This document shows, piece after piece, positions 1-64,000 of a stretch of DNA of 64,000 bases; the stretch's first letter is position 1; each line of letters starts with the position of its first letter. This DNA is from Diprion similis (taxonomy: Eukaryota > Arthropoda > Insecta > Hymenoptera > Diprionidae). The notes under the pieces are model-generated. The model searched no databases and was not told the DNA's origin. It worked only from the letters and a program-made list of their open reading frames with translations. The stretch covers positions 5,704,001 through 5,768,000 of the forward strand of contig NC_060116.1 of NCBI RefSeq assembly GCF_021155765.1, given 5' to 3'. Both the position numbers and the translations under genes were made by a program.

Positions 1-363
1 AGAGATTGGAATAAAGTATACAAATCAATAAAAATCAAAAGACTAGTTTTGAAAAAATCCTCCCGTACTTGTCCATACCGTTACTAGATATACCGACTCT
101 CGGTAAAGGAGACAAAGTTCAGAACGGTTAGGCACCAAAAAATATCATCAGTCAGTGAATCGTGAAGAGTGTAACATACCGTGAAAAGTGTCCTGCGTGA
201 ACGTGTTTTACATAGTAGTGGTCAGCTTTCCTACAAATGCAGTGCACCGGAGTATAATAACTGTTCGCTGCACGCTGGATACGAAACAGCAAACTCGAGG
301 CACGTTTCAATTTTAATAATATAAACAACAAAGCCGCGGGACTTCAAAACTGGATCTTCGGCA

Positions 364-522
364 ATGGCCTTAACTGTTCAAGGTCCGAGATGGTTCTGGG
401 CTGGAGTTGGTGGCCTCCTTCGCTATTTAATCGGGATCCCCACTTCGAAGCCTGGTCCATTTTTCCTCTCTCTCGTTCTCGCGGTCAGCGTCACTCAAGA
501 TCTTTGTCTTATTTCGCAGTGA
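364..522 (+). CDS. Candidate small ORF, possible 5' exon of an unknown gene
   Basis: An ATG in good context (GGCAATGG) at 364 opens 52 codons ending in TGA at 520-522. The predicted peptide starts MALTVQGPRWFW and has two hydrophobic stretches. A second reading is possible: a donor after CAAG at 382 and an acceptor (TTATTTCGCAG) ending at 519 would remove 137 bp and give a 39-residue peptide ending in TAA at 618-620. A TCAGT initiator-like motif lies near 148-152, and a strong donor (CCTAG followed by GTGAGC) lies at 744/745, so this may be the first exon of a transcript that is largely 5' UTR. No family is recognised and coding status is uncertain. Confidence 0.25.
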   Translation: MALTVQGPRWFWAGVGGLLRYLIGIPTSKPGPFFLSLVLAVSVTQDLCLISQ

Positions 523-622
523 TATCGTCCGGGGTGATGGAAACGGAATTTCCATACTACCGCGATATTCGCGACAATGTGACAACGATGTGCGCCCGTA
601 TATCGCGCGCCAGAATCTAACG

Positions 623-922
623 TCACATTAATCAAAGAGTAATTTTACTTCCAAACAGTCTTCATACCACACTCGGACGTTTCGTGTTTCACAGTAGTTT
701 GTCACGGTCTAATTGCGCTCGATGGTAACTAAAGAACTTCCTAGGTGAGCGAGACTTTTCTCATCTTCTTTTTTGCTCACGATTCAGTAAGCAAAATTTT
801 TGACAAAAGCTGTACGAAAATAAGATTAAAGCAATACATATATTTGTGCAGAACTTTGTAAAGAGGCTTAGGTAAAACGTGGAAATAAAAACGGGCAAAT
901 ATCGTTGAAATAACAGTGAGAG

Positions 923-962
<40 letters not shown>

Positions 963-2925
963 AAGCGACACTTATTGCTAGTAGTGTGTGAGAATTAGTG
1001 AGAATTGGTTATACATTTCAATTTAGTGTTTTTTCAATGAATCTATCCTTGAATCGTAACTTCCGATGAGAGTGTGCAATTTTATTTGCTGTCCGTCCGT
1101 CAATTTCTCAGTTAACAAAGGCACGACGTTATTTATAGTCGAAAGGATAATCCGCCGGAGACGAGCAAATGAACTTGAAACGGAGATAAGAAAAATGAAA
1201 TAAAAAAAAAAATAATAATAATAAAAAAAAAAAAACTGCACATTTCTACAAAACAAGAATATCAAGATCCTTCTAACGAAACTGTGTCAATTTTAGCGCT
1301 TTCCATTGCATCGAGGTCTTCGGGCTGGTGTAAATGTAGCATCCCCGTATCGTGTACCTACACCTATATTCAAAGCAGTGTCCATCGACGGCTGTGTACA
1401 CAACGTAATACGCTTGTATCTATAGTTAATTTTTCGCATGGCTGAGGTGAAATTGGAGTTTTTCAAACCTCGACATGCCTCTCACCGCTTGAGAGACAAC
1501 GCGATAATATTTATTTTACGATGTGCACTTACGGTTTTACTATTTTCTGCGTCGCCGGAACGGAGCTAGTAAAGTGAATTGCCTCTCCAAGGAATAGGAG
1601 TCATTCGTCGAGTGCGGCCTACTATGCCACCCGGAATTGGGTCAGTAAAGCAATCGTATAGCAAAAAGTCCACCACGGTCTCGGGGCTACTTTCATTGTT
1701 GAACGATCTTGTATATTCTCACATCTTGCAATTAGCATTTCTTCGCGTTGGCGGCTCGACGGTTCGCTGCACTTCGAATACTCGCCTGGGTCTAAAGTTT
1801 AAACTTTAAACATTTCATACTACTGTAGAATCGGGGATTCCCAAGGCCCTGATCCTCTCTGACTTTCTTTGGTACATTGACCGTCGATTTTCAAGATAAT
1901 GTATACGACTATCCCCGTTTTACTCTCCAAGAGAATGAAATACTCATCAATTACGAAGGAAGTATCATCGACTCACTGTTATAGTCATTTTTTCTGTAGC
2001 ACACGTACAATCCCCAAATTGAACCCTTGAGCCTTGACATCTCTTTTAAGTGCAAAATCTCAAAATTTATTTTACATTGCATTGTCAATTTTTGAGAAAG
2101 TATGTCTTCAGACAGAAATTCTAATTCTAGATTTATGAAAACACGATTCTATGCTCCCGGTACACTAATTTGCATATATTTTTTTTGGCAATTTTTCACG
2201 AAAAAATAAGTCTCTTGTATATTCCACGAACCGTAAGATCTGGGCCATTGATACACGGAGCTAGCATATAATTATGTGAATCCATAACATAATTTTGTAC
2301 TTCTGCGGTAGATAAATGCCTCTTAAGATGGGAATTATTTAGACTTGAAACTTCATTTTATAGATACCGCTGAATATGATTTATTACACGGGACTTGACG
2401 TGTATAAATAAATGGCAATAGACGAGAATGGACGGGTGTATAAACTTTAATCACTTAGAAGACCAGATTCTTTCCTCCCAAGTATATGTTCTTATTATTC
2501 AATTAGTCGAGACGTTCCTAATTTTTTCTAGAAACTTAAGCACAGCGAGGTGACTTTCGGTACGAAAACCTCCTTTTCGTTGAAAATAGCGTCGTAGAAG
2601 ACATTTGTCGAGCACAATCACTTGCGAAATTATGTGCGATAATTCAAGTCTAAGCTCATTAGAAATCTGGTCGGGAACATGCGAAAACACATGTTGTTCC
2701 GGAGGTTGACGCCATCCTGAACTAAAGACCCAGGTCTTCTTATTCATCTCCTCGTGTCCCCGGCTGAGAACCAAAACGTTTAAAAGTTTGAATCTGCTTC
2801 GGTTAGCGGGATAAGTGGAGTGCGCCATAAGAGTGATTAAAAATTATTGTCACCGACGCACGGAGAAAAAGTGGCGCGTTGTTCACGCTTTTTAAAAACG
2901 GCGCAGAAATCGTGCTTGCTAGAAA
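623..2925. other. Intergenic, AT-rich, no gene recognised
   Basis: This stretch holds an (AG)16 microsatellite at about 926-957 and a poly-A/TAA-rich patch near 1200-1235. A minus-strand open frame at 2828-2499 (109 codons) has no recognisable domain and no clear splice context. The exon-like donor at 745 (GTGAGC) is the only notable splice signal. Confidence 0.5.
926..957. repeat. (AG)16 dinucleotide microsatellite
   Basis: An uninterrupted AG run of about 32 bases, visible directly, in intergenic DNA. Confidence 0.95.
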
Positions 2926-2967
2926 TTTAATAAAGGCGGGAAGCATGCAAATCCAAAGTTTAGTCCG
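2926..2967 (+). promoter_or_regulatory. Candidate core promoter of the first four-cysteine gene
   Basis: A TATA-like TTTAATAAAGG begins near 2926, and an initiator-like TTAGTC lies about 34 bases downstream at 2960-2965. The start codon follows at 2980, which would give a very short 5' leader. Spacing fits an arthropod TATA/Inr promoter, but the motifs are degenerate, so this is inference. Confidence 0.3.
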
Positions 2968-2979
2968 ACGTGTTTTGTT

Positions 2980-4995
2980 ATGGAGGTAACGTTTTTCTCC
3001 GCCATTCCATGATATTCGATTTCCACGCGAACTTTCAACGGATTTAAAATCTCGTATCGATTTTCAGGCGAAGGCAGTCATCTGTCTGCTCTGTGTCTGT
3101 GTTCGGATCATCTCCAGCGATCACGAGAGTCTGGAGAAGACCGCAGCGGTTGTTGAAACGGATTCTTCAGAAGTCGACTTCAAGCGTCTCGAGAATGAAT
3201 ATGCAGTGGGTAACGTATCGGAGAGGATTCAAGTCTCCGATTCGAACTCATCGAGGTCGGAAACCCCCGTAGAAATATCCACGGATACGTCACTGACGCC
3301 GAAAACGGACGGTGCGAAGGAATTCAAGCCGAGCGTACATCTCGGAGAGATCGAGGAATTCGAATCAGGGAACTCGAGTCCCTTCAACAAGCCGAATCAC
3401 TTGAAATTTGAAAACTTTTTATCGGTCCAATCGGAGACTCAGGATTGGCAAAAAAATCCGTCGAGAAAAAACGAGACGAACAATTTGAGCCAGAATTATT
3501 ACAACTATAACGAAAACTCTCCGCCCTCGGAACCGGGCTTCTTTCCGTCTGCGATCGCCGGTCAAAATCAATATTTTCGACCACCTATCGTCACCGGCGG
3601 GGCTTCTTTCGGCCATTCGAACCCGTCGTATCAGGCCAAAAATATTCCGAAATTATTTCAAAGTTCGCCGCTGCTATCACCGCCGTTTCAGAGGCCTGAT
3701 TATTCCCTGAATTCCCCCGATAAAACCTCGTGGTTCGAAAATCCGCCGTCCCGCGATATTTCACAACAGTTCGAATATCCGTCGTCTTTGTACCGTGACG
3801 AGGTGAATTTCGTGACGCCCTTTGACGGGGGTAAAAATTTCGAATATGAAAAACCACCGCCAAGTTTCGACGCTGGTGAGTTTCCGGTTGTGAAAAGCCA
3901 TAGATTTCCATATAAGTTTTATCAGGAAGCTTCACACTTTTCGAACAGCAACTTTGAATACCTTCCGGATGATCCAGTTGTTCACACTTTACCCAGGGAA
4001 CGAAGGTACGCGTTATTTATTCTCTCGGGATCACAAATGAAACTTAATATTCAGCGATGTATTTTTTTCTTTTAAATTCATTCCAGAGTGTCACCATGGA
4101 AGAAAATCGTGCATCTAATAGGCACGATTTTACCGTTTGGTCTTCTTCTCGCAACGCTGTCACCGAATATTGTTCAGATTGGCAATTCCACGTAATTATC
4201 AAGTCCAAATTCTCGATTCAAATATCTTTATTCATTCGACTAAATCAATTATCTTGCTTGTCTAACCAGCGAAATACTCCGTGCAAAGTTTTCAACGCGT
4301 TTCGACTTACGCGTGACGAATGGAGAAAAATAGTTATATTTAAATGAAATTCGGAAAAAGTTTGGATCGTATAAAATACACGTTAATATCGTTGAGTAGT
4401 TTTGGCTAAGTATTTCGTTGCCTGAACAGTAAAAAATTAACTATTAAAATTAAGAATTTACAATTCCAATTATGTTGAGTTAAAATTAGCATGAAAATAA
4501 AAAAGGTAAAAACGATTGATAACCGATTTGAAATTTGCAGAGAATCGTCTATACCTCTGTCAAAATTGAAAGACATCAATTTACCACCAGAGCACAAGAG
4601 CTTGCGAATGGAAGAACTGATTTCCTGTGAGGATAAAAATATCTGCGAAATGATATTGGCCGGAAGTAAACCGAAGTCTAACATGTTGCAAAATATTTTA
4701 TGGAACTTCGTGATGAGGTGAGCCATAGCTGCATCGTTGATATAATTCCAAGTCAACAGAAAAAAAACGATTGAATATCCTCGACTATTTTGTCACTTTC
4801 ACAACCGGATTTTAATTGAGTTTTAAGTATTCCGTGTTGGCCGTGCATCAACGGGTCATACGGGTCAAGTAATAACAAGGTAATAATTGTTTCACGTTAT
4901 CCCGCAGGACGTCTGAAGAAACAGCAAAGCATAACGGACTGCGTGAATTGTTCCAGTCAGTTAAGAAGAGGGATTGTAATTTGATAACTTGTTAA
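2980..4995 (+). CDS. Secreted/single-pass membrane protein with C-terminal four-cysteine module (cluster member 1)
   Basis: Five exons give one phase-consistent frame: 2980-2985, 3068-4005, 4087-4191, 4541-4717 and 4908-4995, encoding 437 aa. A two-codon first exon (Met-Glu) joins in phase 0 to a hydrophobic signal peptide (KAVICLLCVCVRIISS). Residues about 20-310 are Ser/Asn/Pro/Phe-rich and look disordered. A basic RERR precedes a hydrophobic segment at about 322-345 that occupies its own exon. The C-terminus has C379-X5-C385 and C432-X4-C437, and the protein ends exactly on the last cysteine. AATAAA follows at 5107-5112, 112 bases after the stop. The cysteine module and its phase-2 intron match the genes at 14434 and 22128. 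Function and family name are unknown to me; it may act in the secretory pathway or at the cell surface. The exon 1 choice is the weakest part of the model. Confidence 0.75.
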
Positions 4996-5106
4996 ACTCG
5001 TCGGTGGCAGGCCTGGAATCTCGGAATGAATCAAGTGGCCGACAACGATTAGAATTAGAAGCAACTAGAAAAACGGGGAGGGGTAATACTATTATATTTT
5101 TTTCAA

Positions 5107-5112
5107 AATAAA
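5107..5112 (+). terminator. Polyadenylation signal AATAAA, cluster gene 1
   Basis: Canonical AATAAA hexamer 112 bases after the TAA stop at 4993-4995. Confidence 0.5.
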
Positions 5113-8100
5113 CCTCATATAAGTATAATATTAATTCCTTTTTCCACGCGTATTTTATAATGTATACCTATAAAGTGTACAGTAAGCGTTCTCATTTCTA
5201 CATCCACAATATTTGTAAGTCCCAATATCTCACCACACGTCAATAAATTCCTGATCGATCATTTCAGACGTGATTGTTTTTCTGACAATATGCATACCGA
5301 TCACGTCCGTCGGTTTTTCGGTTACCAGAAATTGGAACATTAGCGTAATCCTCAGATTGAGCATTAGGTGTGAAAAAATTTTCTTTGTTATGTATTTGAA
5401 ATGATTAAAGCACAAAAATTTATATACGAATCTATGAAAATTTCTCAACTTTGTTAGTATTAGTTATTAGATCTTTTGTATTAATGAAACTATTCTGTAC
5501 AGCGATTCACGAATCTGAGTTCTCCCGTATTCGCGGAATTAAAACAGGTGAAACGCATCTTTTCCTCTCGCTTTTAGCTTGTAATTCGAAATGGTTGTAC
5601 CTTGTACGATTACGCGAGTCGACGTGAAGGGAGAAAAAATTGCATGTCGTATAACCGGGAGTGATGAGACATGACAAGAAATGCATGCAAATGTAATTCG
5701 TCAGAGGCGATGTCAGGGCCGTAATGAGCGTAGCGGTATTTTCGCGATTCTACATAGGTAGACGGTGGGATCGGTAGGCGGCGCGGAAGTCGATTTGAGG
5801 ATCGAGAAACTGGTATTATTACACCGAGATGGGTGGACTTTCGAGTAGAACTATGAAAGGAAGGAGAAATGTTCTCTCAGTCAGATTTCAGGTGAATGAG
5901 AGAGGACGATTATCGCCGGCGTTAGTCGCAGGTCGGTTTAATATAAAACCTGCAACCGGCAAACCGAGCAGCTCTTGCGGTATGAACCGCGACTTTCTAA
6001 ACGCACGTTCACACCGGAAAATTGGTCCTATTAACTTGTGACTTTTGAACCACGAGTTACACACGTCAGGAGCACGTTTCTGTCTGTCTGTCTGTCTTTT
6101 TTTCTTACTTTCTTTCTCTCACCCCCGTTAAATCCTGAACATTCGCGTATCTGCCCGGTGACTTGCTCCATAACTGGCGAACGTTGGCATGTTGTCGGAT
6201 GAAGTTTATACCGGTAATCGAATTCGATCCATCAGATCACACCGTGCAGCACCTCGAAACGTGACGGCCTGGATATCTGATGTTGCCATGGTCTTATCGT
6301 TATACCTCTACATCGTGTAAATTTCGCACGTGCCTTAAATAAAGCGTATCAGGGTTAACGATAAAGGGGTGAAAATAGGGGTAAAAAAAAATATCTAAAA
6401 TTTTCACCCCAAATTGTACAATTTATTTATTATTATCCTTTATTCCGCGATCGAAAGGTCGTGAGAATACATTTATTTCATTTTAAAAATCGAACGACTC
6501 GTCAGTACGAATTGGGTATATGTATGTAGTATGTACCTATAATCAAACCGGTCTCTCCACTCGCCGTCCGACTGCATACGTACCCGTCACTACTTAAGTA
6601 CAGGTTTGACTCCGTCACGAGAGATGTCGCCGCGTGACTGTAATTCTCATATCGTTTCTCCGTCGACTGGCTTCGTTGAAGAGCTCCGCCCCAGTCACGA
6701 TAATCATTATCGTTATTACTGTAATTTGCTTCATTCGAATTCGTTTAATTTCCAATTTGGATATAATGTGCCTCAAGATATTTGAGCCATTGTAAAAAGA
6801 TCATTTCAAAAGCTTGAAGGGAATGTGATTTTTTTTTTGCACTTTTATTCACGTTTGTTAATTTTTATTTATTTTTTTATTTTTATTTTTGTCAAGAGAG
6901 GTCCCAAAATTCTTTGAAAAAAAGTAGTTGACTTACCGTTTTGATAAAAAATAAAAATCTATGCTCAAGTTTCATTAATTGTAATTTTTAAAGTTTGACA
7001 ATTGCATGACATAACTTTCATACATCTTTTCAAATTTCGCAGTCATCTTTCTGAGAATTTCATGAACATTTATTGGTAATTAATTCAGCTGCACTCAATT
7101 TATCTTACATCGATTTTTTCTACATCCGAGAAATTTATCAGTCTTCAGACGGAATTCTGTGATACAGTTCGGTTAAATTTGTTGACATTTTTGAAAATGC
7201 AGTCAGGCCGGACGCTGCGTCCGAAATGTTTGAAATTCGCATTTTTGAATCTAAGGTCAAATGATTTACCAATATTTTACTGTTTTGGCCGGAATGTTAA
7301 GAGACAAAGATTTTGGTCGTGGGCCCTCGTGCTATTACATTAGAGAAATAGCAAAAGTTTAATATCGTTTTAAAATATTCATGCTAATTTCAAGCGCGTA
7401 TATATCCTTGAAATATCCTTCTAATGATCTACAATAATAAGATACAGGAAGAGATGAATACCACACTGGAGTTAGCAGCTATAATTTACGAGATTTAGTC
7501 ACGGTCTGAAACCTTGTAGAGTAATAAAGCCCATCACCGTAATTCATCCAGAATTCGATACTTGTCCATGAAATTCGATATCGAACCGATGATTTCAGTT
7601 CCGAACGAATATGTATAAACTGCGTCCAATATGTATAACGTAATTTATAAATTACGGAATCGTGTTTAGTTTGAATTTTTTTTTATATACAATGCGTTGA
7701 GAAATCAACGTGCCGATCCACCAAGGCAAAGATGTTTGCTCCTACATACTCGTATATGGGCGATTCTCACCGCTGCGCGCTGCTGCAGATCTATAATGAA
7801 CTATGTACTGTCCTTCGCTGTTAATTAATCGTACCCATAAATAATCGGATTACAATTTAGAGAAAAAAAATAAGTCAGATACATAAATAAAATTAACCCA
7901 CTTCGAACGGCAGCGGGTGAAAAAAAAGCTTATTTTTTTCATCAAAATTAATGCCGTATCAATTGAAACCATGTTTTTGGCAATGACGTGTCATCTGCAT
8001 TTACATAAAAGACACACCGGATAAACAAAACAAAAATTTGGCGTTTTTTAGGTATCACCGGATGACCGTATTCTTAGTCTTCAATAGATCACTTTAATTT

Positions 8101-8763
8101 GGTAAATGCTTCAACAGGAGCTTAGTGAACAGGCGGCAAGTTCTTATTACCGCACATGAAAGCAAAAATCCGTTTGAACGATCGAGTAAAACAATTTGCA
8201 ACGAATTATTACTAATAAGCAGCCCTGAATTATAAAAAAAATTAAAACGAAGGTTCGCGTACCAAATTGTAAGAAAATTCTACGGAATTTTGAGAATCGC
8301 AATGTTTTATCAAGCAGGTCTATCGCGATTTTGAAACAGTAAGTTGCGAGAAATGTGGCTGCTTGTTCTCGAAATTCAAGATACACGTAACCGAAAGTAG
8401 TAGCATTTCAATAGTTTCGTGATACGTTTCTGCCGAATACTTGATTATAACGTTAAAATATCGTCAAATAAATCGATCGAGTAATTCTACCTGAATTTAG
8501 AATCCACGAAATAACAACTGAAAAGTTTCAAAATTCGTCATTCAGCAAGCGGGAGCGAAAGTTTCGTGAATCATCTCGACCCAATACTTGATTCTGCGGG
8601 AAATTACTTTCATCGTAATGGCAAAAGCCATTTTTCCTGAAATTCAAGACACAAGGTATCTTCTACGTACACAGAGATATCTGTAAATACTAGAAAACGG
8701 TTTTCTGAGTGGAGAAACTTTATGTTTCCATGTCGTAGGAAGTTTTTCTTTTCTTTTTTACAC

Positions 8764-8766
<3 letters not shown>

Positions 8767-8796
<30 letters not shown>
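8767..8796. repeat. (TC)15 dinucleotide microsatellite
   Basis: An uninterrupted TC run of about 30 bases, seen directly, in intergenic DNA. Confidence 0.95.
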
Positions 8797-8797
<1 letters not shown>

Positions 8798-11700
8798 AAG
8801 CGACGATTCTCTCGATGAGAAATACAGTAACGTGGAAATAAATATTCTTAAATAAATAACAAGAGAAGTCTCGAAAAAATTGCAGCTGAAATTGCAAGGC
8901 CTGATCGTAAGTATCACTCATTGTCAGTTCAACGTCCGGCTTCCCGATCGTCAATGGTTGGTTAGAGGTGTAATATCAACACGTGGTTGTGGGCCGCGCG
9001 GCTACTTTCACCGTCAGACATATAATATCGGCCCTCGGGATGACCGGAGGCTGTGTGTAAGCTCATCCGTTCGAAATACCAGGTTACAAGGAATGCCTGG
9101 GGGGCGAGAGAATCTGTGATAAAAGCGTCTTTGAGAAGAAACGAGCTGCTTTGAGATGACCATGAGCCAGTCTTTCAACTTCCCGTTTTAAAACTCGTTT
9201 CGAGCTGAAATAATAAAAAAAATAACAGTAATAACGATGACAACATCATCGTCTTAATCGAACTTTGGAAGCACATTGTCAAATTGGTAATGAGCTACTA
9301 AAAAAACAACGATAATAATAAATACCAGGTACAGTTTTTTATCAACAGACCTTGGATTCACGACCGGTAAGTTATAACAATTTTTATTGTATTTTTAATA
9401 ATCTTCCTATTTAAATAATTCGATCAAAGTGAAAATCAAATTAATTCTGAGTTTGGAAAGGTCACGGTGATTGAAACCAAAATCACAGACTGATGATTGG
9501 ACAGACGAAAATGATCGTTCAAAACGCGAATATCTAGTAAAAACTCGATTTTTAATTCTCGGTTTGATACAATAACGTTCTTTTTCCTAGACGAAAATTT
9601 TCTTGGGCCCCAGTTGTGATAAAGTGAAATTAAAAATACGAGTAAAAATAACGCGGAACTGCAAGTACACGCGATACAAATTGCGTTACGATGAAGGTAC
9701 ATACATGTATACATGTATACAGGTATAGAGTCGGAGGCGAACGGCGGTCAGACGCAAAGGCAATGGCCCAGTGGAGTCTGACCCAATTACTCCGTCGACT
9801 ACTTTCACTCATCGGATGCACGCCTTGGATTGCAAGAAACAAAAAAATGAAGCCTGAAACACTAAGATTGGGATGTCCTGCTGAGCGTTTGAGTTACACC
9901 TCGAGGAGGCGGGAGCCTTTTAATTTTCCATCTCTTAGTGACGTATTCAAACAATCTTTCAGCCCGACACTTTCTCACGTCAAGTGCTTGGACCGTATCA
10001 AGGGGCCGCATATTTTTACTACGTTTAAGCGCTCCATTCGACATTCCAAAAGCGCGCAGGTGCGCAGAACGCGACTTGAAAGGGTCAGTTTTTTTTTTTT
10101 TTTTTTTTGCAGCGGAACAGTTTCTGAACTGGATAAAGGATTTCCTAAGCTTGATTTGAATACGGAAAAGAGATCAAGTTTGGATATACCTTTGGGCAGA
10201 ATAAGTTATAGTCAGCAACGGAGATCGAGACGAGTATAAACTGAAATAAGTGATAATAGTCACGTTTGATTCTCCGGAATGCCGGCGGTAGAAACTTCAC
10301 TTGTGATTCTTGACCGTTTCTCTTATTCCATAAAGTAAACCACGAGAAGGTAGCGATACGCGTGCATGCGTGTTCATGTACAGAATTATTATTAAAACGA
10401 CAACGTCAGACAGTTTAAAACGCGTGTTGAACAGCTGTCAAGATCTTTTGAGGCAAAATAAAATTGTTATAGTATACGATATGAAAAAGCGAAAAGAATC
10501 GATTTACACATTTCCTGAATTAATAATCGATTAATCGCGTGCTCAGAAGTATATGGTGAATAGAATTTTTTGAACATAAGTAAATCTTTTCAATTCAAGA
10601 ACGCAAATTCCGGAATGCGGTAATCATATTCCGCGGCAATCAAAGCAGATATGCGTAAATTATACGCCTAATGGTTGTACAATTTTGCATATCATTAATA
10701 CGATGTTAGAATTTGAATTCCAGAAACTATTGAACTCGATTTCAAGAGTCATTATCTGCCTACGCGTAAACTTTTATTGTTCAAACCATGCGAGATAAGG
10801 CACAGGCATGGGAATAATGAGAGGCGGGTTGGTTATTGGCAACACGTAAGATGGATGGTTGCCATATACCGGCGTGTCAAGGAAAACAGGTGCGCTGTTC
10901 CAAACAATGCGGGAAGATACGTGGAAACGTCCTTCGTTTATTGTTAGACCAGCCGCGTAGGAACAATCGTCGCATTAGCATGATTGCTTGTAATTCTCAT
11001 CAGTTTGGATCGCTTATAAAATCCAGCTAATAAAGGCGTGTCCGAATGAGCAGCCTTCGCCAAATATTTAATCGAGCATAAGTTCGATAAGTTCATGGTT
11101 ATTCATTTTATAATGTCAAATATCGCTGGTCCCCCGACCGAGATGTTAAAAATAGACATATCAGATCCCCATCGCGTAATTGACGATTTTTTTAATCGCT
11201 CTTCGTTTTTAATCCCAAGTAACTTTTTACGTCGTTGAGAATAGGAAGTAAATTGCTTTGGGTTTATCTTAATTTAGCTTCACGATTGCTTACGCAACAC
11301 GTGTGAAACAGGTGCGGCTATACGTGCTGTATAAGTTATCTTAGAAACAAGGTATTGCTTGGTGCAGTTTCTTCAACTTTGCGCGAGAAAGTTTTTGTCA
11401 AGTAGATACCGCATTAGGCATTCATTCGCTGCAGTCTCTCGACGTCGCGATGTAACGCGAAGAGTTCGATTACGATTAACTATTATACAAACACGAGATT
11501 ATGATTATTTTCATTTTTTATTACCAAGTCCTGGGGCATCCGGCTGTTAATAGACAAAGTTTGATTGTGCTTTTAAAAATTCAAGGACGCTAATAAATTG
11601 GGAAATAAAAACGTCGGAGGTTAAAATGGGGAGTAATTATGCTGGTGATGGGCTTTGGACTTACGCTCGTGTTAACAACGACGCATCTTCGTGACTGTTT

Positions 11701-12421
11701 TCGCATTTGAGAATGAATGGGACCGACAGTCTGAAGTAAAAGTTAGGAAGAAAGAAAAAACCGCGAATATAATTTTAGAAAAACGTTTGTTCAACGATGC
11801 TTAAAAAATTCGATTTTTATCCATTATGGAGATGAATGATCGTAAAATTTTTTCAGGTGATCTCTGAAAATCTCTAGATCCCAAAAATATTAGAATCTAA
11901 TTAGAGCCATCAAAGTTGAATCATTTTCAACGTTCTCACTGTAAATCCTTTTTCTCAAATTATCTATAACTCAGCTTGGGTTATAAGAATTTACTCGATT
12001 TCATTTCTATCGAATAGCAAAATATCGTTTTATTCACGTTCACCAGCGTTTGCGCAAATGACATTACTGTAAAATTTTTCGCACCATTTTATTTCCTTTC
12101 CCAAACTTTTCATTCAGACGGTGAGTTTCATTCATCCTGAACCGGAAACGGTGATGAAAACGTGACCCTGAAACCTTGATATCTCGCCTATGCGCAAAAT
12201 AATCCGTCGTTATTTAGAGAATAAATCAGGACAACTAAAGCCGGAGGTCTAAGAAAGTTTGGCCGTAGTTCGTTTTTCATTTTTTCAATTTATTTTCTTA
12301 ATTCATTATATATCGAGCGAATAAAAGGCTCTGCAGAAACGTAGAAAGAAATCTGAATTTCGAAAAAACACGTAATTGATAAACTAATTTTCTGCGTTAT
12401 TTCGACGTAGTTTATCGGTAG

Positions 12422-12667
12422 TTCAAACCCCGAGGTCTTCCTCCTGGATGCCCTCAGGGTTGCACGAGGACGCTGCAGGCAGCAAGCCCGTGTACCCAGG
12501 TATGTGCGATTGATGCAAACGTTGAAGACCTTTCACTTAAGGTCTCTGAACTCGGCCGAGGAACTACGAGGACACTGGCTGGAGGTTCGCTCGTGAACTT
12601 GAGATCTCCCGGAGATGATATCCTTCGGAACCACGAAATACAAGACTTGCCGTACTCACGGCTGCAG
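12422..12667 (+). CDS. Candidate orphan exon (82 codons, phase 0 at both ends)
   Basis: An acceptor-like GGTAG ending at 12421 is followed by 82 stop-free codons and a good donor (CTGCAG followed by GTAAGA) at 12667/12668. The translation starts FKPRGLPPGCPQGC, contains four cysteines (residues 10, 14, 24 and 28 of the exon) and continues with a hydrophilic stretch ending in LPYSRLQ. CPxxC recalls the start of leucine-rich-repeat N-caps, but no repeats follow in the window. It could equally be a 5' UTR exon of the gene at 14434. The polypyrimidine tract is poor, and chance openness over this length is quite possible. Confidence 0.2.
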
Positions 12668-13649
12668 GTAAGAGTTCATCATGCGGATGCCCTCCCCTTT
12701 TCTATCGCTGCAGCATAAAGCGGAGCGAAACGCTTTCTCGGTGTTGAACCGATCGACCGACTTAACAATACGATGTTGCTGCTGCCGTCGCCGCGTAAAA
12801 ACCGTCGAAATCGAAAATTGGAAAGAGAACGTTCATTTGCCAGATTGTAAGGTTTCAGTTTATTCGGGTCGAGTTGCGCAGGTAGTAGCAACACGGCAGT
12901 TCCGATAAAATTCTATGCGCCGCAGATCGTCTATATACGAGTTTTTTCGAACCAATGAACACGAGGAACTCACTCACACATAATAATTAATATGATGAGA
13001 AAAGAAAACCTGCAACCTTCATTCATTCAAACGAAATCGACTGGTTGACCCATTTTAGAGCTCAACGTGTCGTTTTTTTTCCTCGTCTTTCCGTTTCACA
13101 TAGGTAGAAATTAATATAATATTATGCGAATTTTTGTCTAATTTACTTTTCACATCAATGGACTATAATTGTTTTTCTGTCTAGCAAATATGATTGATAA
13201 CATTTTTCGATCTTTATTTCTTCTTCGCCAAGCTTTATTGCGATTCACTTGCCTGTCGTGAAATTAGCTTAAATGTGGATCAAATTTTTAATCGACCATG
13301 ACAGTGACTTTAACCGGGCACACAGAGAAGCGATTCGTAATATAGGCAAAGGCTAGTCGCATCACGAATTGCTTGATATGATTGAATTAGCTCTTAACGG
13401 TGATACCAATATGTTTTAAAAACGTATTTCTTTGACGATTCATTTCATCTTCTTTTCTTCTACTTCTTCTTTAACCCTGTTTGTTTTGGTTAGAAAAAGT
13501 TATCGAGTATATAACAAGCATATTGCAGCATAGAACGAACCATGCTAGTATAAAAAAAAGTCTCAAAATTCGCTGTCGATATTAGTGCAACCGATACCAT
13601 CCGCAAATCTATATTGCCCGCGTTTCGCGATTACGTGCTAAGCCTGTGA

Positions 13650-14006
13650 ATGGGATGCAGATCGGGCTGCAAAAACGTTGACAAAATTGACAATGCCAAT
13701 CGAAAGTGTTGCAAGGATATTTATGCATGCACGATGTGCACCTTAAACGAAAACCAAGTCGCTCCTCCGCGATTCGCTCGGCTTGTAAACGATCTTCCTG
13801 GCCTAATGCAAGTCGCACGATCCATCGAGTACATATACCAACTGCATGCAACTAACGCGATGTGCAGAACCTGCACGATTAGCCCCTGCAGGCTGCAGAA
13901 CTCTGCACAGCTAGTTCAGACCGTTGAGAGTGTTGCCTGCAGCAGCAGCAACAGCAGCAGCAACAGCAGCAGCATGGTGCTCATCGGTAGACAGTGGCTA
14001 AGGTAA
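13650..14006 (+). CDS. Candidate cysteine-rich ORF, 118 codons
   Basis: ATG at 13650 opens a frame ending in TAA at 14004-14006. The peptide begins MGCRSGCKNVDK and has about twelve cysteines, with a Ser/Asn run encoded by the interrupted CAG-type repeat at 13939-13973. There is no signal peptide and no recognised domain. The cysteines largely reflect a high local density of TGCA motifs, so base composition alone may explain the pattern. It lies just upstream of cluster gene 2 and may be part of its control region. Confidence 0.15.
   Translation: MGCRSGCKNVDKIDNANRKCCKDIYACTMCTLNENQVAPPRFARLVNDLPGLMQVARSIEYIYQLHATNAMCRTCTISPCRLQNSAQLVQTVESVACSSSNSSSNSSSMVLIGRQWLR
13939..13973. repeat. Interrupted CAG/CAA trinucleotide repeat
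   Basis: About eleven CAG/CAA triplets in a row, visible directly. This is the usual interrupted pattern of insect opa-like repeats. Confidence 0.9.
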
Positions 14007-14433
14007 AAGAAGTAGGTCGGTGAGAAGCGACATGAGGAGGTAACCGCGAACTCGCGTCAGTCGCGTGAAGATATTCCTCGAGTGAGCAGGTGCTACGTCA
14101 AGAGAGTCGATCATACTGACCTGCCGATTCTTGCCGATCGCCGATTAATTTATCGCGTGATTTTGCTCCGTTGTGTTCGACGTAAATTGGGGATAGTAAA
14201 AAAAAAAAAAAAAAAAAAAGAAGGAAATATTGAAAATTAGAACCCATTTTTGTTTCACACTGAGCAATGGGTCCTTAAATACCAAACGACATTTGTTTCC
14301 TTTCCTGATAATAAGAATCCGGTCACTAAAGTTTAGTGAATCTGTTGCAAAACGTACATTTTTTGAAAATATAAATTCCTCCGAGAGTGCAGACGTAAAT
14401 AAATACATCACCGGAAGTATTCAAACCACAGCG

Positions 14434-17400
14434 ATGGCGAGGTTTGAGGTAAAAATAATTCTACCCCCTCATACCGTTTATTAATTTCATAATGCATTTA
14501 ATTTTTCAGGTAGTGCAGGGCTTTTCCCCTCTTTGGGGTAACTAACTTTGTCAGTTATCCGATCACCTTCCTCCACGTGTTCCGATATTCTGTTGGGAAA
14601 AGAATGTATCAATCACGTAATTAGTACTGATAATTTCTTTACGAATCCTTCGATGATCGCACTGATCTTTCCAATTCTGATCGACCGGTGTGCGTATTTG
14701 ACGAGGGAAAGTATTGGCCAGATTCTGCTTCACTTCCGGAACGTGATGACACAGTTCTAGCGATGTAATCATCGATATTGCGAGGGGCGAACTCACGGCG
14801 AGAATTTGAATTCGTTACGTATCTTCACCCACACGCGGTGGTAAAACGGTGGAATCGGAATTGCGAAAATTAAGTAAAAGCACGATGAGGTTTCAAACTC
14901 TTTTGCGCAAAACGACGACGTTTTACGTGCCGAGAATGTACGATTAAGAGATATTTAGCGAAAGTAATCTCAATTTCCACGCCCCGGTGAAGAGAAGGAC
15001 CATTTACTGCAATTGAGGAAACAATGGTATAAGTCCAGAATAACCCGTCGACTAGTTAGCCTTAATTGGTGGGTAATTAATGTCGGTCAAAGTGTTGCAA
15101 TATGTAGAGCGTTAAGTATGCACGGTCGCAAGACGAAAGGCACACGCGACATGTGTGCAGCATATCTCCAGCGATATAGCATCCCAATTACAGTCTCGAC
15201 CTCAGATTGTCCGAATTCCACTTCGTTGACCAAGTAGCAAAATTTCTTTACTCGATCGTTAAGAGCTGTAACCTTAAATGTCCCCTTTTCATTGTCTCAT
15301 TACTTCGTCAATAAATTACCGATTCTCTGTCATAAACTTGAGTTCTAAATCACAGTAACGAGGCTAACGATCTGCGGTGATATTCACGCTATTCCATTGG
15401 AGATTGTAACGCTGCAGCGGAAGAAGAGTCGTGATTTCTAAATTTCACTGAGTTGATAATCGCACGCGTTTTAAGTGCACGCGGTGTTCCAAGCCGCCAT
15501 TCACGTCTCGGATGCGAGTTATCAGTGACAAATAACCAGGCTCGTTGAGTTACATCCGACGAGACACGCGTTTGTACCCGCAGCTGCACGCGATGGTGTG
15601 TATAGAAAATTGCACAGGCAAATAAGACGGCGAGATTATTTCGTACCTACACACACTGGACTTTCGAAAATGTTTTGAAACCCATTTTATATGCGTGTCA
15701 TTGCAACGCGGTCGACACGGTGAAATAAGCATGAAATAGGAACACGCGCACAAGTCGTAGAGATTAGGATATTACCCTGTGGAATGGATCGAATACACGT
15801 ATAACGGGGATAGAAGTCATTCGGTACAAAAATCAATCATCGGTTAAAATGACAGCTGAATCATGGATCTGTGTAGCAGCTGAAAGGTGTCCCATTGACC
15901 TAGTGAGCAGCCTACGTTGCCGTGAATGAAACAATATAATTTACCGCCGAATCACCCTGATAATGATGTCGCTATATAAGCTATCGATTATACTGTCTAT
16001 GGCGGCGCCAGCACATGATCGATATCTTAGAAATTACCTTTCGTTTCACATTGATATTTTATTTCGCAGGTAGTGCTGGTCCTCGCTTTGGCGACGGTCA
16101 TCGTCACCTCGACGAGTGTTCCTCCGGCGCCGAGCTACACGAGAACAATGTTAAAAGTGGCGAGAAGTTTGCCAGGGGAGACGGAAGAGGTGAAGGTCCG
16201 AACGAGCGAGGGTAATCTGGCGACTTTGATAGTGAAAAGGAGAGACCACCGAATAGTTCAGACGGAAGGAGGAACCAGTGGAACGAGCAGCGAACCCGAA
16301 AGGCGTTTGCAGAATGAATCGAACGTGGTCTCGGAGGTTAGAAAGTCGCAAAATCAGAACGAAGAGGCTCAGAGAAGACTGCAGGAGAACGAGCAGGTGG
16401 CGAAGATTCGTAGCCAGGTAACGGGGCCAGTTACCGATCAGGAAGGGCCGTCGAAATTCGAACGGAAGAATCTTAGCCAGGTCGGTGAGGGCCTGATGGA
16501 GTACGGAAGCTGGACGCCACTTGGCGGAGGTTCGGAAAGGGTTCTGGAAGAGAAGCTGCAGGCAGAGGAGCCCTTATACACGAATTGGAAACCAGTCGAG
16601 ACAGGGCTGCACCGATCGGCGAATTTCGCGCGTTACTCGAAGCCGAATTTCGATCATCAAGGTCTGATATTCGCCGGAAGAAACGTGGAGAAGAGATCCG
16701 ACCGGGAAGTCTCGTTCGAGAAATTGAACCCCGCGATAATAGTCGGGAATCAAGATGAGCGACACGCGTTCCTGCCGAACCAGCCAAGACCGGTGACGAG
16801 GACGAACGTCGGCGCTAATGTCTACAAGAATAGAAACGCGAAGAATGTACCAGCGGAAGTGACGATAAGGTCGGAGATCAACGTGAAACCGGCTTCCAAG
16901 AGGTCGCCGATGACCTTGGACGCCGACGGGACGCCGACCATCCACGGACAACGAGTGCCTGATGACCCGATGGACAAGATCCAGACGTGGAGGAACGCCA
17001 GAGTAATAAACAACAAGCTGATACCAGAGAGCGCAACGGTCGTTACTCTCGATCCTTCGAGCAATTTTTACGCAATTGACAAAACGGCCGATCGTCAGAG
17101 GTTCGAGAACTTTTTCGACGACGTCAATCGACGGTACGGAAGGAATTACGACGCGGAAAAGGCGAACGTGTACTTCGAATGGGACCCGAAGAATTATCAA
17201 AACGACGCTCTCAAGGCCGAGATCTACAACGCGGCTGGTGACGGGTACAATTCCAACGTTCAAAAGCGAATGCTGCACCCGGACAGTGTCACAAATTACC
17301 CAAACTCGCAAAGTTACACTCCGGGAAGTCAGAAGATCGCCCCGGTCGCTTTAAAGCCAGGAGTGAGAGCCCCGGTTCTGCAGTATGCTCATCCGGAATT

Positions 17401-19737
17401 GGGTGTGCAGCCGGCGAAGATCGTGAAGAACGAGGTACGGCAGCCCGAAAGCTACTCGGAGAGTCAGCCGACGTTCACCTCGGAGACTCGACAGAAGAAG
17501 AAGTACGTTCTGAACGATAAAAACGTCGTGGACTCGTACTCCTCGAAGTACTATTACCCTAACCACCGTTTCTACGGACTGAAACCTCAGAACGACCCGC
17601 CATTCTGGGTGAAAATATCGGAAAACCTTAAGAACCAATTTTCTACCGGTGTTGAAAAGGTCTCCCAACTTACGCGTCCAGTTTTCGACCCCCTGGTGGA
17701 AGCGACGCAAAAGATCTCGAAGAACTTGGGTCTTTCCCAGGACGTGGCGCAGAACAAAGTTGGAACCGTTGCCTCGGGTTCGTCCATTCTCATCCCTGCT
17801 CTGGGTCTCGTTGCTTCCGGCGCTGCGCTGGGAATAGGCGCTGTCGCAGTTGGCAGATACCTGGACGTTGACGTCCTGAAGAGGTCAGGCGAAGACGAGA
17901 TTGATCTGGAGCATAAACGAGCCCTCGAAGCGTCAGCGAAGAAGCTTCCTGAGTACGGAAATGAGCCGAACGGACCAAACAGTCGGGTCGAGGGTGAGTC
18001 AAGGACGTGGCAAGCGTCGTTCGCGAGCCCAAATCGGGCGGCTAGTTTTATTCAGACGTTTGAAAACGAGCCAGTCAATGTAGCCGAGGGGGAAGAGCGA
18101 AGCCAGAGCCGAGAAGACGACGACGGTGTCTTTCTGGTACTCGAAGAATCGAACGATTCGGACAGGATGGAAAACCGTGAGACGAAACCGGTTGTTGACG
18201 AGCTGGAATACGTGGAGACCGGAAGACACAGACGAAGCATCGATGGTCCCAACGTCCTAAGCTTGGAATCGGAAGTGGCTGATTGGGTGCAAGACAAACA
18301 GTTTCAAAGAAAGAATTTAGATAAGATAACGGAAATTGTGGAAATCGACGTACCCAGAGGCGGAAATATCGACGTTACCGATGTGCAGCTGCAGAGGACG
18401 AAGAAACCCGAGTCTCAGAATGCGGGTACGATCCTTGTCGTCGAGGGTGATGAGAACGTGTCGGAAACGGCGGATTTCGATCAATCCGCTGTCGAAGACG
18501 TGGCGAAGATCGTCGGTGAAATGATAAAACAGTCGGAGAGCGCGGAGGGGGAATCGCAAGGTCAGAAGAGGTCGAAGCGCAGTTTGGGAACGGATCAGGA
18601 GCTCCAGGACACTTTGCAGAATTTGGAAAACGCGGAAGTCGCGGAAGCCGGACACGTCGAGGGTGACTGGGCGAACACACCCTGCGCCAAGAGGATATTC
18701 TGCGACGCGATGATCCTCCGGGGTCCCGACGCTGTGATTTTTATGGAAAAGAAGATGGCGTCCCTACTGGCATTGTGAGTACAGAGAGATGTCACGTGAT
18801 CAAAGCCTCTTGAATCCCACGGTCCGACTAAAACGTCCTGCGATAGCTCGGCGTGCAGAGACTATAGCTAAACAACGACGAAGCATAGAGTCTGAGCGGC
18901 CTCTCCATGTATAACTTTCTTTCAGCTTTCGCTTCGCCGAACAAACGTCCTACTGACTGATTCAACTCTTACCTCCTAGCACAGTTTCACTTCATTGCCC
19001 AGTTTGGATAGTTGGCGCGCAAAAAAAAAAAAAAAAAACTCACTCTGCACGGACTCTAAGTCTCTGACCAATACCGTCGAGTCGGATTACGTCGGCTTGA
19101 CGTTGCGCGCTAGAGAAGCTAACGAATTACAGAAAAGCAAGAAGGTTTTTTATGACCTTACGCGTCAAGAACGCCTCCAACCAACTAGGAACATAACACG
19201 ATCCATGCACTATTAGCGTTTTTAAGCAAACGTAGTTTTCTAAGCCTGTAAACAAATCAGCCGCTTGCCTCGTCAATTTTGCAATAATTAACGAGATAGG
19301 GCAGAAAGCACCGTTTGTGACCACCCTTAAGTATAATGTTTTGCTTGTTTTCAGTTCTATCAATCTATCCCATTATTGAATTCATTACGAAAACATACAT
19401 TGCAAATAATATTAAATTCTTTCGTAATTATCTGTTTAAAAAGCAATGATTATTATTTGCAAGCACGTCCTTATTTGCATGCGATTGATATGGCCACAAA
19501 TGGATCAACGCATGGCTACAGACGGTACTAAGGTGGTAAAAAACGGTGCAATCTGCCACTTCACCCCGTCAGGTTTAATGCACTAAGCCTTAATATTTCC
19601 ATATTTTTTTCAGGATACAACCGAGCGCCGCAAACCAGGTGTCGAGTCACTTCGAAGAAGTCATGGACGCTATTCGCAGGCACGATTGTTCCGGATTCTT
19701 TTGCCCCCAAGCGAGGCCGGGAAACGTTTTCTTCTAG
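14434..19737 (+). CDS. Very long secreted/single-pass membrane protein with C-terminal four-cysteine module (cluster member 2)
   Basis: Three exons encode about 947 aa: 14434-14448 (MARFE), 16070-18774 (901 codons) and 19614-19737. Exon 1 joins in phase 0 to the signal peptide VVLVLALATVIVTSTS; this exon choice is inferred, while exons 2 and 3 are firm. Residues about 30-570 are charged, low in hydrophobics and probably disordered. A glycine/alanine-rich hydrophobic segment spans about 577-600. Several basic cleavage-like sites occur; the clearest are RHRRS near 18220-18240 and KRSKR at residues 838-842, just before the module. The module is C877-X5-C883 and C932-X4-C937. The intron between the cysteine pairs is phase 2, exactly 23 residues after the second cysteine, as in cluster gene 1. 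A poly(A) signal candidate is at 20262. Function is unknown. It could be a proprotein whose C-terminal part is released by a furin-type protease, which is inference. Confidence 0.8.
14449..16069 (+). other. Intron 1 of cluster gene 2
   Basis: About 1.6 kb. Near 14506 an acceptor (ATTTTTCAG) is followed by GTAGTGCAGGGC, closely resembling the true exon-2 start (acceptor then GTAGTGCTGGTC) at 16070; a donor-like GGGGTAACT follows at about 14537. This could be a decayed alternative exon. A TATA-like CTATATAAG sits near 15971, about 100 bases before exon 2. Confidence 0.4.
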
Positions 19738-20261
19738 CTCGATACTTGGACGCGATGTATAATGTGCGGGAAAAACGTTTCCTCGGCAGTACATCAAGGA
19801 GCTATAGCTGACATATAGCCGATACTTAACAACCGGAGAGATGAAGTTAACCGACCAAGAGAGCGAACCTCTACTCTGCAAAGTATCCATATCTGTATAC
19901 GGTCAGAGAGAAAGTTTCACCGTCTTGACGAGGAGAAGTTGTCATACGGAATCTAATCAGATCGTTCATACACAGTTGGGTGCTTGTTGACTCTTCAATA
20001 TTTTCTTATATTCGGTTTTTCTTTCCTTGAGTCTCTGCTCGTCGTTTTCAGTATTGTACACTCGTTCGATGCTACAGTTGGTTTTTAGAAAGTATTCAAT
20101 GATTCAAATTTTGTCAATGACGTAGTTGCGAAAAACAATTGTTCATTGTTTATACCACGTTCGTATTTTTGCTCTGTTATAATGAGGACGTTTGAATCGT
20201 GCCAATTATGCATCAGCGAATTATTAATAATATCCATTTTTTCTTCACCAATATTCAAGAG

Positions 20262-20267
20262 AATAAA
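20262..20267 (+). terminator. Candidate polyadenylation signal, cluster gene 2
   Basis: AATAAA about 525 bases after the gene 2 stop. Other hexamers may be used instead. Confidence 0.3.
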
Positions 20268-22100
20268 GATTAATATTTAAAGGTAAATTACTACGCTATA
20301 CATATGTAAAGTATTCCAGGTTGAAGACGCCAAATTGTAAATAGCCATCACCGTAATATTCCTATTTAATACACATTCTTAACTTAAATTATCACAAAAC
20401 AAACGCATAGCTTATAGGATAGCTGTAGGAGGACCAAGATTCGTTAAAATGGTCAAGTCGGAATCGGCGAATACCCGTTTTCAAATCACCTCCTTCGTGT
20501 AAAGATTACAAAACTGTAATCGCAGTGAACAATTTGTCGTATTTCATGTATCGCGCTCAAAATTTTGCTGTAGCAAAATTATTAGTTAGGAAAATAAAAT
20601 GAGGCAAATTTTTTTCCGGGGCACGGAAGAGATGGACGAGAAAGTTTCGTCGCCAACAAACTGTTATCGGTAATCATGGTTCTCGAAATACATCGAGATT
20701 AGAACGTAAGCTAGTTGTAAGCCAAATAAATCTTATACCAGTTAACTAAATAATACTGTACTACTATATATAATATATATACTATACATATATTAGTATA
20801 ACACTGTGTGCGCAATATGTACTGAAAAATTGACAAATAAACTACGTTTGTTTTTTACAAAAATTAAAAAAACGAGATTGAATATTCATGTTCAAACTTC
20901 TATTTTTCACTCTTTTTACTCAAGACTTAAGGGAGTAAACAAAATTGCAAAACACAAAGTGGACAAACAGGAATTTTTATTGACGCTTGTGCGATCTCGA
21001 ATTACTGACGAAACTATGATTGTTTGTTCGAAAAATATTGCATCAGCAGAAGACCTGTTCCGCGGATAGTGGCTCTTGCATGAGCAAATTCCGAAGGGAT
21101 CAAGCAATTTCACCATTCTACAACTGACGGGTTACGTCGATACTTCATGGCTGCAGCATTCCGTATTGAATAAAAATTCAAACGAATTAATCAGCCTCAA
21201 ATTCCAAAGATTTCAATTGAAAGAGAGTTCGTTGTAAGACAAAATCAGTTCCCTACAATTTCGACAAATCGATTTTGATTTACAAACGGTCTTATTTGGC
21301 TGAGAACAGCCAGTCCAGTTAAATTAATATTTCGGGAAACTCCTTACGTTTTTTAAAATGTATATCCGACAATCATAATGATATCGAGATATCAAATTTC
21401 AGAGTGTGAAGCAGGAATTGCAAATATTCAGCATAAATCTAAAATTACAACAACCTTTAGTCAGCTGTTGAGCCTGTTAAGTTCGTTGATGCATTTATAT
21501 GGCCACTTAAGCGAGTTCTTCCAAAGTATGCGAACATCTTTTACAGACATGTTTCGCTCGTTTAACCCGATCGGCTACGATGGCGGTAATTTCATGTAAT
21601 CACGCACGCGTGGTTAACTAAGTGAAGAAACTGCAAGGACTAACAAGACAACTTATAGTCCTGAAACAACTACATTGTCACACATATATTGTTAAAAATG
21701 AAGAAGAATGGGAAAAGTTTCGAGTTTTCTCTACTTATTTCCAGCTAAGTGAAAGTAACCCTACGCTGAAAGCATACGACTCGGTTCCAAAGACAATAAA
21801 CCTAACAAGACCAGGGACAATAATTTGAGTAATTATATCGCATTTTACGACATAGAAAACAATGCTTTGCCGGTTAGATGCATCGCGAAGAATACGTGGT
21901 GGGAAGAATGAATGGCCAGACTATAAGCTCCTCGGAAAAGATGACATATCCTCATTTTTATTTACACAGTTGAAGTCAACTTTTTCCACTGATCTCAGCG
22001 TATGAGCTTTTACTTTTCTACACACACGATCAAAGTGGACCTGATTAATTTATTTCCAATTAAAGTATTTTTCTATTGAAGGGCAAGAACATCAAAGACT

Positions 22101-22108
22101 TATATAAG
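22101..22108 (+). promoter_or_regulatory. TATA box-like element before cluster gene 3
   Basis: TATATAAG lies only 19 bases before the ATG at 22128. With usual TATA-to-start spacing, transcription would begin at or just after this ATG. An in-frame TGA at 22077 rules out an upstream start in this exon, and the next in-frame Met would lose the signal peptide. Either the leader is nearly absent or the element is not used. Confidence 0.3.
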
Positions 22109-22127
22109 AGTAGCGAAAACTTTGAAA

Positions 22128-23758
22128 ATGATTTGTTGTTCGCGTATTTTGATATTCGGTGTGACAGTCGCGGTAGCATTTGCTTGGGTCCAAGAAAACG
22201 ACTTCGTAAAAAACCGTGGAGTTCGAGTCCAGGTCGGATCCATGCTTGCTGAAGTTGCAAAAGAGTTAATTCAGCGATCGGCAACAAATAGCCAGGTGAG
22301 ACAGAAACGATTCGGAATAAATCAACTCTGATGTTTGTGAAAAATTGATTGATGATATTTTTCCCGAAGCATGATCGGTAATTGAAAACGCCTTACAGGT
22401 ACTGAGTTTGAACTTATCAAATTTGCTGATACTTTTGGTACTCAAGGCGGTCGTTTTCGGGGCTGGATACATGGGGCACCATGGATACAAAACGCGCGAG
22501 TTGGACAATGGTAATTATTACATGTATAAACCGAGTTAGTGACGTTGATGTATCAAAACGTTGAATCAAAAATCTCTATTTTTCATCTTTAGAATACCTT
22601 AAGAAGTCGATTTAAGTGAAAATCTGAGTTTCTTGATGCTGTATTAACAGTTTACTAGATTTCAAGTAATCCTAAGTTTTCAGAATAATCACTTTTTTCA
22701 AAGATGCATCATCGCAATAACCTCACAAACTTCAGTCTGATTAATATACAACTTTCTGTAATGGTAATAACGTAATCCAAAAGCGATGTAACATAGACAC
22801 GTGATACTAAATTCATTTTCTCTGCACAGAACCAATAGTTTCCGAGAGTGAGGTAGCCCTGGCCTTGGGCTACCTCGTCGGTGACAAATGTCTTTACAGA
22901 GCAGCCTGTGAAGTCCCTCACAAAGCCAAAGAATACCTCGGAGCCGCCGAAATGCTTCTGCAAACCTTCAAGCTCATGCCACAGTATGTTTTTGGTCGTT
23001 GCAATACGCAAGTCACGTCAAGTCAAACGTTGAATTGAACGTATATCACCTGAGATTTGATACGTAAATGCAATGACTAGTTCATTGAAGCACGTGGCCT
23101 TAGAAGGAATCTATAGTCAGTTTTTACTGGCTGCGTTAAATTTCATTTATTTTTAATACAAATACCCGGAAAAAGTTTTCATTCGCACGATAATGATGCC
23201 AAGAAATGTATTCCTGTAATCAAATTAGTAGTTATCGTAAGAATACATTTCGTGATCTTATTTACGCACGAAATCAAATTTTTTTGGATATTTTTGTTCG
23301 GAATTGCGTGTGGAATTACGCTGATGGCGCCATTTTGGAATCAGTGATGCGTAGGCTTTGTAAAATTCAAAATAAGTGACATTTTACTTCGATCGGTAGA
23401 GACTGACTGTATAGCATCCTCTTAATACTCTAAGCTATAATTTACCGTGAATCGAGTTATTTCAGGTGTTGGTAATGTTTTTATGACTGGATATTGGCGG
23501 GCTATTTTTTACTTTTACATTTACTGTACGCTAGGTATGATTGGTCAGTGTATGATATAGTGACGTCGACTTGACGTGTTATAAGCTGTAATAGCAAAGT
23601 TATTGCTTGTTCACAGATCTGTTCCCGTGGAGCTCGACAAGTACGAAAACACTATTCTAGAGCTAAGGAAAGCTGTGGAATATGGATCGGCCGGGAAGTG
23701 TCCGCCGCAGTATACTTGCAAGAAGGAAAATATTGACAAGTTTTTGAAAGACGCGTGA
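22128..23758 (+). CDS. Small secreted/single-pass membrane protein with four-cysteine module (cluster member 3)
   Basis: Four exons encode 191 aa: 22128-22295, 22399-22510, 22830-22983 and 23617-23758, with donor/acceptor phases 0, 1 and 2 all consistent. The N-terminus MICCSRILIFGVTVAVAFAW is a signal peptide. Exon 2 encodes a hydrophobic segment at about 60-80 (LLILLVLKAVVFGAGY), followed by a His/Gly/Tyr-rich turn. The module is C114-X5-C120 and C173-X5-C179, with an amphipathic Ala/Leu/Glu-rich helix between. The intron in the module is phase 2, 24 residues after the second cysteine, against 23 in the two larger genes. This is the compact form of the family: it lacks the long disordered region of members 1 and 2. 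AATAAA lies at 23830-23835, 72 bases after the stop. Family and function are unrecognised. Confidence 0.8.
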
Positions 23759-23829
23759 GATCGTAGGAAATCACAATAATATCGCAAATCTATTTCATAC
23801 TTTGTCATTAATGCTGTAATCTATTTTAT

Positions 23830-23835
23830 AATAAA
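23830..23835 (+). terminator. Polyadenylation signal AATAAA, cluster gene 3
   Basis: Canonical hexamer 72 bases after the TGA stop at 23756-23758. Confidence 0.6.
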
Positions 23836-24434
23836 GTATCGAGCAATTAGTCATTGTAATCTCCGATTACTGACAATATTTCATTTTCCCACACTCATAA
23901 CTTATTCATGTCAAAACAACGTTTACATGGTATTTATATACATTATTGCAATATTGATAACAACGCAGTAGTACGATATTGAAAATACAGTTTCAAGACT
24001 ACGTAATTTATCATTGAAAATACATACGTATGCATACCAGATCATAATTCTATCGCTTCTTCGCTCCTAAAGCGTCAGTTATCGCAAAAAGAGTTGTCGA
24101 TTCTCATCTTTCGTAGTAAAACAGTCTTCGCCTGGTATGTGACACTTGATAAACTTGATACGCTTTAAAAGAACTTCGATTAAATACTTTCTAGCCTTTT
24201 TACTTCAAATATGGTTAGTTGTCGGAAAAATGACAGTCGTAGAATATATGGTTCCAATCGTTTAAATCGACACACTGTTTTCCGAATCTCCACTGAACGA
24301 CCACGTGATCTATGCACGATATTTACGTTTTGTGTCCTTGTTAACTGCGTGATATTATGCCGCACTCTGTCTCTCTCGACGCCGATTTGTATACTCGAAG
24401 TGCTCGAAGCCTACCCAGAACCCACTACGCTGTA

Positions 24435-24629
24435 AGCGTGACGTTGGGCTGAAATTTCATGGAGAAGTAACAGCAGCAGCAGCAGCATTTTCCACCATCT
24501 AAGCATTCTGATTGGTTGACTAAGGTTAAGTCGGGTTAGTCAACCAATCAAAACGCTTGGATGGTAGGAAATGCTGCTGCTGCTACTACGTTTTGCTGCT
24601 CATGAAATTCCAGCCCAATGTCTAACGCT
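24435..24629. mobile_element. MITE-like imperfect palindrome, about 195 bp
   Basis: Two arms of about 85-95 bases are near-perfect reverse complements around a spacer of about 13 bases. Shared blocks include GGGCTGAAATTTCATG against CATGAAATTCCAGCCC, a (CAG)n against (CTG)n block, and CTGATTGGTTGACTAA against TTAGTCAACCAATCAAAA. Outer ends read TAAGCG and CGCTAA, so a TA-type target duplication is possible. There is no coding capacity. This fits a foldback or miniature inverted-repeat transposable element; the superfamily is not identified. Confidence 0.6.
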
Positions 24630-25239
24630 AAGATGTCGGACAGCGCGGGCCGTTTGAAAACTGTATATATACTGTAATTTATTTAATAAATCAGGGGGAT
24701 CTTTCATGCGTAAAATGAAACTAACTCAGTTGTAAAATAAACCGAAATTTTACAGTAATAGTTGATCAACTAAAAATCTCATGATTACCGCTAGACTGAG
24801 TCACGTGCCTTTGACTTACATGGTTCCATACACACATTTTGCTTATCAGGTGTTCCGCCAGACTTCAGAACCCTTCTGTGAAAGCTTGGCAATAAACGGT
24901 GAGTAGGGTGGACCACGCACAGAGTAATTTGTTTATTATTGTTATGTAGATGTAAGAAAATAAGTCAAATTTAGTATGAATGCCTAAAACAAAATGTCGC
25001 TTTGATTTCATTAGTAATTCAAGTAAGAAATATGAGCTCTTTGAAAGAATAATTGCTCTGTAAAGTGATGACCGGTGTTCTAACCTCAAAAGTTTTCGGC
25101 GTCACTTAAACTTCTGTAGGTTAGAGGCCTGCTTTATTTGGTTCAATAAACTCCGATGTTGGTAGAACTGAGTGTAGGCAAGTAACACAACACGGCGTCT
25201 TCTCGGTTCGCAGATTATTTTCATTTGGATATTTCTTAA

Positions 25240-28148
<2,909 letters not shown>

Positions 28149-28185
28149 TGAGCGGTAATTTACGAGGGGGTGACTTGACCTCCCA

Positions 28186-28234
28186 AATAAAATAAGAGAA
28201 ATCAGTGACTTTAATGGTAAACTTGTAAAATAAA
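28186..28234 (+). terminator. Polyadenylation signals of the NO66-like gene
   Basis: AATAAA at 28186-28191 and again at 28229-28234, 38 and 81 bases after the stop. Confidence 0.5.
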
Positions 28235-29259
28235 GCACAAAGGTGCATTTAATTTCTTAAAATAAAAGAAATCAACTTGTATTGACAAATCTTATAACCG
28301 ACGATGATTGGTCTAGGCTGAACAATGAACTTGGAATTTTCCGTGCAATAGAAAGCACACGATTGAATTTAAAAAAGAATGTAACTTTCACGCATCCGTA
28401 AAGATGCAATCGGGTGCCGACAGGTTCTAGAGAGTTTTGTGTGTTAAAACGTATATTATCTACATAGAAAATAATTTTCTTCATAATATTGTGTTTTTTT
28501 ATTTTTTCAATCCCGACTATCGATAGATTATTAACTTTTAATCATTGAACGTCTGAGAAGATACCGGAATACGGGGGGTATTCTTCTTCGGAATAGAGAT
28601 ATTTGAGTTTATTTTATTACTAAAGATATGGGTACGGCCAATTGATATACCTATTATTGAAATAGTAAGGGATAATATTGAGAACTGTTGAAGTATCGTC
28701 TCGAATGATATGACCGTGTGAATAATTTTCCATCCATATAGTACTGTCCGTAGCTGTTTCAATAGAATACAAAACTATCACAGTATAATCAGTTACATAA
28801 ATAAACGTTTGTGTATACATTTTTATGTCATATGTATGTTACGTATATACTTAATATCTAGCGATCTCCAATATGTGGAATAAATTGATTGGCACTGATA
28901 TTTTGCAGTTCATAGTAGAAATACGGAGCACTTATTTTATTTCTATACCGTATCACCAGTTGTTATACTAACGATAAGTATAAAACTTTCACATTCCAGG
29001 AAAATATATAGACCTGAAACTGAATCTGATATTTTGGCGTTTTCCGCAATACTAATTGTGCGAATAAAATTCAATTACACCTAGTCTTGAGGGTCTTCAT
29101 GTATTATTATATGATCTGTATAAATTGCAGATGTATCTTGAACAACTCGCACATCCATCCTCATGTCGATAATTTGAATCTTCCCTTTGAATCGGATCTT
29201 CGCGTTCATTATTACACAAAATCAATAAGCGAATAATGCCAATCGATCTAGACCTTATA
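28235..29259. other. Convergent intergenic region, 3' UTR of MCFD2-like gene on the minus strand
   Basis: No coding exon is seen. A minus-strand AATAAA (TTTATT on the plus strand) at 28936-28941 could end the MCFD2 transcript, giving a 3' UTR of about 320 bases. Confidence 0.4.
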
Positions 29260-30329
29260 CTATGGTATTATAAGTTTTTTATCTCTTCTCGCCTCTGTAT
29301 TTTCGTCCCTTTGTCTTCCAAGCACATATTCGATGTATCCCAAGTATCCGTCATTGTCCAGGTCGTCTTCTTCAAGTACATTGTCAATTAGATCTATAAT
29401 ATAAATGAGGGAGTTTGCGGTCATACTTTACGCTAAAAAATCCCTCCATAGAATGTCTGTTATTGACAATAGAGGAAATTATTCGCTGCTGTGCTTTTTG
29501 CCTTGTTTCCGCCACATCCTAGACATTTATTATAGACCGATTAAATTGATTCGATCAACAAATATAGAAGCTTGTCTACTTTTTACCTTGTTTTCGCCAC
29601 AATCTGAAGACATTTATTATACATACTTAAATTGATTCAGGCAACAAATATGGAAGCTTGCGTGTTTTTTTACTAAGTGGAAGATGACTGTTGTATAAAA
29701 ACCTACCAATAATCCTAGGCAGTTCGTCTTCTAGATTTTCCCCTGCTGTTTCATATTCAGTCCTTTCGTCCCCTTCGTGTTGATGCAAGGTATGCAGAAT
29801 TGCATTCAGGATTTCCAAACCGTCAAGTTTGGTGTTATTGTCAATATCGTGGAAGCTGACAATTACCAAGATCATTAAAAAGGTTTAGACTAGAAATAGA
29901 CTAAGACGTTTTTCAACCAACAGAATATCATTAATCACTCAAAATTGTACCTAGCACTTAACAGATCATCACTACTCGTTATCAAACCATCCTGTCGTGA
30001 GACAAAATAGAATACATACTTGAAATAATAGAACTCCAATTCCTGGTCAGACATTTTCGAGAGATCCAATTGATCCGCTAAGGCACCCAAGTCTTCTTTC
30101 AAATGGCTGCAAGAAAGACAGAACATTGGTTGTCTAAATAACCATGAGAATGGACGATAAAAAATTATAGATACCTGGCATCGTGTAAAAGTTCGGCGTC
30201 CTGGGTCAGTTTTAAACCATCCTTTTGTGGGGCGTAATGATGATGCGAAATCCCGCTCTTGGGATGATGTGGTCCGCGAAATCCGACGGAAACTTCAACC
30301 AAGAATCCCGCCAGTACCAGGAGCAGCAT
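29260..30329 (-). CDS. MCFD2: MCFD2-like EF-hand secretory cargo-receptor subunit
   Basis: Four minus-strand exons encode 174 aa: 30329-30175, 30106-30020, 29855-29707 and 29393-29260. MCFD2 is a lumenal calcium-binding partner of the lectin ERGIC-53/LMAN1 in ER-to-Golgi transport. The N-terminus MLLLVLAGFLVEVSVGF is a signal peptide, followed by a His-rich linker. A helix (SKMSDQELEFYYF) leads into EF-hand 1, DIDNNTKLDGLE. EF-hand 2 is DLDNDGYLGYIE. Both have acidic or amide side chains at positions 1, 3, 5 and the invariant Glu at 12, so both should bind calcium. The C-terminal tail is charged (EARRDKKLIIP). Introns have phases 2, 2 and 1. An 85 bp tandem duplication lies in the third intron. 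The exon 2/3 junction gives Asn-Phe where vertebrate MCFD2 has Lys-Met; this is a small uncertainty. Confidence 0.9.
29494..29660. repeat. Tandem duplication of an 85 bp unit
   Basis: Copy 1 (29494-29578) and copy 2 (from 29579) share the ordered blocks CTTTTTRCCTTGTTT, CGCCACA, GACATTTATTATA, TTAAATTGATTC, CAACAAATAT and GAAGCTTG. They differ by scattered substitutions and small indels. The duplication lies in intron 3 of the MCFD2-like gene. Confidence 0.85.
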
Positions 30330-30431
30330 CTAGTTTCGAAGGTAAAATCATTTTTCAGTACACGAATGCATGACAAGTTTGATGAAGGAAATGTTGCGCA
30401 AGAGTAAAAGTTAATCCGACAGTAATTGGGG

Positions 30432-30527
30432 TCTGATTCTGATTTTTTTTTTTACCACCGGTGAAAACGTTGATAAACGCTATTCTAACCAATCAGAAAG
30501 CAGTTCTAACCGAAAATCAGAATCAGA
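30432..30527. repeat. Inverted repeat with 15-base perfect arms
   Basis: TCTGATTCTGATTTT at 30432-30446 is the exact reverse complement of AAAATCAGAATCAGA at 30513-30527. The 66-base interior contains CCAATCAGAA, resembling the TTGACTAA-flanked core of the palindrome at 24435-24629. It could be a second foldback element, in the upstream region of the MCFD2-like gene. Confidence 0.5.
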
Positions 30528-31259
30528 AATGATAAAAAAGTTAATTTGCCATTAAAAATCGTGAGTAAAAACATAATCAATATGTTTTGCATAGATTCTT
30601 TGAAACAAGTCTATGAAAATTTACGAATATTATATATCATTAATCAGGCTTCTATTCTATGTACCGCACTTAGTTGTTTGCCTTTTTTCACAACTGCATG
30701 TATCCTAAATTCTTGTCTAAGCCTTCAAATGATATCGGTATCAATGAATCTCTGTTTTCAGGGTGTGAAATTGTGATTTACAAAGAACATAACACACTTC
30801 TAACTAATTGTAAACATGTAAAATCTCAAGATCCACGTTTGCGGTAAAATAAGCTTAGTCAAAGAAATGTATTTTCCCAAAAATGAATACCGGTATCCAT
30901 ATAAACCTGATCAAGCAAATGATAAAAACGTCGACACTTGGAGAAAGCTACTGCCCGGGTGGCACAATAGAACCTGCTGTGATTTATTCACTGACGATGC
31001 TAGAGAGGCAGTACATACATAGGTATAATACACTGGTCTACGAAACACGCTTGCCAGGCAGAGGCAGAGAAAGCGAGGGTTACAGGGACAGGGTGCACCG
31101 TACACTCTTGGTGACAGATGCGTGGTGCGGTGCAGGGTAATTATTATACGATTACCCACAAGGCCATTGATTTAGATTGGACTCCGGGGGTCCGGGAGGC
31201 GCGCTCGGCCCCAGGAGCACTGTCACCCTGTGGAAATATGTTTCAAGATACGAAATAAA

Positions 31260-31282
31260 GGGGGGGGGGGGGGGGGGGGGGG
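31260..31282. repeat. Homopolymer G tract of about 23 bases
   Basis: An unbroken G run, followed about 115 bases later (about 31398-31416) by a second G-rich patch (GGGTGGGGGGTGGGGG). The exact length in a homopolymer may be an assembly error. Confidence 0.8.
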
Positions 31283-34200
31283 CACCAACCCCTGGTACAA
31301 ACCGAGCCCTATTTCCGGCCTCCGTCAAAGTTCAATCCTGTGTTTTCAACTCACTATCTCGCATTTTCATCACCCCATATCAGCTCGGGCATTGCAGGGT
31401 GGGGGGTGGGGGTGGTTTATCATCGGCAATCAAAATATACATATTCCTATATCAATACCTGTTTGTACAATCGCATGCTTGCCTGCTAGGTATGTATTTG
31501 TGTGTGTATGTATATATACTCACCCCTCGCTGCCCAATCAAAGTTTTATATCAGTCGCAGAGTGTTTTATATGTACCTACTTCTATGGATTATTCCTGCA
31601 GTTTGAAAGGAAATAAAACCGTTTGAAAAATAGATACATATAATACGTCAATAGGTTGCATGGGCAATAAGTCAACTTTTCAAGTAGCTATACATAGCCT
31701 GTATACATCACGTTCGTGCATCTTTCATATTCTCAATCGATCTATTTTCCGCTAAAACTTCCAGAGCTCGAAAGGACGAATCCTATTTTGTCTTTTTGTT
31801 CGTGCAACAATCTCTACGAGGTACTTTTTCTCTTCGTATTTGGTGAGGATATAATTGAGCTTCAGAAACGGTAGTGTTATAGTAAATCGATTATAATTAT
31901 GACTGAAACTGAGAAGTAATTTATTTAAACGAAAAACGGTTAAGAAACAAAAAAAATATCATCACGAAAATCGATTATTACACGCCTATTCAGGTGAAAA
32001 GTTACGAATCAATCAGTCCACCTATTCGTCGTCATTGACGTTGAATTATACGCTGATCACGATGCAATTGTAACGGAGATGTGTCCGTTACAAGCGCCTG
32101 GTTCAATTGATTAATTCAGCGCGTTAGATCGATGAAATATAGTAAACGAGTATAAATCCATCGAAGTTATACTCGACGTGCATTCCACCAGCTATAACAG
32201 GCTACAAATCCACTTGAAATATCGTTTGCACGTTTCTCGGAGGTGTAATGCATTAGGTGTGTGCAGAGTGCATTATTGTTTGCGAGTGTAGGTGGCAAAA
32301 GACGCAGACTTACACGCGCTCGGGGTAGTTAGGAATCAATTTTATCGGCTTAAGAGGGGCGGATGCATATGCTGGGGGGCCTGAGGGGCTTAGAGCGCAA
32401 GTGGACTCCGAGTGGACCCCGAGTGGACCCCCGGAGGGTCTCACCCTAGCCGGGCAACTCCTCCCTCCGGGTGTCGAAATCTATAAATAATTTATATCAT
32501 TTGGTCCATTCATCGGGCGAGCCCATATGTACGAACCTGTGTCGCCTTACGCGAATCGCTCGCCTCCCGGGGTTCGCGGCGAACGGAACCTGCTGCCATG
32601 CCGTTCGAATGCGCGGGTTTCTCGTTTCGGGCCTCCACGTGCTCGGTGTAGACCTCTTTGGGAGATATTGACGAGCATGTCACTGATTGTGAGAAATGTT
32701 TCGAAAATTTGCTAAAAGTAACTATTTAGTGCGATTACGGTTCTAATAGTTTGGTTCACCAGAATTTTTTAGGCAGAAACAAAGCCTTGACATCAATTTA
32801 TTGTCGCACCAACGTCAAATCGTTTCAATTGTTAGAAAAAAATATAGCGCGAGTAAACATAATCGAAAAGAATTAATTGTACATACCGTATAGAATTTCT
32901 GGTTACGGATATAATAATTTGATTCATTTTCTACCCGGAAATATGTTTTTTGGTTATAGTGAAAAAATTCAAATTTTTTTAAATGGACGTTCCTTGGCCA
33001 AAAATCGATATAGTAGTACATTGAGTACCCGTGGAGATCACACATGACTCTCCGAAAATACAAAAACGCAAATTACTACTTTTACTAATTGTATAATACA
33101 AATTGCTTGAAAATCATTTGATATCTAGTAAATTCATTCCACACACGCTACGCCAGTTCATTTTATTGAAATGATTATTTCCTACAAAGTCATCGAAACA
33201 GGTTTTCTCTTATCTCGATAATCAATTCAACATGGTCATTTTTTTTTTTTATCAAAATCAATATCGGTGCACTGTTATGAAATCAAACGTTCAACGACGC
33301 GAACGTTATAAAAAAAATTATTTCACTAGAAATTTTGTAAGAAATATAAGTCATTTGAATAAAATCAGTCATCGTGGGGTGAAATAAAACGAATTAAAAC
33401 TAGACTTGAAACAATTTTAACCGAATTGAAACGAAGCGTCAATATCCAAGCATTCATTTTCAATCACAGTATTTTCTATTTTTCAATAATTAAAGAGATC
33501 CCCGTAGCTTATACAAACGTAACAAATAACAATAAATTTTCTAAATACTCAACGTACGGCTATTTAAAAAAAAAAAAAAAATTCATAAAAAGTATCAATT
33601 TTTGGCCAACCAACTTCCTAAAGGACTCTACAACAACCACAACCAGAAATTCCCCTGAATGTAGCGACAGCTCACAGGTAGTTATTTTTTAATGCAAGCG
33701 CCATATCGACACCCGAAGCAAGTGCATCCGTCGTTTGAAATTCAAAACCGTGGCTGCATTGTCGGTGAATTTTTAATTCGATTCACTTGATCGAGGCCCG
33801 TGACTATCCGGGCATCGGATCTCACCCGGGACCCTTGGACGACCCGGAGGGACTCGGACCGAGGAACTGCAGGTTATGTCGCAAGCTGCACGGGAGCTTT
33901 TAAGCGCCCCTGCATACAAGCGTGGATGAACTTACCTCCGCTATTTCCACGGCCCAATCCGCGTCTCGATCAACCGGGAATAACCGGAATAGGTTTACGG
34001 CAAACAAATAAACAAACTGCCGAGCGATCTGGAGGCGAATTTACCGTATTTTCTCTGTTTTGTTCCGCGTTTTCGCGACGACGGGATGAGAGATTATCGA
34101 CGTTTCAACGGAGTCTGCGTATTCCGGACGTGCGCCACTCTCCGTCGACCCGACGTACCTCTTCGGGTCCTCGTCTTCCTCCTCGTCCTCGGAAGACGAT

Positions 34201-36451
34201 TAAAGATCACCGAGAAATCGGATTGACGTCAATTTTTTTAAAAAGGATCCGATCAATTGGAAATCAGCCATCGGCTTTGCGGAATTAATTTCCATATCAG
34301 CTACGCGCTCAATTCTAAGAGTCAATGCTATTAACGTGTTTACAGCAAGATAAAAAAAAAACAGAAATCTGTACAATTGTCATCCAGTCTTTATCTGGAT
34401 ACTATTTTTTTACGCTTTCTGCCGATCGATCAACGAGTTTGACGACTGCGGTAACTTCCTGTAACTTGAATTTCGTGTACGCAATTACTTAATTAGCTTT
34501 TCAGCGCTCCTGAGCCAGCTGCAGCAAGGCATAGATCGGAGGATTGATATCTGAATTGAAACAAATTTCTACACCGAGAAATTCATGATTAAATGTAGAA
34601 GAATTAATAGCGAAGATGATCTTATAATTATAAGTCTTATATTATTTTGACGGTGAAATCTCACTCGAGGTGTCATACGCGAATTAAATAATTACAATAA
34701 AAGGCTTTGTACATCGTAAATTCATTTTTTTTCAACGATTTGTACACCGAATAATAAATACACCAAAAAAATGCGATCGAAAAACTTGAGAACTGGTTAT
34801 TCAATGAGCATTGATGGACTTCGCGATTCTGCATATCATTCTCGAGGACAGTTGGATTGAAGCGAAATAATTTTGGACTTTACGATTAAAAACTTTTTTT
34901 ACCACGTGTTTGTATTATTGTATTCTTATTTTGCAAAATTGTTCTCCGAAATTCGTTTCGATCTTTCCTGCAGTCCCGCTTGCTATTTTGCTGTATAAAT
35001 TTGTGAATACAATCCAACAGTTGAGTATCTACGATTGGCGGTGGAAAATTCAAAGTCACGAACTCGCCGCGCTTTCTCGCAATATCCCCCGGGAATTTTC
35101 GTGAATACTAATTCCAGGCTGCAAATTGCGTGCAAATAAGCGATATGGTTCTACATAGCATGACCTGGACTGTACAAATATAAATATACGTATTTTATTT
35201 CATTGACCATCACTTTCCATAAAACAAAGTCTTAAATTCTGGCTGCAGGTCAAAGAATGAATTGCTATTAATTATTCGTCGAGAAATTATTTGTTTTTAC
35301 AGAACCCTCGTGTTTCGTCTTACATACCTAATTGGTATGTTCAAAAATTCTCTGTACACAAAACGGGGGATCGTATGTTCCGTCGACATTTGCCGAAGGT
35401 AAAAACGGCTTTCTTTTTTATTTCTCAAGTCTGTATAATACTCAATTACCTCGAGCACATGTATAATTTGTGAAAAAACATGACTGTGAAAAAAGGTCTG
35501 TGGAATGATGAAATAAAATTCCGAGTATTATAATTATTCGTTGTTTTTTTTACATTACACTGTACAATTCTCATTTTCGTTTTTTATCATATTCTCGAGA
35601 TATACTGCGTGTTAAATAATTACGAAGTACATAAAATGGAGATAAAATTTTCTGACAAATCAATTGCCGCTATTTACTTTGTAGAATAACTTTCACATTG
35701 CGAGAAAATTGGCAATTTTGAAAAAAAATTCAGTTTCCAAAACGTCTGAAGACCGTCCAAAAATTGTTTCTTCATTGAACTAAAAGCATTTTGCTTAAAT
35801 ATTTCCATTTTAAATTGAACGGGTTAATTTACCAACCCCTCGCGATCTGCAAAAGGAAGATCCTTTCGCCTGCGTGTAAGTTTGCACACGAATACCTCGG
35901 CGACGCGACGTACGAATGGATTCGAAGGCGACATCGACCTCGAGGGCAGTCTAATGATTGTCCGCGAATTGGCGTACAATATTTTCCTTTCCATTTTTCG
36001 GCTTTTTTCACCGAAAATTCGAGGATTCGAGGATGATCCTCCGGTAGGCGGGTCTCAACTTTTGAGCAGTCACAGCGGATGGGTCTCGCGTTGCCATGCC
36101 AACGACCGTAGCCTAAAGCTATGCTTTTATTGATTCCAAGCCGCAAACAATGTACAGGAGAGGATGTTTCTCTCGGTTCTGCGAATCTATCTAGATGGAG
36201 GATTATTAATAACGTAACTTAAAACACCGTGTCATGTATACGCTTTATTCTTCTTCGTCTCTTTCTTCGATCTACCCGCGTAGCTCCGATGCCTCTTATT
36301 TTCCCTTTCTCGCCTCGCGTGTATCGTTCCGTGCGACATACCTACGCACAAGAAAATTTTTTCCGCTGAGTAAAGTAAAGAAACCAAAGACGACTTAAGG
36401 TTACTTCGAATAACCTTCTTACCGGCAAAATAATCATTCGATTAGAAGAAC

Positions 36452-36472
36452 AGAGAGAGAGAGAGAGAGAGA
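36452..36472. repeat. (AG)n microsatellite
   Basis: An AG/GA run of about 20 bases in a purine-rich stretch. Confidence 0.85.
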
Positions 36473-39400
36473 AAAAAAGAAAAAATCAAGTAAAGCGAGA
36501 GAAAAACTGGAGCAAATCTCTAAAAGTATAACGTGTTAAACACTTAAATGATTATTCTCCGAACTTTGTTACTTACGAAAATTTTTATTATCTGAAATGA
36601 AAAAATTTGGCCTCCCGAATACAAAAAAATTCACTAAATAATTTTTTGATCTTGAAACGAAAGGGGAAGGTTAAAAATTTTTTTTTTTTGAAATTGCAAA
36701 GGGGTGCAGCAGTGTAGAATAGAACGGCAAGGGATGAGAAGTAATAGGTCGTATCGTTGGTTGAAAATGTATAGGAGAAAATTTGAATTTTCAGATACTC
36801 GCGGGCGGTCTAAAGTACATTAAAATCTCAACATGTGGTCCTCGTGTTCCTTCCGCGATCTCGATTGCGAGCCAACGAGCAGAAAACGCGATCAGCACCG
36901 CAAGTTCGCGTCATTGATTGCATTGTCTTCGGTTCAGGTTTGAAAAAAATTTCGTTTCTTTTTTTCCCTCTCGTCTGGGTAAATTGGCCTCTTCCGGTTA
37001 ACTGATGCGCCCAAAATTGAGGCCGTGGAGCGTGATTCGGGAATTTACTTGCCGGGCGCGACGCGTACGAACGAACGCACGAACGAAGGCTTACCTTAAT
37101 TGACAATGAATATTACCATGTTGCACCTACGTCTATAACGCTTGATTTGCATGCATTATATGCCCGTACTGCGCAGGGACAAACCTCGTTAAACGATTCG
37201 CGCGAAGAATAGGTATAGAATCGCCTATCGGTTATACCCGTGTAATTTTTCAATGAATAACGCGCAAGGAATCATAGGAACGATTAATATGAAAGTTTGA
37301 GAGACGTTTTCTGAGCCGTTGCCGTGAAGTTTGACGCATGAAAATTGCCCAAAGCTATGCGCCGGGCGTAACGCGCTTGTAACGTCATCCGATCGACTCG
37401 TATTGAAACTGCCCGTCAAATAATATATTCATAGCTTCCACATGGTTAAACATGCCGCCTCCCACGCCACCCACTCAATGCCGTCCCCCTCGCAACCGCA
37501 TCGCATCCGAGTTATCGGTGTATAACGATTCGAAAATACCGCCGCCATGTTGCCAATTGCATTTATCCTCCACGCTTGAGCAGAGTGCGGATTTTCGAAT
37601 TTTTCAACCACCGCCGTGAAAGCGATCGGTTAAAGTTTCCAATATTATTATACGATCGTATGAATTATTTACAGTTGCTCGAGTAAGGAAGAAAGATCGT
37701 AAAAATTTTATGCTGCGATTACGCAAATTTACGACCAACTGAATTATCCTTCTGGTAATTTTCTCATCTGTCGAACTGAGATGCGTGTTTATATTTTACG
37801 GTGAATGGAATTTTATGTAATATTCGTTGACCGAAAGGTACGCAACGGTGATTTTTCCTACAAAATTGATCGCATTTAACACTGATCTGATTTCTCTCTT
37901 GACAATTACTTTTTATCGAAGCTAATATTTATTGGCTTGTAACGTGAGTCGTAATAATTAATCTAACATTGCACGTGTAATTGCAGTAGGTATACAACCT
38001 TTTACTTTTCCTCACCGGGAGTAATAATTTCTAACAAGACTTGTTCATTCTTCGATTGTTTTCAAACTCGTTTAACTTCTTCAAGTCTTTCGCGGCTGCT
38101 TCCGTGTCTCCTCGTTTTACTCAGTTTGTCTTGAGGTTTGATTTCTGCAAATTAATGCAGCTTGATATCGAAATCAAAGTCCTTTGAATGATCGATTTCA
38201 AAATTACCGTCACGCCTTATTTTGGCGCACGAATAAAGACAAATTCGCACGCGGAAAGAATTAAGATTCGTAATTTATGGAGGCTAAAATTAGTTTTAGA
38301 AAAGTGAGTATAAAAATGAAAAAGGTAGAATCTGGTCGAGCTGATATCATCCGATATTCGCTACAACCACACCCCAATATTTCCGTAGGTTATAATCTCG
38401 CAGGACTTCGAAGGACGAGAATATATCGATGATCCGCGAGTGTCCATCCATGTGGGGAAGTTATCTGTAAATTTGCGATGCCCTCGGAGCGACCAAAATT
38501 GACTTAGCGAAAAAATCCTTAAAAGCTTGTCCGTCCGGCTGGTAAATCGTAGCCGGGAAGCTACCCTGAGCGTGGTTTTTTTTTTCTCTTCTCTAATACG
38601 TCTAAGAGAGTGGGTAGAAAGTGGTTTAAAAATTCCCGCTTAATCGCTCGGCCGGCAATGACTAAGTGCAAAATTATTTTTAAAATATTTTCTTAACCCT
38701 GTTAACCGGGAAGCTGACCCCGGTTTAACTCCAAAAAGAATTCGAAATTCCCTTCTGCGTGTGGTTTTTTGACACGCCGCAAGCTTTTTTCCCCCCTTTG
38801 CTTGGTTGCACGTGGTAGAGAAGAAAAAAAAAAGAAAAAAAAAGAAAACCACGCACACATATAGACGGTGAAGCACTTTCCCTCGCGTGCCTTGGTTACG
38901 AGAATATTATATTTACAAATGGATATTCTCGCGAGATGATCGTTTCACGGGTTTTTCAGTCAGAAAATGAGAAGAACAAAAAACAGAAAAGCAAAAGAAA
39001 AAAAAAAAAAGTAACCAGCCAACCCTTATTTTTGCCTGCACCTTTAATGTTCCAAGCTCTCTTGGCTAATTATCAAAATGTTGCAGTGAATAATTGATTT
39101 AATATCAATGATACGGTTTTCCGGATGTGATACAGCGTCTACCGTGAGGTGTGCGTACGGATGTAGACGTACATACATATTTATTTATACGTATATAGCG
39201 AGAAGTATATAGCTGGAGGACCGGCGAGCGACGAACAAGACTTGCGATGGAGTTTCCAATTTGCCGCGGGGCGCCGTCGGGCGACGTTTAACAACTTTTT
39301 AATGGAAGCCCGGAGACCGTCGTCAGCCCCGGCAACCGACGTCGAAACGCAAAGTCTACCGGGTGTCTCTTGCAGTAAATATTTTCGTACTTTTACACCC

Positions 39401-40046
39401 CCAATTTCAACAAAGATATCCCTGGAAAATAATATCGTCAAACGACCAAGAATAACTAACGTCGACCTAAGATTTCCAAATTTCCGGGAAACTCCTGCAC
39501 CCAAGAGATCGACGAGTTTTGAAGTACGTGAAGAAGAGTTTGAGGATTAATAGAGGTCAAAGAATTTCCCACTTTTATCTGGCAAACAATTTTCTTCCAG
39601 GTATGTGTATAGGGGTAAGGGTATATAGAGTAAGGTTCTTCCGGTGTGCATTTTCCCTTTACTTCCCCTATTCGCTTTCGTTAACGCTCCTCGCGCTCCT
39701 CCGTCCCTTTTCTACGAGTTCCACGAGGAGGCCGCACAAGGGTTGGGGGGGGGGGAGGAGGAGGAGGAGGGGGCCGGTGGCGCCGACGGCGGAAGCGTCA
39801 CGTACTACTCTGAAACAAAAACGTAGCGACGCCAAATCCGATTACCCGCGAGAGCGCCGGGACGCGGATGGTGTACTGGGCGAACCGAGGAGCAAGGGAT
39901 TCGGCGGACGAGCAGGTCGACACGAGGAGAAAGAGGAGCCTCCGCCAGCGTGAGGAAAGGCAAAGGAAAATGGGGGTGGAGAAAAAGGAGGACGACGAGC
40001 CAACGAAAGCCGGGAGAAAGCGGAACCGAGAGAGGGAGAAGGAAGG

Positions 40047-40150
40047 ATGGATGCCTGCCTGCTGGAGGCGGCGAACGAGGGTGTCTTCGGGGTCGTGCGG
40101 AGGATGCTGGAGGCGGCGGTGGCGGCGAAGGACGAGAATGACGAGGAGGA

Positions 40151-40187
<37 letters not shown>

Positions 40188-40193
40188 TGCGGG
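40047..40193 (+). CDS. Candidate first coding exon with ankyrin-like start
   Basis: ATG at 40047 opens a frame whose first 35 residues (MDACLLEAANEGVFGVVRRM, then LEAAVAAKDENDEED) fit the helix-loop-helix spacing of an ankyrin repeat: an AANEG turn, then VVRRMLEA, then KDEND. An (EG)n tract encoded by the GAGGGT array follows. A weak donor-like GGAGGTGTAAC comes near 40193; without splicing the frame runs on to 40419-40421 through a proline run. No further ankyrin exons were found in the window. It may be a real gene whose other exons lie far away, or a composition effect. Confidence 0.3.
40152..40187. repeat. (GAGGGT)6 hexamer minisatellite
   Basis: Six perfect units over 36 bases. The plus strand carries six GGG runs with three-base spacers, a sequence able to form a G-quadruplex. 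It is not the insect telomere unit TTAGG. Confidence 0.95.
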
Positions 40194-40430
40194 GGAGGTG
40201 TAACAAAAATCGATCACTTCGTTCGACGTGCAGGATGCGTGAAGCCGACGAGACACACACGTACGCCGCCTCCACCTCCACCTCCACCTCCTACCTCCCC
40301 CCATCGACAAGCACAGCATCTTTGTCCTCCCCCGGATCCTGCAGCGTTCGCTAATCCATCAGCATCGAACAGCCTCTCTCCGCTTCGCGTCGGCGTCGCT
40401 CCGTCATCTCCACTTATATAGCTACACCGC

Positions 40431-43400
40431 TTCTAGGATCTAAGATTACACGCGGAGAAGATCGAGACCGTTTTAATTGCCCCCTGAGTTAGCGACCCTT
40501 ATATTATACCCTCTTGCCTCGACGAGATATCGAGCTTTTCCCTCCTGCAGTATAAATATCCTGCACGCTCGGACGGCGAACATTGCACAGGACGTCGTGC
40601 TGACTGCCAGGACGACATTTTATCACTCCGAGATTTTCGTTGGTCTTGAGCTTTGCGGCGATAATCATATAATACACCTGAGACGAGACACAAAGAAGCG
40701 GGTCACGTACCTCCGACTCTTTACGCTTTCGGATGATATTGCTAATAAACTCTTGGTCTTCCATCTTGGTGACCTCGAGTTTGGTTTAATTTTTCGCAAG
40801 CTCGTCGGAACCGGAGTGGTCTAGAAAAAAGTTTTCCGATAACAACAATTCTGAATCTTCGGCCACAAACTTTTTCTGAAACAATTTGTTAGCCGAAAGA
40901 TTTTTAAAAAATACGAAATTGAAGAAAAAAAAAAAAAATTATATCTTCATTTTTTTCGAAAGCTCTGAACGTTTTCTTAGATTAGTCAAATTTTTAACAT
41001 AACTCCATGAAAAAAGCTGTTACCTCGTTTAGCGACACATTTTCAAAGTTCAATAGGTCGGAGAAATATTATGACCAAGCAAATTGCAACAAAATCGGGA
41101 TAAAATATTACAGAAAAAAAAAAATGGTCTCGATATAAAATTTAACGGTCGTTCAATATGAAAGTGAATAATAAGTTTAATTGCGAAAAACCATCAGATT
41201 TATTTACTGATTTACACAGAAAACTCGAAGCCCTAGGTAAACAAAAAAAATATATCTACATATATATACTCTCAAAATATTTCCCGGTTTATTTTTAAAC
41301 CAACATGAAATTTCTAGGAAGGCAAAGACACGTCGAATAAAAGTGATAAGTTATTCGAGTCCGATATTGTCTTAGAAGTTAAAAGTACGCTAGAGTTCTG
41401 AAAATGTAAAACTTTCTTTTCTCGAACTGGTATGGAATAAAAAATCATTTACCGAGCCTCACCAATTTGCAACTTTCAAAAGCGCGCCAATCACATTACA
41501 AATACGGATGCCAAATCGGCGATCTACATCCAATCGCGTGTGTAAAAAGGGTTACAACAAATCGTCCTTTATCCAAGCAGTTTTATTATTTTCCTCCCAG
41601 TGGTTCCCAGCGTAAAAAAGTGGGCGGTCTGTCTGGGCGGTGTAGGATTGTGACCGAAATTGGCCTATTCGAACGGGGCACAATATTTTGACACTGCCTG
41701 ATTAGGGACGCGTGCTTGTCTAAATTGTCCGCACGTGGCCAGCGTCGGTCGGGCCTTGACGGAGGCGAGATCTCGGCTCAACCTCTGTGTTTAATAAACA
41801 GGCGCGAATTCGCTCGTTGGCTTGACTTCCGCCCGACGTTCGATTTGGAAAAAACGGACAAACGACGAATCGAAAATAGAGAAAAGAAGCAATTTTACCA
41901 CCCTTATCATTCATTGGACAGCTATCGTAATAATTTCCTTATCTTTTCACCCCGTGACCTTGATCTCCTTCTAGCCATCCCGGCACTTTTAAAACCCACA
42001 ATTTATGCACTCCTCTATAGCCACCCTATAAACGTAGATCAAAGCTACCCGACGTGCATTGCACATCCATGGACCAGATTCGTCTGTGTATGTATAAGTT
42101 TGGGGTACACGGGTTCAGGCAGGGAATCGAAACTACGTACACAGGGAGGATCCCGATGATGACGATGAGGGCTGATGCACAGCTCCGGGAGGAAACGAGG
42201 CAGGAAGACAGGCGAACAGCCGAACAACCGGACCCGAAGGGGGAGAACCAGATCGGTGAGGCGTGGTCGAAATCTGTCACACTTGCCGCGAACAAACTAG
42301 ACCGGGGATTTCGCCGCACAATATAGCCCGGAAATTATAGAGGCCGGGCCGGAATCGCGGGCGCGCATATGGACCAGTGAAAAATCTTACTGCGATTCCA
42401 TCCGCGCTGTTTTATCCCAAAACTCCACTCGCGACGTGGCAATTTTCATCGAAGAGCAGATCTTGGACTGGAAATAAAGTTGTCGATCAGTGAACAAGGA
42501 GGTTGAGCAGCCCTCTGTTCGTGTAACCGAAGAAAAAAAGAGAAAAAAAAAAAAAAAAAAAAACACACACTTTAAACTCGCCTCTCGAAAGATAATTGCG
42601 GAGCACGCAGTCGCGGCGAAAAGTTTGATTCCACCAAACCGAGATAATAAAGAGGGTAAAATTGAGTTTGATTAACTACCGGTTTTGCCGCACGAGGAGA
42701 GCGGTTAATCGATTGATTTGCATTTGTCAACCTGACATCCGGAGGGACTGCGGCCTAAGTGCACGGATAGGGTATAACAAGGAGTGCATATGGCCGATCA
42801 AGAATACGGCGATATCTTCGATCTAATCGCAATCGCATCGCGATTCGTCCGCGTTAGCGTGAGCGCTTGTACAGTCGACGAACCCTTCTCTCCCCGGTTA
42901 GATCAAACGCGCACCCTAGGCTTTGGGATACGCAAAATAGCGGTTTGGCGTTACGATATGGAAATCTCTATGCGTCGAATTCCCGAGAATGGGACTGACG
43001 ACGCCTGCATATGTTATGCCCCCTGGGCTCTGACGACTTTGACGATGTGTGCACGTGTAATGACTCAAGTCTACGATCGTGCAATTAGAGTAACAAGAAC
43101 TCGTCCGGACGTTCAAGTTGGGTAATTGAAAATTAATTTTCCGACCTTCTTTGCCTTAATTATACAATTAATGTCACCGATTTCTTCCAGACTCGGTGGA
43201 GATTCAAAAATGACTCCAGATATCAGGTTGGGGGCTTCGATCCATGGGAAAGTTTGCAACACAAGATGCGATCAGACAAATGTATAAGCGAGGGAATAAC
43301 CGCACAAAGAAAAAGGAAAGAGAAGTCTCAATGGGGCAATTTTGGTTTTGAATTGGCCCGGTTTCACCATTGTGGACGAGAACGTGTAATTTCATGCCCC

Positions 43401-45209
43401 GTAAATTATAGCCTTGCAACACTGAGCACGCGCAATATGGGCGTTTTATTTTATGCTTACGAATGAAAGGCGAAAGTTTCTTTTGCGACTGCACGCAGCA
43501 CCCACAGCACTCGGAACTTTGTCAATAGTGAATTCAAACCGTCGGAACACGATTGACATTCATCATCCGTATCCAAGATCCAGCTGAGCAATGGCCTGCA
43601 TCTTCATGCAGCGTCAAAATTTGCACGTTTTTCATAATAACTGGCGAATTCAACTGTTTTAATGTTCAATTATACACATATGCCAGGTGCAATGAGCTCA
43701 TTTTTTAAAATAAACTAAAAAATGGACTTTATAAAAAAAAAAAGATCGTGCTATTGACGTTTACCAAAATTCGCTGATGTGAACTACTGTAGAGGAGCAC
43801 ATCTAATTTTTCTTTTACCTGGTACGTACTTTGGTAGAATACTGGTACATCGATAGTTCTTTTTAATTTTTCAATTGCCTGCCAAAAGGCCCCTAGTTTG
43901 CAAGTAACTCTGCACGGTCGGTCTTCAGTGATCAAGGTCTCGAGCGATGGATGGTCCTCCATGAAGCCTCACGCGAGCGAAGGAACAAGTAGAACGAATA
44001 GCCCAAGGCGATCGCTGGTAAGGTACAGATGACTGGTCTAGGTATACGTTACAATCAAATCCAGATAAGTAAAAAAGCAAAGGAAAAAGAAACGGGGAGA
44101 AGGCACATACTGAAAAAGCTATCCGCTCGCGAAACAAAATGAAAAGGAATAAAGGAAGATGGAAAAGAAAGAGAAGAAAAAAAAAACACGTACACAGATA
44201 CAGAGATGAGAAAGGGAATGAAAAAACACGCAAGCTACTTTCCGGAGGAATTTTCATTGGGTGGCTGCCATGTTGGATGCTGGGGGCTGCTCCAGGGGTT
44301 GGTGCTTATCGATTGGCTGTCACCCGGGCAACGCTTCAGACCGTGGACCAATGACGGGGGTGGATGCTGCCCGACGGAGGGTGTATCCAGCACACATCTG
44401 CAACTCTAAGTCGGCAGGATAACGACATTTCGCGGGCAGAATCCCACAAGAACTCGAATCGAACGGTTACCCGCTCCTACGCGCTTCGCGCCATTCTGTC
44501 CAATTATTTCGATATTTGAATTTTCAAGGACGGGCCCCGACTAATTGGATAACCGCAATAATAAGATTTGAATTTCGCATCAAGGCCGCGCTCTCGATTC
44601 GACGATCTCTGTCTCTCGACCAGCCCACCAGGCTGCCCTTGTGGATTCGCGATTTGCCGTTGTTACCTTATCTTCCGAACATCTGCACACTTTACTCTCA
44701 CTGGGTCACTTGTACGTTCGAACTTTGACTCGATTATGATCAATTCGGCAACTACTCCGAGACATACGCCCGCGTGCGCCGGTATCAACACTCGACAATC
44801 ATCTCAAGAGTAAGAGTGAAGCGTCGACAGCCGAGAGGGACTCGATCAAATATCACGGACCTTCCGACCACGGGAGAATCGCGGTGTCGTTTTGTGCCCC
44901 AGTCCTAGAAACGGACCTCAAAGGACCTCAAACGCCCGAGGCTTGTTTCTGTATTTCTGGAATTCGCGTCGCTCGTCCTTCCATCCGGACCATCGCAGCG
45001 TACAGTTCATTCTGTGGACCACTGTGACCAATCCAAGTGTGAAAAATCTACGAACGAATCCACGTGTCCCTCATCGGCATTGGAAGCATCCGATACAGGA
45101 CACCGCGATATTTCAACGGAGGTTTTATTCAAAACCTAGTGGACCCTTTCTCATACGCTTGTAGAGTTGGATCCCAAGACTTTGAATCGTCGATCTGGTG
45201 ACTCGGACG
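40431..45209. other. Upstream region of the Prop-like homeobox gene
   Basis: No supported exon. It contains poly-A patches (40926, 42540) and an open frame with ATG at 42790 of about 111 codons (MADQEYGDIFDLIAIAS...) with no domain and no splice context. The last few hundred bases (about 44800-45237) are GC-moderate and probably hold the promoter and 5' leader of the homeobox gene. Confidence 0.4.
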
Positions 45210-45236
45210 ATGAAACCAGTGAAAAGGAGAGGCTGA
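45210..45236 (+). promoter_or_regulatory. Upstream ORF abutting the Prop-like start codon
   Basis: ATG at 45210 starts eight codons ending in TGA at 45234-45236. A single base separates this stop from the proposed main ATG at 45238. If both are in the mature leader, translation of the homeodomain protein would depend on reinitiation or leaky scanning. Confidence 0.4.
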
Positions 45237-45237
45237 A

Positions 45238-48200
45238 ATGGAATTGAAGCAGTAAGTGAAGCCCTCGTAAATCGTATCGAAGAGTGCTCGACGTGCCGGG
45301 TGCAACACCCTTCGAACACTCTTTCCGATTCATCCGATCGCGTGCAATAAATATCGAAGATCCTTCGAGGATTGCCGATGAGCGGAGTCTGACTCTCGTA
45401 CCAAGCATCCGACCGTGGTTTTTCCTATCTTTCTTATACCAGAAATAAGTTCGAATCATGATATCATAAAGCGATCGAACAGATCAAATTCTATATCAGC
45501 AGACCTAAAGGTCACCCCGGCATCACCCTGGCTAACGATTTGTCAGGAAGTGCCGGCCCCGGTGGCGGAGTGGGCTCAGTAGGCTCCTCCGTAGGAAGTT
45601 CACTGTCGACGACGGCGCTGAGCTTGGATCACCAGCAGTTTAACATATTCCCAGCGATCTTCAGCAGACAGTTGAATTTCTCAGCAGCGAACTGCGGTCA
45701 AAACAAACTCATGGACGAGCTAAGGCCAAACCTCGGTCTTCTGGGAGTCGGCCTCGTCGAAAACGACTCGTTTCACCTAAACCATAACCAGGAAAAACGG
45801 AAATGCAGCAGTACCAGTTCCAACGAGCAGGACTTTGGTCTGTACGGAGTTCATCAGGGTCTCGAAGCCAGTCCACCGACGCCGGCGGCGACACCAGGTC
45901 GAAACAGCGTCGGCGCCACTACAACCGTTGGTAAGTTTAGTAAGGTAACACCTCATGGCTTCGTGAACCTGACTAAAACGTCGGTCAGCATGTAATATCC
46001 TCCGGAAGATCCCGTGTAAGGATGCGAATTCAAAGTCAGGACCACACTGTTCGTTCACACTCAGCGATAGACGCCGATCGCGAAGTTGCAGGTATCGTAA
46101 GTGATCCTGAAAAAGTGGGCAACGCGTAACCTTTGAAAGCAGATGAATTTTCCGCTTGTTGAACCTCGGCTACATATGTTGGGGGTCTGTCAAGTCCTCG
46201 TGTTTCAACAATGGTGCTGCGGACGTGTAGACATATGGTGGTACCTGTTTTATGGTCTATTACTGTGCGCTTACGGGAGGCTTTAGGGAGCTTAACGCCA
46301 GGGGTGACGGCAGTCGTCCGACGCGTCGCCGCCGACACCGAGCGACGAGGGTGCGATTCGGTGAAAGGGTGATTCTCGCTCATTATCTGCGCTCACTCGA
46401 AGCTGGTAGAGGACGAGCGCCACTCCTCTCGAGTGGTGGAAAAAAGATGTCAATTAGAATATAGCAGTAAACAAACAAAAGTCGAAGGCTGTTTAAATAT
46501 TTTTTCCTCAGCACAAGTGTTACATAATATGTCTTCATCTGCATATCCATACTCTTTGTGCCATTTCGTGACTTTTCACATGTCGAAGTGACTTTCCACT
46601 TCTGCTAGACGTGTCCCAACGTCCAGCACGTGATGTTACAGAGGTGTTAGTACAGTCAACGCGGATATGTTTTGCACTTGTAAATATCTTGAAGAGGATA
46701 ACAGGGTGCGAAGAACCGAGTATCTGCCCGCGAATATACCTATGGAAGGGTTTTACCTGAAAACGATTCGCGCTTAGGTCGTTCCTCATGTATTATTCGG
46801 TGGTCCCGTCGGATTCGAATTAGCATACTTTCGCAGTTCATGGCGAGTGAAAACGGGACGAAATCGCGTTTGCCAATTGGCGGCGTTGGAGACCCCGGCT
46901 TCTCAACGGGCTGTAAAAATATCCAAACTGATTTTTCAACGACGGGTTTTCAATGTCTCAATGAAAATTGATATCTGACTCATTAAAATTGAGAGTTAGA
47001 TATCATTGTCGAATCAAATCTGAACATCACGTGCATCGGAGTTCTTCGAAAGACATTCTTATGAACTCGATTGACGATTTGACAGACCATTAGCGGTATC
47101 TCCGAGATAATTCGGTAGCTGCAAATTGTAATCCGCAACAGATGCAACCCGGCAAGTTATCCCCGCAGCTGTATTCGCAGTTCAACTAATAGTAAGTATT
47201 CCTTCAACTGTCACAGTAAGTTCATTTCCTACTGTGATTTCAATTCCCAATTTACCGCGTTCGAACGGCTTGAGCCAACGAGGCGAGCGTCTCTAGTGCA
47301 GCTGCACCACGCGTTAAAATTGTCGCCAATTTCGCGAGTAGATGCTTCGCTGCTGCACAAGGGTGTCGGTAGATTGGCCGATCAGCAGATGGCCACTCCA
47401 GATAGAACCGACGACCCGGAGCGACCAGGAGAGAGACGGAGAGTGTCGCTTTGAAGCGCTTCGAAACTTTAGAGTGTCCCGCCGGGAACGACTTTCTGGA
47501 GTCGGAGGAGGATGAGAGGATGAAAAGGGGAGCGGGACGAAGTGCCCGGATAGAAAGTTTCCTAAGTTTTAGACGCCGCGACATCATCAGCTCAGAAAGC
47601 TTCGCCTTGGCTTTTTCATCGTTACTGTAACCGCACCGATGCGATGGTAGTCTTCGTAACCAGGCCGAGTTTAAAAAAAAAATCGTGATTTTTTTTGTCC
47701 GCCACTTTATTCGTGCGGTTGCTTTTATCGCTGCCTCGATGTAACCTGAAATGCGAAGCTCGAAGCTCGTGAATACACACCTACGTGCAGAGTGTGGTGT
47801 GTACGAGATCGGTGCATTGAACTTGACCGAGTTTCCTTAAACGCTGGGTAACTGGGAAACTGGGCAAGGTAGCTATGTAAAGTGGACAGTATTCATCCTT
47901 GAACATTGAATTACCATGTAATATCATTAGGTCATTAGCACGATAACCAAGTTAGTATAGTGCGAGGGACTTCGCTGGCTGCGCTTACCCCATCCGTTCG
48001 TAAAGCTCGGGAGATTCAGTCCCGTGGAACACTCGCACGACTGCGTATCTCGATTTCCGACCGCGAACTTCAAGGCAAACGACGATGTTCTTTGTCTTTC
48101 GAAAATCACCCCTGGACCTCGGCCAATCAGCTCTAACCGGGTTCGTGCATTCGGTGATGATCCGAGCCTGATCATTCGTTCGCTCTTACTACTGAAAAGC

Positions 48201-51200
48201 GCTGCACAGCTTGATGTGATCTACGTGTGTGAGGGTGCCAGAGACACGGCAAATATCTAATTTTGAATTTCATGATTAGCGTCGAGTCCCATCATCGCCA
48301 AGCTCAAAGTTCTGGCAGCGCTTTACTTTTTCAAAGTGGAAAACTACTGGGCCAACTTTTCACACTTTTCACGTTAGTGGGTGGTTCAATTTCCGAAAGT
48401 CGATCTCTTGGAGTCCCGAAGTCGATAAAGGGCGGCGAATAATTTTGCTGATTAATTTCTCGATGTGGTCGAAAGTGCTGCATGTAAATTACACCACAGG
48501 CCAGAAGTGACATTTTGATTTGAGTGGAAGCCATTGCATTTCAGGAGCAGAAGGGGCCTTCAAGAAATTGAAACCAGAACCTTGTGCATCGAGTCCACAC
48601 ATCGGCCACACACCGACAACCGCTAGTTGCCCGACGCCTGCACGACGGCGTCACAGAACCACCTTCACCCAGGTATTATTTTTCTTTCGAAATAAAAAAC
48701 ATAAACAACAAACGCGTTTCGAAAATTCTTAGCTATTATTTTGCGCCGAGAATTTAACAAGCTGTGCGGTAAATTGAAATCAACATGAATTAACTTACCT
48801 CCTATGACTAACTGCGAGTTATTTTCGGTTGACTAGTTACAGGTTTTTTTAAACAAGAGAAAAGAAAAGTTCGCAGACATGAAATTGAATTTCACCGTAC
48901 AATTAACAACGTAGTTTTTCACATCTCGCTTCGTGACTGTACGATAATCTCGAAACTTTGTATCGCATTAGAACGGGAATGACTATAGTTTAATTGTATA
49001 GGAATTGAATTGTAAATCTAGACTGTAACTGAGAGAGAAAACTCTTTGACCATACTCCTCAATGCCAATAAATTTTCATAAAATTTTTCCCCCGCAGGAA
49101 CAACTAGCAGAACTCGAATCAGCCTTCGCGAAATCCCATTACCCGGACATCTACTGCCGGGAGGAGTTGGCGCGGAGCACCAAACTTAACGAGGCCAGAA
49201 TTCAGGTGAGTTTCCCTTTCTGATATACGTACGAACGGTAATCAATTCAAGATGGATGCCAGGTATCTTGGCATCAAACTATCGTCGAACGTCACAGTCA
49301 GAACGGACATCCCTGCACCGCAGGAGCGTCGGGAATCAAATTAAATAGTTGCGTATAACGCCAGGCGGCGAAGATCGCTTCCTAAGTGCGTCAAATTCCG
49401 ACTTACGTGTCCCGCATACGTCTTCAATCATCTCTGTCACGCCACTGGCACCGATTAATTATCGGGAAACAATATTCGCGGTTTACGCGAGTTTGGGTTC
49501 TTGCCTCCCCTTTTTTTTCAAACGGAAAGAATTCGCACTGCATATCCTAAACAAACAAAGTCGAACAAAGCTCAGAGAACGGAGTGCCGAAACGTGTCAA
49601 CGCGAACGTGTTAAGCGGATCATCCTTAATGAACTTGGACGTTGATGCTGGACCATCCACTGGCGCCTAGTCGCGTTGTCATGGCGTCCAACACGCCGAA
49701 ACGTATTACATTTGATTTTGACTGAAGAGCGACCACGTCCTGCTCTTTAGCTGCAAGCATCGGCGTGTCCTTCGTTAGCCAGATTGTAATAAGCCGGATG
49801 CCGTCGAGACCAAGCGCCGCAACGCATCTCGCTAATTCCAGCAAAACATGGAATTTGCATTGAAATCAAGTTGACGATATGGGAAGGTAGCGTCGGTGTT
49901 GGAAGTAGGATTTCGAGTTACGGTAACCAAGTTTTCCGTACTTTATTGCTTATCTATTGTTCTGCTGTTTTTGAATAGGAATATCGAGACGAACGCACCG
50001 CGGCGACGAGGAAAACTCGTAGTTGTGATCGCGGGTGAAAATTTGAGAGAACCGTCACCCCTCGTTAGGGGCATCGGAAAAAACACACGTGGGTAGGATA
50101 CGTGTGCACGTCTTTTTGCTCGTGACTCATGCGTAATTGAATCAAAGACGCTTTGGGGTTGCGAAATTTGATTACGAAGCAACTGTCGGTCCAAGATACC
50201 CTCCCTCTCTGACTTGTTCAACGGCAAACTGCGAACAACGAACTACATGCTGTAACTAACGTCCGTGACAGTGAAACTGAAGTATTTACGCAGAGAGAAA
50301 TCTTGCGTGCTTATAAGAAAAATGCCGCATAATATAAAAACTTTTTCGCTGTAAGATCAAAGTTTTTTGGTCTACTATTTCTTTTGATGTGGGATAACTG
50401 GACGAGAGAAAAACACAGGAAAAAATTTGAAAGGAAAATTCCAGACTATAAGATGGTTGTTTTGAAAAGAGAAAAGAAAAAGTAAAGAAAAAGTAAAGAA
50501 AAAAAAACTCGAAATTGAAGGTTCACCTTACAAATTTGACGTGAGTGACTTAAGGATAGGATTACTCGAGAAAAAAATTTGTATAGACTTAATTTGGAGA
50601 ATGGAGTTTGAAGCCAAGATATTCAGCTTCGAATATATGGTCGATACTATACTATGATAAAATATACGTTCGAGATGAAAAGAAGGCCGTGATTTTTGCC
50701 AATTTTTTATTACAAAAAAGAGTAGAAAAAAAACATGAAAACGTTATATTGACTTACGGGGGTGCAATTTACGGAAACCCAATTTTGCACACTGCAGCCT
50801 GCTCGGCACGGTTAAATAGCAAAATTTCCATACAAACTTATTTCAATCTGTATAAAAGTAAACACGTTCATCGATTTATGAAGTAACACCGTTAACGTTT
50901 TCCTCGATTCTGCTATAACGAAACAGATATTTTTATGGAAACATGACGGCGTTTGCGGATGTTGTGCAGCAATATCTCGCTTGAGTGTTTCAACGAAATG
51001 CATATTAGCGTTATGTAAAAAAAAAAGAAAAAAGTTTCAGAAGTTGATTGCACGAGTGCGTCTGGGAGAACAGCTTCGTAATGACATGTTTCTGTAACGA
51101 AAGAAATGAAGAAAAAATCTGTGATAGAAAATTGCAAGATAATAACAAAAAAAAAAAAAATAAAAAACAAAAAGAAGACCTGCACTTGTTAATCATATGC

Positions 51201-54200
51201 AGGGTAATGAAATTGGTGATTTGGTCGATGCAAAAACTGAGGTCAAAAAACCTTGTCGCCAGTCGTGAAATCACATCGGAGTAAAGGTGCAATTATTTAG
51301 CGATTACTTTTGCGTTTGCAGAGTCGGCGAGATACGAGAGAAGCAAATTACCGATGCAGTATTATAACGATTCGTAAAATTTGGCGCAGTTGCATACTAC
51401 CAACACTGACTGTGAATCGGAGAACGCGAATGTTAATGATTTTCGTATTCTGCCTCTCGGATACTTTCTTTCTTGCTAGATTCACTTTTCACTCGGCATG
51501 CTTAAATAAATTTTTTTTCTCCTCCGAAGTCCGGATTTTGGTTCCCCTTTGGATTTCGCCCGGGACCACGCGCTTCTAGTTTCGCTCTGAGTGGTACGTA
51601 TTAACCAGGCGGCAATCTCGCCTGCGTTTCAGTCGTTTGATATATAATTCAGGGCGTTGTTTGCGTTAAAAGCCCAGCAACCGCCATGGCTTAACCCTGT
51701 TAAACTCCGATGCCAAGTAAAACGCGGTTTGCTTTTAGTATCTCTCTCTCACTCTCTCGCTCTCTCCCTCTCTCGACATAACATATAAACTATGCACAAA
51801 GCTTTCCCGAGCCCCGGGCCTTATTTCAGTCTCCCCCAAAAGAACAGCAACGATTTATCTCTCATTCCCTTAAATTTACCATTTTTCAAGTGGTTTATTA
51901 TTTACAACATCCACGGGACTCTTGCGCGATCGTTTGCTTGTAATTCAATGAAGGGGACTCGGTAACTCTTATATACGTATAGCATCGTCAAAGAGTTACT
52001 CCAATTATCTAACTTTCTGCTCGATATTCGCCTACAACATGTGTTTACACACCGTAGATTAGCACTTTCAATCACGAAAACCATCAGACACTGGTTATCA
52101 ATTTCATGATGAAAATATTGGAGAAAAATTTTTACCTCAATAATTCTATAATTTTTATTAAACTGATTTACTGAAAGACGTATTCAAAGAACGTAGTAAC
52201 TTTTGACGTCGAAGGTTGTTTTAACTTTAAACGCTGGGAATTGAACAAACATAATATCGATGTAGAAAAAAATTTGAGATCTTTGATTCGAAATTCAATG
52301 TCTGTCAAATTTTAATTACCATTTTCTGATAACGGTGCAAATTTCATTAGAAAGGAATTCAAGTCCGTCCCGAAAAATGTAGTCAATGTGTTTCACGTAT
52401 GGTGTGCAAGTATCAGTCATAACCATATACAAGACGTGTCTTATTCGCAAAGAAATTGTCGAATTAATCGTATACAATAAGTACTTATAGAAAAATAAAT
52501 CTAAGGAATAAAGAAAAATAGGTGAGAAATGAAAGACAAGGCGAATCTTATCACGGTATGAAATCGTGGTGTTTTGCTGCACGGTGTTTTGTCGTATACC
52601 TGTAGGATGGCGCGTAACACGGATCTGCCTATAAATATATATGGGGTAATACATAGGCGGCATGTGTACATTAGATATACTGTACATAGATCTGGGGTGT
52701 AGATGAGAAGATGAGGACAGATGTGTGTGCGTGGCGGTTGATAAAGTTGAGACGAGTTGTGGAAAGGGATGGCGAATATACGAAGACGCGGGGATGACAT
52801 AGCACCGGAGGCTGCCATTATATCCGAGCCGCCATTTTAAATTAGATTTTCTCCGCCCTAGCTAGATCCGAGCCGTCTCAAGCTTGCGAGGACCTCCTAT
52901 TCCCGCCGAGGACGAGGAGGACTTTTCCAACGGAGAAATAGGCCTACCCCTGCGGCAAAGCCACCCTCCTTCAATCCTCTCGCCGAATCCCCCGATCCTC
53001 GCCTCCCACGATTATATGCTTCCTTTATTCGCGGTATGCTGTCAGAAACTGCAGAGCGGAATCATCCGCGCCTGAATATTTACGCAATATGTTACACAAG
53101 CCTGTGAAATATAACTTGTAATTTCCCCCTTAAGTAGGTAACGATGTTTGTTTTTATTTATGTATTTAGGTATGTCGAATTAAAATATAGCGCTAGCTTT
53201 TTTTTACACCACATCGAGGTTTGTTTTTATGCAGGAATGTTGAACAATTTCTATGAAAAAAACAAGAAAAACAAATACAATGAATATAGAACTGATTGTT
53301 TATGTATAGAATGAAGAGCATTAGTTTTAAACAAGACTTAATAGACTAGATGAATCAAAATGACTTGTGACGTATTTTTATACTTTCTTTAAAACTCCTG
53401 TTCATTCTTTTTCTCTTGTACTTACGTAGCTATAAGTATGCTTGAAGTCACCATAACCAACATGTAGTGAAGGTAGATGAATATTTAAATATCAACACTA
53501 CTATTAACATATTATTTAACACAGAAATTAGAAGTTGACTCTAGTAGTACTAAGAAACCAGACAAACAACCCTGAGAAAATTTACGTGATAGAATTTTTT
53601 TAATATTTCTTTCATAGATTCGTACCGAGTACCTACGGAAATTACTACTCAGTTTTGTGGGGGGAAAACAATCGCAGGCCTGTGTTATAGTTAAAAAAAT
53701 CTCACCGAGCAATTACAGTATAAAAAATTAGACTTTTAAATTTGTCAATTCTCACGAGAATATAGACATAGAAAATACTGTAGTTACGAAGAAAAAGCTT
53801 GGGCATCGTTGGTTCAATTCAAATCGCTTCGAAATGGTTGTAAATGTTGTAGATTCGTTCGATTTCACTCTACGACGGCTGTATTGAGGATGTATTAATC
53901 ACGATTTTCCAATCTTTTGAATAATTGATAAATCTCTGAAGAAATTTCGATGAGACCGAATTTTAGTATGAAATTTTTGTCGCCACTTAATTCTTTTCGC
54001 GTTTCACAATAGTTGAGATATTTTCCAAAGTTTTCAAACAATATAGTGAGAAGACTTCGAGCAAACAAACGACTTCTTAATACGGTAGCCGTAAGACTTT
54101 GAGCGCAATCAAGAACATAACGATCATGCTTGTGTACCCAAGTTTCTGTACAACCGATAACGGAAGTTTGAAATATCGTCGAACGATTATTTACAGTCTC

Positions 54201-55342
54201 TGGGACCACTTACGAGTAAATTGATAAGAAAATTGTCCCGTCTCGGTTACGGAGTACAATAACCGGTATTCGCGAATAGAAAATTACGGACAAGTTATAC
54301 AATCGCAAGTAGCCAGCGAAGGCGGAAGAAAAGTAAGAGAGAATAAAAGTCCGGAAAATAGTCAGTTGTAATCGGGCAAATCACCGCTGGATAAATCTAA
54401 TTATACGAACCCGATAAAGTCCGCGAATTAAGATTCAAGTTTTCACTCGCAGCTCAGCGTTCGATTCTTCTTTTCGAGTCACCGCCGATTCGTCGGATCA
54501 GATTCGCAAATAAATTAAATCGAACGAACGTCAAAGAAGTAGGAAATCATCGCGCATTTCTGCGGTTCATGGTTTTACGGTTACGTGCCAACAATTACTC
54601 GACGGAAGCACCGTATTACTTCCGGTCGTTTTCCCATTATTATCCCATGCAGCGTCTCCGAACGAGGGTTAATTTCACGACCTACGCAGCCGACGCGAAT
54701 GCGTCTGTTTTCGAACCAATTACCTTCTCATATTACGGAGGAATTCCTATCACTGAATAAATAAGTAAAAATGCTTTTCCATATTTTTTCACTTACCATT
54801 CGAGTCGTACTGTCAAGCCACACTCGTAACAAATCTAAAAACGAATCTAGAATAGACGCAGGGCTTCTGGCACCGACTCTCCGCCTTCGGTCATCAAAGT
54901 GACAGACGTTCGCGGATGCAGTACGACTCTCGCGAACTTTTCGCGAGCTGAAGGAGATATACATACACGTGTACGAGTATGAAGCGAGAGGGAGATAGAT
55001 AGAGAGGCAAAGAGAGACGAAGGAGGGGGAGAGAGAGGGAGAGACTAAGGATAGGATAGGTTAAGGGGGAACGGCGTTGAGGAGGAGAGAGTATGGTTAT
55101 TGAATTAGGAACTCTTAGCTTTCTAGACCGGGGAGCGCCTTAAGGGGCGCGGGAAAGGCAAGGCATGTTCTCAAAAAGCACCTACGAGCAAAAATAAAAG
55201 AAGAGAAACGGACGCGGTGCCGCGAGATGAACGCGAAGGACGCGGACCCGAGGCAAAGGTGAAGACTTTTGAGAGGGTGCACGAGAAGCAAATACACCCC
55301 CGTGCGCTCTGCCACATGCGTTTATATATGTGCATGTATACG

Positions 55343-55382
<40 letters not shown>

Positions 55383-58300
55383 CTTGCTTGCTGGTTAGCG
55401 GCGTTCTTTTTCCCCAATATCGGCTGCCGTTTTTCGCCATTTCTTGGTCTTCGCATTTCAGGATTCAACAGGCAGATATTTTTTGCGCTGAGAATTGGAT
55501 TCTTATATCCTTATTGGCAGTGGATTTATATCGTACTTGTCAGTTTTCAAGCTTGGTTTGCATTAATACGCTAGTTTCGTCGGCTAATGCTGAACAAAAA
55601 TACACGTTCAGAAAATTTGGAAACATGATTCGGTGGCTTGATGGTTGTCGCGATAGAAAGTCACATTAGCAATTTTATATGGCGTTTCAGAGTCGATTGG
55701 TTGGCCGAAAATGAATAGTTTTTGTTAATTTTATTACGGACTATCCAGATTGTTATAATCATGGCGTACGTTTTAATATTATAAAATTAAATACCTGAGA
55801 ATGACAACGCGATAGAAATAAAGTCTGTCGGATGATTTGTACGAAGTATGTACAAGTCTTACGACGAAAATCAGATAACGTAGAATAAAATGCAACAATT
55901 TTTGTTTGAAATGCAACAAAACAAACTATTTGAAACCAAGCATCGACGGCTAAGTTTTCGTTTACAATTCCAGTGCTTACTGTTTTCGTATTTTTAAAGA
56001 GATCTTCATGGACTGCGAATATAAAAATTCGATAAATATTTAATGTGCGACTATCTCGTCATAAAATTCATAAACGGTTTCGATTTTTGGCCAATCCACC
56101 TCCCGAAGAATCTCGTTCGCAACTAACAATAAGTCACATTTAATACTCTTCACGAAGCGATCGAAAAAGCTCATTCGCCACGAATGTATCAACTTAAATT
56201 GATGCTCACTCAATGAATGTAACGAAGGAAAAAAAGAAACTGTACACCATATTTAAAAATCCCATAAAACCATTCAAAACCAATACATGTCTAATTTCTT
56301 AGAGGGCATCTTACTCTTCTCATTAGGGAATCCGCAGTTGAAGTAAAACCGGTTGTCTATGGAACAATATCTATTGAATTTGGCTAAAAGAACATCGCTA
56401 ATCACTCGTCATTATACGATTAGTATAAATCCTATTTGTTTTCTCCATCTACGGTATTCAAACGTTCTTTAAAGTTTGTTTAAAGAGTTTCGGAAATTGG
56501 TCAATACTTAAGGCTAATTATTATTACCACAGTGTTTAAGCTACCAAAACTGGTAAACGCTGCAACACCCAACTCACGGTAATATCCGTGAAACACGAAA
56601 GTCCTTAAAGGATATTACCTCGTCGACATTTGACTTCGTGCGATTTACACCTCCCTGCAGAAAACCTATTGTATACAGGCTACAAAATACAAAAATCTAC
56701 ATTTCCACACCGTTTAAATTCCCGAGCGACGAATTATTCGAAAGAAAACAGTAACGAGTGGAAAAAGAACAAAATCCAGCGAGTGATGGAAGTAAAAATT
56801 AGTTACCCTGACAGTCAGCCGCGACAGGTCGAAGCTCCGGAAGGCGCAGACCGACACGACCCTTAGGTGTCAGTTTTGGCGAGGTACGAAGGGTGGGAAT
56901 TACAACGTCGTCGGTGCCGACGCGTTCAGGAGTAGAAAACGCATTTTTGAAGGATCCGCGGGCGATTAATCCGCGATGCGAAGGCGATGCGGGAGGCTAG
57001 GTCGCCATATTCCCGAGCTCCGGTTCGCGGTGTGGAAATGTCGATAAAACGCTCGAGCCAATGGGAGTCCGGGGAGTGACGTCACGCCCGCATAAAGGGC
57101 GAATCACGGAACAGCAGTGACGTCACGGGCGCCGCGTGGCCACCCCCGCAAAAGCCGCAGGCCTTTCTCTTTCGGGTCGGGGGTGGAGGACGGGGGCGGT
57201 GGCGAACGAACCGACGCTCGGCGTCGCGTCGGCGTCCCTGCACGGAACGGCGGCCTCGAAGGATCCTCGGGGATGGGCTTGATGATTCCTGGATACAATG
57301 GAAATTGGTAAAACGGCAAAATGGCGACAGAGTTCGCGGAGAGACGGGGAACCGATGAATTCTTACGTCGCATTAATCCGCGCTAAATTTTCGCCGGTTG
57401 TATAAAAAAAAAAAGAGGAAAAAGAAAAAAAAAAAAGAAACTAGGGAGGTCGACTTCCGTCTGACGCGAACGCGGGCTTCTTTATTCGATTTAAGTCAGA
57501 CCGCGCGGAGAAATCTGCTTAAACGCGATCTCGCCAGTTTCGACTACCCTTTCATACCGTCCAGATCGCGCGCCTCTTTGCACTCTCGAGTCACGTAGAG
57601 ACGCGGCTGGTATGTTAGGTACACACGTTTATACCTGCTCGTAAGCAGGTACCTGCATCCATATCCATTATGCCCGTTCGCATTACCGCTTCGCGCCGAG
57701 CAATTTCGTACCAGACGGTTTTAAATACGCTCAGAACCTGTTCCTTAAGTCTGTTTTTGTATAAGAAACGCAACCGTGAAATGCGTGCACTGTATACACG
57801 TACGTCGAGCCTTATCTAGTAAAGTTTTACTTTTTTTTCCCCCCCTTTTCTTTGAATTAATTTTAATAATGGAAAATCGATGCGAGTAGAGAATAGATCT
57901 TTGAAAAGGAAAGAAACCAACTTCTGTCATCCTGTTCGAATCTTCAACGCTCAGTGTGCACTCTCAGCTAATTATTATTACACACCATCTGCGTGCATTT
58001 CTCCAAGCGTTACATACCTACATATTCTGTTCCTCCAACTCGGTAACGGACGGTGTAACTTTAAACTGAAGATCAACCGAGGTTTATATGTAAGGCATGT
58101 TACTGCAAGGAGAGGTTACATACCTTCAAGTACACACGTACACACGTACGATGCGATGGTCGGAATTCCTAACTTAAATTTGTGCCGCGTGCAGTCGATC
58201 GTCGGACAGGCCGCGTGACGTGACCGGGATTAATGATCGATCAATTAAATCCATTAACCCTCGTAAACCTGTGCGTGCTTCCAGGTGTGGTTCCAGAACA

Positions 58301-59885
58301 GAAGAGCGAAATACCGCAAGCAAGAAAAACAGTTGCAAAAAGCTTTGGCGCCAATTCCTGCCTGCCAAGGAGCCATGATGCGCAACATTTATCCCGGAGC
58401 AGGGAGAGGATACCAACCTTACCCTCATCCGCACAACGGCATTAATGGAATTAATCGTTATCCTCAGGTAAGTCAATTGCGCCCTGAAGGCACGCGGCCG
58501 CATTAATTTTCATTGCCAACTCCCGTAGCCGTCGGAATATTATCAAACGTAAAAAGTTTTATGTCATTCGGTAAAAACTGTATATAGTGCATCAATTGGG
58601 CGAAGAATGGTGAAAATAAGAACAGCATTTTGACGCGACAGGACCGTTCGTTCGTTACGTAAACCCTGCAGGAACTGATCAATTCATTCAATTTACATAA
58701 CTTGCAATTATTTTATAGTATAACCATTAATCAACGAATGTTTCAAATACAGTAAAATCAAATTATGTTCAACTTGATTATTCATTTCAGATACTTTTTC
58801 GAGCTTTTATCGTCAATCGAAATTAATTTTCATCATTATCAATTAAAGAAAAATCTACCAATTGCCGGAAAATACAATTTTCCCATTCAGCGTAATTAAA
58901 ATCCAACCGAAATATTTTCGACCAGATTAACAAATAATTTACATCATTTATACATGGATGGATCAAATTTCATTCTATCAAACGAACCGCACTACAGATG
59001 TTCCGAATTTTCGTCGTATCCGATTTTTTCCGTAAGCATAATGAATAAAATAAATAAAAATAGCAAAGGTGTTTCCACATTTTCCGCCTGCATCGCGAAC
59101 ATTAGTACCAACACGAAGGTCAGTTCTACGTGCTGCCACTTCGGGTCGATGAGGCTAAATTGCATTCGAAGTGATTAGTTGGGCCGGACGAATTAGTAAA
59201 TGCCTACTGATTTAATTGAGCCAATAATTCGCTCGTATCAAATGCATCCGGACCGTGGAGAATTTCCGTGCTTTCGGGCATGTATCGTTCCATATTCCAT
59301 TCGCCTTTCATACCTTTATCTCTTTGGAAACAACGCCCAGCGAAGAACAAATAATAAAAAAAAAAAAAAACCGCAAAAACGTGAAAAATAGAGAAATTCC
59401 CTTGCCACGTTAACCACGACAAAACTATTATCGATAATCGAGAAATGATAAAAATTGACCCGCTTTCGCGATATCGGTTTCCACCGTGTAATCCCGGATA
59501 TGATTGTTTAAGAATTCTCGCTCTTAAAATCTTCCACTGTGCAATAAACACGTCAACTGGTCCCATTTCCAGCGTAGCAACCCGGCTTACCGCGGTTCTT
59601 ACGTATACCAAGTGCCCAGAGTGAGCGTCGTAAAATGCACTTATTCATACCGAGGCCAAAAACATTAACTTTCTAGTCGTAACCGTATCCGAAGGTTTAA
59701 AAAAAAAAAAGTGATAAAGAAAACACTTGGAGCAGAATCGTGAAAAGTTGTTTCAACTAACTATGTTTATCCGCTTACTATACAGATGGGGACAACGTCG
59801 TATCCCAGCATGACGCAGCCCTTCTCCATGTCACATTCTGCCACAAACATGTCAGCGGTTACTGGAATGCGACAGGATGCCATGG
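45238..59885 (+). CDS. Prop: Prop (prophet of Pit-1)-like paired-type Q50 homeodomain transcription factor, 3' end missing
   Basis: Six coding exons: 45238-45251, 45500-45930, 48545-48672, 49098-49205, 58285-58467 and 59786-59885. They give 321 residues before an open phase-1 donor (GCCATGG followed by GTGAGT). It is a sequence-specific nuclear regulator. The homeodomain spans 182-241, beginning RRRHRTTF and containing LESAF, YPDIY and [20 protein letters not shown]229, F230, Q231 (position 50) and N232 (position 51) are intact. [13 protein letters not shown] and Ile at position 45 fit PROP better than Phox2, Prrx, Alx or Rx. The homeobox is split after position 46, the classic paired-class intron site. 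The N-terminal 180 residues are Gly/Ser/Thr-rich. Residues after the homeodomain are Tyr/Pro/His/Met-rich with no paired domain. The first exon (MELK) is inferred by phase, exons 2-6 are firm, and the C-terminus lies outside or was not found. Confidence 0.85.
45931..48544 (+). other. Intron 2 of the Prop-like gene
   Basis: About 2.6 kb, phase 1. It holds a small hairpin at 46969-47006 (TGATATCTGACTC paired with GAGTTAGATATCA). A minus-strand frame at 47252-47587 shows no domain. Confidence 0.5.
52812..52838 (+). promoter_or_regulatory. Paired GCCAT motifs (Pho/YY1-like)
   Basis: GCTGCCATTA and GAGCCGCCATTTT lie about 20 bases apart. GCCAT cores with flanking T runs are the binding pattern of Pho/YY1 factors. 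In a homeobox intron this could be part of a Polycomb-type element. Evidence is motif only. Confidence 0.2.
55350..55377. repeat. (TA)n microsatellite
   Basis: About 14 TA units, seen directly, next to further ATATA-rich sequence. Confidence 0.9.
57058..57125 (+). promoter_or_regulatory. CCAAT box plus two perfect cAMP-response palindromes
   Basis: CCAAT at 57058-57062 is followed by TGACGTCA at 57077-57084 and again at 57118-57125. Both palindromes sit in the same extended context (AGTGACGTCACG), 41 bases apart, about four helical turns. A TATA-like CATAAAGG lies between them at about 57091. The surrounding 400 bases are strongly GC- and CpG-rich. The arrangement is that of a CREB/ATF-responsive promoter or enhancer inside the homeobox intron. 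Confidence 0.5.
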
Positions 59886-62800
59886 GTGAGTGTGAATATT
59901 AACCTGATATTAAAATGGCGTAGAAAAGAGCAGCTTGCATGCACGAAGGTATGAAATTCGAAGAGAATTCAGGTACTCATCAGGCCGCTTCGCAGGTAGA
60001 ACACTTCTCGAAACGTTGACTATCGTTGGACTAACTGAAGCCCCACCGTAATGGTGACAAACGAAAAACTTGACTTAAAATTGGCCGAAAGTTCGCAAGA
60101 CGGTGGCGGCTATTTACCTGAGATGTGAAAGCGACTGTCGATAAAAAAAAATTCGAAGCTGTTTCAACCGTAAACGAAAGTCCTTAAAAACTTGAAGATC
60201 GAGACAACGCCAAAAGAAAAATTATAAACCGTATGTCGTACAGTTTGCCATGTACAGAGAATTTACTAGGGTAAAAAGATGTGACAATTACCGAAATTTC
60301 AAAATTTCAAGCTGTAGTCAACTATTGGCTTCAAATAATTCCTCTCCATCGGTCTCCGATTAGTTGACCTCATTTTCTGCCGGCAATAAATCGGATGTAA
60401 TAAGTTGACCCTTTCGTAATTTATGGGCGAGCGCTAGGGTGTTTGAAAAAAAATCGATTTTCCATGCTCCTACCCTTCAAAACTTGAATTTTAATAAAAA
60501 AAATATACTCCGTACCGTAGCTTAAGTGGAAGACATTTCTAATTGTAACAGCCAATCAACGTCTACAACGAACCTTTTGGAAGTAAAAATTTAAGACCAT
60601 AGGAATTGTATTTCAAACTAAGAGAAACAAAATTTCGATAAATAAATTCTTATTTCTAATTTCTAATTTTTTATAAATACTTCTAAACAATTTTGAGCTG
60701 AACATTTTTTAACCGACACTATCGTGTTCTAAATAATAATTAGTATCGATGTTATGTGTAACAATAATTTTGCTACTAAGAATTATTTATACATTGTCAC
60801 AAACAATTGGAATCTGGTGAATTTTTTCTTCTCTTCCTAATTTAAAATACTATCATGGTCTCAAGTTTTTTCTTCCAAAACTTTAATTGGCTGTTGTAAT
60901 TAGAAACGTCCAATGAGCGGCGACTTCCACTTAAGCTCCTAAGAGCTCCCTCTTTACGAGAAAGTATTTTTCAATAAAAATTCAAATTCTGAGAGACAGG
61001 AGCATGAAAAATTGAAAAAAAAAAAAAAAAACATTTTTCAGCACCCCAATGAACACCCTCCAATGCTCACGCGTGCGTAAACTGGAAATAAATGAAAAAA
61101 TTCATACTTTACGGATGTCAAATTGGAAGGATTTAGGCTTTATCGTGCGATCCCTTTAATTATGGATCCTTGAAAGTTGGTAATTGATCGATTCATTATA
61201 TATACTGTTCACCCGCCAGTCGAGCATCCGAAAACCTTTTGGTAAATAAATTTCGCACAGTATATTTCTGGCATCGTATAAAATAACGAACCGAGATACG
61301 AGGATTCTGAGAAAAGCTGTTCGCTCTTCTGATGAGTTGCAGCCATGCCAGCAGGGCTGACGAGCGTGGAGGATCGTAAAATGAGCATACCTTTTCGTCT
61401 TTCGTGCTCGTCCTGTTTCGTTGCAGTTACAACACGGCCGCGCTTCTCAGCTTCTCCGTCGCCTTAGGTCGAGGCATCTATAACGAGACTTTACAGACGA
61501 GATGAGCGAAGCGATAAGTCATCGAGCTTTTACTGTGCTGTGCAATAGAATTTATTTTCGAAAAAGTACATTCATCAACAAGTGCCAAGAATATATTTCT
61601 CTCTTTCTTAATAAGATGCAGAGTCCTAGTCGAGAAAACTAATTTAGTTATGTTAACGAAACATTTATAGTATCCTTTAGGTACCAAGCATCCCATGCTT
61701 GCTTCCGTCTGATAAAAAATGATCATTTCGATCTATAACTCAAGTCATTCAAACACTTAGATTACTATAGTCGTGAAAATCTTGTAAGTAAGCGAGATTG
61801 TAAGTTTAACGTCCACCACTCCCGTCAAAGGATATAAATGATCTTTCGACAATGTATCAGAAAGGATATGGAATGGTCGTTTACGCGAGGTACCCAAAGC
61901 GGTTAGCGTCGAAACAATTCCTATAAAAGGGTCGATCGAACTGGTCATCTTTTTTGCCATGCGATTAATGACATAGTTTAAGTTTGAAGCAGTGAACCGA
62001 AATTTCCCAAGTCCGGTTAACGACAATAAAGCATGTGAGTGGAGTTGACTTTTCGGTGGTCACGCACCGGATAACCTCAAAGCGGCTTCGGGTCGGTGGG
62101 TTGAAGGAACCACAAGAGTGGGGGAGGGGTTTGCAAAGTCGAACGAGGAACGAGACTACTAAAAACTTTTTACGAGACCCTAAAAATTTAATTGCCCTTT
62201 TGCTCGGAGCTAGGTGATCCAGCGGTAAGTGGCCTTTATGGTGGGCAAAGCACCGCGTCTTTTTGCCCAGCGTTGTATGGACTGTCTCCCCTCGTCACGG
62301 ATTGTGCTAAACCTCGACCTTGGATGATCTCTTATGAATTGAAAAAACCGAAGGATTAAACGAGCCGAAACGTTCTTGACCGCGCGATATACCATCGATA
62401 CATTAAACTATCCGGCAGGACATGGTATAATGGACTGTTTAATTCAGATCGGGTTAAGATTTTTTTTTTCCTTGAAGAAGGCCTGAACATCGTTTCTTTT
62501 CCGCACTAAAAAGTCTGAGAGATACCTCGTATGTATATACCACGTGACTTTTTCCCATTTAAATGACTTGTCGAAATTTATACTCGTAAAATTATCAATT
62601 CAATACAAGTAATAATATTTCAAAATATGGCAGCTCCAATGTAAAAAAGAAAATTGATATCATTTTTGAAGGTAATCTACGTATCTGCACAATCATATTC
62701 ACATAAAACCGTAGTTATGATTACGTACTTTGATAAATTCTGTTTTTTTTATTTGTTACAAACCATTTAAATACAATGGCACAAATCTCATACTTCGGGA

Positions 62801-64000
62801 GGATTACTCGTACGGCAAAAGATTTAAAAAAAAAAAAAAAAAAAAAAAATTATACCACCTTACACTTTACTAAATCAACGTTACAATTTGAAAAATCAAA
62901 TGTTCGACGAGTAACTTCCACAACGGTAATGAAAAACTGAAAAATAAACAATGATAAGGAAGATAACGCCCAGCGACCTTTCTCCGTGAACGATAAAAAG
63001 TAGCGATCTTAGAAAGCAAGTAAGGCAAGCTAATCTAGCGTTCTAAAGATGTTTCGAAGTCGTTACGGAGCTGCGTGCCAACGTGGATCGTTATATAGCG
63101 GAAATTTCGTGAAATTTTCGACGGACGCGTGAGGTAAGATTTTTGTAAACAGAGTGATTAGCCCACGGGAGATAAAAAGATCGCAGGAGACCAGGAGACG
63201 ATGCTGTTCCAAGTCTCTCATAGCGCTGATCCGCTATTATCGAATGATTTGATAAAAACAGGACCGGAAATGGCGCGGCCCGTTGAGCTCCGTCAAGACG
63301 ACGACGGCCGCGCTCGCTCGAAGACGTTCCATTTCCGCTCGAGCGCCGTCTTACATAATTTCCGCCGCGGGATGGAATATCGCTTTTAAATCGAATCAAG
63401 ACTATTCGCGAATTGCCTACCATTTCTGGCCCGCCTCCATCTTTACGACGTTATAAACTTCTTATAACGATTTAACGGTTTAATGCGATCGTCGATTGTT
63501 TTATCGAACCTGCAGAGACGATGCAGGTTCTCGTTTCTTCGCCAATTTTTCATTCCAGCTATTAGGCGCTTCTTTCATTTCGTTCTCCACCCCTTCAGCC
63601 CTATTCCCGCCAATTGAACTTGACGGAGAGGGCAAAAAAATTAATGCCGTTCCGTCGAAGAGAGCTTATACACTCTCACTTCATTCAATCACTGCTCGAT
63701 CGATTCTAATAAAAAAGTTTCTCACCTTCGCCGCGTTTGCTCTCCCTTCGCGTGGCCAAGGTCAAGAAAGCCTTCGACTCGAAGATGAAAATTCGACCGT
63801 TTAACCCCCTTTTAAATAACACTCTTCGTCTCGGTGTGCAACTAGACTCTTCTCGATCAGTTTGAAGCGAAATTTAGATAGCTAATCCAGTCTAATTTTT
63901 CATTTCTATTCAAGTACCTAAAACGCAGAATTCTTCCTTAAAATTATTACTAATAATACTAAATTAAATTAATACTCTCACTTACCATGCTGTTTTACCA
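59886..64000. other. Remaining Prop-like intron 6 and flank, no exon recognised
   Basis: I looked for a phase-1 continuation of the homeodomain protein after the donor at 59885/59886 and found none that convinced me, so the last exon or exons probably lie beyond 64000. The stretch is AT-rich, with poly-A runs at about 61016-61030 and 62825-62849. Open frames at 61757-62026 (minus), 63091-63423 (minus) and 63496-63804 have no recognisable domain. Confidence 0.45.

Follow-up and report, generated by a model that had tools for sequence, protein, structure and literature searches.

To which protein family do three neighboring genes of Diprion similis belong, whose products of 437, 947, and 191 aa have unrelated bodies and a similar module of four cysteines at their C-terminal end, and what might such a module do there? 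The earlier note on this DNA did not recognize the family and, in view of the wide range of lengths around one fixed module, suggested a rapid evolution of the variable part, as in cuticle, immune, or reproductive surface proteins. We come to a more conventional answer with respect to the family. Judged from the sequences, the three genes most likely are strongly diverged forms of DM4/DM12 (PF07841), so that the locus most likely holds a variant within an already described family of unknown function rather than a novel type of protein. Throughout, the window is the whole stretch of DNA that was analyzed, namely the 64,000 nucleotides of C12:5704001-5768000 in a genome of 269 Mb in 60 contigs.

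Gene models and protein features

All three genes lie on the + strand. Their models were rebuilt from the DNA and came out at the lengths given above, with GT-AG borders for every modeled intron; the exon joins come from a reading of splice sites only. The features are as follows.

2980-2985, 3068-4005, 4087-4191, 4541-4717, and 4908-4995, + strand: gene 1, 437 aa, five coding exons (from splice sites and phases)
4626..4992, + strand: gene 1 module, made up of CEDKNIC (exon 4541-4717) and CNLITC (exon 4908-4995), which are separated by the phase-2 intron 4718-4907
14434-14448, + strand: putative first coding exon of gene 2 (MARFE), followed by a phase-0 intron; a choice among five candidates
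16070-18774, + strand: gene 2 main exon, in a 907-aa open frame, with a charged, cysteine-free body
19614-19737, + strand: gene 2 last exon, with the second cysteine pair CSGFFC and the stop, preceded by the phase-2 intron 18775-19613
22128-22295, 22399-22510, 22830-22983, and 23617-23758, + strand: gene 3, 191 aa, four exons (rebuilt model)

The MARFE exon is the weakest part of the gene 2 model (947 aa in total). It was picked because it completes the signal peptide, and a stricter scan for a first exon let no candidate pass.

Each of the three proteins starts with a hydrophobic stretch that we read, from hydropathy, as a signal peptide, and each has one further hydrophobic 19-mer (mean Kyte-Doolittle value of at least 1.3), at residue 322 in gene 1, 578 in gene 2, and 57 in gene 3. 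The means of these internal 19-mers, 1.96-2.16, are of transmembrane strength. Past residue 20, every protein contains four cysteines, all of them within the module. The module occupies residues 379-437 of gene 1; in gene 2 its first pair, encoded by the main exon, is CAKRIFC at residues 877-883, and in gene 3 it runs from CLYRAAC to CPPQYTC (residues 114-179). The first pair is always C-x5-C, there are 46, 48, and 52 residues between the pairs of genes 1, 2, and 3, and the last pair is C-x4-C in genes 1 and 2 and C-x5-C in gene 3. In the lengths, the cysteine spacings, the signal peptide, the single internal segment, and the similar module on unrelated bodies, the description in the earlier note agrees with the rebuilt models.

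In genes 1 and 2 the body lacks cysteine, and a charge-hydropathy measure puts it on the disordered side. In gene 1, which has a 361-aa open frame, it is rich in Ser/Pro/Glu/Asn and carries RERR at residues 312-315, upstream of the hydrophobic segment; the gene 2 main exon carries RHRR at 724 and KRSKR at 838. Downstream of the three genes, a match to the C-terminal domain of ribosomal oxygenase 1 was found at window 27225-27656. We take this RIOX1 match to be NO66, the neighbor that the earlier note had named.

Matches to the DM4/DM12 family

The sole Pfam family matched by the modules is DM4_12 (PF07841), and this only by genes 1 and 3 and below the cut-off. Pfam's curated threshold of 22 bits is reached by none of the three genes. 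Gene 3 comes closest: its module scores 17.6 bits (E 0.0062) and its complete protein 15.6 bits. The module of gene 1 alone scores 13.8 bits (E 0.1), and the full-length gene 1 protein matches no Pfam family at E up to 10. The C-terminal 111 aa of gene 2 give no DM4_12 match at E up to 10. Matches of the gene 2 main exon to TonB_2 and DUF4320 were rejected, as they stay below the cut-off at E 0.035 and 0.17.

The same genome holds clear members of the family, with 21 matches to PF07841, 18 of them over the cut-off. Most (17/21) sit on the contig of the window itself, at 11.02-11.07 Mb of C12 and thus 5.3 Mb off, while three are on C2 and one is on C7. Three of the matches (L024, L025, and L027) belong, as second exons, to genes that other matches already represent, and one (L026) was left out of the profile since its second half was not found. 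The remaining 17 modules, with the window genes excluded, made up an own-genome profile. Against this profile gene 3 scores 19.3 bits (E 8.1e-8 for one sequence), a value reached by 0/1000 shuffles with fixed cysteines. The results for the other two are marginal: gene 2 obtains 8.9 bits (E 1.4e-4 for one sequence; 4/1000 such shuffles as high) and gene 1 8.8 bits (E 1.5e-4 for one sequence; 7/1000).

A comparison by hhalign with a family alignment of 15 of the 17 modules (L018 and L023 left out) again favors gene 3, with a P of 1.2e-5 and a probability of 81%, and leaves genes 1 (P 0.16; 0.4%) and 2 (P 0.016; 2.8%) unsupported. When the profile was restricted to the first half-module, genes 1 and 2 did not stand out among 2080 six-frame fragments, and it was the gene 3 exon only that ranked first. 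In pairwise comparisons with family members, the best score was matched by 0/200 shuffles for gene 2, 0/200 for gene 3, and 9/200 for gene 1. Taken as a sequence argument, membership of gene 3 in DM4/DM12 is well supported. For genes 1 and 2 it is marginal and would rest on gene structure combined with weak similarity. The profile search did not put the three modules in unrelated families, an outcome that would have refuted the earlier note, with genes 1 and 2 near the limit of detection.

The window genes resemble DM4/DM12 (InterPro IPR006631) in the C-terminal position of the four-cysteine module and its C-x5-C first pair, in a phase-2 intron between the pairs, in the N-terminal hydrophobic stretch, and in the clustering of the genes. 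They differ from it in the last pair (x4/x5 versus x6), in Pfam scores that are below the cut-off or absent, and, for genes 1 and 2, in their long bodies of about 300 and 850 aa. The first pair is C-x5-C in genes 1-3 and in all 17 family modules of this genome, whereas the last pair is x6 in 16 of these 17 and x5 in the other one (L021). Of the module that the earlier note regarded as fixed, the four cysteines and the first spacing hold, and the last spacing does not.

Gene structure of the module

The intron within the module deserves a closer look. In genes 1, 2, and 3 it has phase 2 and separates the two cysteine pairs, at 24, 24, and 25 codons past the second cysteine. The 14 assembled split genes of the family are likewise interrupted there in phase 2, at 22-27 codons, although this first survey covered phase-2 donors only and the second exons were chosen by splice signal among frames with a cysteine pair, so that the presence of the pair is partly assumed. 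Three further family members (L007, L018, and L023) have no intron at this position. A later trial of all three phases, over 234 kb of real sequence, recovered 12 of the 14 split genes in phase 2 at 20-28 codons, and phases 0 and 1 yielded no family gene at that distance. Over the wider range of 14-39 codons, phase 1 picked up a single family gene, L010, whose 63.8 bits stay below its 90.4 bits with phase 2, and a further candidate of 23.6 bits that includes part of the same gene. Both the intron position and the C-x6-C spacing are regularities of the family in this genome and not Pfam rules.

Structure and similarity were then combined in one scan, which uses the two-exon structure of the module gene and the family profile without the window genes, independently of our gene models. 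In 104 kb of real sequence, six candidates fit the structure. Three are the genes under study, with 19.7 bits for gene 3, 9.7 for gene 1, and 9.5 for gene 2. Two others join the first half of gene 3 to wrong second exons and still score 10.1 and 8.4 bits, which means that much of the gene 3 score comes from its first half. The remaining one is unrelated (-2.4 bits). Further real sequence comprised the 70 kb family cluster, 20 kb around a C2 gene, two control stretches of 10 kb, and 23 kb downstream, 3 kb of which overlap the window. It gave 12 of the 14 split family genes, all except L016 and L017, plus unrelated candidates that score -0.2 and -1.2 bits.

For the simulated background, 150 stretches of 64 kb (9.6 Mb) were drawn from an order-2 Markov model, which preserves triplet statistics and not the make-up of real exons; they contained 72 candidates, the best at 7.0 bits. 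With all phases allowed, the best unrelated candidate at 20-28 codons in the 234 kb of real sequence reached 6.3 bits. Structure plus profile separates the three genes from unrelated real and simulated sequence, and, given these backgrounds, genes 1 and 2 stand only about 3 bits above them.

These figures bear on the most skeptical account of the locus, in which the exons have been joined wrongly and the cysteines fall into their pattern by coincidence. It can appeal to the fact that the gene models come from splice-site reading only. However, all three genes fit the full structure, no simulated sequence reached their scores, and open frames of 361 and 907 aa are long. We regard chance as a highly improbable source of the module.

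Relations among the three genes

The three modules are not demonstrably akin when compared with each other. Cysteine-fixed shuffles scored as high as the pair of genes 1 and 2 in 41/1000 local and 122/1000 global alignments, which is marginal. The corresponding counts are 928/1000 and 898/1000 for genes 1 and 3 and 263/1000 and 344/1000 for genes 2 and 3. Any link between them would go via the DM4/DM12 family. Genes 1 and 2 come out as a pair (88/86) in a tree built from 20 modules; their branches are very long, and L018 and L023 are their neighbors. Gene 3 falls among other family modules at an open fork, so the three are not grouped; having few columns and very long branches, this tree is of low reliability. 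The simple "tandem cluster" of the earlier note does not survive these comparisons, and the tandem arrangement may not reflect a single local expansion. Recent duplication was rejected, as second genomic copies are missing both for the gene 2 main exon (none at E up to 0.01) and for the modules of genes 1 and 3 (none at E up to 1).

Could it be, then, that only gene 3 belongs to DM4/12 and that genes 1 and 2 form a separate, unrelated secreted pair that acquired its four cysteines by convergence? The low hhalign probabilities of the two genes would fit, as would their pairing in the tree, apart from gene 3 and on very long branches, and their common features: both have C-x4-C and, if the MARFE exon is right, both have an extra phase-0 intron beside the start codon. 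Convergence would, on the other hand, have to reproduce the position and phase of the module intron of the split family genes. It would also have to account for scan scores of genes 1 and 2 that were reached neither in the 9.6 Mb of simulated sequence nor by unrelated candidates in the 234 kb of real sequence, and for the best family score of gene 2, which none of the 200 shuffles equaled. We consider convergence unlikely and retain diverged membership of all three genes. Where the earlier note saw a family it did not recognize, the module itself is real, and the family is most likely the known DM4/DM12.

Relation to Osiris proteins and possible site of action

Little was found in the literature under the name of the DM4/12 family, and a comparison of the family profile with PDB sequences yielded no match at E up to 1. 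The accessible portion of PMC8664486 describes DM4/12 as of unknown function and counts 30 such genes among those of Drosophila for which a domain but no function is known. According to the available excerpt of PMC9764631, DM4/12 also appears in a honey-bee table of the families whose expression in larvae changes over time.

As far as the consulted part of PMC12825958 goes, the planthopper proteins Osiris17 and Osiris24 carry both DUF1676 and DM4/12, and like the window genes they have a signal peptide, a hydrophobic segment, and a four-cysteine domain near the C-terminus. Their knock-down leads to soft ovipositors and deformed wings (PMC12825958, same part). These planthopper phenotypes may stem from DUF1676 rather than from DM4/12. 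In the genome at hand, one exon of the DM4/12 family, L023, is located within the stretch of contig C2 that the Osiris (DUF1676) array covers. Osiris genes in general are expressed in cuticle-secreting cells, with cuticle defects in mutants (excerpt of PMC11151929), and three of them act in the maturation of tracheal tubes, with the proteins at endosomes (excerpt of PMC9870157).

The window genes are, in contrast to Osiris, devoid of a DUF1676 match and situated outside the Osiris array. DUF1676 (PF07898) was not matched by genes 1 and 3 as a whole or by the C-terminal 111 aa of gene 2 (E up to 10), nor by the gene 2 main exon (E up to 1), and the matches that do exist are on C2 at 8.158-8.293 Mb (34/35) and on C1 (one), whereas the window is on C12. 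Osiris membership was rejected for want of this match. The cuticle background of Osiris, together with the presence of DM4/12 in Osiris proteins and in the Osiris array, leads us to place the three genes, tentatively, in the formation of cuticle or apical matrix. The most likely site of action would be the apical extracellular matrix of epithelia, be it the cuticle or its deposition.

Two other roles have to be weighed here. The proteins could be membrane-anchored, Osiris-like components of vesicles or endosomes, with the segment spanning the membrane and the module acting in the trafficking of matrix cargo and not in the matrix. The one internal 19-mer of transmembrane strength per protein is in line with this, and so is the endosomal location of Osiris proteins (PMC9870157, in part), two planthopper members of which carry DM4/12 (PMC12825958, in part). 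Against it stand the lack of a DUF1676 match in the window genes and the fate of the module, which, with the signal peptide cleaved, would face the reducing cytoplasm although it holds every cysteine that the protein has past residue 20. We hold this trafficking role to be rather doubtful. A cytoplasmic module would also form no disulfides, so a membrane-spanning segment would count against the matrix role that we prefer.

The second is the suggestion of the earlier note that these are fast-evolving immune or reproductive surface proteins. A gene 2 body without a second genomic copy and the strong divergence of the modules would be expected of such proteins. Nothing seen in the sequence points to immunity or reproduction, however, and the characterized proteins with the domain give wing and ovipositor phenotypes (in the part of PMC12825958 available). 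We rate this suggestion as improbable.

Proposed mode of action

Returning to the matrix role, we picture the proteins as follows. Each would probably enter the secretory pathway by means of its signal peptide. The C-terminal module is probably helical, its four cysteines probably closing into two disulfides, and would act as an invariable cap needed for folding, docking, or export. The body upstream is the variable part, differing from gene to gene and being long, cysteine-free, and disordered-like in genes 1 and 2. A proprotein convertase would cut this body off. As a whole, that is, diverged DM4/DM12 membership plus secretion, convertase cutting, and a role in the matrix, we judge this explanation to be reasonably probable. 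If it is true, the DM4/12 family is wider than its Pfam profile, and diverged members can be sought by the intron within their module. Should the bodies indeed be removed and bound to the matrix, this would offer an entry point to the function of the family.

The cuts would fall at RERR in gene 1 and at RHRR/KRSKR in gene 2, which we presume to be furin-type basic sites from their consensus; such sites also arise by chance in basic proteins. The C-terminal fragments left by these cuts would measure about 122 aa in gene 1 and 105 aa in gene 2, a size comparable to the roughly 171 aa of gene 3 once the signal peptide is removed. In 9 of the 14 cluster family genes a basic site is followed by a short (F/Y)P motif, as judged by eye, because our regular expression was too strict for these genes. 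This combination was not seen in the window genes, where the one regular-expression match, in gene 2, looks spurious.

A bolder version of the proposal, which we offer tentatively and think rather unlikely, makes genes 1 and 2 a separate branch of a DM4/12 superfamily. The module would then have been reduced to a short cap at the C-terminal end of secreted bodies that are very long and disordered and are removed by convertases, and one locus would make large matrix proteins of unrelated sequence with a common export-and-release tail.

DM4/12 genes elsewhere in the genome

The same contig that carries the three genes (C12) also holds, about 5.3 Mb away, a cluster of at least 14 genes of the DM4/DM12 insect family (DM4/12; Pfam PF07841). 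Further matches lie on contigs C7 and C2.

C12:11018584-11065466: DM4/12 cluster, loci L007, L009-L017, L019-L022, L024, L025 and L027
C7:9683567-9683836: L018, a dispersed, diverged DM4/12 exon lacking the intron between the cysteine pairs
C2:8286890-8287150, strand of most Osiris exons there: L023, a DM4/12 exon

In the cluster, L007 holds both cysteine pairs in a single exon and may thus have lost the intron between them. Some 750-900 bases upstream of L018 lies a strongly hydrophobic frame (locus position 593), which recalls the hydrophobic segment of gene 2. L023 is located within the stretch of contig C2 that the Osiris (DUF1676) genes occupy as an array (C2:8.158-8.293 Mb) and may belong to a gene combining DM4/12 with DUF1676, as an excerpt of PMC12825958 describes for planthopper Osiris17 and Osiris24.

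Early intron and neighboring gene

In both gene 1 and gene 2, a phase-0 intron directly follows the opening codons (ME, window 2985, and MARFE, window 14448, respectively); by eye, no such intron was seen in the C12 cluster genes. If the putative MARFE exon is correct, this early intron may mark the two as sisters.

Downstream of gene 3, window 27225-27656 matches the C-terminal winged-helix domain of ribosomal oxygenase 1 (E 3.2e-13), which backs the earlier note's placement of NO66 beside the three genes.
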